Assembly (NCBI GenBank): GCA_016871255.1
Contig: VFZH01000012.1
Coordinates: forward strand, 1-45,539
DNA length: 45,539 nt
Origin: Acidimicrobiia bacterium
Lineage (GTDB): Bacteria; Acidobacteriota; Vicinamibacteria; Vicinamibacterales; UBA2999
Direction: 5' to 3'
The notes beneath the pieces are model-generated. The model was not told the origin of the DNA and searched no databases. It saw only the letters and a program-made list of their open reading frames with translations. Below are positions 1 to 45,539 of the stretch, in pieces. Within the stretch, counting starts at the first letter, position 1, and every line of letters starts with the position of its first letter. A program made the translations under genes and the position numbers.

Positions 1-852
1 TTCAAGGCGACGGTGGCGGCGGCGCGGTACCTCAAGGCGCTCTACGCGACGTTCGGAGACTGGCACCTGGCGCTCGCGTCCTACAACGGCGGTCCCGGGC
101 GGGTGCAGCGCGCCATGAAGCGCTCCGGCCGCACCGACTTCTGGTCGCTGAGCGCGTCGTCGCGCTTCCTGCCGCGCGAAACCAGGAACTACGTGCCGCT
201 GATTCTGGCGGCTGCCATCATCGGCCGCGATCCGCTCCAGTACGGCTTCGACGTCCCGGAGGTGCCGGACCAGGCCCCGCCAACCGACACGATCGCCCTG
301 GCCGGGCCCGTGGACCTCGATCGGATTGCGGAGTGGATCGACGTGCCGGTCGACACGCTGCGGGCGCTCAACCCGTCACTCCGCCGCTGGACGACGCCGG
401 TCCGGCCGGGGATCTTCGAGTTGCGCGTGCCCAGGGACACACGCCCGCTGATTCAGGTCCGGCTGGCTGAAGCGGATCCGTCGGATCTGACGTCACTCGG
501 CTGGTACACGGTCAACCGGGGCGACACCCTGACGTCGGTCGCGAAGACACTGGGGGTCAGGCGGCTCGATCTCGCCGAGGCCAACTACCTGTCGCTCCGC
601 GCGCGGCTGGCGCCGGGACAGCAGCTGATCGTGCCCCGCGCTCCAGGGGCGGCCGCGGCGGCCCCCGATCCGGAGCCCGCGACATCCGCCCGCGTAACCT
701 ATCGCGTGCGCCGCGGCGACACGCTGTCCACCATCGCGCGCCGCCACGGCATCAGCGTCGCGTCGCTGCGCCGGTGGAACGACCTGCGCGGCAGTCTGAT
801 CCGCGCCGGCGACCGGCTGACGATCTACACGAACCGCACCGCCGCCGACTAG
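1..852 (+). CDS. Membrane-bound lytic murein transglycosylase (MltD-like), 3' part only
   Basis: The reading frame is open from base 1, so the gene begins before the window. The visible 283 residues open with the end of an SLT lysozyme-like domain: ALASYNGGPGRVQRA and the following RETRNYVP are typical of the C-terminal half of MltD-type enzymes. A linker follows, then two LysM peptidoglycan-binding repeats at about nt 502-636 (YTVNRGDTLTSVAKTLGV) and nt 697-831 (YRVRRGDTLSTIARRHGI). The family cleaves the glycan strand of peptidoglycan in the periplasm to give 1,6-anhydro-muropeptides. The catalytic Glu lies upstream of the window and cannot be checked. The TAG stop overlaps the stop of the convergent gene through a CTAG, so the two genes meet tail to tail with no spacer. 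Confidence 0.9.
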   Translation, partial: FKATVAAARYLKALYATFGDWHLALASYNGGPGRVQRAMKRSGRTDFWSLSASSRFLPRETRNYVPLILAAAIIGRDPLQYGFDVPEVPDQAPPTDTIALAGPVDLDRIAEWIDVPVDTLRALNPSLRRWTTPVRPGIFELRVPRDTRPLIQVRLAEADPSDLTSLGWYTVNRGDTLTSVAKTLGVRRLDLAEANYLSLRARLAPGQQLIVPRAPGAAAAAPDPEPATSARVTYRVRRGDTLSTIARRHGISVASLRRWNDLRGSLIRAGDRLTIYTNRTAAD

Positions 853-3546
853 GCCACACCCGACGAGCGCCCGCCGCCGGAATCCGACTTCCCCGTGCGA
901 GCGCGGAGCTGCTGAATGCTCTGCTCGATGCGCTGCGCCACTTCGCGCTCGCGCTGCAGCGCGCGCAGCACGGTCTGCGCCTCCTGGACGGCGAAGTCGA
1001 GGCCCGCGACCTGTTCGGACACGTGGTCCACGACGGCCTTCTGCTCCCCGACGGCTTCCAGGCTGATTCGCACGTCCTCGAGCAGGTTTCCGATGAGCGT
1101 CGTCTTCTGCTCGACCTCGTCGATGATCCGCCGCCGCGCCTCCACCTCCGCGATCCGCTCGGCCGTCTGGTTCGCCGACGCCAGCAGGTCGCGCACCTGC
1201 TTCCGCAGTGCCGTCACTTCGTCCCGCCGCGCCGCCACGTAGTCGAGATCTTCGCGGCTCTGCTGGCTGATCCGGTACACGCTCTCCACCTCCGCGCGGG
1301 CCGCCGAGACCGCCGCGTCGCGATCGGCGATTGCCTTGAGCTGCTGGTCCAGGTCGGCGGAGCGCTGCGCCAGCTCCGTCAGCCGGGCTTCGACCCCGGC
1401 GATCCGCCGTTCCGAGAACGTCAGCTGCGTCCGCCGCTGCTCGAGCTGCTTGTGCATCGCCTCGGCGCGCCGGAGCTGGTCCTCCACCGCTCCGACCTGA
1501 GCGACGACATCACGCTGCTTCGCCTGCAGGCCGGCCAGCTCGCCCAGCAGCTCGTCCCTGGCGGCGGTGGACGCTTCCAGGTCCGTGGCCAGCGCCTGCA
1601 CCTGCCCCATGCGCTCGGCCGTGGCCGCTGCCAGCGACTTGCCGGCCTCCACCAGCTCGGTCAGCCGCTTCTGCTGGTCGGCGATCGCCGATTCCTCGCG
1701 CCGCACGCCGGCGAGCCCCTCTTCGGCCGCGGCGATCGACGCGGTGAGCGCGTCGAGACGCTCCGCCAGCGGCAGCACCTTCGCCTGCAGCGCGGCGACC
1801 GCCTCCACCTTCTGCTGGGCGTCGAGCATCTGGACCCCGATGCCGTCGCACTGGCTCTTGAGCGTCTCCAGCTCCGCCCGCCGTGCGAGCTGTTCGCCCA
1901 GCTTTCGATCCACGTCGGCGCCGAGCGTGTTCAGGGCGTTGACCCTGGCTTCGAGCCGCTCCACGAACTGCACGCGGGCCGTGACGCGCGTGAGGCGCGT
2001 GTCCAGGTCGGCCGAGAGCTCCGAGAGGCGCGCCGCCTGCTTCATGCCCTTCTCGACCAGCGCGCTCTTCTCGTTGATGGCATCCATGGTGGCTTCGAGC
2101 TGCGGCGCGCCCGCCAAGAACGCGGTCCGTCGAGAGCCGGTCGCGCAGGCGCGCGGCGTCGGCATGGGCCGCATGGAACGCCTGGATCTCCTTCCTGATC
2201 GTCTCGACGTCCTCCCGGGTCTTCGCCAGGGCGTCGAGCTGCCGGGTGGTGCGCGCGGCGACCTGGTCCACCTGGGCCAGCTGCTCCTGCAGGGCATCGA
2301 GGCCCGCCTGTTTCTTCGCCAGGTCGTCCGACGCCCCTGACAGCGTCTGCACGCGGCTGTTCATCTCGTCGAGCCGCTGGTTGAGCTGCACGAGCTGCGT
2401 GTCCCGCTCCGACAGCGCCGCCATCCGCGTCTCCGCGTCGGTGACGCTCGCGCCGAGCGCCGTCAGCCGCCGCTCGAACGTGTCGATGCGCTGCTGCTCG
2501 AGCGAGAGCCTGTCCACCGCCGTCCGCATCTGCTGGATGACCTCGCCGCTCTTCTTCTCGAAGCGTCCGGACTCCTGCGACACCTCGTCGCGCAGCTGTG
2601 CCGCCGCAGTAATCTTGGCGTTGGCCTCGGCCACGAGCGCCTCGATCCGGGCCACGGCCTGCTCGCCACCCGCAATCTGCTTCAGCCCGTCGTTCAGCCG
2701 GCCGACCTGCTGGTCCATGCTCCAGACCATGTCGTTGAGCCGGCTGGCTTCCTGGACCGCGCGGTCGACGGCCTGCTTCTGCGCGTCGAGCGCCTTGAGC
2801 TTCTGTGAGACGTGTTCGGCGAGCGCGTTGAGGCCCGTCAGCTTCTCTTCCGTCGTGCTGCTGAGCGCCTGCAGCTGCATGAGCGGCCCCAGCTTCTTCT
2901 CCACGTCCCTGACCGTCTCGCTGGCCCCCTGCGCGTCCTCGCGGGCCTGCCGCGACGCGTCCCGGAGCCGCGCGAACTCCTGGCCGAGCTGCCCGGCCTG
3001 GTTCCGCACCTGGTCCAGCTCGCCCCGTACCGCCGCGACCTGCGACACCGCCTGCGCCGTGTCGGCGTGCGTCTGCTTGAGCTGCCCCCGCAGCTCCTCG
3101 AACATCGCGCGCTCCCGCTTGAGCGCGTCGAGGCTGGCCCGGGTCTCGAGCGCCTGCGACGACAACTGCTGCAGTGACTGGCGGTGCTGCCGCAGCTCGC
3201 CATCCGGCCCGGTCAGACGCGTCGCCGCCTCCTGCGCCTCGGTCACCGCTTCGCGCAGCGCCTGCACCCGCGCGTCCGCCTCCTCGGCCAGCTTCGCGCG
3301 CGCCTCCAGCGTTTCGAGCCGTGCCAGCGCCTTGTCCACGCGCCCGGCCGCGTCACGCGCCTTCTGGTCCACGTCGTCGAGCGACTTGCCCACTTCACCC
3401 AGCCTGGAGCCGCGCATCGACAGCTACGTGAGCATGGTGCTCAGCGCGCTCCGCTCCTCGCGGGCGCGCGCAATCAGCTCTTCGAGATCGTCCTTCTGTT
3501 TCTGCGACCTGGTGCCGCCGCTCAGGCCCTTCAGCGCGTCGAGCAT
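849..3546 (-). pseudogene. Long coiled-coil protein, broken by an amber codon and a frameshift
   Basis: Read as one gene this would encode about 900 residues of almost unbroken heptad-rich helix (Ala/Leu/Glu/Gln/Arg, for example LEARAKLAEEADARVQAL). There is no signal peptide or catalytic domain. The ATG at 3546 (MLDALKGLSGG) has a GAGGAG ribosome site. Two lesions interrupt it. A TAG at 3424-3426 falls in frame inside STMLT*LSMRGS, where a Gln codon (CAG) would fit. A frame change near 2115-2135 moves the coding pattern from DAARLRDRLSTD to FLAGAPQLEATMDAIN. Both halves keep coding character on either side. TAG is a normal stop here (the neighbouring lytic transglycosylase ends with it), so recoding is unlikely. 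The family is not recognised beyond coiled coil; a structural or filament-like role is only a guess. Recent inactivation fits best, with assembly error as the alternative. Confidence 0.75.
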
Positions 3547-3785
3547 CGCCCACTCCTCGCTAGTTCCGGACACGACCCGCGAACGCCGGTCGGCCAGGTG
3601 GACTGTATCAGAGCGCATCCACCCCTTCCCCTATCGGCCGGTCCCGCCCCCAGCGACATGGCAGCAATTGCCACGTTCAGGCGGCCACCCCCGGGCAGAA
3701 ACTGCGTACCCGGGGTCCGACCAGGCCGAAACCCCGCGATTCTTGAGGGGAACCAGCCGGTCGCGCCGCTTGCACCCATCACCGC

Positions 3786-5300
3786 GTGCTCGCCAGCCTT
3801 CGGAGCGCCGCGCTCGTCGGCGTGGAAGCCCTGCCGGTCCAGGTGGAGGTGGACGTGTCGTTCGGGCTGCCCGGGTTCACGATGGTCGGGCTACCCGACG
3901 TGGCGGTTCGGGAGAGCCGGGACCGCGTGCGCGCGGCCATCCGCAACTCCGGGTTCGAATTCCCGCCCCATCGCATCACCGTCAACCTGGCCCCGGCCGA
4001 CGTGCCGAAGGCCGGCTCGTCGTACGATCTGCCGATCGCGCTGGCGCTGCTGGCCACGCAGGGCACGCTCGCGCACCGGGCGGTCGAGGACACGTTCGTG
4101 CTCGGCGAGCTGTCCCTGGACGGCGTCATCAACGCGATCCGTGGCGTCCTCCCGGTCGCCATCGCTGCCCGGCGGGCCGGCATTCGGAGGCTGCTCCTGC
4201 CTCCCGCCAACGCGTCGGAGGCCTCGGTCGTGGACGGCCTGGAGGTCTGCGTCGTTCGGTCGCTGACCGAAGCCGTGGCCGCCATCAACGATCCCGCGCA
4301 GGCCGTCCGTGTGTCGGCGGCGCCGGCCCCGGCGGCCAGGACGCCCGTGCCGGATGGGGACCTTGCCGACGTGCGGGGCCAGCTGCTGCCCAGGCGCGCC
4401 CTGGAGGTCGCGGCCGCCGGCGCGCACAACCTGCTGTTCATCGGCCCGCCCGGCGCCGGGAAGACGATTCTGGCCCGGCGGTTCGGCGGCATCCTGCCGC
4501 CGCTAACTTTCGACGAGGCGCTCGAGTGCACCGCGATCCACTCCGTGGCCGGCCTGCTGGCGCCCGGCGCCGGACTGCTCGCGTCGCGACCGTTCCGCGC
4601 GCCGCACCACACCGCCTCGAACGTGGCACTGGTCGGCGGCGGCGCCATCCCGCGCCCCGGCGAGATCAGTCTGGCGCACCGTGGGGTGCTGTTCCTGGAC
4701 GAGCTGCCGGAGTTCGACCGGCGTGTGCTGGAAGCGCTGCGCCAGCCGCTCGAGGAGGGACGGGTGACGATTGCCCGTGCCGCGCGAACGGTCTCGTTTC
4801 CCGCCGGTTTCACGCTGATCGCCGCCATGAACCCCTGCCCCTGCGGCTTCCTGGGAGACGAGCGGCGGACCTGTCGATGCACCCCGGTCCAGATCAGCCG
4901 CTACGGCGGCCGCCTGTCGGGACCGCTTCGGGACCGCATCGACCTGATCGTCGAGGTGCCGGCCGTGCCACCCGACCAGATCGCGGACGGCGCCGCCGGC
5001 GAAGCGTCCGCCCCAGTCCGGAGCCGAGTCAGCACCGCCCGGGCGCGCCAGGCCGCCAGGTCAGCAGACGCCGGCAGCTGGCTGAACGCCGAGTTGCGCG
5101 GTGAGGCACTCCGGCGGATATGTGCACCGGACCCCTCCGGACGGCGGTTGTTGCGGTCGGCCACCGAGCGACTGCGCCTCAGCGCACGAAGCTACTGCAA
5201 GGTCCTCAAGGTGGCCCGGACCATCGCCGATCTTGCCGGGGCCAGCCGCGTCGAAGCCGATCATGTCGCCGAAGCGCTCCAGTACCGCGCCCGTGAGTGA
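3786..5300 (+). CDS. comM: YifB/ComM family Mg-chelatase-like AAA+ ATPase
   Basis: This 504-residue protein has the three-part ComM layout. Residues 1 to about 165 form the Lon-like N-terminal fold (VDVSFGLPGFTMVGLPD, RESRDRVRAAI). An AAA+ module follows with Walker A FIGPPGAGKTILARR and Walker B GVLFLDELPEF, plus the family Cys cluster NPCPCGFLGDERRTCRC. The C-terminal Mg-chelatase helical domain ends in SARSYCKVLKVARTIADL. ComM is a hexameric helicase that drives branch migration during natural transformation. The GTG at 3786 is chosen because MLASLRSAALVGVEA aligns with the usual N-terminus. No clear ribosome site is visible. A ComEA-like gene elsewhere in the window (28580) is consistent with a DNA-uptake capability. 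Confidence 0.93.
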   Translation: MLASLRSAALVGVEALPVQVEVDVSFGLPGFTMVGLPDVAVRESRDRVRAAIRNSGFEFPPHRITVNLAPADVPKAGSSYDLPIALALLATQGTLAHRAVEDTFVLGELSLDGVINAIRGVLPVAIAARRAGIRRLLLPPANASEASVVDGLEVCVVRSLTEAVAAINDPAQAVRVSAAPAPAARTPVPDGDLADVRGQLLPRRALEVAAAGAHNLLFIGPPGAGKTILARRFGGILPPLTFDEALECTAIHSVAGLLAPGAGLLASRPFRAPHHTASNVALVGGGAIPRPGEISLAHRGVLFLDELPEFDRRVLEALRQPLEEGRVTIARAARTVSFPAGFTLIAAMNPCPCGFLGDERRTCRCTPVQISRYGGRLSGPLRDRIDLIVEVPAVPPDQIADGAAGEASAPVRSRVSTARARQAARSADAGSWLNAELRGEALRRICAPDPSGRRLLRSATERLRLSARSYCKVLKVARTIADLAGASRVEADHVAEALQYRARE

Positions 5301-5354
5301 CCATGGCGGCGATTCGTCGTCGATTCCCGCCCCCGGTGGTGTTACACAGGCGGC

Positions 5355-5606
5355 ATGCCGATCGAGACCACACGCCGCCGTGTCGACGTGGATGACTGCC
5401 ACCGGATGGTGAGGGCCGGCATCCTGCTCGAGGACGACCGGGTCGAGCTCATCGACGGCGACCGGGGCGTGAAACCGGCTGTGTCCGCAACGGCGGACGT
5501 CATCGAGTACCGGCTCGTGGACGTGGCCGCCCGCTTCCTCCACCGTTACACGGAGCCAGCAACCGGGCGTGTCAGGTGGTGTTCCGCGGCACGGCCCGCA
5601 CCTTGA
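5355..5606 (+). pseudogene. Uma2-family nuclease remnant with internal deletion
   Basis: The first 35 codons (MPIETTRRRVDVDDCHRMVRAGILLEDDRVELIDG) match the start of Uma2/DUF820 PD-(D/E)XK proteins. The sequence then jumps to a piece resembling the C-terminal part of the same family (VIEYRLVDVAARFLHRYTEP; compare the usual EYWLVD). Intact Uma2 proteins are about 180-200 residues, so roughly 100 codons containing the catalytic core are missing. The open frame then runs on through unrelated sequence that belongs to the convergent gene. It is almost certainly non-functional. The family is abundant and often decayed in genomes of this type. Confidence 0.6.
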
Positions 5607-6066
5607 CCAGGCGGTACATCCAGACCTCGGCGCGGGCGTCACAGGTTCGCTGCACGGCGGCGTCCAGCTCCCGCCAGATCTCCCGCAATGGAATCCAGAG
5701 CGTGGCCCAGGGCGGCCGGCCCTTCAGCGCCGGCTCGAGCGTGGCCTGGACGCCCCGGACGGCCAGGGCCAGCGGCGCGGCGGCGTTCCACGCGCGGACC
5801 AGATCGTTCCGCAGGTAGGTCAGCACGACGCGGGTCAGCCACGGCGATGCGCCATGTTCCTGCATCGCGAGCGCGAGCCGGACCAGCGCCACGTCCAGCA
5901 CCCCGTACAGCCGCGTGCGGCCGTGCGGCCGCCGATGGGCGTCGGTCCCGAGCCCGCCGGCGATCAGGAGGTAGCGCACGCGGCGCTCGCTGCAGGTCCG
6001 GCCGGCCAGGCGGCTCACCAGGGCCGTCGTCTCCTGCAGCGTCAGGGCGCGGAGTGAACTGCTCAC
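5572..6066 (-). CDS. MerR-like DNA-binding protein, hypothetical
   Basis: The protein is 164 residues from a GTG at 6066 (MSSSLRALTLQETTALVSRL). The N-terminal half reads like a MerR winged helix: TALVSRLAGRTCSERRVRYLL, then GRTRLYGVLDVALVRLALAM. The C-terminal part is helical with a Trp-rich stretch and no recognisable ligand domain. The reading frame is open to 6228, but residues before SSSLRAL look non-coding and a TTGACA hexamer lies at 6104-6099, where a promoter for the shorter form would be. No good -10 follows it. The partner or effector is unknown, and a degraded frame lies divergently upstream. The HTH assignment rests on pattern similarity only. Confidence 0.5.
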   Translation of the reverse strand: MSSSLRALTLQETTALVSRLAGRTCSERRVRYLLIAGGLGTDAHRRPHGRTRLYGVLDVALVRLALAMQEHGASPWLTRVVLTYLRNDLVRAWNAAAPLALAVRGVQATLEPALKGRPPWATLWIPLREIWRELDAAVQRTCDARAEVWMYRLVKVRAVPRNTT

Positions 6067-6111
6067 GGCTGCACAAGCCTTTACGACCGCCAGTATTTTG
6101 TCAATCGATAT

Positions 6112-6527
6112 GTGGTGGACCGGCCGCGCGTGGCTCGACGCACTTCGAGCCGCCAGGCCGATGGCCGTCCGCCCGATCGAAGCGCGGCGTCCCGTGAGCG
6201 GCAGTTCACGGACGGACGCCTCCACCACCTGGCCGGCGGCTACTCCAGCGTCGAGGGGCTGCGCGCCCGCTCCCGCTTTCCTGGACTCACCGCCTGCCGA
6301 TCATCATCCAACCCGAGATCGGCATCCCGGGTTTCCTCGCCAGACGGCGATCCGTCTCCGTCGGCCAGTTGCGGGAGCTCCTCCGCCGGAGCAGCGTGGT
6401 GACCAGCGAGGCGCGGGGCCTGGCCGCCGCGCGCCTGCTCGCCTCGATCGACCGTGGTTCCGACCCGCTCGCAGCCGTGGCCGAAGGGATGGGTGTCGAA
6501 GCCCTGATCGAGCAACCCGGTGTATAG
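6112..6527 (+). pseudogene. Degraded ORF of unknown family
   Basis: Coding-like sequence is split over two frames on the plus strand. One frame carries HHLAGGYSSVEGLRARSRFP up to about 6290. The other continues from about 6290 with LPIIIQPEIGIPGFLARRR and GQLRELL. It ends in ARLLASIDRGSDPLAAVAEG before a TAG at 6525. A single shift near 6290 would join them. The family is not recognised. It is divergent from the MerR-like gene, and its end overlaps a TATAGT hexamer (6523-6528) that could serve as the -10 of the next gene. It may be a chance reading frame; the second segment looks the more gene-like. Confidence 0.3.
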
Positions 6528-6572
6528 TCTGGCCCATTCACCCGTCACAACCACCCCATCCCGGAGGCGCCC

Positions 6573-7079
6573 ATGGAATCCTTGATCGCGTCGATGCTGA
6601 AGAAGTACGAAACGGGCACGGTGTCACGGCGTGACCTGATCGCGGGGCTGGCCGCGCTGACGGCCTCGCTGGCCGCCCGGCCGGCGGCCGCGCAGAGCGG
6701 CTTCGAAGTCATCGGGATCGACCACATCCAGATCAATGCCAGGCACGCGGAGCGCTCCGCGCACTTCTACCGGGACGTGTTCGGCCTCATCCCGATCCGC
6801 GCCGGCGCGATGACCGACGAAAGCGAGGAGATCGCCCACATGGGCACCCCGGGGAACCTGCTCATCTCCTTCCGCAAGTTCGAACCGTACGGCATCGTCG
6901 ACCACATCGGCCTCCGGGTGGCTCCCGGCGTCTCGGGCGAGGACCTCAGGAAGGCCGTGGAAGCGCGGGGCGGCAAGTTCAACCCGCCGGATCCCACGAA
7001 GCCGCCGGGCTCCTACGTGCACGACCTTGACGGGCTGCGGGTCCAGATCGGCACCAAGGTGGCAACCAAGCCGTATTGA
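6573..7079 (+). CDS. VOC-family (glyoxalase-like) protein with Tat signal
   Basis: The 168-residue protein begins with a 41-residue leader. The leader contains the twin-arginine motif SRRDLIAGLAAL, a hydrophobic stretch and an AAAQS cleavage region, predicting export of a folded protein to the periplasm. The rest is a single vicinal-oxygen-chelate domain: VIGIDHIQINARHAERSAHFY, YRDVFGLIP, HIGLRVAP and YVHDLDGLRVQIG. VOC proteins bind a divalent metal through His/Glu ligands; H51 (in GIDHIQI) and the His of VDHIGLRV are plausible ligands. One VOC unit implies a dimer. The substrate cannot be deduced. GGAGG precedes the ATG. Confidence 0.85.
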   Translation: MESLIASMLKKYETGTVSRRDLIAGLAALTASLAARPAAAQSGFEVIGIDHIQINARHAERSAHFYRDVFGLIPIRAGAMTDESEEIAHMGTPGNLLISFRKFEPYGIVDHIGLRVAPGVSGEDLRKAVEARGGKFNPPDPTKPPGSYVHDLDGLRVQIGTKVATKPY

Positions 7080-7162
7080 CCTCCAGCGGGGTCGCGGGCA
7101 CACCCGCGACCCCGCCTCCCTCCGCCATCCCGCTGCCCCCTCCGCGATAGGATTTCGTCAAC

Positions 7163-8245
7163 ATGTCGCTGGTGGACGCCTTCATCCTGCGCTGGCGGAA
7201 GGCCAGACGGGATACGCATGTGCGCCGAAAGCGCCTGGAGAGGCGTACGGAGCAGGCCGCAGTGCCCACCCGACTCCCGGACGCCGCACCCCCTCCCCCG
7301 CCGCCGCCCCCACTCCTGGACGAGCGCCGCCGCCTCTGGGAGAAGGAAGTGGTCACGCGGCTGCGCCACGCCGAGCACCAGATGGCCGCGCTGACATCCC
7401 TCGTGGAAGGGATCGCCAGGAAGCAGCAGAGCGAAGGCAAGTGGCGCGCCCGTGCCCGCCTTCAGCTCGACGCGCTCATCCGCCAGCGCTTCGTCGAGAG
7501 TCGCCTGCCGGCGGAGGGGCGCCTGGAGGCCCGTCGTTTCCTCCTGCACTCCCAGAACGAGGAGGACGGCATCACGCTGGCCCTGCTCGAAGCCGTCGGC
7601 ACGACCAGCCGCACCTTCGTGGACATCGGGTGCGGCACGACCGGGGGGAACGCCGCCGTCCTGGCGTTCGATTTCGGCTGGCGCGGGCTGATGGTGGACA
7701 GCAATCCACGGGCGACGACAGCGCTCCGGGGCCTGATCGGCGCGAACCCGGCGGTCTCCTTTGTCTGCACGTTCGTGACGTCCGCCAACGTCAACGACCT
7801 GCTGCGCGAGCACGGGATGGCCGGCGAGATCGACCTGCTGTCGATCGACATCGACGGCGCCGACTATTGGGTGCTCAACGCCATCGACGTGTGCCGCCCG
7901 CGCGTGATGGTCCTCGAGTACAACGCGTCGTTCGGGCCCGTTCGGGCCGTCACCGTACCCGACGGCCCCCTGCCCGAGGGCGCCCCCAAGGGCTATTCCG
8001 GCGCCTCGCTTGCCGCGCTCGAGCAGCTCGCCCGCAGGAAAGGCTACCGGCTGGTGGTCTGTGAGCCGGCCGGAGTCAACGCCTTTTTCGTCCGCTCGGA
8101 TCTGGCCCCGGAGATTCCAGGACGGACCGCCGCCGAGGCCTATCGGGCCTGGGTGGACCGCCGGGCCATCGGCGATCTCAAGACGCGCACGATCAACGTG
8201 TACAAGCTGGCCGCCAGCCAGGGGCTGCCGCTCGTCGACGTCTGA
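7163..8245 (+). CDS. FkbM-like SAM-dependent methyltransferase domain protein
   Basis: The 360-residue protein starts with about 120 charged residues. These include a Pro run (PPPPPPPPLLDERR) and a helical segment, followed by a Rossmann-type domain. FVDIGCGTTGGNAAVLAFDFGW matches motif I of FkbM-type methyltransferases. LMVDSNP provides the acidic strand-2 end, and IDLLSIDIDGADYWVLNAI matches the FkbM post-I region (normally DIDGxExxVL). The hydrophobic block VMVLEYNASFGP follows. The family methylates sugars or polyketides, but the acceptor here is unknown. No glycosyltransferase cluster adjoins it. It is preceded by a short AT-richer stretch with TAGGAT (7148-7153). Confidence 0.7.
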   Translation: MSLVDAFILRWRKARRDTHVRRKRLERRTEQAAVPTRLPDAAPPPPPPPPLLDERRRLWEKEVVTRLRHAEHQMAALTSLVEGIARKQQSEGKWRARARLQLDALIRQRFVESRLPAEGRLEARRFLLHSQNEEDGITLALLEAVGTTSRTFVDIGCGTTGGNAAVLAFDFGWRGLMVDSNPRATTALRGLIGANPAVSFVCTFVTSANVNDLLREHGMAGEIDLLSIDIDGADYWVLNAIDVCRPRVMVLEYNASFGPVRAVTVPDGPLPEGAPKGYSGASLAALEQLARRKGYRLVVCEPAGVNAFFVRSDLAPEIPGRTAAEAYRAWVDRRAIGDLKTRTINVYKLAASQGLPLVDV

Positions 8246-8400
8246 GCGGACCGGCTGGTTCGCTTTTGTTTCGTGGAGCAGATTGCCTTTGGTACTGCCG
8301 AAATACCTGTGGTAGCCTGAGCGCTCATCTTCACCGTCGGTTGAGCTTCGAGGGAAGCCGTCTCGGTCGAGACAAAGGACATCATCCTGCTCTCAGCCTG

Positions 8401-9315
8401 ATGCCGTCGCGACGTTACACGATTCTGCTGGCCGACCGCACGTCGGGTGTCGTGCGCCGGGCCACCTTCTCCGTGCGGCCCGTCGCGGTCACGCTCGGTA
8501 TCCTGTCCTCGATCCCGGTCCTGATCGGACTCGGCGCGGCGTGGAAGACGGAACGCAGCGTCACGGACCTGCGGACGAGCCACGTCGCCCTCGAGGTCGA
8601 GAACGCCAGCTACCGCGCCGCGACCGACGCCCTCGCCGGCCAGATCACCTCGCTGCAGTCGGCCATCACCGAAATCGGCACGAAGGCCTCGCTCGACCCG
8701 AACCTGGCGGCTGCGGTCGAACGTCTTCCCGCGGTCGTGAAGTCCCGGGCGATGGGGAGTGGCACCGGGCTCCGGGCCAGCGCCCAGAGCGCGCTCACGA
8801 CGGTCCTCAACCCCGAGGACACCTTCGGCCTGCTGCGGACACTCCTCGAATCGATCGAAACGAGGCTCGATGTCGTGAACGCGGCCGTCGAGCGCCGCAA
8901 TGCCCTGGCCGACGCCACGCCGTCGATCTGGCCGGCTCACGGCTGGCTCACGTCGACGATGGGGATGCGCAAGGACCCGCTCACGGGTCTGGACGACTAC
9001 CACGCCGGCATCGACATCGCGGCCGAACGCGGCCAGCCGATCTTCGCGACGGCCGCCGGGCGGGTGACCTTCGTGGGACGCTCGGGCAACTACGGCAACC
9101 TCGTGCAGATCGACCATGGCTTCGGTCTGGAAACGCGGTACGGACACCTGCTCTCCGCAACCGTGAAGCCGGGACAGCAGGTGAAACGTGGCGACCCGAT
9201 CGGGAAGATCGGTGCCACGGGGCGCACGACGGGCTACCACGTCCACTACGAAGTCCTCGCCAACGGCCGCCTGCTGAATCCGCTGCGCCTGCTCACGCAG
9301 AACGCGCGCCGGTAG
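8401..9315 (+). CDS. Membrane-anchored M23 (LytM) peptidoglycan endopeptidase
   Basis: The protein is 304 residues from ATG 8401 (MPSRRYTILLADRTSGVVRR); an in-frame extension to 8266 lacks coding character. One N-terminal membrane segment (VTLGILSSIPVLIGLGAAW) is followed by a helical stretch (LEVENASYRAATDALAGQI). The C-terminal LytM domain has the zinc motif HxxxD in YHAGIDIAAERGQPIFA and the HxH motif in GYHVHYEVLANGR. Also present are TFVGRSGNYGNLVQIDHGFG and YGHLLSATVKPGQQVKRG. All metal ligands are there, so it should be active. It probably cleaves peptide cross-links in the periplasm, in the style of division or elongation hydrolases. Confidence 0.9.
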   Translation: MPSRRYTILLADRTSGVVRRATFSVRPVAVTLGILSSIPVLIGLGAAWKTERSVTDLRTSHVALEVENASYRAATDALAGQITSLQSAITEIGTKASLDPNLAAAVERLPAVVKSRAMGSGTGLRASAQSALTTVLNPEDTFGLLRTLLESIETRLDVVNAAVERRNALADATPSIWPAHGWLTSTMGMRKDPLTGLDDYHAGIDIAAERGQPIFATAAGRVTFVGRSGNYGNLVQIDHGFGLETRYGHLLSATVKPGQQVKRGDPIGKIGATGRTTGYHVHYEVLANGRLLNPLRLLTQNARR

Positions 9316-9385
9316 TCCGTCCCGCCCGTTCGTCCCGCGGCACGAGCGCCGCACGCGCATCCTGCGGTTGTCTCGGTGGGTTCGA

Positions 9386-9799
9386 TGACTGCCGGTTTCC
9401 TGGCCTCCGCCACGCTCGGCATCCTGCTCTTCGCCAGCCGCCCGGCATCTGCCGATCCAGTCTCAAGGGGATCCGCAACGTGCAGCGCCTGAGCGTTGCC
9501 GACTACGGTGGCCAGCAGTACCTCGAGTTCGTGGACATCGGCGGGAACATCGCCGAAGAGCTCAACTCGATCCCGTGTTCGACGAGACGATGGCCCCGAC
9601 GACGCTCCGCGGCCTGACCGGAAACATCAGGCCCGACCCGCGGTTCTTCTGCCTTGCCGACGGCACGACAGGGCTGCTGCTGGAGCGGACGGGAGACATC
9701 TTCCTGGTGGACCAGGTCCCGGAACCTGCGACGCTCCTGCTCGTCCTGCCGGCGCTCGGGCTGATGGGCCGCGCACGCGCACGGTCCCGCAGCCACTAA
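9386..9799 (+). pseudogene. PEP-CTERM protein gene broken by two frameshifts
   Basis: Three coding-like pieces lie end to end in alternating frames. The first is a signal peptide from ATG 9386 (MTAGFLASATLGILLFASRP, then ASA). The second is a middle segment in the next frame (NVQRLSVADYGGQQYLEFVD, then IGGNIAEELNSIP). The third is an end segment back in the first frame (GNIRPDPRFFCLADGTTGLL) that finishes with VPEPATLLLVLPALGLMGR, then ARARSR. The last piece is a textbook PEP-CTERM sorting tail: PEP motif, hydrophobic helix and Arg cluster. It normally directs a secreted protein to an exosortase. The two shifts, near 9470 and near 9570, offset each other. The gene is non-functional as written. 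No exosortase gene is in the window. Confidence 0.6.
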
Positions 9800-9847
9800 G
9801 CGCGTCCGATCGGCCCGGCACGGGCTCGTCGGCGCGAGCCGGCGGCT

Positions 9848-9876
9848 TTGCAAACCGCCGGAGCGGTCGCTACAAT
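9848..9876 (+). promoter_or_regulatory. Sigma-70-type promoter of secA
   Basis: TTGCAA (9848-9853) and TACAAT (9871-9876) are separated by exactly 17 bases. Transcription would begin near 9883, about 30 bases before the secA ATG. The -35 box sits inside an inverted repeat: CCGGCGG at 9839-9845 and CCGCCGG at 9855-9861, flanking the palindrome TTTGCAAA. That repeat could be an operator or the end of a terminator for sequence upstream. Confidence 0.65.
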
Positions 9877-9913
9877 CAACGGATTACCTGGCGGCTGCCG
9901 CCACCCTCCCTGC

Positions 9914-12832
<2,919 letters not shown>

Positions 12833-12861
12833 CAACCCGGGCCGTGAGCCTCGAGCCTTGA

Positions 12862-14403
<1,542 letters not shown>

Positions 14404-14420
14404 CGAGGAGGCATCGAACC

Positions 14421-14888
14421 ATGCGGACGTTGTCGTGTGCAGTGCTGGCGCTCGTCATGCGCGCCACCGTGTCGTACGCGGAGAACCCGGTCCTGACGAC
14501 CCAGGATCACATCGACATCCAGTACCTCTACGCGCAGTACAACCAGACCGTGGACAGCGGGGACCCCGAGGGGTGGGCCGACACCTTCACGGCTGACGGC
14601 GTGTTCAACACCACGAAGGGGCGTGCCGCGCTGGTGAAGACGGCAACGGGCTCCACCACCGGTCCCAACGCGGGCCGCACCCGGCACATGAACATGAGCC
14701 TGATCGTAAAGGGGACGTCCCCGACGACGGCCACCGGCCGTGTCTACATGATGCTGATGGACCACGGGGTGACGCCCCCGGTGCCCGTGATGACCGGGGT
14801 CTACGAGGACGAGCTCGTCAAGACTGCCGAGGGCTGGCGCTTCACCAGGCGTACTCTCAAGACGGATCCCCGCGTCGCGGCGAAGTAG
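14421..14888 (+). CDS. Exported SnoaL-like (NTF2-fold) protein
   Basis: The 155-residue protein starts at ATG 14421, behind GAGGAG at 14405-14410. A short signal peptide (MRTLSCAVLALVMRATVSYA) precedes one NTF2/SnoaL-like domain: DHIDIQYLYAQYNQTVDSGD, PEGWADTFTADGVFN, RTRHMNMSLIVKGTSP, VYEDELVKTAEGWRFTRRTL. This cone-shaped fold is found in isomerases, dehydratases and non-catalytic binding proteins, so no reaction can be assigned. It starts 17 bases after the guaB stop and may share its transcript. Its 3' end overlaps the convergent tsaE by 32 bases. Confidence 0.8.
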   Translation: MRTLSCAVLALVMRATVSYAENPVLTTQDHIDIQYLYAQYNQTVDSGDPEGWADTFTADGVFNTTKGRAALVKTATGSTTGPNAGRTRHMNMSLIVKGTSPTTATGRVYMMLMDHGVTPPVPVMTGVYEDELVKTAEGWRFTRRTLKTDPRVAAK

Positions 14889-15339
14889 ACGGCAGCGATC
14901 TCCCGGCGGGGGCCTCGATCGCGATCGCGCGAGCGGAGTCCCCTGCCCACTCGAGATGCACCCGGAACGCGCCCGGCCACTCCCGGTCGAGCCGCTGCGG
15001 CCATTCGATCGCCAGCGCCGCCCCGGACGCGCCCCCGGCGGAGCCCTCGCCCACCAGCTCGTCCAGTCCCAGGTCGGCGGCCTCAGCGGCGTCCAGGCGG
15101 TAGAGGTCGGCGTGGTACAGCACCAGGCGACCGCCGCGGTACTCCTGAATCAGGCTGAACGTCGGGCTCGACACCTCGGCGCCGGACGCACCCAGTCCCC
15201 CGGCCAATCCGCGCACGAACGCGGTCTTGCCCGACCCCAGATCCCCGCTCAGGCAGACGACATCGCCCTCGCGCAAGACTTCGGCCAGCCGTCGCGCCAG
15301 CTCGATCGTTTCGGCTTCGGACGAGGACTGGTACGTCAA
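14857..15339 (-). CDS. tsaE: tRNA threonylcarbamoyladenosine biosynthesis ATPase TsaE
   Basis: The 160-residue protein has the TsaE P-loop GDLGSGKTAFVRGLA and the family signature VSSPTFSLIQEYRGG, followed by LYHADLYRLD and ALAIEWPQRL. TsaE supplies the ATPase cycle for the TsaB-TsaD complex that makes t6A37 on ANN-decoding tRNAs in the cytoplasm. The start codon overlaps the stop of the upstream nnr gene by four bases (ATGA), so the two are translationally coupled. This nnr-tsaE order is common in bacteria. Its tail overlaps the SnoaL-like gene on the other strand. Confidence 0.95.
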   Translation of the reverse strand: MTYQSSSEAETIELARRLAEVLREGDVVCLSGDLGSGKTAFVRGLAGGLGASGAEVSSPTFSLIQEYRGGRLVLYHADLYRLDAAEAADLGLDELVGEGSAGGASGAALAIEWPQRLDREWPGAFRVHLEWAGDSARAIAIEAPAGRSLPSTSPRRGDPS

Positions 15340-16913
15340 CCTGCCTGTGACTCTGACTCGCGCGCGCCGGACACGAGCTCGGCGACGGCGTCGCCCAGGT
15401 GGCGCAGCAGGTCCGACGCAATCAGGGAGGACTGCCCGGCCGCGGCCGCCGCCAGGTCTCCTGCCAGCCCGTGCAGGTAGACACCCAGCCGGCAGGCGGC
15501 CTCCGGATCGAGCAGCTGGCCGAGCCAGCCGGCAATCATGCCGGTGAGCACGTCACCCGTACCGCCGGTCGCCATGCCCGCGTTGCCGGTCGGGTTCACG
15601 AACACGTGCCCTTCCGGCGTCGCCACCAGCGTACGATAGCCCTTCAGCACGACGTAGACGGCGTGTGTCGTGGCGAAGTCGAGGGCGATCTGCACGCGGT
15701 TCGCCTGGACCTCGTCCACGCCGCACCCGATCAGGCGCGCCATCTCCCCGGGGTGCGGCGTGAGGATCACCGGCCGCTCGTCGCGGCCGGTCAACCGGCC
15801 GGGATCGTCAGCCATGACGCTCAAGGCGTCGGCATCGAGCACGAGCGGCGATTCGGCGCGGTCCAGGAGCCCCCGGACGAACGCCGCCGGTCCGGGCCCA
15901 CGACCCAGGCCCGGCCCACAGGCGACGACGTCCACCCTGTTCTGCAACACCGCCTCGAGCGCGCGGCCGTCCACCTCCCCGTCGCGATCGGCCAGCGCCT
16001 CGGTCATGTATTCGGCGCCGAGCGCGGCCACGGTCGGCAGGCAGGATGCCGGCGTCGAGACGGTGACGAGGCCGGCGCCCGATCTGAGCGCGCCCATGGC
16101 CGCGAGGTAGGCCGCGCCGGTCCGGCCGCGCGAGCCGCCCACGACCAGCACGCGCCCGAAGTCGCCTTTGTGCGAATCGCTGGCCCTCGGCGACACGAAG
16201 ACGCGCAGCTCCTCGGGCGTCATCAGATCGAGATCCGGCGCATCGAGCGTCTCGATGACTTCGGCCGGAATGCCGATGTCGGCCACGACGACGTCGCCGG
16301 CGAACGACTCGGCGGGCGGGAGCACGAGCGGGACCTTCGGGGCCGCCAGTGCCACCGTCAGTGCGGCATCGACACAGGCGCCCTGCACGTAAGACGTGTT
16401 GGCATCGAGGCCGCTCGGCAGGTCGATCGACACGACCGGGATGCCGGCGGCGTTCAGGTCGGCCACGACCGTCTCGAGCAGGCCGCCGAGCGGCCGCGAG
16501 AGGCCGGTGCCGAGGAGGGCGTCCACGATCAGGCGGCACTGCGAGATCTCCGAGAAGTGCAGCTCCCACGCCTGCTCGTCGGCGACCTCCACGACGGTGA
16601 CGCCGATGGCGCCCAGCACATCGAGGAACGTCCGCGCGTCGCCGGCGATGTCCTCGATCGAGCCGACGACGAACACCGCGACGTCCACGCCGCGCTGGGC
16701 CAGCGTCCGCGCCGCCACGAACCCGTCCCCGCCGTTGTTGCCGCGGCCGCACAGGACCGCCACGCGCCCCTCGAGTGCGGGCTCGAAGGCGGCCTCGATG
16801 GCGGCCACGACCTGGCGGCCGGCGTTCTCCATCAGGACGATCGACGGGATGCCGATGTCTTCGATGGTGCGCCGGTCGGCTTCGCGCATCTGCGCGCTGT
16901 TGAGGATCCTCAT
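15336..16913 (-). CDS. nnr: Bifunctional NAD(P)H-hydrate epimerase / ADP-dependent dehydratase
   Basis: The 525-residue fusion repairs hydrated NAD(P)H. Residues 1 to about 215 form the epimerase (YjeF-N, NnrE): MRILNSAQMREADRRTIED, LCGRGNNGGDGFVAARTL and VIVDALLGTGLSRPLGG-like text. The rest is the ribokinase-fold dehydratase (NnrD): LVVGGSRGRTGAAYLAAMGA, VLTPHPGEMARLIGCG and the phosphate loop ATGGTGDVLTGMIAGWLGQ. ATG 16913 is chosen because NSAQMREADR is the usual beginning. The frame stays open upstream to 17099, but that stretch lies in the MITE. The stop overlaps the tsaE start. Confidence 0.95.
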   Translation of the reverse strand: MRILNSAQMREADRRTIEDIGIPSIVLMENAGRQVVAAIEAAFEPALEGRVAVLCGRGNNGGDGFVAARTLAQRGVDVAVFVVGSIEDIAGDARTFLDVLGAIGVTVVEVADEQAWELHFSEISQCRLIVDALLGTGLSRPLGGLLETVVADLNAAGIPVVSIDLPSGLDANTSYVQGACVDAALTVALAAPKVPLVLPPAESFAGDVVVADIGIPAEVIETLDAPDLDLMTPEELRVFVSPRASDSHKGDFGRVLVVGGSRGRTGAAYLAAMGALRSGAGLVTVSTPASCLPTVAALGAEYMTEALADRDGEVDGRALEAVLQNRVDVVACGPGLGRGPGPAAFVRGLLDRAESPLVLDADALSVMADDPGRLTGRDERPVILTPHPGEMARLIGCGVDEVQANRVQIALDFATTHAVYVVLKGYRTLVATPEGHVFVNPTGNAGMATGGTGDVLTGMIAGWLGQLLDPEAACRLGVYLHGLAGDLAAAAAGQSSLIASDLLRHLGDAVAELVSGARESESQAG

Positions 16914-16957
16914 CGCGTGTGCGATTGAAGACTGGCGATTGCTGACTGCACTGGCGC

Positions 16958-17122
16958 TAAGGGCCCTGGCCGGAATAAGGTTGCCTTCTCGGCCGACGAG
17001 GCGTCCCGCCTCGCGGCGTTGCTCGTCGGTCACAGGCGCCCGGCCTGCTCCCTCCTCGCGCCTGGCGATCCGGGCGCCTCGCCGCCCGAGAGTCGGCAAC
17101 CTTATTCCGGCCAGGGCCCTTA
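16958..17122. mobile_element. 165-bp MITE-like element, copy 1
   Basis: The element is bounded by perfect 28-bp terminal inverted repeats at 16958-16985 and 17095-17122. They begin TAAGGGCCCTGGCCGG and end ...AATAAGGTTGCC inside. It encodes no transposase. A second copy of the same length lies inverted at 30067-30231; the 109-bp interiors differ at about seven positions. The element sits between the start of nnr and the end of gcvP. The flanks (GGCGC on the left, GCGAT on the right) show no certain target duplication. The ends are compatible with a TA/TAA-targeting transposase acting in trans, but this is inference. Confidence 0.85.
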
Positions 17123-17151
17123 GCGATTGTATTGTCGATGGCCCGACCGTT

Positions 17152-20016
17152 TCAGCCGTCTATCGGCGGGCAGGTGCAGAACAGGTTCCTGTCGCCGTAC
17201 GGGTTGTCGATGCGGCCTACGGCCGGCCACACCTTGCGGGCACGGACGAAGGGCAGCGGAAAGGCGGCCCGCTCCCGGGAGTAGGCGTGGGGCCACTCGG
17301 TCGCGGACACGGCCGCGGCCGTATGCGGCGCGTGCTTCAGCAGGTTGTCGCGCCGATCCGCGGTCCCCGTCAGGACCTCTTCGATCTCCCGCCGGATCTC
17401 GATCATCGCGTCGCAGAACCGATCCAGCTCGGCCTGGTCCTCGCTCTCGGTCGGCTCGACCATCAGCGTGCCGGCGACCGGGAACGACACCGTCGGGGCA
17501 TGGAAGCCGTAATCCATCAGGCGCTTGGCCACGTCGCTCTCCTCGATCCCGGCCGCCTTGAAGCCTCGCAGGTCGAAGATCAGCTCGTGCGCGACGCGCC
17601 CGTTCACGCCCGCATACAGGACCGGATAGTGCGGCGCCAGCCGCGCTTTCAGGTAGTTGGCGTTCAGCATCGCGCAGCGCGAGGCATCGGTCAGCCCGTC
17701 CGCGCCGAGCAGGCAGATGTAGGCGTGCGAAATCAGCAGGATGCTGGCGCTGCCCCACGGCGCGGCTGCCACGGCCGGGATCCCCCGCGAGCCGCCCACG
17801 CCGGCCAGCGGATGGCGCGGCAGGTAGTCGGCCAGGTGCGCGGCGGCTCCGATGGGCCCCATGCCCGGGCCCCCGCCCCCGTGCGGAATCGCGAACGTCT
17901 TGTGCAGGTTCAGATGGCACACGTCGGCGCCGATGCGCGCGGGGCTCGTCAACCCGACCTGCGCGTTCATGTTGGCGCCGTCCATGTACACCTGTCCGCC
18001 GTGCTCGTGGACGACGGAGCAGATGTCCCGGATCGCCGGCTCGTACACACCGTGCGTGGACGGGTAGGTGATCATCAGGCACGCCAGACGGTCGCCGTGT
18101 TCGGCGGCCTTGCGCCGCAGATCGTCCAGATCCACGTTGCCGTTTGCCGCGCTGGCCACGACCACGACGCGCATGCCGGCGAGAGCGGCGCTGGCCGGAT
18201 TGGTCCCGTGCGCCGAGGCGGGAATCAGGACAACGTCGCGATTCACGTGTCCGCGGCCCCGGTGGTAGGCGTGGATGACCATCAGGCCCGCCAGCTCGCC
18301 TTGCGCGCCGGAATTCGGCTGGAGCGAGACCCCGGCGAAGCCGGTGATCTCCGCCAGTGCGGTCTCCAGCTCGCCGATGACCTGGCGATAGCCGTCCACC
18401 TGGTTCGACGGCGCAAACGGGTGCACGCGGCTGAACGCTTCCCAGGTGACCGGTCGCATCTGCACGGCCGAGTTCAGCTTCATCGTGCACGAGCCGAGGG
18501 GAATCATCGACGTGTCGAGGCCGATGTCCTTCCGTTCCAGCGTGCGGATGTAGCGCATCAGCTCCGTTTCCGAGTGGTGCGTGTTGAACACCGGGTGCGT
18601 CAGGAACGGCGTGCGACGGCGGAGCGCGTCCGGCAGGCCGCTGTCCGAGGCCACCGACATGTCGATCGCAGGTGGCGCGGGTTGCCCGGACGCCGCCGCG
18701 AAGATGTCCACGATCTCCCGCAGGTCCTCCGGCAGCACCGTCTCGTTGAGCGCAACCACCACGGTCCGGTCGTCCGGATAGCCGAAGTTGATGCCCGACT
18801 CGAGGGCGCGGCGCCGCACCTCGCCGGCGCCATCCGGCAGGACCACGCGCACGGTGTCGAAGAAGTGCGTATTCGCCTGGGTGAAGCCCAGCCGAACCAG
18901 CTCCCGTTCCAGCACGCGTGCCTGTCCGTGGACGCGGGCGGCCGTGGCCGCGAGGCCTGCCGGTCCGTGGTACACGGCGTACATCGCGGCCATGTTGGCG
19001 AGCAGCGCCTGCGCAGTGCAGATGTTCGACGTGGCCTTCTCGCGGCGGATGTGCTGCTCGCGCGTGGCCAGCGCCATGCGGTAGCAGGGCTGCCCGTGGG
19101 CGTCCACCGATACGCCGATCAGGCGCCCCGGCATCTGCCGGACGAAGGCGTGTCGGGTGGCGAAGAAGGCCGCGTGCGGGCCGCCGTAGCCCAGCGGCAC
19201 GCCGAACCGCTGCGCGCTCCCGTACGCGACGTCAGCCCCCATCTCGCCCGGTGGTGTCATCAGCGCCAGGGCCAGGAGATCCGTGCCGACGGCGGCCAGC
19301 GCGCCATGTTCGTGGGCCGACCGGATCAGATCCGTCAGATCGACCGCGGCGCCGAGGCGGTCCGGGCTCTGGACCAGCACACCGAACACGCCGGGGTCCA
19401 CGGGCATGTCCGCGATCGGGCCGATCACGAGCTCGATGCCGAGCGGCTCGGCCCGGCCCAGCAGCACGTCGATCGTCTGCGGCAGGCACGTGTCGCTGAC
19501 CAGGAACCGGCGCCGCCCGCCACCCCCGGTCTGGACACGGTAGAGCAGGGCCATCGCTTCCGCCGCGGCCGTGGCCTCATCGAGCAGCGAGGCGTTGGCC
19601 ACCTCCATGCCCGTGAGGTCGGTGACCATCGTCTGGAAGTTGAGCAGCGACTCCAGCCGGCCCTGGGCGATCTCCGCCTGGTACGGCGTGTAGGGCGTGT
19701 ACCAGCCGGGGTTCTCCATCACCATCCGCAGGATCACGCTCGGCGTGATCGTGTCGTGGTAGCCCAGGCCGATGTACGAACGTGCCGGCCGGTTGCGTCG
19801 GGCAATGGCGCTCAACCGGCGCAGGTACGCGTGTTCCGATTCGGCCGGCGGCAGGGTGAGCGGCGCCGCGAGGCGGATGTCAGGCGGCAGGATCTCGTCG
19901 ATCAGGGCGTCGAGTGACGGCGCGCCCACGGCCCGGAGCATCGCGTCACGCTCGCCGGGCGACGGGCCGATGTGGCGGGACCCGAACGTATCGTCTGCCG
20001 GCCCTGGCTGCGGCAT
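17152..20016 (-). CDS. gcvP: Glycine dehydrogenase (decarboxylating), glycine cleavage P-protein
   Basis: This 954-residue single-chain P-protein decarboxylates glycine with PLP and passes the aminomethyl group to lipoyl-GcvH. The N-terminus has FGSRHIGPSPGERDAMLRAV. The PLP lysine lies in LNLHKTFAIPHGGGGPGMGP. Other conserved blocks are LGSCTMKLNSAVQM, SLQPNSGAQGELAGL and VDGANMNAQVGL. The N- and C-terminal halves (GcvPA and GcvPB in split forms) are both complete. ATG 20016 is chosen because it overlaps the gcvH stop (TGATG); the open extension to 20103 runs back through gcvH. It is the last gene of gcvT-gcvH-gcvP. Confidence 0.97.
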   Translation of the reverse strand: MPQPGPADDTFGSRHIGPSPGERDAMLRAVGAPSLDALIDEILPPDIRLAAPLTLPPAESEHAYLRRLSAIARRNRPARSYIGLGYHDTITPSVILRMVMENPGWYTPYTPYQAEIAQGRLESLLNFQTMVTDLTGMEVANASLLDEATAAAEAMALLYRVQTGGGGRRRFLVSDTCLPQTIDVLLGRAEPLGIELVIGPIADMPVDPGVFGVLVQSPDRLGAAVDLTDLIRSAHEHGALAAVGTDLLALALMTPPGEMGADVAYGSAQRFGVPLGYGGPHAAFFATRHAFVRQMPGRLIGVSVDAHGQPCYRMALATREQHIRREKATSNICTAQALLANMAAMYAVYHGPAGLAATAARVHGQARVLERELVRLGFTQANTHFFDTVRVVLPDGAGEVRRRALESGINFGYPDDRTVVVALNETVLPEDLREIVDIFAAASGQPAPPAIDMSVASDSGLPDALRRRTPFLTHPVFNTHHSETELMRYIRTLERKDIGLDTSMIPLGSCTMKLNSAVQMRPVTWEAFSRVHPFAPSNQVDGYRQVIGELETALAEITGFAGVSLQPNSGAQGELAGLMVIHAYHRGRGHVNRDVVLIPASAHGTNPASAALAGMRVVVVASAANGNVDLDDLRRKAAEHGDRLACLMITYPSTHGVYEPAIRDICSVVHEHGGQVYMDGANMNAQVGLTSPARIGADVCHLNLHKTFAIPHGGGGPGMGPIGAAAHLADYLPRHPLAGVGGSRGIPAVAAAPWGSASILLISHAYICLLGADGLTDASRCAMLNANYLKARLAPHYPVLYAGVNGRVAHELIFDLRGFKAAGIEESDVAKRLMDYGFHAPTVSFPVAGTLMVEPTESEDQAELDRFCDAMIEIRREIEEVLTGTADRRDNLLKHAPHTAAAVSATEWPHAYSRERAAFPLPFVRARKVWPAVGRIDNPYGDRNLFCTCPPIDG

Positions 20017-20390
20017 CACGATGCGACGAGCGAGGCGTACCCGGCGTGATCGAGCAGGGCCCCCACTTCCTCCGGGGACGTCAGGCGGATCCTGATCATC
20101 CACGTGTCGTGCGGGGCGCTGTTCACCGCCTCGGGGCGGGACACCAGATCCTCGTTGACCGCGGTGACCTCCCCGGTGACCGGCGCGAAGAGGTCCGACA
20201 CCGCCTTGACCGATTCGATGGTGCCGAACACCGCGCCGGCCCGCACCTGCTGGCCGGGCTTCGGCAGCTCGATGTAGACCACGTCGCCGAGCTGCTGCTG
20301 CGCGTAGTCGGTCACCCCCACGTCAGCCGTGTCGCCGCTGACGCGCACCCACTCATGTTCTCTCGTGTACTTCAGGTCCGGCGGATACAT
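20016..20390 (-). CDS. gcvH: Glycine cleavage H-protein (lipoyl carrier)
   Basis: The 124-residue H-protein shuttles the aminomethyl group on a lipoyl-lysine between GcvP, GcvT and dihydrolipoamide dehydrogenase. The attachment lysine lies in GTIESVKAVSDLFAPVTGEV. The typical start YTREHEWVRVSGDTADVGVT and YAQQQLGDVVYIELPKPG are present, and the length is normal. It begins 13 bases after gcvT, and its TGA overlaps the gcvP ATG by one base. Confidence 0.97.
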   Translation of the reverse strand: MYPPDLKYTREHEWVRVSGDTADVGVTDYAQQQLGDVVYIELPKPGQQVRAGAVFGTIESVKAVSDLFAPVTGEVTAVNEDLVSRPEAVNSAPHDTWMIRIRLTSPEEVGALLDHAGYASLVAS

Positions 20391-20403
20391 CGCGGATGGT
20401 TCC

Positions 20404-21531
20404 TCAGGCGGTTGCCCGTGTCTTCGGGCGCTTGTAGAACGGCAGCGGAACCACGCGCGCGGCGGCGGCCCGACCGCGCAGATCGATCGCGAGTTCCGTT
20501 CCCGGCGTCGAGAGCTCCACCGGGACGTAGGCCATGCCGATGGCCTTCTTCAGGTGTGGCGTCAGGGTGCCGCTGGTGACCGAGCCCACCGTCGCGCCGT
20601 CGTGCAGCACGGCGTAGCCGCGCCGCGCGATCCCGCGATCGGTCATCTCGAAGCCGATGAGCTTCCGGCTGACGCCGACCGCCTTCTGGTCGCGGAGGCG
20701 GTCGAGACCGATGCCGGTCGACTTCTCCCAGCCCACGATCCAGCCGAGGTCCGCCTCCAGCACCGTGGTCGTCTCGTCGATGTCGTTGCCATGAAGCCGC
20801 ATCCCGGCTTCGAGGCGGAGGGTGTCGCGCGCGGCCAGGCCGCAGGGCATGATGTCCACGTCGCGCCCGGATTCGACGAGCGCCTGCCACACGTGGTCTG
20901 CCTGGTTGGGCGGGATGAAGATCTCGAAGCCGTCTTCGCCCGTGTAGCCCGTACGGGACACCGTGGCGCGGGCGCTGGCGACCTCGCCGTGGGTGAACCA
21001 GTAGTACTTCAGGCCCGCCAGCTCGACGCCCGTGAGCGGCTGGAGCACGTCGCGCGCGGCCGGCCCCTGGACGGCGATCAGGGCGTAGCGGCTGCTCGAG
21101 TCGATGACGGCTGCCTCCAGGCTCCCGACGTGCGACGCGATCCACTCGTACGCCCGGGCCGCGTTCGAGGCGTTGACCACGAGCATGAAGTGGCTCTTGG
21201 CCATGCGGTAGACGAGGACGTCGTCGATGATCGTGCCTTCCGGGGTCGTCAGCGCGGAGTACTGCGCCTGCCCCACCGCCAGCCTGCTGGCGTCGTTGCA
21301 CGACACCTCCTGCACCAGCTCGAGCGCCTGTTTGCCGGCGATCTCGACTTCGCCCATGTGGCTGACGTCGAAGAGCCCTGCCCTGGTACGCACGGCCAGG
21401 TGTTCCGCCGTGACGCCGCCGTATTCGATCGGCATGTCCCAGCCGGCGAACGGGGTCATACGGGCCTCGCTGGCGCGGTGCCTCGCGTGGAGCGGGGTGG
21501 TTCTGAGCGGAACCTCGGCGGCGGAGGTCAT
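20404..21531 (-). CDS. gcvT: Glycine cleavage T-protein, aminomethyltransferase
   Basis: The 375-residue enzyme transfers the aminomethyl carbon from GcvH to tetrahydrofolate, releasing ammonia. Conserved features are PLHARHRASEARMTPFAGWD, MPIEYGGVTAEH, GLFDVSHMGEVE, GTIIDDVLVYR, ASNAARAYEWI, TGYTGEDGFEIF and the C-terminal barrel ending in VPLPFYKRPKTRA. It is the first gene of the operon. The about 400 bases upstream contain no glycine riboswitch that I can recognise. A start at MTSAAEVPLRTTPLH fits the family. Confidence 0.96.
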   Translation of the reverse strand: MTSAAEVPLRTTPLHARHRASEARMTPFAGWDMPIEYGGVTAEHLAVRTRAGLFDVSHMGEVEIAGKQALELVQEVSCNDASRLAVGQAQYSALTTPEGTIIDDVLVYRMAKSHFMLVVNASNAARAYEWIASHVGSLEAAVIDSSSRYALIAVQGPAARDVLQPLTGVELAGLKYYWFTHGEVASARATVSRTGYTGEDGFEIFIPPNQADHVWQALVESGRDVDIMPCGLAARDTLRLEAGMRLHGNDIDETTTVLEADLGWIVGWEKSTGIGLDRLRDQKAVGVSRKLIGFEMTDRGIARRGYAVLHDGATVGSVTSGTLTPHLKKAIGMAYVPVELSTPGTELAIDLRGRAAAARVVPLPFYKRPKTRATA

Positions 21532-21537
21532 GCAGTG

Positions 21538-21927
21538 GGCGTGAAGGAGCGAGTGGCAGCAGCGCAGGGCGAGTGCCTCAACGTACTATGCAGCTGCGGG
21601 GGGGTCAACACGCGCTCCAGCGGCGGAATGTTTCATGACCTCGAAGGCGGGTCCTGTCACCGGATAGGCCCGGCCTCGGACCGGAATGCACCCCCACGAG
21701 AGACGGTCCTGCGGGCAGGTCGCCCCGTCCGGCGCCACCCGCGGGAGGGGGCCATCAAACCGATGTCAGGAAACCAGCCGTTCGCTGGTTGTCCCCGCAT
21801 GCGAGCTCTTGCTCAGCGCACCCTCGCCGCCCGGTGTGGATCCGCTTGAGCAGGTGCGAGAGCAGCGCCGGAGGGAGGCGCACCTGAACTCATCCATCAA
21901 GACCTGCCCCGGAGGGCCAGCCGTCCG
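21538..21927. other. Intergenic region upstream of gcvT; possible riboswitch relic
   Basis: No convincing gene is visible in these 390 bases. On the plus strand GCCACCCGCGGGAGGGGGCC (about 21734-21753), then GATGTCAGGAAACCAGCC (about 21762-21779), resemble the last segments of a cobalamin riboswitch (GCCACTG ... CGGGAAGG ... AGTCAGGAGACCTGCC). The B12-box core is altered, earlier helices are not evident, and no plus-strand gene follows. On the minus strand, where gcvT needs control, no glycine-riboswitch core (GCCGAAGG...CTCTCAGG) is found. Confidence 0.2.
21772..21790. repeat. Perfect 7-bp inverted repeat (hairpin)
   Basis: AACCAGC, loop CGTTC, GCTGGTT. In RNA from either strand this forms a stable stem with a 5-base loop. 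There is no T-run beside it. It lies about 240 bases upstream of gcvT and follows the cobalamin-riboswitch-like text, where a hairpin would be expected in an intact switch. Confidence 0.5.
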
Positions 21928-23601
21928 CTAGCGTACGACGGCGATCGTGCTCCAGTCCATGCGGTCGGCCGGCACGTCGATCATCGGCGGTTCGACTGTC
22001 CGCTCGACACCGGCACAGGCCGCAGTGAGAAACCACTGGCCGGGCTCCGGAAGATCGAAGCGCCTCGCGCCGGGGCTGGTGACCGTGGCCTCGACGGTCG
22101 AGAAGCCCGTGCGGCCCAGTGGGCCGACGGCCAGGAGACGGCATCCTTCGTTTCCTCGGTATTCGACGCTGACCGCGACACGGCCCGGCAGTTCGAGGAC
22201 CCCCAGATCCGTGACAGCCGCCTGGCCGGGAGGAACCGGCCACCGCGCCACGACTCCACCGGCGTGAATCCGCAGTTCGTTGGCGCCGCTCGCCGGCAGC
22301 GCGACTTCGAACCGACCCTCGTCGTCTGTCGCAGTGCCGGGCGCGATCGCGTCGTAGGGATCGGACACCCGCAGGTGCATGCCCGGCTCTGGTACCACCT
22401 CGACGACCGCCTCGACAACGGCTCGGCCCTGGCGCACCACCTGGCCTGTCAGTCGCCTGGCGGCTGCCAGTACCAGCACCACTTCGCCCTGGCTTGCCTG
22501 GAAGCGGCTGCGCACCCGGCCGAACGTCGGGTGCGCGGCCAGCGCCTCGTATGCGCCGGCTCCCAAGCCCCGCGCTTCGAAGCGACCCCGATCGTCTGCC
22601 ACGACCTCCATCAGCGACCGCCGCACCTCCCGGGGTTCCCCGTCCGGACCGGCCACCTCCAGCAACTCCGAGATCTCCACGAGAGCGCCGGCGGCGGGCC
22701 GGCGGCTGGACGTCTCGACGCGCCCCTGAACCGGTACGTCTGGAAGCAACTCCATGGTCAAAGGGCTCAGCAGCCACGCCGTTGCCGACTCCACCGTCGC
22801 GCGGGCCCGTGCACGGCCGGCGGCGCTGACCAGCACGTCTACATCATCGTCGCGCGTGCACCAGACCAGCACCGAACCAGGAGACAATCCTGCTGAATCG
22901 CATCCGCTGGCGCGCTCGGGGCGCACGCGGAGGCCGTCCGGGTTGCTGCCGGGCGCCACCGGTCGCCAGAGCTCGACCTCGAGCGCGTCCGGATCGTTGC
23001 CCGCGGCGACGACAACGGTCGCCCATGCTGCCGTCTTCACCACCGGTTCGCCGCCCGCGCGAACCATCGCAAACGCCGCCGGGTGATCCGCCGCGAACAC
23101 CGCCAGCCCGCTCTCGCTGAAGGGCACGCCGACGCACGCCCACATCCGGGCGCTGGCCCCGCACTGCGGCCAGGCGCCGGCGTTGGCTCGTCCCTGCGCA
23201 TCGATCCAGAGCGGCGGCTCCAGCGCCGGCTTACCGGGCCCGGGCAGAACGCCCGCCACGGTTCGACGCAGCACCGGGCCGACGTCATGTACCTCCGACC
23301 GGTCCGGCCACCGGAACGGACCGTCGAGCAGATAGGTGCCGTCCCCGACTTCGAACTGCACCACGACTTCGCGTCCAGGCACAAAGGCGATCGAGACGGC
23401 TGCCGCCTGGCCTGGCCGGACAACGATCGCCGGCTTCGACAGATCGCCACCGCCGTCGAACACGGCCGCTCGTTCGACCGGCTTTCCACCGCCAAGCCGG
23501 AACTCGACAGCCACCAGATCGGCCTGGCTGGCTGCCATCGCCCTTTCCGCTCCGAGCAGCGACCACGTGCCAGCCAACATCACCGCCAGGAGTCGGACCA
23601 C
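21928..23601 (-). CDS. Secreted protein with carboxypeptidase-regulatory-like domains
   Basis: The protein is 557 residues from GTG 23601, preceded by GAGGAGG at ideal spacing. This start overlaps the end of the ABC ATPase gene by 22 bases. A signal peptide (MVRLLAVMLAGTWSLLGAER, then AMAA) leads into about 260 residues of beta-rich sequence of unknown type with four scattered Cys. Two tandem CarboxypepD_reg-like beta sandwiches follow. The first is DVPVQGRVETSSRRPAAGAL ... DDRGRFEARGLGAGAYE (about residues 288-370). The second is RRLTGQVVRQGRAVVEAVVE ... TDDEGRFEVALPASG (about 375-450). No enzyme motif is seen. It is the last gene of the peptide/ABC operon and may be the cell-surface partner of the exported product. 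Confidence 0.75.
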   Translation of the reverse strand: MVRLLAVMLAGTWSLLGAERAMAASQADLVAVEFRLGGGKPVERAAVFDGGGDLSKPAIVVRPGQAAAVSIAFVPGREVVVQFEVGDGTYLLDGPFRWPDRSEVHDVGPVLRRTVAGVLPGPGKPALEPPLWIDAQGRANAGAWPQCGASARMWACVGVPFSESGLAVFAADHPAAFAMVRAGGEPVVKTAAWATVVVAAGNDPDALEVELWRPVAPGSNPDGLRVRPERASGCDSAGLSPGSVLVWCTRDDDVDVLVSAAGRARARATVESATAWLLSPLTMELLPDVPVQGRVETSSRRPAAGALVEISELLEVAGPDGEPREVRRSLMEVVADDRGRFEARGLGAGAYEALAAHPTFGRVRSRFQASQGEVVLVLAAARRLTGQVVRQGRAVVEAVVEVVPEPGMHLRVSDPYDAIAPGTATDDEGRFEVALPASGANELRIHAGGVVARWPVPPGQAAVTDLGVLELPGRVAVSVEYRGNEGCRLLAVGPLGRTGFSTVEATVTSPGARRFDLPEPGQWFLTAACAGVERTVEPPMIDVPADRMDWSTIAVVR

Positions 23602-24296
23602 TGTGCACCTCCTCGCGTTCGTTCGAACCAGACCATCAGGTGTTCGCCTGTTACCGGGCCGCCCGGGTTGATGTGTGACGCGCTCACGACCGTTGCCGTG
23701 CCGTTCGCCAGAAACAGGTACTCGTCGCACACGCCCGCCAGGTCGTGCAGGCGGTGCGAGGACAGCACGACGGCAGCCCCCTCGTCACGCCGGGCGATCA
23801 GCGCCCGCGACAGCCACCGCGACGCGTCCGGGTCCAGCCCCTCCCACGGCTCGTCGAGGACGATCAGGGCGATTGGCGACCGGCTGAGCACCGTCCGGAG
23901 ACCGAGCTGCTGGCGAGCCCCGCGTGACAGCGACTGCACGCGTTGGCGATCCGGCGAGCGCTCGCCTCCGCACAGCGAGGCCCACTCACCCGCGAGCGCC
24001 CCACCCGGCAGCGTCGCCTCGCCACCAAAGTAGGCGACCGGGGCCCCGGCCATGCCGTGCGTGGGCGCGCGGTCTCCCACGAGGACCTGCCCCGCTCTTG
24101 CCCGGATCAACCCCACCATCAGGCGGAGCAGCGTCGTCTTCCCCGATCCGTTCGGGCCGAGCACACCCAGGATCCGCCCTGCGGCGAGGTCCACCGAGAC
24201 GTCGCGGAAGACCTCATGCCTGCGGTACGCCATTCCGACGCCTCGCATCGTCACCACCGGCCGGGGTGCGCGGCACGGACCCGTCATCCCGCTCAT
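23580..24296 (-). CDS. ABC transporter ATP-binding protein
   Basis: The 238-residue protein is a single nucleotide-binding domain. Walker A is GPNGSGKTTLLRLMVGL, the signature is SLSRGARQQLGLRTVLSRSP, Walker B with the catalytic Glu is IALIVLDEPWEGLDPDASRW, and the switch His lies in VVLSSHRLHD. The architecture matches ABC-2 exporters paired with one small permease. Its ATG overlaps the permease stop by four bases (ATGA), which identifies its membrane partner. The frame is open upstream to 24596, but that part overlaps the permease. All catalytic residues are present. Confidence 0.92.
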   Translation of the reverse strand: MSGMTGPCRAPRPVVTMRGVGMAYRRHEVFRDVSVDLAAGRILGVLGPNGSGKTTLLRLMVGLIRARAGQVLVGDRAPTHGMAGAPVAYFGGEATLPGGALAGEWASLCGGERSPDRQRVQSLSRGARQQLGLRTVLSRSPIALIVLDEPWEGLDPDASRWLSRALIARRDEGAAVVLSSHRLHDLAGVCDEYLFLANGTATVVSASHINPGGPVTGEHLMVWFERTRGGAQWSDSWR

Positions 24297-24985
24297 GGCG
24301 CCGCCTGCAGGGCGATATCGGCGCGAACAATGGCGCGGACCGCCCATCCACACGACAGGACGCCGGCCAGCAGCGCCGGCACCACCCACAGCACCTGGTC
24401 CGCCGCCAGCCGAACGCCCACGAACAGGAGTGGCGCGGCGACGGCCACCACGCCAAGCGTCCATCCAGCGCCCTGCCCGTCGGCGACGGCCAGCAGCAGC
24501 GATCTCGACGCCCCACCCGCCCCCAGCGCGGCAAACAGAATCGCGAGCCAGACCACGCCCCCAAGGAAGCGTGGAAGCGCCACCCCGACAGCCCACCCGA
24601 GGGTCGACACCAGCCCTGCCGCTGCCAGGCTGCCTGTCGACCAGACCGCGCCTGGCGCACTCCCGAGCACCAACTCACCCGCTCCGAGCAGCAGCCACAC
24701 GGCAACGCCAGGCGCGACGGAATACGCCCAGTGCGCAAGCGCCACCGTCCGTCTCGGGGCGCCGCTGGTCAACAGCAGGTCGAAGTGACCGCGCCGCGCG
24801 CTCGCGAAGAATCCAGACGACACCGCGAACATGTGCAGCAGCAGCACGGGCACCGCCGCATCCACACCACGCTCGGGCGCCACGGCCAGCACCCCAAGGC
24901 CGACGACGCCCATAGCGGCGAGGCTTCCCAACAGGAGCCCCGAGTGAACCCGCGCGACCCAGAAGAAGCGGAAGGCCGCCCTCAC
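24293..24985 (-). CDS. ABC-2-like membrane permease
   Basis: The 230-residue, strongly hydrophobic protein has about six membrane segments (for example SLAAMGVVGLGVLAVAPE, VAVWLLLGAGELVLGS, LGVVAVAAPLLFVGVRLA). The segment SGFFASARRGHFDLLLTSGA followed by PRRTVALAHW is typical of the cytoplasmic coupling region in ABC-2 exporters, where R/G-rich loops meet the ATPase. It is flanked by four-base overlaps with the lipoprotein gene upstream and the ATPase gene downstream, so the three are made together. The substrate is unknown; the small secreted peptide of the same operon is the obvious candidate. Confidence 0.75.
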   Translation of the reverse strand: MRAAFRFFWVARVHSGLLLGSLAAMGVVGLGVLAVAPERGVDAAVPVLLLHMFAVSSGFFASARRGHFDLLLTSGAPRRTVALAHWAYSVAPGVAVWLLLGAGELVLGSAPGAVWSTGSLAAAGLVSTLGWAVGVALPRFLGGVVWLAILFAALGAGGASRSLLLAVADGQGAGWTLGVVAVAAPLLFVGVRLAADQVLWVVPALLAGVLSCGWAVRAIVRADIALQAAP

Positions 24986-25938
24986 GATCCGGCTCCGACC
25001 GCCAGGACCGCACCGGTGGCGGACAGCACGAAGACCCGGCCCTCATCGACCCCCAGCAAGAGTCTGGCGGGAACCGGCAGCACGACCTGTGACAGCACGT
25101 CGCCCGTCCTGCTCAGCTTCCAGAGGCCCCGTTCGCCCGGCAACGACGCCTGCGCGGGAGAGTCGACCGGTCCAAGCACCCAGAGATGCGTCCCCTCCAG
25201 CCAGACGTCGCGGATGATCCGCCGCGGGTGCCGGGCGAACGCCTCGGGCCCAGCAGCCCGCCATGACTCCAGGCCGGGAATCCGCACCAGATGGACGTCC
25301 CCGCCCGACCGCCCCACCTCGACCTCATCGGAGTTCGCCAGCCAGCACGCCACTTCGTCGTCATTGGGCACTGAACAACTGATCAGCGACTGCGCCAGTC
25401 GCAGTGCGCCGGCACCCTGCCCGGCGATCACGCGCAATCGCCCCCACGCGCGCGGCTCGCTCCCTTCCAGCGCCATCAGCGCCGGACCGTCTGCCGCAAA
25501 GTCGAGGGGCTGAAACAGCGGGCCCATCGGCCCGCTGTGCAGACCCACGGCCAAACCGCGCAGCTGTTCGCGTCCCCCGACCGTCCCATCGACCCCGACG
25601 CGCAGCAGAGACCGCCATCCGGCAAGCACGAGCAACGTTCCGTCGAGTCCCACCGCGATGCCGCCGAACTCCACCTCGTCGTCAAGTCCGATCAGCGGTG
25701 TGGCCGACGATGTCCGGGCCCGGATGTCGATCGTGACGATGCGACGCCTGGCCGTGAGCAGGCGCACCACCCCAGCCTGGCGCACTCTCCCGACAACGTG
25801 CTCCTGCGCCCCCACGTCTGTCTGCATCCACGCCGCCGGCTGGAAATGGGCGGCCCCATCGTACGAAGGATCACCCGGAGCGCCGGTCGCCCGGCATCCC
25901 GCCGCACCAACGATCACCAGCACCGCGAGCGTCTTCAT
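24982..25938 (-). CDS. Lipoprotein, probable beta-propeller-like, unknown function
   Basis: The protein is 318 residues from ATG 25938, preceded by GGAAGGA. The leader MKTLAVLVIVGAAGC places a lipobox Cys at residue 15, predicting acylation and membrane anchoring. The mature part has repeating short blade-like strands (FGGIAVGLDGTLLVLAGW, RSLLRVGVDGTVGG, GEGLWKLSRTGDVLSQVVL-like text), as in NHL or 6-bladed propellers, though no family motif is certain. It overlaps the permease gene by four bases. The spacer before it holds an 11-bp hairpin that could set its expression level relative to the peptide gene. Confidence 0.7.
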   Translation of the reverse strand: MKTLAVLVIVGAAGCRATGAPGDPSYDGAAHFQPAAWMQTDVGAQEHVVGRVRQAGVVRLLTARRRIVTIDIRARTSSATPLIGLDDEVEFGGIAVGLDGTLLVLAGWRSLLRVGVDGTVGGREQLRGLAVGLHSGPMGPLFQPLDFAADGPALMALEGSEPRAWGRLRVIAGQGAGALRLAQSLISCSVPNDDEVACWLANSDEVEVGRSGGDVHLVRIPGLESWRAAGPEAFARHPRRIIRDVWLEGTHLWVLGPVDSPAQASLPGERGLWKLSRTGDVLSQVVLPVPARLLLGVDEGRVFVLSATGAVLAVGAGS

Positions 25939-25951
25939 GATTCGTTCCTTC

Positions 25952-25980
25952 CGGCAGGCGGCCCGGTTGGCCGCCTGCCG
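25952..25980 (-). terminator. Intercistronic hairpin between peptide and lipoprotein genes
   Basis: A perfect 11-bp GC-rich stem (CGGCAGGCGGC / GCCGCCTGCCG) with a 7-base loop lies 18 bases after the peptide stop and just before the lipoprotein ribosome site. No U-run follows on the minus strand, so it is more likely a leaky terminator or an mRNA-stabilising stem than a full terminator. Such hairpins commonly separate an abundant precursor gene from its transporter genes. Confidence 0.6.
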
Positions 25981-25997
25981 TGGATCACCCAGCCGCG

Positions 25998-26213
25998 TCA
26001 GTACCCGAAGATCGCGTGGCGGGCGCACGAGATGAGCGCCAGCTCACAGTCCAGGCCGCTGGCGAACCGCCACCAGAAGCCCTCCACACTGCCGGCCCGC
26101 ATCATGCACTGCCCGAACTCCACAAAGCACGACGACGCGAACTGGGCGTAGCTCTCCCTGGGACCTCCCAGCACCACCATCCCCACCACCACCGCGAGAA
26201 TCGACATCCGCAT
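25998..26213 (-). CDS. Small secreted four-cysteine peptide
   Basis: The protein is 71 residues with AGGAG seven bases before the ATG. Residues 1-24 form a Sec signal peptide (MRMSILAVVVGMVVLGGPRE, then SYAQ). The predicted mature part of about 47 residues contains four Cys in the pattern C29-x6-C36-x19-C56-x6-C63. Aromatic residues sit between the pairs (FWWRF), and it ends HAIFGY. Two Cx6C half-sites separated by 19 residues suggest a disulfide-pinned helical hairpin in the periplasm or outside the cell. It lies between the AAA+ regulator and the lipoprotein/ABC genes on the same strand. No known family is recognised. It could be a toxin, a signal or a structural peptide, and only the context suggests export. 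Confidence 0.65.
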   Translation of the reverse strand: MRMSILAVVVGMVVLGGPRESYAQFASSCFVEFGQCMMRAGSVEGFWWRFASGLDCELALISCARHAIFGY

Positions 26214-26261
26214 GGCGCACTCCTAGCCACCCGACCCCGCACTGAACGTACCGGCCCGGCG

Positions 26262-27695
26262 TCACCCTGCCTGGTGCGCAGCGCCGGATGAATCCTCCTC
26301 TGCGCCGTACCGCAGGTAGGAGGCGAGCGTGTGGTAGCTGATGCCGAGCGTCCGGCACGCCAGCCGCTTGTTCCGCCCGCATCGCTCGAACACGAGCCGC
26401 GCATACCGGCTGCCCCAGGCGCGGAGTGTCTCCTCCCTCGCCAGCGCGGGATACAGCACGTCCGCGTACCCCGCCCGTACCTGCGGCGGCAGGTCGTCCA
26501 CCTCGATCCGCGGCGCATCCACCAGCGCGATGGTGCGCTCCATGCAGCGTTGCAGCTCCCGCACGTTGCCCGGCCAGAGGTACAGCCTCAGCGCCTCCGC
26601 CGCGTCGCGTGACAGGGCCAGCTCGCGCACGTTGCGGTGCCGCGCCAGGAAATACCGCGACAGCTCGACGATGTCGTCGGGACGCGAGCGAAGCGGCGGC
26701 ACGTGCACATCCACGCCGCTGAGGCGATAGAAGAGGTCCGACCGGAACAGGTCCTTGGCCACGAGGTCCGCCAGCGGCCGGTTGGAGGCTGCGATGATCC
26801 GGACATCCACGCGACGGGGACTCTGCCCTCCCACGCGTTCGACCGTCAGCTCCTGAATCGCGCGCAGCAGCTTCGCCTGCGCTGTGACGGACAGGTCGGA
26901 CACCTCGTCCAGGAACAGCGTGCCTCGATCGGCGTTCTCGAACTTGCCCCGCCGCCCGCGCACGCCGGTGGCGGTGCGCTCCTCGATGCCGAACAGCTCC
27001 GCCTCCAGTAACGTCTCCACCAGCGCTGCACAGTTCACCGCGACGAACGGGCCCCGGCGCCGGCGACTCAGGTCGTGAAGGTGGCGAGCCACCAGCTCCT
27101 TGCCGGTGCCGCTCTCCCCTTCGACCAGCACCGTGAAGTCCGTCTGCGCCACCCGCTCGATCCGCTCGCGCAGCGCCTGCATGGCCACGGTGGATCCGAT
27201 CAGCGGCGCCACCCGATCCCGCCGCTCACCGCCAGATCTGAGCGACGCCGCCGGACGCTGCCGCTCCACCTCGAGTACCAGAGCCCCGAGATTGGCCGCC
27301 ATCTCCAGCAGCGCCGGATCCACGCCGTCTCCCGCACGCTCGCGGTCGAATGACGCCTCCAGAAACGCCTGCCGCGAGTCGTCGGCTGTAGCCACATCCA
27401 GCACGACGCCGTCCACATTCCGCAGCGGCGCCACCAGTCGCGCCTGGTAGGTGGCGGGGACTTCGCGGAGCCGGACGGCCCTGGCCGGCAACACCTCACG
27501 AAGCGCTTCTTCGAACACGCCCGGGAGAGAGCGCCCATCGTTTCCGGCCCGGATCGCCGCCGCCAGCCCGCCCAGCACGCCGCGGAGATCGCCCCGGAGG
27601 TCGACGGACCCGTTCCGCCCTTCCGCCTCCACACTCGACCGCGCGGGAGGCCACACGCCGCCTCCCGGCCCCCGTGGATACTCGATGATTGGCAT
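26262..27695 (-). CDS. GAF/AAA+ bacterial-enhancer-binding-type regulator with degenerate GAFTGA loop
   Basis: The protein has 477 residues. A GAF-like sensor spans about residues 35-145. The AAA+ domain (about 165-400) has Walker A GESGTGKE (193-200), Walker B TLFLDEVSDL (259-268), PLRSRPDDI and LWPGNVRELQ. A Fis-type helix-turn-helix spans 440-462 (RNKRLACRTLGISYHTLASY). The sigma-54 contact loop, normally GAFTGA, reads ERTATGV (239-245) after AELFGIE, so classical sigma-54 activation is doubtful. No receiver domain is present. It is the first gene of a six-gene co-directional operon. The ATG at 27695 has an AGGAG ribosome site. Confidence 0.88.
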   Translation of the reverse strand: MPIIEYPRGPGGGVWPPARSSVEAEGRNGSVDLRGDLRGVLGGLAAAIRAGNDGRSLPGVFEEALREVLPARAVRLREVPATYQARLVAPLRNVDGVVLDVATADDSRQAFLEASFDRERAGDGVDPALLEMAANLGALVLEVERQRPAASLRSGGERRDRVAPLIGSTVAMQALRERIERVAQTDFTVLVEGESGTGKELVARHLHDLSRRRRGPFVAVNCAALVETLLEAELFGIEERTATGVRGRRGKFENADRGTLFLDEVSDLSVTAQAKLLRAIQELTVERVGGQSPRRVDVRIIAASNRPLADLVAKDLFRSDLFYRLSGVDVHVPPLRSRPDDIVELSRYFLARHRNVRELALSRDAAEALRLYLWPGNVRELQRCMERTIALVDAPRIEVDDLPPQVRAGYADVLYPALAREETLRAWGSRYARLVFERCGRNKRLACRTLGISYHTLASYLRYGAEEDSSGAAHQAG

Positions 27696-27731
27696 CGCCC
27701 TCTCCTGCCGCCGCCCCCGTGTCTCTCACCA

Positions 27732-27747
27732 ATCAAACGCGTTGCCA
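27732..27747 (-). promoter_or_regulatory. Sigma-54-like promoter candidate before the regulator gene
   Basis: On the minus strand TGGCAAC-GCGT-TTGAT has the correct spacing for a -24/-12 element (consensus TGGCACG-N4-TTGCW). The -24 GG is present, but the -12 GC is GA, which usually weakens or abolishes recognition. Transcription would start about 27 bases before the regulator ATG. No sigma-70 promoter is more convincing here. The about 215 bases on the far side, to 27965, show nothing recognisable. Confidence 0.25.
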
Positions 27748-27965
27748 TGAAGCCAAAGCCCGGAAACCCCGTGTCTCGCCGCTTGCCCCCGTCGAACAGC
27801 CCCGCGTCTTGGGTAAGCGCTGCCCGGCGCGGTCGCAGGGCCATTTCGACGCGGGGAATCCGCTACCCACCAGCCGCGCCAGGGCACGACTCCGCGATGA
27901 AGGCCACGACACTGATTGGGGGAATGAACCCTGGGAGATCCAAAGGCCCGGCCGGCGACCCAGCA

Positions 27966-28544
27966 CTACAGCGGCAACCACTCCCCTGTGCCGGGATCGA
28001 GGCGCAGGACGGATACCCGCGCGGTCAGGCCGGCCACCCGCACGACGTACTGCGTCCGATCCCGGCCCGAGACGTACACGCTTCCGGAACTGGCGGTGCC
28101 AACGGGCGTGAAGACGAGGAGCCGCGAGGTCCCGAAACGAACCGGATTCGAGCCTGCCCGTGGATCGCTGATTCCGATGTGCGCACCTGGATACAAATCG
28201 CTCAGCCGTTCCGCGCTGCCGAGGGAGGGGTCTGCGCCGCTTGCGATCTCCGCGTTCCTCACGCCGTTGCCGGTGCCGTCGGCGAACAGCGCCATGACGA
28301 ATCCGTCGGACTCCTCGCCGAACCTGATCGCCACGCTGGCGGATCGCCGGATAGCCTGGGCCCTGGCGAACGCCATCCTGCCCGCCACGTGCAGCACCGC
28401 GGCCCGTGTGCGACTGCGGTCGAGACCTGCCGCGGCCTGCGGTACCGCGAGGGCGCTCATCGCCAGGATCAGCGCCAGAACGACCAGCAACTCCACGAGC
28501 GAGTAGCCACCGCAGCCGGCGGCAGCGGAGCGGCGCCGTGGCAC
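27966..28544 (-). CDS. Type II secretion / type IV pilus pseudopilin (GspH-FimT-like)
   Basis: The protein is 192 residues from GTG 28544. A short basic leader is followed by the prepilin motif G^YSLVELLVVLALILAMSAL, where the mature protein would start at the Tyr. The invariant Glu5 is present. The C-terminal domain resembles GspH: RAAVLHVAGRMAFARAQAIR, SVAIRFGEESDGFVMALFAD, DRTQYVVRVAGLTARVSVLR. Minor pseudopilins cap type II secretion or DNA-uptake pili. No other secretin or pilin genes lie nearby, but it directly follows the ComEA-like gene on the same strand. Together they may form a small competence unit. Confidence 0.85.
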   Translation of the reverse strand: MPRRRSAAAGCGGYSLVELLVVLALILAMSALAVPQAAAGLDRSRTRAAVLHVAGRMAFARAQAIRRSASVAIRFGEESDGFVMALFADGTGNGVRNAEIASGADPSLGSAERLSDLYPGAHIGISDPRAGSNPVRFGTSRLLVFTPVGTASSGSVYVSGRDRTQYVVRVAGLTARVSVLRLDPGTGEWLPL

Positions 28545-28579
28545 CGCTCCGCCCAACCGGCCATCGGCTGCTGCCCCGG

Positions 28580-28900
28580 CTACTGCGCCGCGCGATCCAC
28601 CTTCGGCGGTCCGACGGTGATCATCGCCTTCAGCTTCAGGAAGCTCTTCTCGCCGATGCCCCGAACGTTCATCAGCTCCTCCACCTTCTTGAAGCCACCG
28701 CTCTTCTCCCGGTACTCGACGATGCGGGCCGCCGTCGTCGCACCGACGCCCGGCAGCGTCTCGAGCTCTGCCGCGCTTGCCGTGTTGAGGTTGATCGGCG
28801 CCACGGCGGTGGCCGCCGACGTGTTCGAACGCTCCTGCGCCACGAGCCCGGCGCCCAGCAGCGCCCATCCCAGCAGTACCGCTCCCAGCATGCGAGTCAT
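28580..28900 (-). CDS. ComEA-like helix-hairpin-helix protein
   Basis: The protein is 106 residues from ATG 28900. A signal peptide (MTRMLGAVLLGWALLGAGLV, then AQE) precedes the double helix-hairpin-helix of the ComEA family: INLNTASAAELETLPGVGAT, TAARIVEYREKSGGFKKVEE, LMNVRGIGEKSFLKLKAMIT. ComEA binds incoming double-stranded DNA in the periplasm during transformation. Many such short proteins are annotated only as DUF655/ComEA-related, so the competence role is inferred. It lies 35 bases upstream of the pseudopilin gene. Confidence 0.88.
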   Translation of the reverse strand: MTRMLGAVLLGWALLGAGLVAQERSNTSAATAVAPINLNTASAAELETLPGVGATTAARIVEYREKSGGFKKVEELMNVRGIGEKSFLKLKAMITVGPPKVDRAAQ

Positions 28901-29245
28901 CCCGTCCTCCAGTCGTCGCCTGGCCGGGCGCACTCCGAACCACCGCGAAGACGGCGCTGTTGGAGACACGCAACTCGAAGGGCACGTCCGGCCACATGGG
29001 TCCTCGCGGTGGAACACGCCCGGATGGCCGCGTCGTGCGAAGGTCGGGTGCACGAGAGTTGTTTACGCGGCCACCGGGTGCATCCCACTTCGCAACCCGG
29101 AGGCCATCGGCCGCCCACGGTTGCGCGGTCGGAAGTGCATGTCTTCAGGCAGGTTCGCCGACCGGCGAGCTCGCGATGTGGCGGGGCGGTCCGGAGAGTG
29201 GAAACGGACGTTGCCGGAACGCTCGCCGGCCGCGGAGGTCTTCGG
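28901..29245. other. Intergenic region, no gene recognised
   Basis: The 345 bases between the ComEA-like gene and the TylF-like methyltransferase gene contain open frames on both strands. None has a family signature, a signal peptide or a ribosome site that convinces. The promoter of the ComEA-pseudopilin pair should lie here. Confidence 0.4.
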
Positions 29246-29995
29246 CTACGGTGAGAGCCGCACCAGCAGCGCCTGGCCGGTCAGCAGGTGCCAGCGCCGG
29301 AACTCCGGATGCGCGGCGGCGAACTCGTCAACCGCCTGCTTCGCTCCGGGACACGTCTTGAACCCGTAATCGTCCACGACGATCGTTCCGCCGGCCACCA
29401 GCTTCGGCGCGAAGTGCTCCAGGCAGAACCGCGTGATCGGGTACACGTCGACGTCGATGTGCACCAGCCCGTACCCGTCCTGCACGTCCAGCGTCGGCGC
29501 GGTCAACTGGATGTCGCCCGGCACCACCTCCACCAGCGGCAGGTCGGCCAGGTACCCCCGCACCTTCTCCACGCTCGCGCCGGTGAACTGCTTCCCCACG
29601 GCGTGCCGCGTGTCCGCGGCCGCGTCCACCACGGTGTGCCCGTCGAAGGTGTCGCACGCGTACATGGGGATCTCTCTCCCGTGCAGCCGCAGCGCCTCCC
29701 CCAGGAACCGCACGGATCCGCCCCGGTATACGCCGATTTCCACCACGGCCTTCGACGACGGCGGCAGGCTGGCCACCCCCTGCCACAGCGTGTACAGGCG
29801 ATCGACGTGCAGGTAGGTCCGCCGCTGATCCCGCACGCGGCGCGCGAGCCTGCCGAAGCCGTCGACCTTCGTCAGGTCGATCTTCTTCTGGGCGTTGTAC
29901 CAGTAGTGCTCGTAGCGGGTGGCCAGATCGAGGCGCTCGCGCTCCTCACGGCTTCGGAAGCCCAGGGCGCGCAGCCAGCGGGTGATCGCAGCCAT
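29246..29995 (-). CDS. TylF/MycF-type class I SAM-dependent methyltransferase
   Basis: The 249-residue protein has a Rossmann core: VVEIGVYRGGSVRFLGEAL (motif I), YACDTFDGHTV, VEVVPGDIQ, YGLVHIDVDVYPITRFCLEH (metal-binding Asp pair) and GGTIVVDDYGFKTCPGAKQA. These match the macrocin O-methyltransferase (TylF) family, Mg-dependent sugar or polyketide O-methyltransferases. A Trp/Tyr-rich N-terminal helical segment precedes the core. No biosynthetic cluster surrounds it, so the acceptor is unknown, possibly an envelope glycan. The second MITE lies just upstream, between this gene's start and the end of the zincin gene. Confidence 0.88.
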   Translation of the reverse strand: MAAITRWLRALGFRSREERERLDLATRYEHYWYNAQKKIDLTKVDGFGRLARRVRDQRRTYLHVDRLYTLWQGVASLPPSSKAVVEIGVYRGGSVRFLGEALRLHGREIPMYACDTFDGHTVVDAAADTRHAVGKQFTGASVEKVRGYLADLPLVEVVPGDIQLTAPTLDVQDGYGLVHIDVDVYPITRFCLEHFAPKLVAGGTIVVDDYGFKTCPGAKQAVDEFAAAHPEFRRWHLLTGQALLVRLSP

Positions 29996-30066
29996 CAGGT
30001 TGCGCCCGTCACGGCGCGACGCAGCGGCACGCCGCGCGCACGCCGGCAGTGCGGGCGGCCGGCGCC

Positions 30067-30231
30067 CTAGGGCCCTGGCCGGAATAAGGTTGCCGACTCA
30101 CGGGCGGCGAGGCGCCCGGATCGCTAGGCGCGAGGAGGGAGCAGGCCGGGTGCCTGTGACCGACGAGCAACGCCGCGAGGCGGGATGCAGCGTCGGCCGA
30201 GATGGCAACCTTATTCCGGCCAGGGCCCTTA
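30067..30231. mobile_element. 165-bp MITE-like element, copy 2 (inverted)
   Basis: It has the same length as copy 1 and lies in the opposite orientation. The inner 25 bases of the terminal repeats match exactly (GGGCCCTGGCCGG...GGTTGCC from 30070; its complement ends at 30228). The outermost triplet is TTA on the right, but CTA instead of TAA on the left. The interior is about 94 percent identical to copy 1. The right-hand TTA, read on the minus strand, is the TAA stop of the adjoining zincin-like gene. Confidence 0.85.
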
Positions 30232-32181
30232 TCGCGCAGCCGGCGCGGCCGCGGCAGTCGCGGCCGCGGCAGCCGGGGCCACGGTGAACGTGGACACCTG
30301 GAACCGGCTGGTCACCGACGTCGCGTCCGGCGTCAGCAGGAACAGCTCGAGCTGAAACCGCCCGGGGGTCGGGAACGGAATGTCGGCCGCGAACGTCCCG
30401 CCTCCGCCCACGGGGTAGGCGGTCAGGGACCCCGTGTTCGGCACGCCGAACCGGCTCAGCCGGAACGCGATCCGGTTGAACATTCCTGTGGGGCCCGCCA
30501 CCACGGTTCCGGTCACGCGCAGCGTCTGCCCCGCCGTGTACAACGTCGCGATCGGCGCGTTCAGCGTGAGGCCGCGCAGGTCGGTCGGCGCGAAGTTCGG
30601 GTAGTCCACGCCGAGCGGCTGCACGATCGCCGCGCCGGTCCCCGGCAGCGGCCGGATCGTCGTCACCATGTCCACCAGGTTGCCGGTCGCCAGGTCGAAC
30701 GAACCGTACCCCTCGTAGTCGATCACGCCCGAGCGGTTCGGATCGCCGTTCCGCTGCGCGAAGAACGTCCAGTAGTTCATCTCGCGCTGCGACAGGAGCG
30801 CTCCGCGCGACACCACGATCGTCGCGCGCTGCCACTCCGCCGGCACGGGACCGGTCCGCTCACCCAGCAGCCCCACCACGTTGTGGATCGTCGCCGTCCG
30901 CGTCGGACCGGTCACGGGCGTCCCCGGATCCGGGGCGACTCCGAAGGTGAACTGCGTCTGGTTGTCGAAGAGCACGATGTCGGGCACGGCCTCCTTCGGC
31001 GTCACGCCCATGCTGTACAGGAGCAGCGGCGAATACCCGATCGGGGCCGGCGACTGCTGAATCTCCCAGCCGCCGAGCGCCGTGGGCACGGCACGCCGCG
31101 TCGCGTCCAGCACCGAGCTCAGGAACGACGGATGGTTGGCCCACAACGGGTCGTGCGCGCTGGTCTGGTGGCCCGCGCGCTCCAGGCCGTTCAGCGCAGT
31201 CCAGTCCACGTAGCTGCCCCACTGGTGGCCGGTCTCGTGGTTCGACACTTTGTTGGTCTGGAAGAACTGCGGGTAGATCTCGAGCCCCTTCAGCCGCCCG
31301 GAGGCACTGCCGAACTCCACGCTGCGATCCACGGGCGCGTGGCCGATGCCGGCGACATCGTTCTTCACGAACTGGTGGACAGCGTTGTAGGGCGGCAGGA
31401 TGTTCGACTGCGGCACGAGCGCGATCGCGTCGTAGCTGTCCTCGAACAACTGGAAGAACCGCCGCGTCACCGCCGTTACTTCCGCCGTGTCGTCCTCGTC
31501 CAGCACGATCGCATCACCGAAGGTCGGCAGCGCGATGTTCACGACGTGACTGGAGTACTGCACGTCCGGCGCGAGCTGACCAGGAGCGGCCGGCACCTGC
31601 GCCACGGCGACGTTCGGGATGCCCGAGGAGGCGATCCGCAGGAACACTTGCTTGTGGCCGGCAATCGACAGCCCGCTCACGGGATCGACGCTGACGGTGC
31701 CACCGCCGATGACCGTGCCCCACAGCAGCGTCGGGAAGTCCCAGCCCCACCGCGAGAAGATCATGGCCCGGTCGAGGGCGGAAGCCGGCCACGACGGCTG
31801 GAACACGCTCACCAGCCGTCCGGACAGGACCTGGGTGCGCTCGCGCGTCCAGGTCTCCATCGCGCCGTCGGCAAACTGGAACTGCACCGAGGGCACGTCG
31901 CCGGCCACCATGAAGTCGCGCAGCGCAATCGTGCCGCCGTATTCGGGCGAGAGGATCCGGGGCTCCTGGTCGTACCGCAGCGCGCGACCGTCCTGCACGG
32001 CGAGCGGCCGCACGCGCGTCGCCCGCGCACGCTCCGTCACGAGCGGATCGCGGCACACCACGTCCACCGGCGCCGGCGTGGGCGTGAAGCCGGTGACCGC
32101 GCCCTGCCGTGCCGCCACGCCCGTCGATCCGGCGGCGAGGGTGCAGACGCCTGCCGCCACTGCCAGCCACATTCGTCTCAT
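30229..32181 (-). CDS. Large secreted protein with HETGH zincin motif
   Basis: The 650-residue protein has a signal peptide (MRRMWLAVAAGVCTLAAGST, then GVAA). Its central region contains NHETGHQWGSYVDW, an HExxH zinc site of the zincin type; the later HDPLWANHPSF offers possible third ligands. Flanking regions are beta-rich, and the C-terminal about 120 residues (APIATLYTAGQTLRVTGTVV ...) resemble an Ig-like domain. The family is not one I can name; a secreted metalloprotease is likely but unproven. The last codons are an Ala-rich tail, and the TAA stop comes from the terminal repeat of the MITE, so the natural C-terminus may have been altered. Confidence 0.75.
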   Translation of the reverse strand: MRRMWLAVAAGVCTLAAGSTGVAARQGAVTGFTPTPAPVDVVCRDPLVTERARATRVRPLAVQDGRALRYDQEPRILSPEYGGTIALRDFMVAGDVPSVQFQFADGAMETWTRERTQVLSGRLVSVFQPSWPASALDRAMIFSRWGWDFPTLLWGTVIGGGTVSVDPVSGLSIAGHKQVFLRIASSGIPNVAVAQVPAAPGQLAPDVQYSSHVVNIALPTFGDAIVLDEDDTAEVTAVTRRFFQLFEDSYDAIALVPQSNILPPYNAVHQFVKNDVAGIGHAPVDRSVEFGSASGRLKGLEIYPQFFQTNKVSNHETGHQWGSYVDWTALNGLERAGHQTSAHDPLWANHPSFLSSVLDATRRAVPTALGGWEIQQSPAPIGYSPLLLYSMGVTPKEAVPDIVLFDNQTQFTFGVAPDPGTPVTGPTRTATIHNVVGLLGERTGPVPAEWQRATIVVSRGALLSQREMNYWTFFAQRNGDPNRSGVIDYEGYGSFDLATGNLVDMVTTIRPLPGTGAAIVQPLGVDYPNFAPTDLRGLTLNAPIATLYTAGQTLRVTGTVVAGPTGMFNRIAFRLSRFGVPNTGSLTAYPVGGGGTFAADIPFPTPGRFQLELFLLTPDATSVTSRFQVSTFTVAPAAAAATAAAAPAAR

Positions 32182-32284
32182 ATCAGCTCTCTTCGGATGA
32201 ACGGAACCCGGTCAGTATGCCCCCGGCCGACGGGAGGGTCAACGTGCGCCGCCCCGTGCACCGCGGCGGTCCTGAAGAACCGTG

Positions 32285-33157
32285 TCATCGCGTGCACCGC
32301 ACCCGCCCGGCCGCCATCAGGTAGTCGCCCCGCCCGAGAACCCGATCGAGGGTCCGGAACGTCCCCTTGTAGAGCCTCCAGTGCAGGCGTTCGCCCGCCG
32401 GCACGTAGACGAACGACCGCGTCGCCACCTCGTCACACCCAGCCTCCCGGAGCAGGCGCTCGAGGTGCGCCGCGGCAAACACGAAGGTGTGATCCGTGGA
32501 GGTGCGAAACGGGGGCAAGCGCCCGAACCCGCGCGCACGAAGCCGTTCCCAGGCACACTGTGTGTTCCAGGCGTCTTCGGTCACCAGCGCCACGACACCG
32601 CCCGGCGCGGTCAGCCCGGCCAGGGCCGCGACGAACGCCCGAGGGTCCTCCACGTGCTCGATGACGTGCTGGCACAGCACCAGGTCGAACGGGCCCGGCA
32701 GCCCCAGGCCCGGCACGACGCCTTCGACCACGTTCAGCCCCCGGCTCCGGCAGAAGCGCACGGCGTCCGCGCCAGGGTCGCAGCCCATGGTGGTGAACCC
32801 CTCGCGCTCCAGCAGCGGCAGCATGGCGCCGTACCCGCAGCCGACCTCGAGCACGCGCCCGCGCGGCTTCGGCGGCCACCGTCCCCACAGCGCCTTCAGC
32901 AGCGGCAGCTCGTAGCGCTCGTAGCTGGCCGTGTTCTCGCGGAACGTCTGGCCGGCGTCTGGCCAGTTCGCCGGGTAGTACGTCTCGCTGTAGTAGCGCG
33001 CGATTTCGTCGCTCGACGCGCGCGGACTCGCGATGAGCAGCCCGCACGCGCGGCACCGCACCTGGGCGTGATGGAGACGCCCGGGCCCTGGCGGGCTGAG
33101 TGTGTACGGCTCGAGATCGACTCCCCCGCACACGGCGCAGGCCGTCACGTCTCCCAC
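32285..33157 (-). CDS. Zinc-ribbon class I SAM-dependent methyltransferase
   Basis: The 290-residue protein has an N-terminal zinc ribbon, C7-x2-C10 (ACAVCGG) and C35-x2-C38 (RCRACGL). This is followed by the typical linker YYSETYYPANW and a methyltransferase core with VLEVGCGYGAMLPLLEREGF (motif I), MGCDPG, FDLVLCQHVIEHVEDPRAF and GGVVALVTEDA. Such proteins usually act on sugar nucleotides or O-antigen/capsule precursors. The lone setting beside an M23-like lipoprotein and secreted proteins suggests envelope work, but the substrate is unknown. Confidence 0.88.
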   Translation of the reverse strand: MGDVTACAVCGGVDLEPYTLSPPGPGRLHHAQVRCRACGLLIASPRASSDEIARYYSETYYPANWPDAGQTFRENTASYERYELPLLKALWGRWPPKPRGRVLEVGCGYGAMLPLLEREGFTTMGCDPGADAVRFCRSRGLNVVEGVVPGLGLPGPFDLVLCQHVIEHVEDPRAFVAALAGLTAPGGVVALVTEDAWNTQCAWERLRARGFGRLPPFRTSTDHTFVFAAAHLERLLREAGCDEVATRSFVYVPAGERLHWRLYKGTFRTLDRVLGRGDYLMAAGRVRCTR

Positions 33158-33169
33158 GTCGCACTCCGG

Positions 33170-33943
33170 CTACCGCAACGCAACCCAGTTCTCGAGCACA
33201 CCGCCGTCCGTGAAGCTCTCACCCGAACAGCGCAAAGGGCTCGCGTCCCGATCGACACGACTGATGATGGCGTCCCCGCGCGACGCCAGGCCCCGGGCGC
33301 GGTAGCGCGCGAACACCTGGTCGCTGACCACGTCGAACCACGATACCAGCCGGTATCCGACGGGCGTGGCCACGCCCACTGCCACATCCGACATGGTCTG
33401 ACTGCCCACGTGGCGGCCGATCGACTGCCCGGCCCTGACGACATCACCGGCGGCAATGCCCTCCACGACGACGTGAAACAGGATCACCACGAAGGCCGGC
33501 TCTGCCTGTGGGCGGATCCGGACCTGCATCCCTCCAGTCCGCTCGGTCTCCACCGACAGCACCCGGCCCGCAGCCGGCGCGAACACACGCACCGCCCCCC
33601 AGTTCACCTCTGTCCGCGGCTGGAAGTAGTGCTTCATGCTGCGGCAGGCTTCTGCGTCGTCGGTGTAGCTGTGGCCCACTCCGGAACGGAACCGTGACAC
33701 CCGGGCGATCGCGTCGAGTTCGATGTAGTCGGCGGTGGCGAAGAGCGGCGCACCCAGTCGATCGAGGTCGTAGGCCTCCCGCGGTGGGGGCGACACGGGT
33801 GGCGCCGAGCCATCGACCTGCCCGGGATCCGTGCCGCCGGAAGCGGATGGGGTCGTGGCCGTGGGGGACATGGGCGTGCCGCCGCAGGCCAGCAGCTGGC
33901 CCGCGCACCAGAGCCAGACTGCCGCCTGCCACCCCACGCGCAT
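33170..33943 (-). CDS. M23-like lipoprotein, probably catalytically impaired
   Basis: The protein is 257 residues from ATG 33943. The leader MRVGWQAAVWLWCAGQLLAC gives a lipobox Cys at residue 20. A Pro/Ser/Gly-rich linker precedes a domain with the layout of M23 peptidases: VGHSYTDDAEACRSMKHYF (HxxxD-like), VRVFAPAAGRVLSVE, VVILFHVVVEGIAAGDVVRA and GRHVGSQTMSDVAVGVATP. The HxH zinc motif expected near the end is not seen. The protein may therefore bind rather than cut peptidoglycan, in the manner of EnvC-type degenerate M23 domains. The start is only 12 bases from the neighbouring methyltransferase gene's codons on the other end. Confidence 0.65.
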   Translation of the reverse strand: MRVGWQAAVWLWCAGQLLACGGTPMSPTATTPSASGGTDPGQVDGSAPPVSPPPREAYDLDRLGAPLFATADYIELDAIARVSRFRSGVGHSYTDDAEACRSMKHYFQPRTEVNWGAVRVFAPAAGRVLSVETERTGGMQVRIRPQAEPAFVVILFHVVVEGIAAGDVVRAGQSIGRHVGSQTMSDVAVGVATPVGYRLVSWFDVVSDQVFARYRARGLASRGDAIISRVDRDASPLRCSGESFTDGGVLENWVALR

Positions 33944-33987
33944 AGATGCGGTCGGAGCGTAGCACGCAGCGCCCCGGGGCCACCGGG

Positions 33988-34401
33988 TCAGTCGTCTGCG
34001 ACCGGCCCGCGCCGCACCTTGAGAGCGCTCCGCCGCTTCTTGGCGTCGAGCCGCTCTTCGCGCGCCGCAGCCGGGGGTCGGGTCGGACGCCGCGCACGCG
34101 GCTTTCGAGCGGCACGCCGCAGCAGATCCAGCAGCCGCTCGCGCGCCGCCTCGCGGTTCTGCTTCTGCGTGCGGTGCTCGTGGCAGTGCAGCACGAGCAC
34201 GCCGTCGCCGGTCATCCGCGTGCCCGCCAGCGCCGTCAACCGCCCTCTCACGTCGTCCGGCAACCCGGAGGCCGCGGCATCGAACCGCAGCTCCACAGCC
34301 GACGCCACCTTGTTGACGTTCTGCCCGCCCGGTCCGGGCGCCCGCACGAAGCGCTCCTCGATGTGGCGGTCGTCCACCGCGATGGTCCGCGTCACCTGCA
34401 T
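33988..34401 (-). CDS. arfB: Alternative ribosome-rescue factor / peptidyl-tRNA hydrolase ArfB
   Basis: The 137-residue protein has the GGQ motif of class I release factors in FVRAPGPGGQNVNKVASAVE, which hydrolyses peptidyl-tRNA on stalled ribosomes. Further family text is RLTALAGTRMTGDGVLVLHC, then HEHRTQKQNREAA. The tail, rich in Arg and Lys (RKPRARRPTRPP ... LDAKKRRSALKVRRG), is the part that enters the empty mRNA channel. Start MQVTRTIAVDDRHIEERFVR at 34401 is chosen; an open extension to 34563 has no family resemblance. The length matches YaeJ/ArfB. Confidence 0.93.
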   Translation of the reverse strand: MQVTRTIAVDDRHIEERFVRAPGPGGQNVNKVASAVELRFDAAASGLPDDVRGRLTALAGTRMTGDGVLVLHCHEHRTQKQNREAARERLLDLLRRAARKPRARRPTRPPAAAREERLDAKKRRSALKVRRGPVADD

Positions 34402-34489
34402 GGCCAGCGCTGATTCTCCTCCAGATCCGCGGCTGCCGTCCGTCCCGCGCTGTTCGCCCGGCGCGGCCACTTGCTGTACGCTGGCCCGG

Positions 34490-36790
34490 TTGGCGAGACT
34501 CCGGTCGCGACACGGCCTCCCCCGCCGGCTGGCATGCCTCCTGGCCCTGCTTGCCGGCGCCATCCTGCCGCAGGGTGCGTCGGCTCAGGGTGCCGTCCCG
34601 TCCGCCCCCCTGGATCCCGAGGTGCTGGCCCGGATCGACGGTGCGCCGCCCCCGGAGCTGCCCGACACCGGCGCCCGGGACGACCGGCGGCGCCTGACCA
34701 TCCGTGCAGTCAGGCTGACGGGACCGCTGCGCCTGGACGGGCAGCTCGACGAGGAGCTGTACGAAACCGTGAACCCGGTCTCGGACTTCATCCAGACCGA
34801 ACCGGCGGCCGGCCAGCCCGCCACGGAGCGCACGGACCTCTGGGTCTCGTTCGACGAGCAGCACTTCTACCTCAGCTTCCGCGTGTGGGAGAGCCGTCCC
34901 GACCGGATGATCGTCACCGAGCTCCGGCGGGACAGCTTCAACCTGATTCAGAACGAACACGTGGCGGTGCTCCTCGATCCGTTCTACTCGCGGCGCGACA
35001 GCTACCAGTTCATGGTCAACGCCAACGGCGGGCGGATCGACGGCCAGACCACGAACGACCTGCAGTTCAACGGCGACCTGAACCCGATCTGGGATCTGGA
35101 GGTGGGCGCGTTCGACGGCGGCTGGACGGCCGAAGTGGCCATCCCGTTCAAGTCGCTGCGCTACCCGCCGGGGCGCGACCAGGTGTGGGGCTTCACCGCC
35201 CGCAGGGTCAGCCGCTGGAAGAACGAGATCGCCTACACCTCGCCGGTGCCCGACGGCATCGGCCTCTTCGGCATCATGCGCGCGTCGGCGGCGGGCACGG
35301 TGGTGGGCGTGGAGGCGCCGGCGGCGGCGCTCGGCCTGGAGGTCAAGCCCTACGTCACGGCGGATCTCAACAGCGACCTCGCTGCCGCGCCGCGCGTGTC
35401 GAACGAGCTGGGCGCCCAGTTCGGCGTCGACGCGAAGTACGGCGTCACGCAGGGGCTGACGGCCGACCTGACCTGGAACACCGACTTCGCGCAGGTCGAG
35501 GCCGATCAGCAGCAGGTCAACCTGACACGTTTCAACCTGTTCTTCCCGGAGAAGCGCGAGTTCTTCCTGGAAAACGCCGGCACGTTCAGCTTCGGCGGAC
35601 GGGGCGGCGACGTGCCGACGCTGTTCCACAGCCGCCGGATCGGGCTGGAGTCCGGGCGCCTGGTGCCGATCCGGGGCGGCGGACGCCTCACGGGCCGGGC
35701 GGGCGGGTTCGAGATCGGCCTCCTGAACATCCACGCCGGCGACGAGGCCGTGTCGCGCTCCGAGCCCACGAACTTCAGCGTCGTCCGGGTGAAACGCGAC
35801 CTGATGCACCGCAGCTACGTCGGCGTGCTCGCCACCAGGCGATCGCGGGCGCCGGGCCGCCCCGCCGCGGGCGACACCCTGGGTGTCGACGGGGCCATCG
35901 GCATCGGCGACAACTTCACGGCCACGGGCTACTGGGCGCAGACCAGCGCCGCCGGCGCCTCGGGCGACGACACCAGCTACCGCGCGCAGCTGGACTACGA
36001 CGGCGACCGGTACGGCGCGCAGGTCGAGCGCCTGGTCGTCGGCCGCCGGTTCAGCCCCGACATGGGGTTCGTGCGGCGGCCCGACATGCACAAGGACTTC
36101 GCGAGCCTGCGGTTCAGCCCGCGCCCCCGCAACAGTGATTTCGTGCGCAAGTACTCGATGAGCGGGTCCTTCACGGCGATCGACAACGGAGCCGGGCGGC
36201 TCGAGACGCAGCAGATCAGCGGCGACTTCTCGATCGAGTTCCAGAACAGCGACGTGCTCAGCGTGAACGCGACCGACCAGTACGAGTTCCTGGCGCAGCC
36301 GTTCCGCATCGCGCGGAACGTGACCATTCCCGCCCGTGGTTACGACTTCCGCAGCGTGCAGGCGGGCTACACGTTCGGCCAGCAGCGACGGGTGTTCGGC
36401 GCGTTCAGCGCCGAGCGCGGGACCTTCTACGACGGGCACAACACCACGGTGAGCCTGCGCGCGGCCCGCGTCGTGGTGTCCAGGCAGCTGTACCTGGAGC
36501 CGAGCGTGTCGCTCAACTGGGTGGATCTCGAAGGCGGGTCGTTTGCGGCGCGGCTGGTGAGCTCACGCATCACCTACACGATTCACCCGCTGATGTTCGC
36601 CAGCGCGCTCCTGCAGTACAACTCCAGCGGGAACTCGCTCAGCAGCAACGTGCGCTTCCGGTGGGAATACAGCCCGGGGAGCGAGCTGTTCCTCGTATAC
36701 AACGAGGACCGCAACACGCTGGCGCCGCGGTTTCCGGCCCTCTCGAACCGGGCGTTCATCGTGAAGATCAACCGGCTCCTGCGCTTCTGA
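34490..36790 (+). CDS. DUF5916 outer-membrane protein with N-terminal CBM9-like domain
   Basis: The protein is about 766 residues if the TTG at 34490 is the start (MARLRSRHGLPRRLACLLAL, a signal peptide ending ASAQG). The CBM9-like sandwich spans about residues 70-260: LRLDGQLDEELYETVNPVSD, WVSFDEQHFYLSFRVWES, GWTAEVAIPFKSLRYPP. The rest is the DUF5916 beta barrel, with the hallmark FNLFFPEKREFFLENAGTFS and many alternating strands, ending SNRAFIVKINRLLRF as barrel proteins do. Its function is unknown; it is widespread in Acidobacteriota and Bacteroidota. An upstream in-frame ATG at 34400 overlaps arfB and is less likely. The stop abuts the convergent gene. Confidence 0.88.
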   Translation: MARLRSRHGLPRRLACLLALLAGAILPQGASAQGAVPSAPLDPEVLARIDGAPPPELPDTGARDDRRRLTIRAVRLTGPLRLDGQLDEELYETVNPVSDFIQTEPAAGQPATERTDLWVSFDEQHFYLSFRVWESRPDRMIVTELRRDSFNLIQNEHVAVLLDPFYSRRDSYQFMVNANGGRIDGQTTNDLQFNGDLNPIWDLEVGAFDGGWTAEVAIPFKSLRYPPGRDQVWGFTARRVSRWKNEIAYTSPVPDGIGLFGIMRASAAGTVVGVEAPAAALGLEVKPYVTADLNSDLAAAPRVSNELGAQFGVDAKYGVTQGLTADLTWNTDFAQVEADQQQVNLTRFNLFFPEKREFFLENAGTFSFGGRGGDVPTLFHSRRIGLESGRLVPIRGGGRLTGRAGGFEIGLLNIHAGDEAVSRSEPTNFSVVRVKRDLMHRSYVGVLATRRSRAPGRPAAGDTLGVDGAIGIGDNFTATGYWAQTSAAGASGDDTSYRAQLDYDGDRYGAQVERLVVGRRFSPDMGFVRRPDMHKDFASLRFSPRPRNSDFVRKYSMSGSFTAIDNGAGRLETQQISGDFSIEFQNSDVLSVNATDQYEFLAQPFRIARNVTIPARGYDFRSVQAGYTFGQQRRVFGAFSAERGTFYDGHNTTVSLRAARVVVSRQLYLEPSVSLNWVDLEGGSFAARLVSSRITYTIHPLMFASALLQYNSSGNSLSSNVRFRWEYSPGSELFLVYNEDRNTLAPRFPALSNRAFIVKINRLLRF

Positions 36791-37228
36791 TCACCGGGCC
36801 GGCAGGGCCAGGTACACCAGGTACCGGACGCTCTCCTGCTTCACAGACACCCGGAGAAACTCGCCGCCCCTGAGCAGGGCGACCGTCGTGCCCTCCGCCG
36901 CGTGCGCCGCCGACGCGCCCACCTGAGGCAGGTCGGAATCCTGCAGCACCTGGGCGACCTCGCGGCCCGCGACCTGCCCGTCGCGCACGAACTCCACCCA
37001 GACCTGCGCTTCGCGTGTCTGGCCGGGCAGCGGGTTCGGGTGCTCGCCGGTCAACCGGAGGTCGTAGGTGCCCGGCGGCAGCGCCGCGCCGTTGGCCCGC
37101 ACGGCCCTCGTGATCTCCACCGTCGCGAGCCGATCGCCCGGCCCGGCCTGCCCCTGCGCCGCGGCGCCGAACGTGGCCACGACCGCCACCATCGTCCCGA
37201 TGCCTGCCGCGCTGCCCGTGCTTCCCAT
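36791..37228 (-). CDS. Small exported protein of unknown function
   Basis: The protein is 145 residues from ATG 37228. A signal peptide (MGSTGSAAGIGTMVAVVATF, then GAAAQG) is followed by a compact beta-rich domain: LATVEITRAVRANGAALPPG, TYDLRLTGEHP, AQVWVEFVRDGQVAGREVA, ESVRYLVYLALPAR. It has no Cys and no catalytic motif. Similar stand-alone domains with the TYDLRL...REVAQVL pattern accompany secreted proteins in this phylum, but I cannot name the family. Its stop is immediately next to that of the DUF5916 gene, tail to tail. Confidence 0.75.
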   Translation of the reverse strand: MGSTGSAAGIGTMVAVVATFGAAAQGQAGPGDRLATVEITRAVRANGAALPPGTYDLRLTGEHPNPLPGQTREAQVWVEFVRDGQVAGREVAQVLQDSDLPQVGASAAHAAEGTTVALLRGGEFLRVSVKQESVRYLVYLALPAR

Positions 37229-37277
37229 GGCGCACCTCCGCGTGATCCTGGGGCTATCCTATCGTGGGAGGTCACCC

Positions 37278-37574
37278 ATGGCAGAGGCGTGGTGGGAATC
37301 GGTCAAGGTCGAGGGCGACGCTCTCGTCGAGAAGCTCAAGGCACTGCTCCACGAGGGGAACGTCCGGCGAGTGCGAATCCGGCACCAGGGGCGCACCATC
37401 GCCGAGTTCCCGGTCACGGCCGGTGTCATCGCCGTCGTCGTGGCGCCGATTGCGGCGGCGCTCGGCGTGATCCTGGCGCTGCTCAAGGACTGCGACATCG
37501 AGGTCGAGCGGGAGCGCAGTGACAGCGCCGAGGCCCCGGAGGCAACCACGGGTACGCCGTCGGACGAGCAGTGA
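37278..37574 (+). CDS. DUF4342 domain protein
   Basis: The protein is 98 residues from ATG 37278, with GGGAGG as ribosome site. It matches DUF4342: WWESVKVEGDALVEKLKALL, HEGNVRRVRIRHQGRTIAEF, then PVTAGVIAVVVAPIAAALGV and a second hydrophobic run ending in LLKDCDIEVER. The middle would form a hydrophobic hairpin at the membrane. The role is unknown. A TATCCT hexamer at 37255-37260 could be its -10. It is divergent from the small exported protein and 92 bases ahead of the YqaA-like gene. Confidence 0.85.
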   Translation: MAEAWWESVKVEGDALVEKLKALLHEGNVRRVRIRHQGRTIAEFPVTAGVIAVVVAPIAAALGVILALLKDCDIEVERERSDSAEAPEATTGTPSDEQ

Positions 37575-37666
37575 ACTTCGCCGGCGGGCTGGACCCGCCC
37601 ACATCGCGATAGACTGGGACGACTCGTGACGTCCGCGACACCTCCCCCCGCACGGCTTGCGTTCGC

Positions 37667-38284
37667 ATGAGCGCCTTCGGCTGGCTGGCCGCTCCGCGGC
37701 GCTGGCTCAGACAGGCGTACGACTGGACGCTGCACTGGGCCGAGACCCCCAACGCGCTCGCCGCGCTGCTCCTGATCGCGTTCGTGGAGTCGTCCGTCTT
37801 TCCGATTCCCCCGGACGTGCTGCTGATTGCCATCGTGGCGGCTCGGCGGGAGTGGTGGCTGCGCGCCGCGGCGCTCTGCACGGCCGGGTCCGTGCTCGGA
37901 GCCGCCCTCGGCTGGTTGATCGGCGCCGGCTTCATGGCCACCCTGGGCGAACCGATCGTGCGCTTCTACGGCGCCGAAGCCCAGTGGGACCGGGTCGTGG
38001 CGTTCTACACCGGTGTGTGGGGCGTCTGGTTCCTCGCGGCGGCGGCGTTCACGCCCATCCCGTTCAAGGTCGCCACGATCGCCGCCGGCGCCACCGCGAT
38101 GCCTTTCTGGCCGTTCCTCGGGGTCTCCCTGATCGGCCGCGCCTCCCGATTCTTCCTGGTCGCCTCGATCCTGTACGTATTCGGCGCGCCTGTCAGGCGG
38201 GTACTCGAGCGCCACTTCGACACCGCCGCGCTGTTGTTCCTGGTGCTGCTGATCGGCGGCTTCCTCGTCGTCGGCGCGCTCTGA
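37667..38284 (+). CDS. YqaA-type DedA/VTT-family membrane protein
   Basis: The 205-residue integral membrane protein has the VTT/DedA signatures: ALLLIAFVESSVFPIPPDVL (first re-entrant region with the E...PIPP motif), GSVLGAALGWLIGAGF (small-residue helix), AAAFTPIPFKVATIAAGATA and GVSLIGRASRFFLVASILYV. The conserved acidic residue and Arg-Arg/Ser positions are present. DedA relatives flip lipid carriers such as undecaprenyl phosphate or phospholipids; the YqaA subgroup has no settled substrate. Start MSAFGWLAAPRRWLRQAYDW fits the subgroup. Confidence 0.9.
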   Translation: MSAFGWLAAPRRWLRQAYDWTLHWAETPNALAALLLIAFVESSVFPIPPDVLLIAIVAARREWWLRAAALCTAGSVLGAALGWLIGAGFMATLGEPIVRFYGAEAQWDRVVAFYTGVWGVWFLAAAAFTPIPFKVATIAAGATAMPFWPFLGVSLIGRASRFFLVASILYVFGAPVRRVLERHFDTAALLFLVLLIGGFLVVGAL

Positions 38285-38544
38285 GCCAGCGGCGCGGGGC
38301 GCCCCACGACCGGGCCTGGACGAACGCGCGGGAACACGCTCACCTCCGCGGGCTTGTCCGTCGCCTTCCGCCACCTCACGCAGCCGACGGGCCGCTATCG
38401 CCGTCCCCCACTCCAGAGCGGCCGACCAGATGCATCACGCAGTGTCCACCGATCGCGTGCCCTCGTGATCTCCCGCGCCAGCAGCACCGATTCCTCTCCG
38501 AGGGTGACTCGTGCACCTGTGACGTTCACCGCGTCGCCCGTCTC

Positions 38545-40167
38545 TCAGTACGCGTCCGGAACCGGAGCGGGCGTGTCCGGTTTCGCTTCCCGCACCTCGG
38601 TCATGGTGGCTTCGGTCAGCAGCAGGACGCCGGCCACCGACACGGCGTTCTCGAGTGCCAGACGCACGACCTTGGTCGGATCGATGATGCCGGCGTCCAC
38701 CAGGCTCACATACTCCCCCCTGGCTGCGTCGAACCCGAAGCTATCCGATCCCGAGCGCATCTTCTCCACGACGACGCCGCCGTCCGCGCCCGAGTTCTCC
38801 GCGATCTGCCGGGTCGGCACCTCGAGGGCACGGCGGAGGATCAGCATCCCCGCCCGCTCGTCGCCGTCAACCAGCGGCGCCGCCGCCTCGACGGCCGGAA
38901 TCGCGCGCAGCAGCGCAAGGCCAGCGCCCGGCACCACCCCCTCCGCCACGGCAGCCCGCGTCGCGCTGATGGCATCGTCGAACGCCTCGCGCCGGCTCTT
39001 CATCTCCGCCTCCGACGGCGCCCCGACCCGGATCACGGCGACGCCGCCGGTCAGCTTCGCGAGGCGTTCTTCGAGCTTCTCCCGGTCGTACTCGGCGCTG
39101 GTCTCTTTGATCTGTGTTCGCAGCTCCTGGCACCGGCCGTCAATCAGCCGCTTGTCGCCCTTTCCGCCAACGATGGTCGTGTGTTCGCGGTCCACGACGA
39201 CCCGTGCGGCACGGCCCAGCTGCTCGAACGTCACGTTCTCCAGCCGGATGCCCAGTTCCTGAGCGATCAGCTGACCACCCGTCACAGTGGCGATGTCCTG
39301 CAGCATCGCCTTGCGCCGGTCACCGAAGCCAGGCGCCTTCACGGCCACGTTGGCGAAGGTTCCGCGGAGCCGGTTGACGACGAGCGTCGCGAGCGCCTCG
39401 CCTTCGACGTCCTCGGCGATGACAAGCAGCGGGACACCCTGCTTCGCGACCTGCTCGAGCAAGGGCAGGAGATCCTTGACGTTGCTGATCTTCCCTTCGT
39501 GGACGAGGATGAGCGGGTCATCGAGGACGGCTTCCATCTTCTCCGGATCCGTCACGAAGTACGCCGAGAGATACCCGCGATCGAACTGCAAGCCCTCGAC
39601 GACCTCCAGGGCGGTTTCGGTGCCCTTCGCCTCCTCGACCGTGACCGCTCCTTCGGCGCCAACCTGTTCGATCGCACGGGCCACCAGCTCGCCGGTGGCG
39701 GGATCGTTGTGCGCCGAGATCGTCGCCACCTGCCGCTTCTCGCGTTCGCTCTGGACCGGCCGGGACTGGGCCCGCAGCGCGTCGATGGCCAGTCGCGCAC
39801 CCCGATCGAGGCCGCGCTTGAGGTCGATGGCACTCGCGCCGGCCGCAATGTTGCGCATGCCCTCGGCCACGATGGCGTGCGCCAGGAGCGTCGCCGTCGT
39901 CGTGCCGTCGCCGACGACGTCTCCCGTGCTTTCCGCGGCTCCGCGGAGCATCTGGGCGCCCAGGTCCTCCTCCGGATCCTTCAGCGCGAACTCCTTCGCG
40001 ATCGTCACGCCGTCGTTGCAGACAACAGGCTTTCCCCATTTCCTCTCGATGAGCACGGAGCGCGACCTGGGACCCAGGGTGACCCGCACGGCCTCCGCGA
40101 GCGCCGCCGCTCCATGGAGGACCTTCTCGCGAGCTTGCGATCGAAACAGCAGGTGCTTGTATGCCAT
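38545..40167 (-). CDS. groEL: Divergent GroEL-type chaperonin, no GroES partner
   Basis: The protein is 540 residues from ATG 40167 (SD GGAGGAGG). Core GroEL motifs are intact: [40 protein letters not shown], the nucleotide site [32 protein letters not shown] and [20 protein letters not shown]. The C-terminus ends in TPAPVPDAY instead of the Gly-Gly-Met repeats. The N-terminal [19 protein letters not shown] also differs from the usual AAKDIKFG. No groES is adjacent, which suggests a secondary chaperonin copy. It lies downstream of a CNNM/CBS gene, a CBS protein gene and an Hsp20 gene on the same strand. Confidence 0.93.
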
Positions 40168-40714
40168 GTTCCTCCTCCATCTCGATAGCGGCAAAGCCAA
40201 TTTCGCGCCAGAGTCAACCCGGTCCGCCAGTCTGGATCGATCGTCCGGCCCCAGCGGATCGACGCCCCGCGATCAGGCACCGGGCACCGCATCGAAAGCG
40301 GACGACGAGTGCCGGCGCCTGGTAACCAGCCTCTGAGGATCTGGCGGCGTCGACCGGCACCTGATGTGCCACCGCACGACCTGACGGGTCGTGCGCCCGA
40401 CGACCTCCTCCGGATACCCGGCCAGTCCAGTGGCCGCGAACACGCCCAGCGCCAATCGATCGGGCCAGGGGCTCGCGGGCGAGATAGCCCAAACAGGAGG
40501 GCGGCTGCCAGCGCCCCGAGCGCGACCGCGTAGCGTGGCACGGCTTCCGGCAGACGGGCCGAACTCCACCAGGCGGCTGCTCCGCCGGCACGGGGCGTCG
40601 GGGGACCATCCACGGGCGGCTCGTCGCCGGGGCAACCCCGGCCGCATCGGGGTAGACCGGAATCAGCGGGTCGGACAGGACGCCCGCAGCGCCCGTCGCC
40701 TGGCGCACCTGCCG
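40168..40714. other. Intergenic region, possibly holding a degraded membrane-protein gene
   Basis: No intact gene is recognised in these 547 bases. On the minus strand two short hydrophobic stretches in different frames (RYAVALGALAAALLFGLS and RLALGVFAATGLAGYP, the latter followed by RTTRQVVRWHIRCR) could be remains of a small membrane protein. This is weak. The promoter of the chaperonin gene should also lie here. Confidence 0.25.
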
Positions 40715-41761
40715 TCATCCCGGCCGGATCGGACGGGATGGGCGACGGGTCGCCACCTCTCTGAGCTTGCCGCGCGCCGCCAGCAGCCGCTCGACGGCCT
40801 GATCGTCATCCTCGTCGTACAGGTCGCCGAGCACCTCTTCGAGGATGTCCTCCAGCGTGACGATGCCAGCCGGCGCGCCGTCTTCGGCGAGGACGATGCC
40901 CATGTGGCTCCTGCGTGTCTGCAGCAGCCGCAGGACGCCCAGGAGCGGGTCATCCGGACCGACGACGACGGCCGTCCTGACCAGCGTCCGCCAGTCGCGC
41001 TCCCCGGCCGCAAGGAAGGTGAGCAGCTCTTTGGTGTGCAGCAGGCCGATCACGCCCCCGCCGAGGAGCACCGGCAGCCGGGTGTGGCCGCACGTCAGGG
41101 CGATGTCCGCGAGCGGCTGCGCCGGCATGGAGGCGTCCGCCACGATGGTGTCTGTCCACGGCACCATGGCGTCGCGTACGCGCCGCGCCGCCAGGTCGAC
41201 CAGGTCGAGGGCGTAGAAGGGACGGGACGCCGTGCCCGGCGTCCCGTGGAGCGCGGCCCGCGGCACTCGCGCAACCAGCACCCTCGTCGCCCACGCCAGT
41301 CCGCCCACGATCGGAAGCAGCGCGCGGTCCAGCCACTGCAGCCCCCGCGCTCCGGCCAGGGCCAGGTGCTCCGGGTGCCGCAGCGCAAGCGCTTTCGGTA
41401 CGAGCTCGCCCAGGACGATGGTCACGACCATCAGCGGGAGCGCGACAACGGCGATTGCCAGCGCGGTCGCCAGCCCTTCGCCCAAGGCGAGGTGCTGCTG
41501 CAGCAGCGGTCTCACGGTCTCCTGCGCGCCTGCGCCGCCAACCGCGCCGGACAGCAGGCTCACGAGCGTGATGCCGACCTGGATCGCCGACAGCGTCCGC
41601 TCCGGCACCTCTCGCAGCCGCAGGTAGATCCGGGCACGTCCGTCGCCGCTGGTCGCGCGCGCCCGCATGTCGGCTCGCGACGCGGAGACGAACGCCATCT
41701 CAAGCGCCGCCAACGCGCCGTTGAGCGCGATGCAGGCCGCGAGGGCGATCAGGGCCGGCAT
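40715..41761 (-). CDS. CNNM/CBS-domain membrane protein (CorC/HlyC-type ion transporter family)
   Basis: The protein is 348 residues from ATG 41761 (MPALIALAACIALNGALAAL, then EMAFVSASRADMRA). The CNNM transmembrane domain covers about residues 1-185 (TLSAIQVGITLVSLLSGAVG, TIVLGELVPKALALRHPE). Two CBS domains follow (MVPWTDTIVADASMPAQPL and GIVLAEDGAPAGIVTLEDIL, then EEVLGDLYDE). The C-terminal CorC_HlyC transporter-associated domain is missing. The family handles Mg2+ or other cations. A GTG at 41785 would add eight residues. A hairpin at 41824-41854 separates it from the CBS protein gene. Confidence 0.88.
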   Translation of the reverse strand: MPALIALAACIALNGALAALEMAFVSASRADMRARATSGDGRARIYLRLREVPERTLSAIQVGITLVSLLSGAVGGAGAQETVRPLLQQHLALGEGLATALAIAVVALPLMVVTIVLGELVPKALALRHPEHLALAGARGLQWLDRALLPIVGGLAWATRVLVARVPRAALHGTPGTASRPFYALDLVDLAARRVRDAMVPWTDTIVADASMPAQPLADIALTCGHTRLPVLLGGGVIGLLHTKELLTFLAAGERDWRTLVRTAVVVGPDDPLLGVLRLLQTRRSHMGIVLAEDGAPAGIVTLEDILEEVLGDLYDEDDDQAVERLLAARGKLREVATRRPSRPIRPG

Positions 41762-41823
41762 GAACGTCACCAACGCCGACGCCACGGCACCCGTGCCGGA
41801 CGCGGATGCGCCGACGGGTGCAG

Positions 41824-41854
41824 CGTCAGGATCCCGTCCCCCGGGATCCTGACG
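41824..41854 (-). terminator. Perfect 13-bp hairpin after the CBS protein gene
   Basis: CGTCAGGATCCCG, loop TCCCC, CGGGATCCTGACG. On the minus strand it lies 19 bases after the stop of the CBS protein gene and about 60 bases before the CNNM gene. No U-run follows, so it may act as a processing or stabilising stem, or as a factor-assisted terminator for the Hsp20-CBS pair. Confidence 0.6.
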
Positions 41855-41873
41855 TCGCGATGTGCCGTTTCCG

Positions 41874-42335
41874 TCAGGCCGCCGTGACGTGCAGGGCCGG
41901 CTGGTGGTGGGCGCAGATCGCCTGCAGGACTCCCACGACCTCCGCCTCGCTCACGCCGGACCTCCCCGCCGCCAGCAGGATGTCGTTCATCGACACCATG
42001 CCGGTCACCGTGCCGCCGAAGCCTTCCACCGGCAGCCGCCGCACCCGATGCTGCCGCATCGTGGCCAGGACGGCGCGGATGTCGTCGTCGGGACCACAGC
42101 TCAGCGCCTGGCCGTGCACCACGTCGCCGACGGTGAGATCGGACGCGCGCTGGTTGCGCGTGGCCAGCGCGATGTACAGGTCGCGGTCGGTGACCACGCC
42201 AACGAGCTTTCCCTCCTCGTCCACCACCGGGAGGATGCCGCAATCGGCGTCCAGCATCAGGGCACCGGCCTCGGCCAGGTTCGTTGCTCGGGTACACGTG
42301 CGCGGCTCCGTGGTCATGACGCTCTTGACCTTCAT
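41874..42335 (-). CDS. CBS-domain pair protein
   Basis: The protein is 153 residues from ATG 42335, preceded by GGAGG. It consists of two CBS motifs in one Bateman module: MTTEPRTCTRATNLAEAGAL ... VTDRDLYIALATRN and VGDVVHGQALSCGPDDDIRA, then MRQHRVRRLPVEG ... VSMNDILLAAG. These modules usually bind adenine nucleotides and sense energy charge or ionic strength. No effector domain is attached. It starts 16 bases after the Hsp20 gene, so the two are probably one transcript. Confidence 0.93.
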   Translation of the reverse strand: MKVKSVMTTEPRTCTRATNLAEAGALMLDADCGILPVVDEEGKLVGVVTDRDLYIALATRNQRASDLTVGDVVHGQALSCGPDDDIRAVLATMRQHRVRRLPVEGFGGTVTGMVSMNDILLAAGRSGVSEAEVVGVLQAICAHHQPALHVTAA

Positions 42336-42351
42336 GGTTGCCTCCCTCCAG

Positions 42352-42879
42352 CTAGGCCGCTGCGCCCCTGGCCGGCCTCGCCGCGTCCTCGACCGGCACC
42401 GTGCGCGGCGCCGGCTTCGCTGCGACCGGCAGCGGCACACTCACCTCGAGGACGCCGTCGGCGAAGCTCGCCTTCACGTCCTCGATCTTCGCGCCCTCCG
42501 GCAGCGGCACGACGCGGTGAAAGCTGCCGTACGAACGCTCGCACCGGTACACGTTGTCCTTCTTCTCTTCGACTTCGCTCCTGCGCTCGCCCGAAATCGC
42601 CAGCTGGCCGTCGGTCACCTCCACCTTGACGTCTTCCTTCTTCAACCCAGGGAGATCGACCTTCGTGACGAGCCGGCCGTCGCGCTCGACCACGTCGATC
42701 TGCGGCGCCCACGCGGCAGCCTCGCCCGGATCGCCCCCCCGCAGGGAGGGCCAGCGGAACATCGTGCTAAACGGTCGCTCGAACACCGTGTCCAACTCGG
42801 ACGTCATCTGCCTGAGCAGTGCGAACGGATCGCGAGATGCCCCGCTCCGCTCCAGCCCGGCTTCCTTCTTCTCTGCCAT
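42352..42879 (-). CDS. Hsp20 / alpha-crystallin small heat-shock protein
   Basis: The protein is 175 residues from ATG 42879 with AGGAGG seven bases upstream. The N-terminal arm (DPFALLRQMTSELDTVFERP) leads into the alpha-crystallin domain: WAPQIDVVERDGRLVTKVDL, PGLKKEDVKVEVTDGQLAI, GERRSEVEEKKDNVYRCERS, YGSFHRVVPLPEGAKIEDVK, SFADGVLEVSVPLP. An Ala/Pro-rich tail follows; the I-x-I oligomerisation motif is not obvious. It holds unfolding proteins for refolding by ATP-dependent chaperones, consistent with the chaperonin gene downstream. It is the first gene of this stress cluster. Confidence 0.95.
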   Translation of the reverse strand: MAEKKEAGLERSGASRDPFALLRQMTSELDTVFERPFSTMFRWPSLRGGDPGEAAAWAPQIDVVERDGRLVTKVDLPGLKKEDVKVEVTDGQLAISGERRSEVEEKKDNVYRCERSYGSFHRVVPLPEGAKIEDVKASFADGVLEVSVPLPVAAKPAPRTVPVEDAARPARGAAA

Positions 42880-43092
42880 GACACTTCCTCCTGAGGCGAA
42901 ATCCCAGCAGTCGGAACCGTGAACCCTCACGGCAACCTTCATGCCAGCCTCCGGCCCGACCTCGGCGTGTTGCTGTAGCGAACTTCAGCTGAAGGACCGG
43001 ACATCCGCGGGCGGCCCACGGCACGAAAGTCCGCACCGGCACCGGACTATTCCGCGGCCGCCTGGTTCGACGTCACGCCGGTCGGTGTCAGC

Positions 43093-43383
43093 GTGGCCGG
43101 GGCGGGCTCCGACGTCATCAACAACGCGGCGGCGGCCGCCATGCTGTGCCCGGTCGCGATCAGCACGGCCGCCCCGCTCGGCGTCAGCCCTGATTCCTTC
43201 CTGATGGCAGTGGCCATTGGCGCATCGTGCGCCTTCCTGACGCCGATCGGCCACCGGAACGACACGCTGATCCTGAGCCCTGGCGGCTTTCGCTTCGGGG
43301 ACTACTGGCGCCTCGGGCTGTCGCGCCAACTCCTCGTCATCGCGGTCGGAGTCCCGCTCCTGCTCGTCGCGTGGCCGCTGTGA
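43093..43383 (+). pseudogene. C-terminal remnant of an SLC13-family (DASS) permease
   Basis: Ninety-six codons match only the last part of a divalent anion/Na+ symporter: NNAAAAAMLCPVAISTAAPL, GVSPDSFLMAVAIGASCAFL, TPIGHRNDTLILSPGGFRFG, DYWRLGLSRQLLVIAVGVPL, LLVAWPL. Full members have about 430-600 residues, so most of the gene is gone. The frame stays open a little further upstream (WFDVTPVGVSVAGAG) without resemblance. It ends about 60 bases from the tRNA fragment, and the loss may be connected to rearrangement at that site. Confidence 0.75.
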
Positions 43384-43443
43384 CCGCGCTTCGCCGCCAG
43401 GCGTGCGCTACCGCCTTCGTGCTTCCCGGGCGATCGTGTGGAT

Positions 43444-43489
43444 TGGAGGCGCCGCCCGGATTTGAACCGGGGATGGAGGTTTTGCAGAC
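43444..43489 (-). other. 3' half of a tRNA-Cys gene; probable attachment-site scar
   Basis: The minus strand reads from the anticodon loop CTGCAAA (GCA anticodon) through the T-arm CCCGG-TTCAAAT-CCGGG. It continues to the acceptor strand CGGCGCC, discriminator T and an encoded CCA. U73 with GCA identifies tRNA-Cys. The 5' half is absent: the sequence before the loop (CCTGT) does not pair with ACCTC beyond two bases, and no D-arm or GGCGCCG 5' end is found. Tyrosine integrases typically leave exactly this 3' fragment at one end of an integrated element. Confidence 0.75.
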
Positions 43490-43570
43490 AGGGCCAGAGA
43501 CGCTAAGTTGTTGACTCGTCTTGTTCGTTGGTCGGCCCTGATCCCTCGTTTTGCCCGGTGTTCGGGCGCG

Positions 43571-43591
43571 ATTGTTCCCAAATTGTTCCCA
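43571..43591. repeat. Direct repeat ATTGTTCCCA x2
   Basis: Two copies of ATTGTTCCCA at 43571-43580 and 43582-43591 are separated by one base (11-bp period). They lie about 80 bases from the tRNA fragment on the inner side. They could be arm-type recombinase sites or remains of the end of an integrase gene; in one minus-strand frame they read GNNLGT. Confidence 0.5.
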
Positions 43592-43631
43592 GGTTCGCGA
43601 GGCTGAAGTGCGGAGGTCTGCCGGAGGTTTC

Positions 43632-43967
43632 CTACTTCAATTCCAACACTGTCGCCTCGTTCTGTTGGTCGAACCGACGGATTTCGTCGTAACGCTGGCG
43701 AAGAAGGGTCGCGATCTCGCTCGTCGCGCAGTTGCCGCGCCGAACCCACACGAACTTCGGCGGCGCACCACGCAGGATGGCCAGTCTGTTGAAGTCCTCG
43801 TCCTTGCTGACAACCAGGCAGTTGTGAGTCCGGGCAAGATCCCACACGGCGGCGTCGCCGGCTCCGCCCTGGCCGAGCAATCGCACATGCAGGGAATCCG
43901 GGAAGATGTCGGCCAGCAGCTCGCAGAGCCGCTCCGAGAGCGGCTCATCGAACAGGAGCCGCGTCAT
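43632..43967 (-). CDS. DUF5615 PIN-like toxin of a type II toxin-antitoxin pair
   Basis: The 111-residue protein has the DUF5615/Mut7-C-like fold: MTRLLFDEPLSERLCELLAD (first acidic residue), DAAVWDLARTHNCLVVSKDE (the SKDEDF motif) and DFNRLAILRGAPPKFVWVRR, then GNCATSEIATLLRQR. In the canonical start LLFDENLSxRL the Asn is here Pro. These PIN-like proteins are predicted RNases. The ATG lies one base after the stop of the DUF433 gene, which confirms the pairing. Confidence 0.9.
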   Translation of the reverse strand: MTRLLFDEPLSERLCELLADIFPDSLHVRLLGQGGAGDAAVWDLARTHNCLVVSKDEDFNRLAILRGAPPKFVWVRRGNCATSEIATLLRQRYDEIRRFDQQNEATVLELK

Positions 43968-43968
43968 G

Positions 43969-44196
43969 TCACGCCGCGGGCGTGGTCAACGTGCGGCGCT
44001 CACGCTCGGCCGCGTAGGCGAGGCAGGCGCGAATGTCGTCGCGGGTGAGCTGCGGAAAATCGGCCAGAATCTGGTCCTCGGACATGCCTCCGGCCAGGTA
44101 CTCCAGCACATCGCCGACCGAGATCCGCGTGCCCTGGACACACGGCTTCCCGAATCGAACAGCCGGATCGGTGACGATGCGATCCAGTAAGGTCAT
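43969..44196 (-). CDS. DUF433 (VapB45-like) antitoxin
   Basis: The 75-residue protein is a complete DUF433 winged-helix domain: RIVTDPAVRFGKPCVQGTRI, SVGDVLEYLAGGMSEDQILA, DFPQLTRDDIRACLAYAAER. It should bind the operon promoter and neutralise the DUF5615 toxin encoded one base downstream. A second, broken DUF433 sequence lies on the other strand just upstream (44231), so the two face away from each other. Confidence 0.92.
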   Translation of the reverse strand: MTLLDRIVTDPAVRFGKPCVQGTRISVGDVLEYLAGGMSEDQILADFPQLTRDDIRACLAYAAERERRTLTTPAA

Positions 44197-44230
44197 TGGC
44201 GTAGTTTACCGGAGATCTTGCGAGTGACGC

Positions 44231-44398
44231 GATCGGATTGTCGCAGATCCTGACGTACTCGTCGGCAAGCCCGTGATCAAGGGCACGCGCATCAGCGTCG
44301 AGCTGGTGATGGACCTGTTGTCCGCCGGCTACACGACCGACCAGATCATCGAGCAGTACGATCACCTGACTCGCGAAGATATTCAGGTCCACGATCGA
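44231..44398 (+). pseudogene. Truncated second DUF433 gene
   Basis: On the plus strand DRIVADPDVLVGKPVIKGTR, ISVELVMDLLSAGYTTDQII and EQYDHLTREDIQV form a clear DUF433 domain, different from the intact copy on the minus strand. The start codon is missing (a TGA precedes DRIVAD), and the normal end (DIxAALAYA) is replaced after DIQV by sequence belonging to the truncated beta-barrel gene. Both ends are therefore lost. Confidence 0.75.
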
Positions 44399-45002
44399 GA
44401 TGGGCGCCGACGGGCAACACGAGATTGACGCGGCGGTACCCAAGTGCCACCGAGCTGTCGCTCAGGAACTCGAGCGCAGGCACAACGGCAAGGCCCGCGC
44501 GCCCATCACCGGACCTGGCCACACGGACCTTTGCGCTCAGATACGCGTCGCCCACACCGCGCGCCGTGTCAAAGCCGTCGGCGCTGAAAAAGTAGTACGG
44601 AACGCTGAGCCCGACTTGCACCCCGCGCGCCACGCCGGCCGTGACGTCGGCCAGCGAGACGTCCACGCCATGTGATGCGGCGGCCTGCCAGCGCGACGCA
44701 TAGAAGGACGCCCAGATGTCGCCCCGCGGCAACACGTCTGCGTTATCGACCCACGCGCCGAACAAGCGAGGCCGGAACGGCTCGGCGGGAGCGGGCTGGA
44801 TAAATGAGGGTGTGGGTAAGGTTTCGCCGCGGCCCACGCCAGGCGGCGGGCCAGACGTTGGCGGTGGACCGACGCCGGGAGGAGGACCGACGCCAGGGGG
44901 CGGATCTTGGGCTACCGGTGAGACGCCGACAACAAAGAAAAGGACCGCAACAACGGGCAGCGGTCCTCGTCGTACTCGTTGAATAGGGCGACGTCGGTCC
45001 AT
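44346..45002 (-). pseudogene. Outer-membrane beta-barrel (transporter-like) gene, 3' truncated
   Basis: From ATG 45002 a signal peptide (VVAVLFFVVGVSPVAQ) is followed by a Pro/Gly repeat linker. The barrel-like region then reads FGAWVDNADVLPRGDIWASF, AGVARGVQVGLSVPYYFFSA, RGVGDAYLSAKVRVARSGDG, SVALGYRRVNLVLPVGAHLD. It resembles the first half of MetA/phenol-type outer-membrane transporter proteins. Coding character stops near 44400, exactly where the truncated DUF433 fragment begins on the other strand. The last about 15 codons and the stop are foreign. The original protein was probably about 300 residues or more. Confidence 0.6.
44832..44903 (-). repeat. Four 18-bp repeats coding PPPGVG
   Basis: The linker after the signal peptide of the beta-barrel relic consists of PPPGVG, PPPGVG, PPPTSG, PPPGVG, coded by imperfect 18-bp units. 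Such a run is prone to slippage and can be expected to vary between strains. Confidence 0.7.
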
Positions 45003-45013
45003 CGGACCGTTTG

Positions 45014-45538
45014 TCAGTCCTCACGCACGTCGCGCATGTTTGCGCGGGCCTGCTCGTCGGCCCGATCGGCCGCGGCATCTGCGTCGGCATCCGGGCGCAA
45101 CGCCTGAATGGCGTCGCCGAGGCTCATCTGCTCTCCCACCATCTTGGCTTTGAGCTGGTCGAACGGGATGTCGAGATTGTTCGACACATGCACGGCAGCC
45201 ACGAATTGGCCAAGGTTCGGGAATCCCGCGCTCGCTGCCTGGAGATCAGTCCCGGGCAACAGGGTTTGGAGGCGGGCGGCAAGTTGTGGATTGTGGGCAA
45301 CCAGTTCGCTGGCTGTTGGAGGCCGTCGCTCACGCGCCCAGATGGGTACGTGTTCCGCGTTCTCTGCGGATCCGCGTCCCGCCGCCTCCGGCGGGAGCCC
45401 CTCACCGCGGCCTCGTCCGGCTGCCGCGGCCGGCAAGTCTCCCGCGCCCTCGCCTCGGCCGCGGCCAGCTGCTGCGGGCGGCAGATCTCCCGGACCCTCA
45501 CCCCGGCCGCGACCAGCCGTAGGTGCGGGAATTCTTCC
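45014..45538 (-). CDS. Unknown protein with RGRGEG repeats, 5' end outside window
   Basis: The frame is open to the right edge, so the start is missing. The visible 174 residues begin with Ala/Gly/Arg-rich repeats of about 16-17 residues (AAAGRGRGEGAGDLP type, about three copies plus a decayed one, nt 45390-45538). A compact helical domain follows: TASELVAHNPQLAARLQTLL, LQAASAGFPNLGQFVAAVHV, SNNLDIPFDQLKAKMVGEQM, LGDAIQALRPDADADAA. The C-terminal domain looks like a conserved family common in this phylum, but I cannot name it. The gene lies on the inner side of the tRNA scar. Confidence 0.65.
   Translation of the reverse strand, partial: GRIPAPTAGRGRGEGPGDLPPAAAGRGRGEGAGDLPAAAAGRGRGEGLPPEAAGRGSAENAEHVPIWARERRPPTASELVAHNPQLAARLQTLLPGTDLQAASAGFPNLGQFVAAVHVSNNLDIPFDQLKAKMVGEQMSLGDAIQALRPDADADAAADRADEQARANMRDVRED
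45390..45538 (-). repeat. Degenerate about 48-bp tandem repeats coding AAAGRGRGEG-GDLP
   Basis: At least three units, each coding GRGRGEG followed by a DLP or LPP segment, run to the window edge. The unit count outside the window is unknown. The very high GC content and repetition make this a likely place for assembly error or strain variation. Confidence 0.6.
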
Positions 45539-45539
45539 A

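Follow-up and report, generated by a model that had tools for sequence, protein, structure and literature searches.

A tRNA-Cys 3' fragment marks the probable distal end of a genomic island in a draft Acidobacteriota genome

The window analyzed here is the whole of contig C12 (45,539 bases), one of 243 contigs in a draft genome that totals 3.9 Mb and is 99.8% complete. Near its right end, at 43444-43489, lies a 46-base fragment of a tRNA-Cys gene that on the minus strand (43489 to 43444, coordinates exact) reads GTCTGCAAAACCTCCATCCCCGGTTCAAATCCGGGCGGCGCCTCCA. This sequence comprises the anticodon loop (GCA), the 3' anticodon stem, the T arm, the 3' acceptor strand, the U discriminator and an encoded CCA. 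It corresponds to nucleotides 29-74 of the 74-nt tRNA-Cys found in relatives and is identical to their intact genes at 46 of 46 positions. The first 28 nucleotides of the gene are absent and the bases preceding the fragment are unrelated: GGCCCT stands where tRNA-Cys has GCAGAG, and identity ends at about nucleotide 29. A 25-nt piece of the fragment occurs once in the window when up to three mismatches are allowed, against zero occurrences expected in shuffled sequences, and the length of the match is far above chance. ARAGORN predicted no tRNA in the window, and a search of Rfam returned nothing beyond a sub-threshold match. The sequence-only reading had described a truncated tRNA-Cys 3' half that runs from the anticodon arm to CCA and lacks a 5' half; this description is confirmed by the sequence, by the full identity to relatives and by a search for the 5' half, which was not found anywhere in the genome's own assembly (up to three mismatches).

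To the left of the fragment, the window is native chromosomal flank from 3786 to 34395, collinear with G005, a genome of the same family that has one tRNA-Cys and in which no fragment was found. Window sequences at 3786, 9848 (secA), 12880 (guaB), 14857, 15336, 17152 (gcvP), 20404 (gcvT), 24293, 26262, 28580 and 30229 match G005 in the same order and orientation, as does arfB (33991-34395, minus strand), the last collinear gene before the fragment; the flank genes are presumably those named here, the names being ones that we assigned from their sequences. In G005 (contig C7), arfB (85293-85688, minus strand) is followed 650 bases later by an intact tRNA-Cys on the same strand (86338-86411), and then by yraN and cysS. 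The comparison with a relative lacking the element, which had been proposed from the sequence alone, thus finds an uninterrupted tRNA-Cys at the collinear place. Relative to arfB, the tRNA-Cys 3' half in the window has the same side and orientation as the G005 gene, but foreign DNA adjoins it. Lower coordinates are therefore chromosome and higher coordinates inserted DNA, the direction that had been predicted.

The distance from arfB to the fragment is about 9 kb in the window (34.4-43.4 kb) versus 0.65 kb in G005; the left flank thus departs from the native arrangement, which is a point against the insertion reading. This stretch (34396-43443) encodes a DUF5916-like outer-membrane protein, a DedA-like protein, groEL, CBS-domain proteins, Hsp20 and a permease remnant. 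The remnant (43108-43383) is 5'-truncated, keeps 91 C-terminal residues of an SLC13-type permease of about 591, and shares 77% identity with a longer relative in G040. We considered the permease as a guide to synteny and dropped it, as it is a truncated remnant and its relatives have no tRNA nearby. GC content is 62-69% to the right of the fragment versus 67-74% in most of the 40-42.7 kb region to its left.

Directly to the right of the fragment is a conserved sequence (43490-43592, minus strand) that recurs in seven further genomes of the class. We searched 193 genomes of the class with positions 43488-43600; counting the genome studied here, this end is present in nine of them, and in eight of those nine it abuts a tRNA-Cys fragment. 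Members of the element family are thus seen in eight genomes. When the ends are aligned, conservation extends from TGGGAACAA to the fragment, the alignment being clear from the TGGGAACAATTTGGGAACAAT repeat onwards, and sequences diverge abruptly on the inner side. Two of these genomes, G010 (taken as MELF01000029, Acidobacteria bacterium RIFCSPLOWO2_12_FULL_68_19) and G033 (taken as JAUSDY010000176), have the same target and the same junction as the window, and a ~100-nt end that is 84-88% identical to it. All named relatives are Acidobacteriota metagenome genomes. In both G010 and G033, the window-type end sits between the intact tRNA-Cys and the fragment, on the predicted side; with the intact gene on the inner side of the end, the direction of the element is fixed independently of G005. 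Two conserved tandem copies of ATTGTTCCCA (minus strand TGGGAACAAT) at 43571-43591 are candidate arm-type integrase sites, and a similar GGGAACAGTTGGGAACAAT repeat is found beside the intact tRNA-Cys at the other end of the G010 element. An inverted repeat, CAGGGCC (43489-43495) and GGCCCTG (43534-43540), flanks 38 nt next to the core (43489-43540 overall) and is mostly conserved in the family. A weak match to part of the end in another genome (L109:1501-1544, G129:C89), not beside a tRNA-Cys fragment, is possibly a relative with another target.

The DNA inside the conserved end encodes a DUF5615 (PIN-like) protein (43632-43967, minus strand; Pfam PF18480, E=6e-33), presumably a toxin, and an adjacent DUF433 protein on the same strand (43969-44196; Pfam PF04255, E=5e-26), its probable antitoxin. 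The adjacency of the two genes on one strand suggests a probable type II toxin-antitoxin module. They are followed by a second, partial and broken DUF433 gene (44273-44428, plus strand; Pfam PF04255, E=1e-13, profile positions 14-50 of 56), a 218-aa open reading frame with no family assigned (44346-45002, minus strand), and an open reading frame with 48-bp repeats that runs off the contig end (45014-45538, minus strand). NCBIfam gave no matches for the small proteins. Within the last frame, a 48-bp tandem repeat of 2.5 copies (45399-45517) may be the reason that the assembly stops there. The sequence-only reading had placed a toxin-antitoxin pair, broken genes and a repeat protein in the element; all are found to the right of the fragment, the broken gene being the DUF433 copy, although conservation assigns only the first ~100 bases to the element, and the membership of the two last frames is predicted from their position.

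The tRNA-Cys gene is occupied repeatedly in relatives. In most of 59 relatives, BLAST with the fragment region detected this 3' part of the gene (~90-100% identity over 41-61 nt), often as two copies per contig. Ten relative contigs carry an intact tRNA-Cys together with one or two fragments each, and all 11 fragments lie 1.3-16 kb downstream of the intact gene and share its orientation; identity to tRNA-Cys starts at the anticodon loop or within the 5' anticodon stem. In six genomes the interval from intact gene to fragment holds a tyrosine integrase or what is left of one; it is complete in G030 and G031, and partial or a short remnant in G015, G012, G006 and G010. G030 has a second integrase just past the fragment and is a tandem arrangement. 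No integrase was found among the larger reading frames of G033, which has the same end as the window, and some copies are therefore decayed. The end in the window very probably belongs to this family of integrase-driven islands.

From the fragment, the conserved end, the uninterrupted collinear relative and the intact-plus-fragment arrangement elsewhere, we consider it very probable that an integrative element (genomic island) was inserted by an integrase into tRNA-Cys at the anticodon loop and has its distal attachment end at 43444-43489. A tyrosine integrase would have inserted the element at this loop, the element's own copy of the tRNA 3' half would have restored the gene at one end, and the original 3' half would have been displaced to the other end, making the fragment the outer boundary of the element. 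The element would then run from 43490 to higher coordinates and past the contig end, with native chromosome at lower coordinates. We infer integrase action at this locus, an intact tRNA-Cys beyond 45539 and the extent of the element; the earlier suggestion that the fragment is a 3' end displaced by tRNA integration has held up mainly through comparison with relatives.

Past the fragment the contig continues for 2,050 bases, to 45539, and no other contig matches its final 300 bases. The 2 kb between the fragment and the contig end yielded no integrase. The minus-strand frame at 43408-43845 ('NNLGTI...') was tried as an integrase tail and rejected, since neither relative's integrase matches the window; its resemblance to such a tail is due to the GGGAACAAT repeats. 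The assembly contains two tyrosine recombinases, XerD-like on C4 and XerC-like on C2, and no island-type integrase. Its 41 tRNA genes include no tRNA-Cys; neither a yraN profile nor a galT query gave a match, and searching with DNA of the native locus recovered only the fragment and tRNA-Gly paralogues. Since tRNA-Cys is essential, its native locus most likely escaped assembly or binning. The missing tRNA-Cys and island-type integrase speak against an insertion here but do not refute it, as the native tRNA-Gly/tRNA-Cys/yraN neighbourhood appears to be absent from the assembly. Both features are present in relatives: those with the same end have a regenerated tRNA-Cys, and relatives at the same target have an integrase. 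ARAGORN also found no tRNA-Gly(GCC), tRNA-Ile(GAT), tRNA-Ala(TGC) or tRNA-Lys(CTT) in the draft, despite the estimated completeness of 99.8%.

A variant compatible with this explanation, to which we give a substantial but somewhat less than even chance, is that the element has largely decayed and lost its integrase, leaving the attachment end, the toxin-antitoxin pair and debris before native sequence resumes. Short decayed copies are known: the interval from intact gene to fragment is 1.3 kb in G010, where all that is left of the integrase is a C-terminal remnant at the end beside the complete tRNA-Cys, and 1.4-1.9 kb in G015 and G012. The broken DUF433 gene and the lack of an island integrase in the assembly point the same way, but no native sequence (yraN, tRNA-Gly) occurs in the 2 kb of right flank.

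It is rather unlikely that the fragment separates the element on its right from an older one that would occupy ~34.4-43.4 kb, from arfB to the fragment. Such an array would account for the 9 kb that are absent between arfB and tRNA-Cys in G005, and tandem insertions at tRNA-Cys are found in G030, G026 and G038. However, the 9 kb yielded neither a further tRNA-Cys fragment nor an element end or integrase, and its composition is chromosomal; relatives of its DUF5916-like gene lie at other positions on the collinear G005 contig. The break falls in the anticodon arm, the site of bacterial group I introns in tRNA, but an intron or split tRNA with the 5' half further right is ruled out for practical purposes by the lack of any 5' half in window or assembly, the lack of a group I match in Rfam, and the complete tRNA-Cys that accompanies the fragment in relatives with the same adjoining sequence (G010 and G033).

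Insertion into tRNA genes is a standard route for genomic islands, and the end described here is an ordinary example of an island boundary in a tRNA gene, its novelty being limited to that of a further member of its family. Our findings leave the understanding of island integration unchanged. In the Islander framework, a regenerated target at one end and a displaced fragment at the other mark an island; a 3' tDNA fragment is present in 3760 of 3919 islands, and sites centred on the anticodon form a major class (2083 of 3919; PMC4383910). The same orientation rule holds in all 11 of the relatives' fragments, and their identity start points match the anticodon-centred class (PMC4383910). The window differs from an Islander-type island in having the displaced end only, the integrase and regenerated tRNA-Cys being absent from the assembly. 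Our literature search found this general framework, and among the results listed none dealt with tRNA-Cys islands in this class. The junction provides an exact mobile-element boundary in a little-studied Acidobacteriota class known mostly from metagenomes, and its sequence can be used to find further elements.

Two features are mildly interesting: the tRNA-Cys hotspot of this class, and the variety of toxin-antitoxin genes next to the conserved end. Compared with the window, the tRNA-Cys islands of relatives carry different cargo beside the end in nearly every genome, and toxin-antitoxin-type genes that differ in this way lie directly inside the end (L102-L108 and window 43490-45200). Within the first 1-1.5 kb, other genomes encode HigBA-like, HicAB-like, UPF0175, Phd/ParE and addiction-module genes, or a DUF4926/DUF6883 pair with no role assigned. 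Among 29 frames from 11.6 kb of element ends, toxin-antitoxin families dominate the matches, whereas a control of 129 frames, taken from 70.5 kb surrounding ordinary tRNA genes in the genome of the window, gave two PIN domains and otherwise largely housekeeping families, among the 25 of 59 families listed. Toxin-antitoxin genes are well known on islands, and we regard the enrichment at the conserved ends as a lead. It may belong to the whole hotspot, because G010 and G033 have toxin- or antitoxin-like reading frames (judged by eye) outside the fragment as well. The set of modules (DUF5615/DUF433, HigBA, HicAB, the UPF0175 pair, Phd/ParE with the addiction-module genes, and DUF4926/DUF6883) invites the speculative reading, which we think improbable, that the ~100-nt end is a docking place for the exchange of addiction modules that hold the island in place.

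The hotspot, a recurrent insertion site in this class, shows further variation. In G038:C45 (L087:2039-17835), a single intact tRNA-Cys has two tRNA-Cys fragments downstream of it, separated by ~1 kb, which suggests stacked insertions. In G026:C14 (L080:98-13140), the interval from fragment to intact tRNA-Cys holds a complete Wadjet defence system (JetA, JetB, JetC and JetD) together with an SNF2-type helicase, a defence island at the same site.
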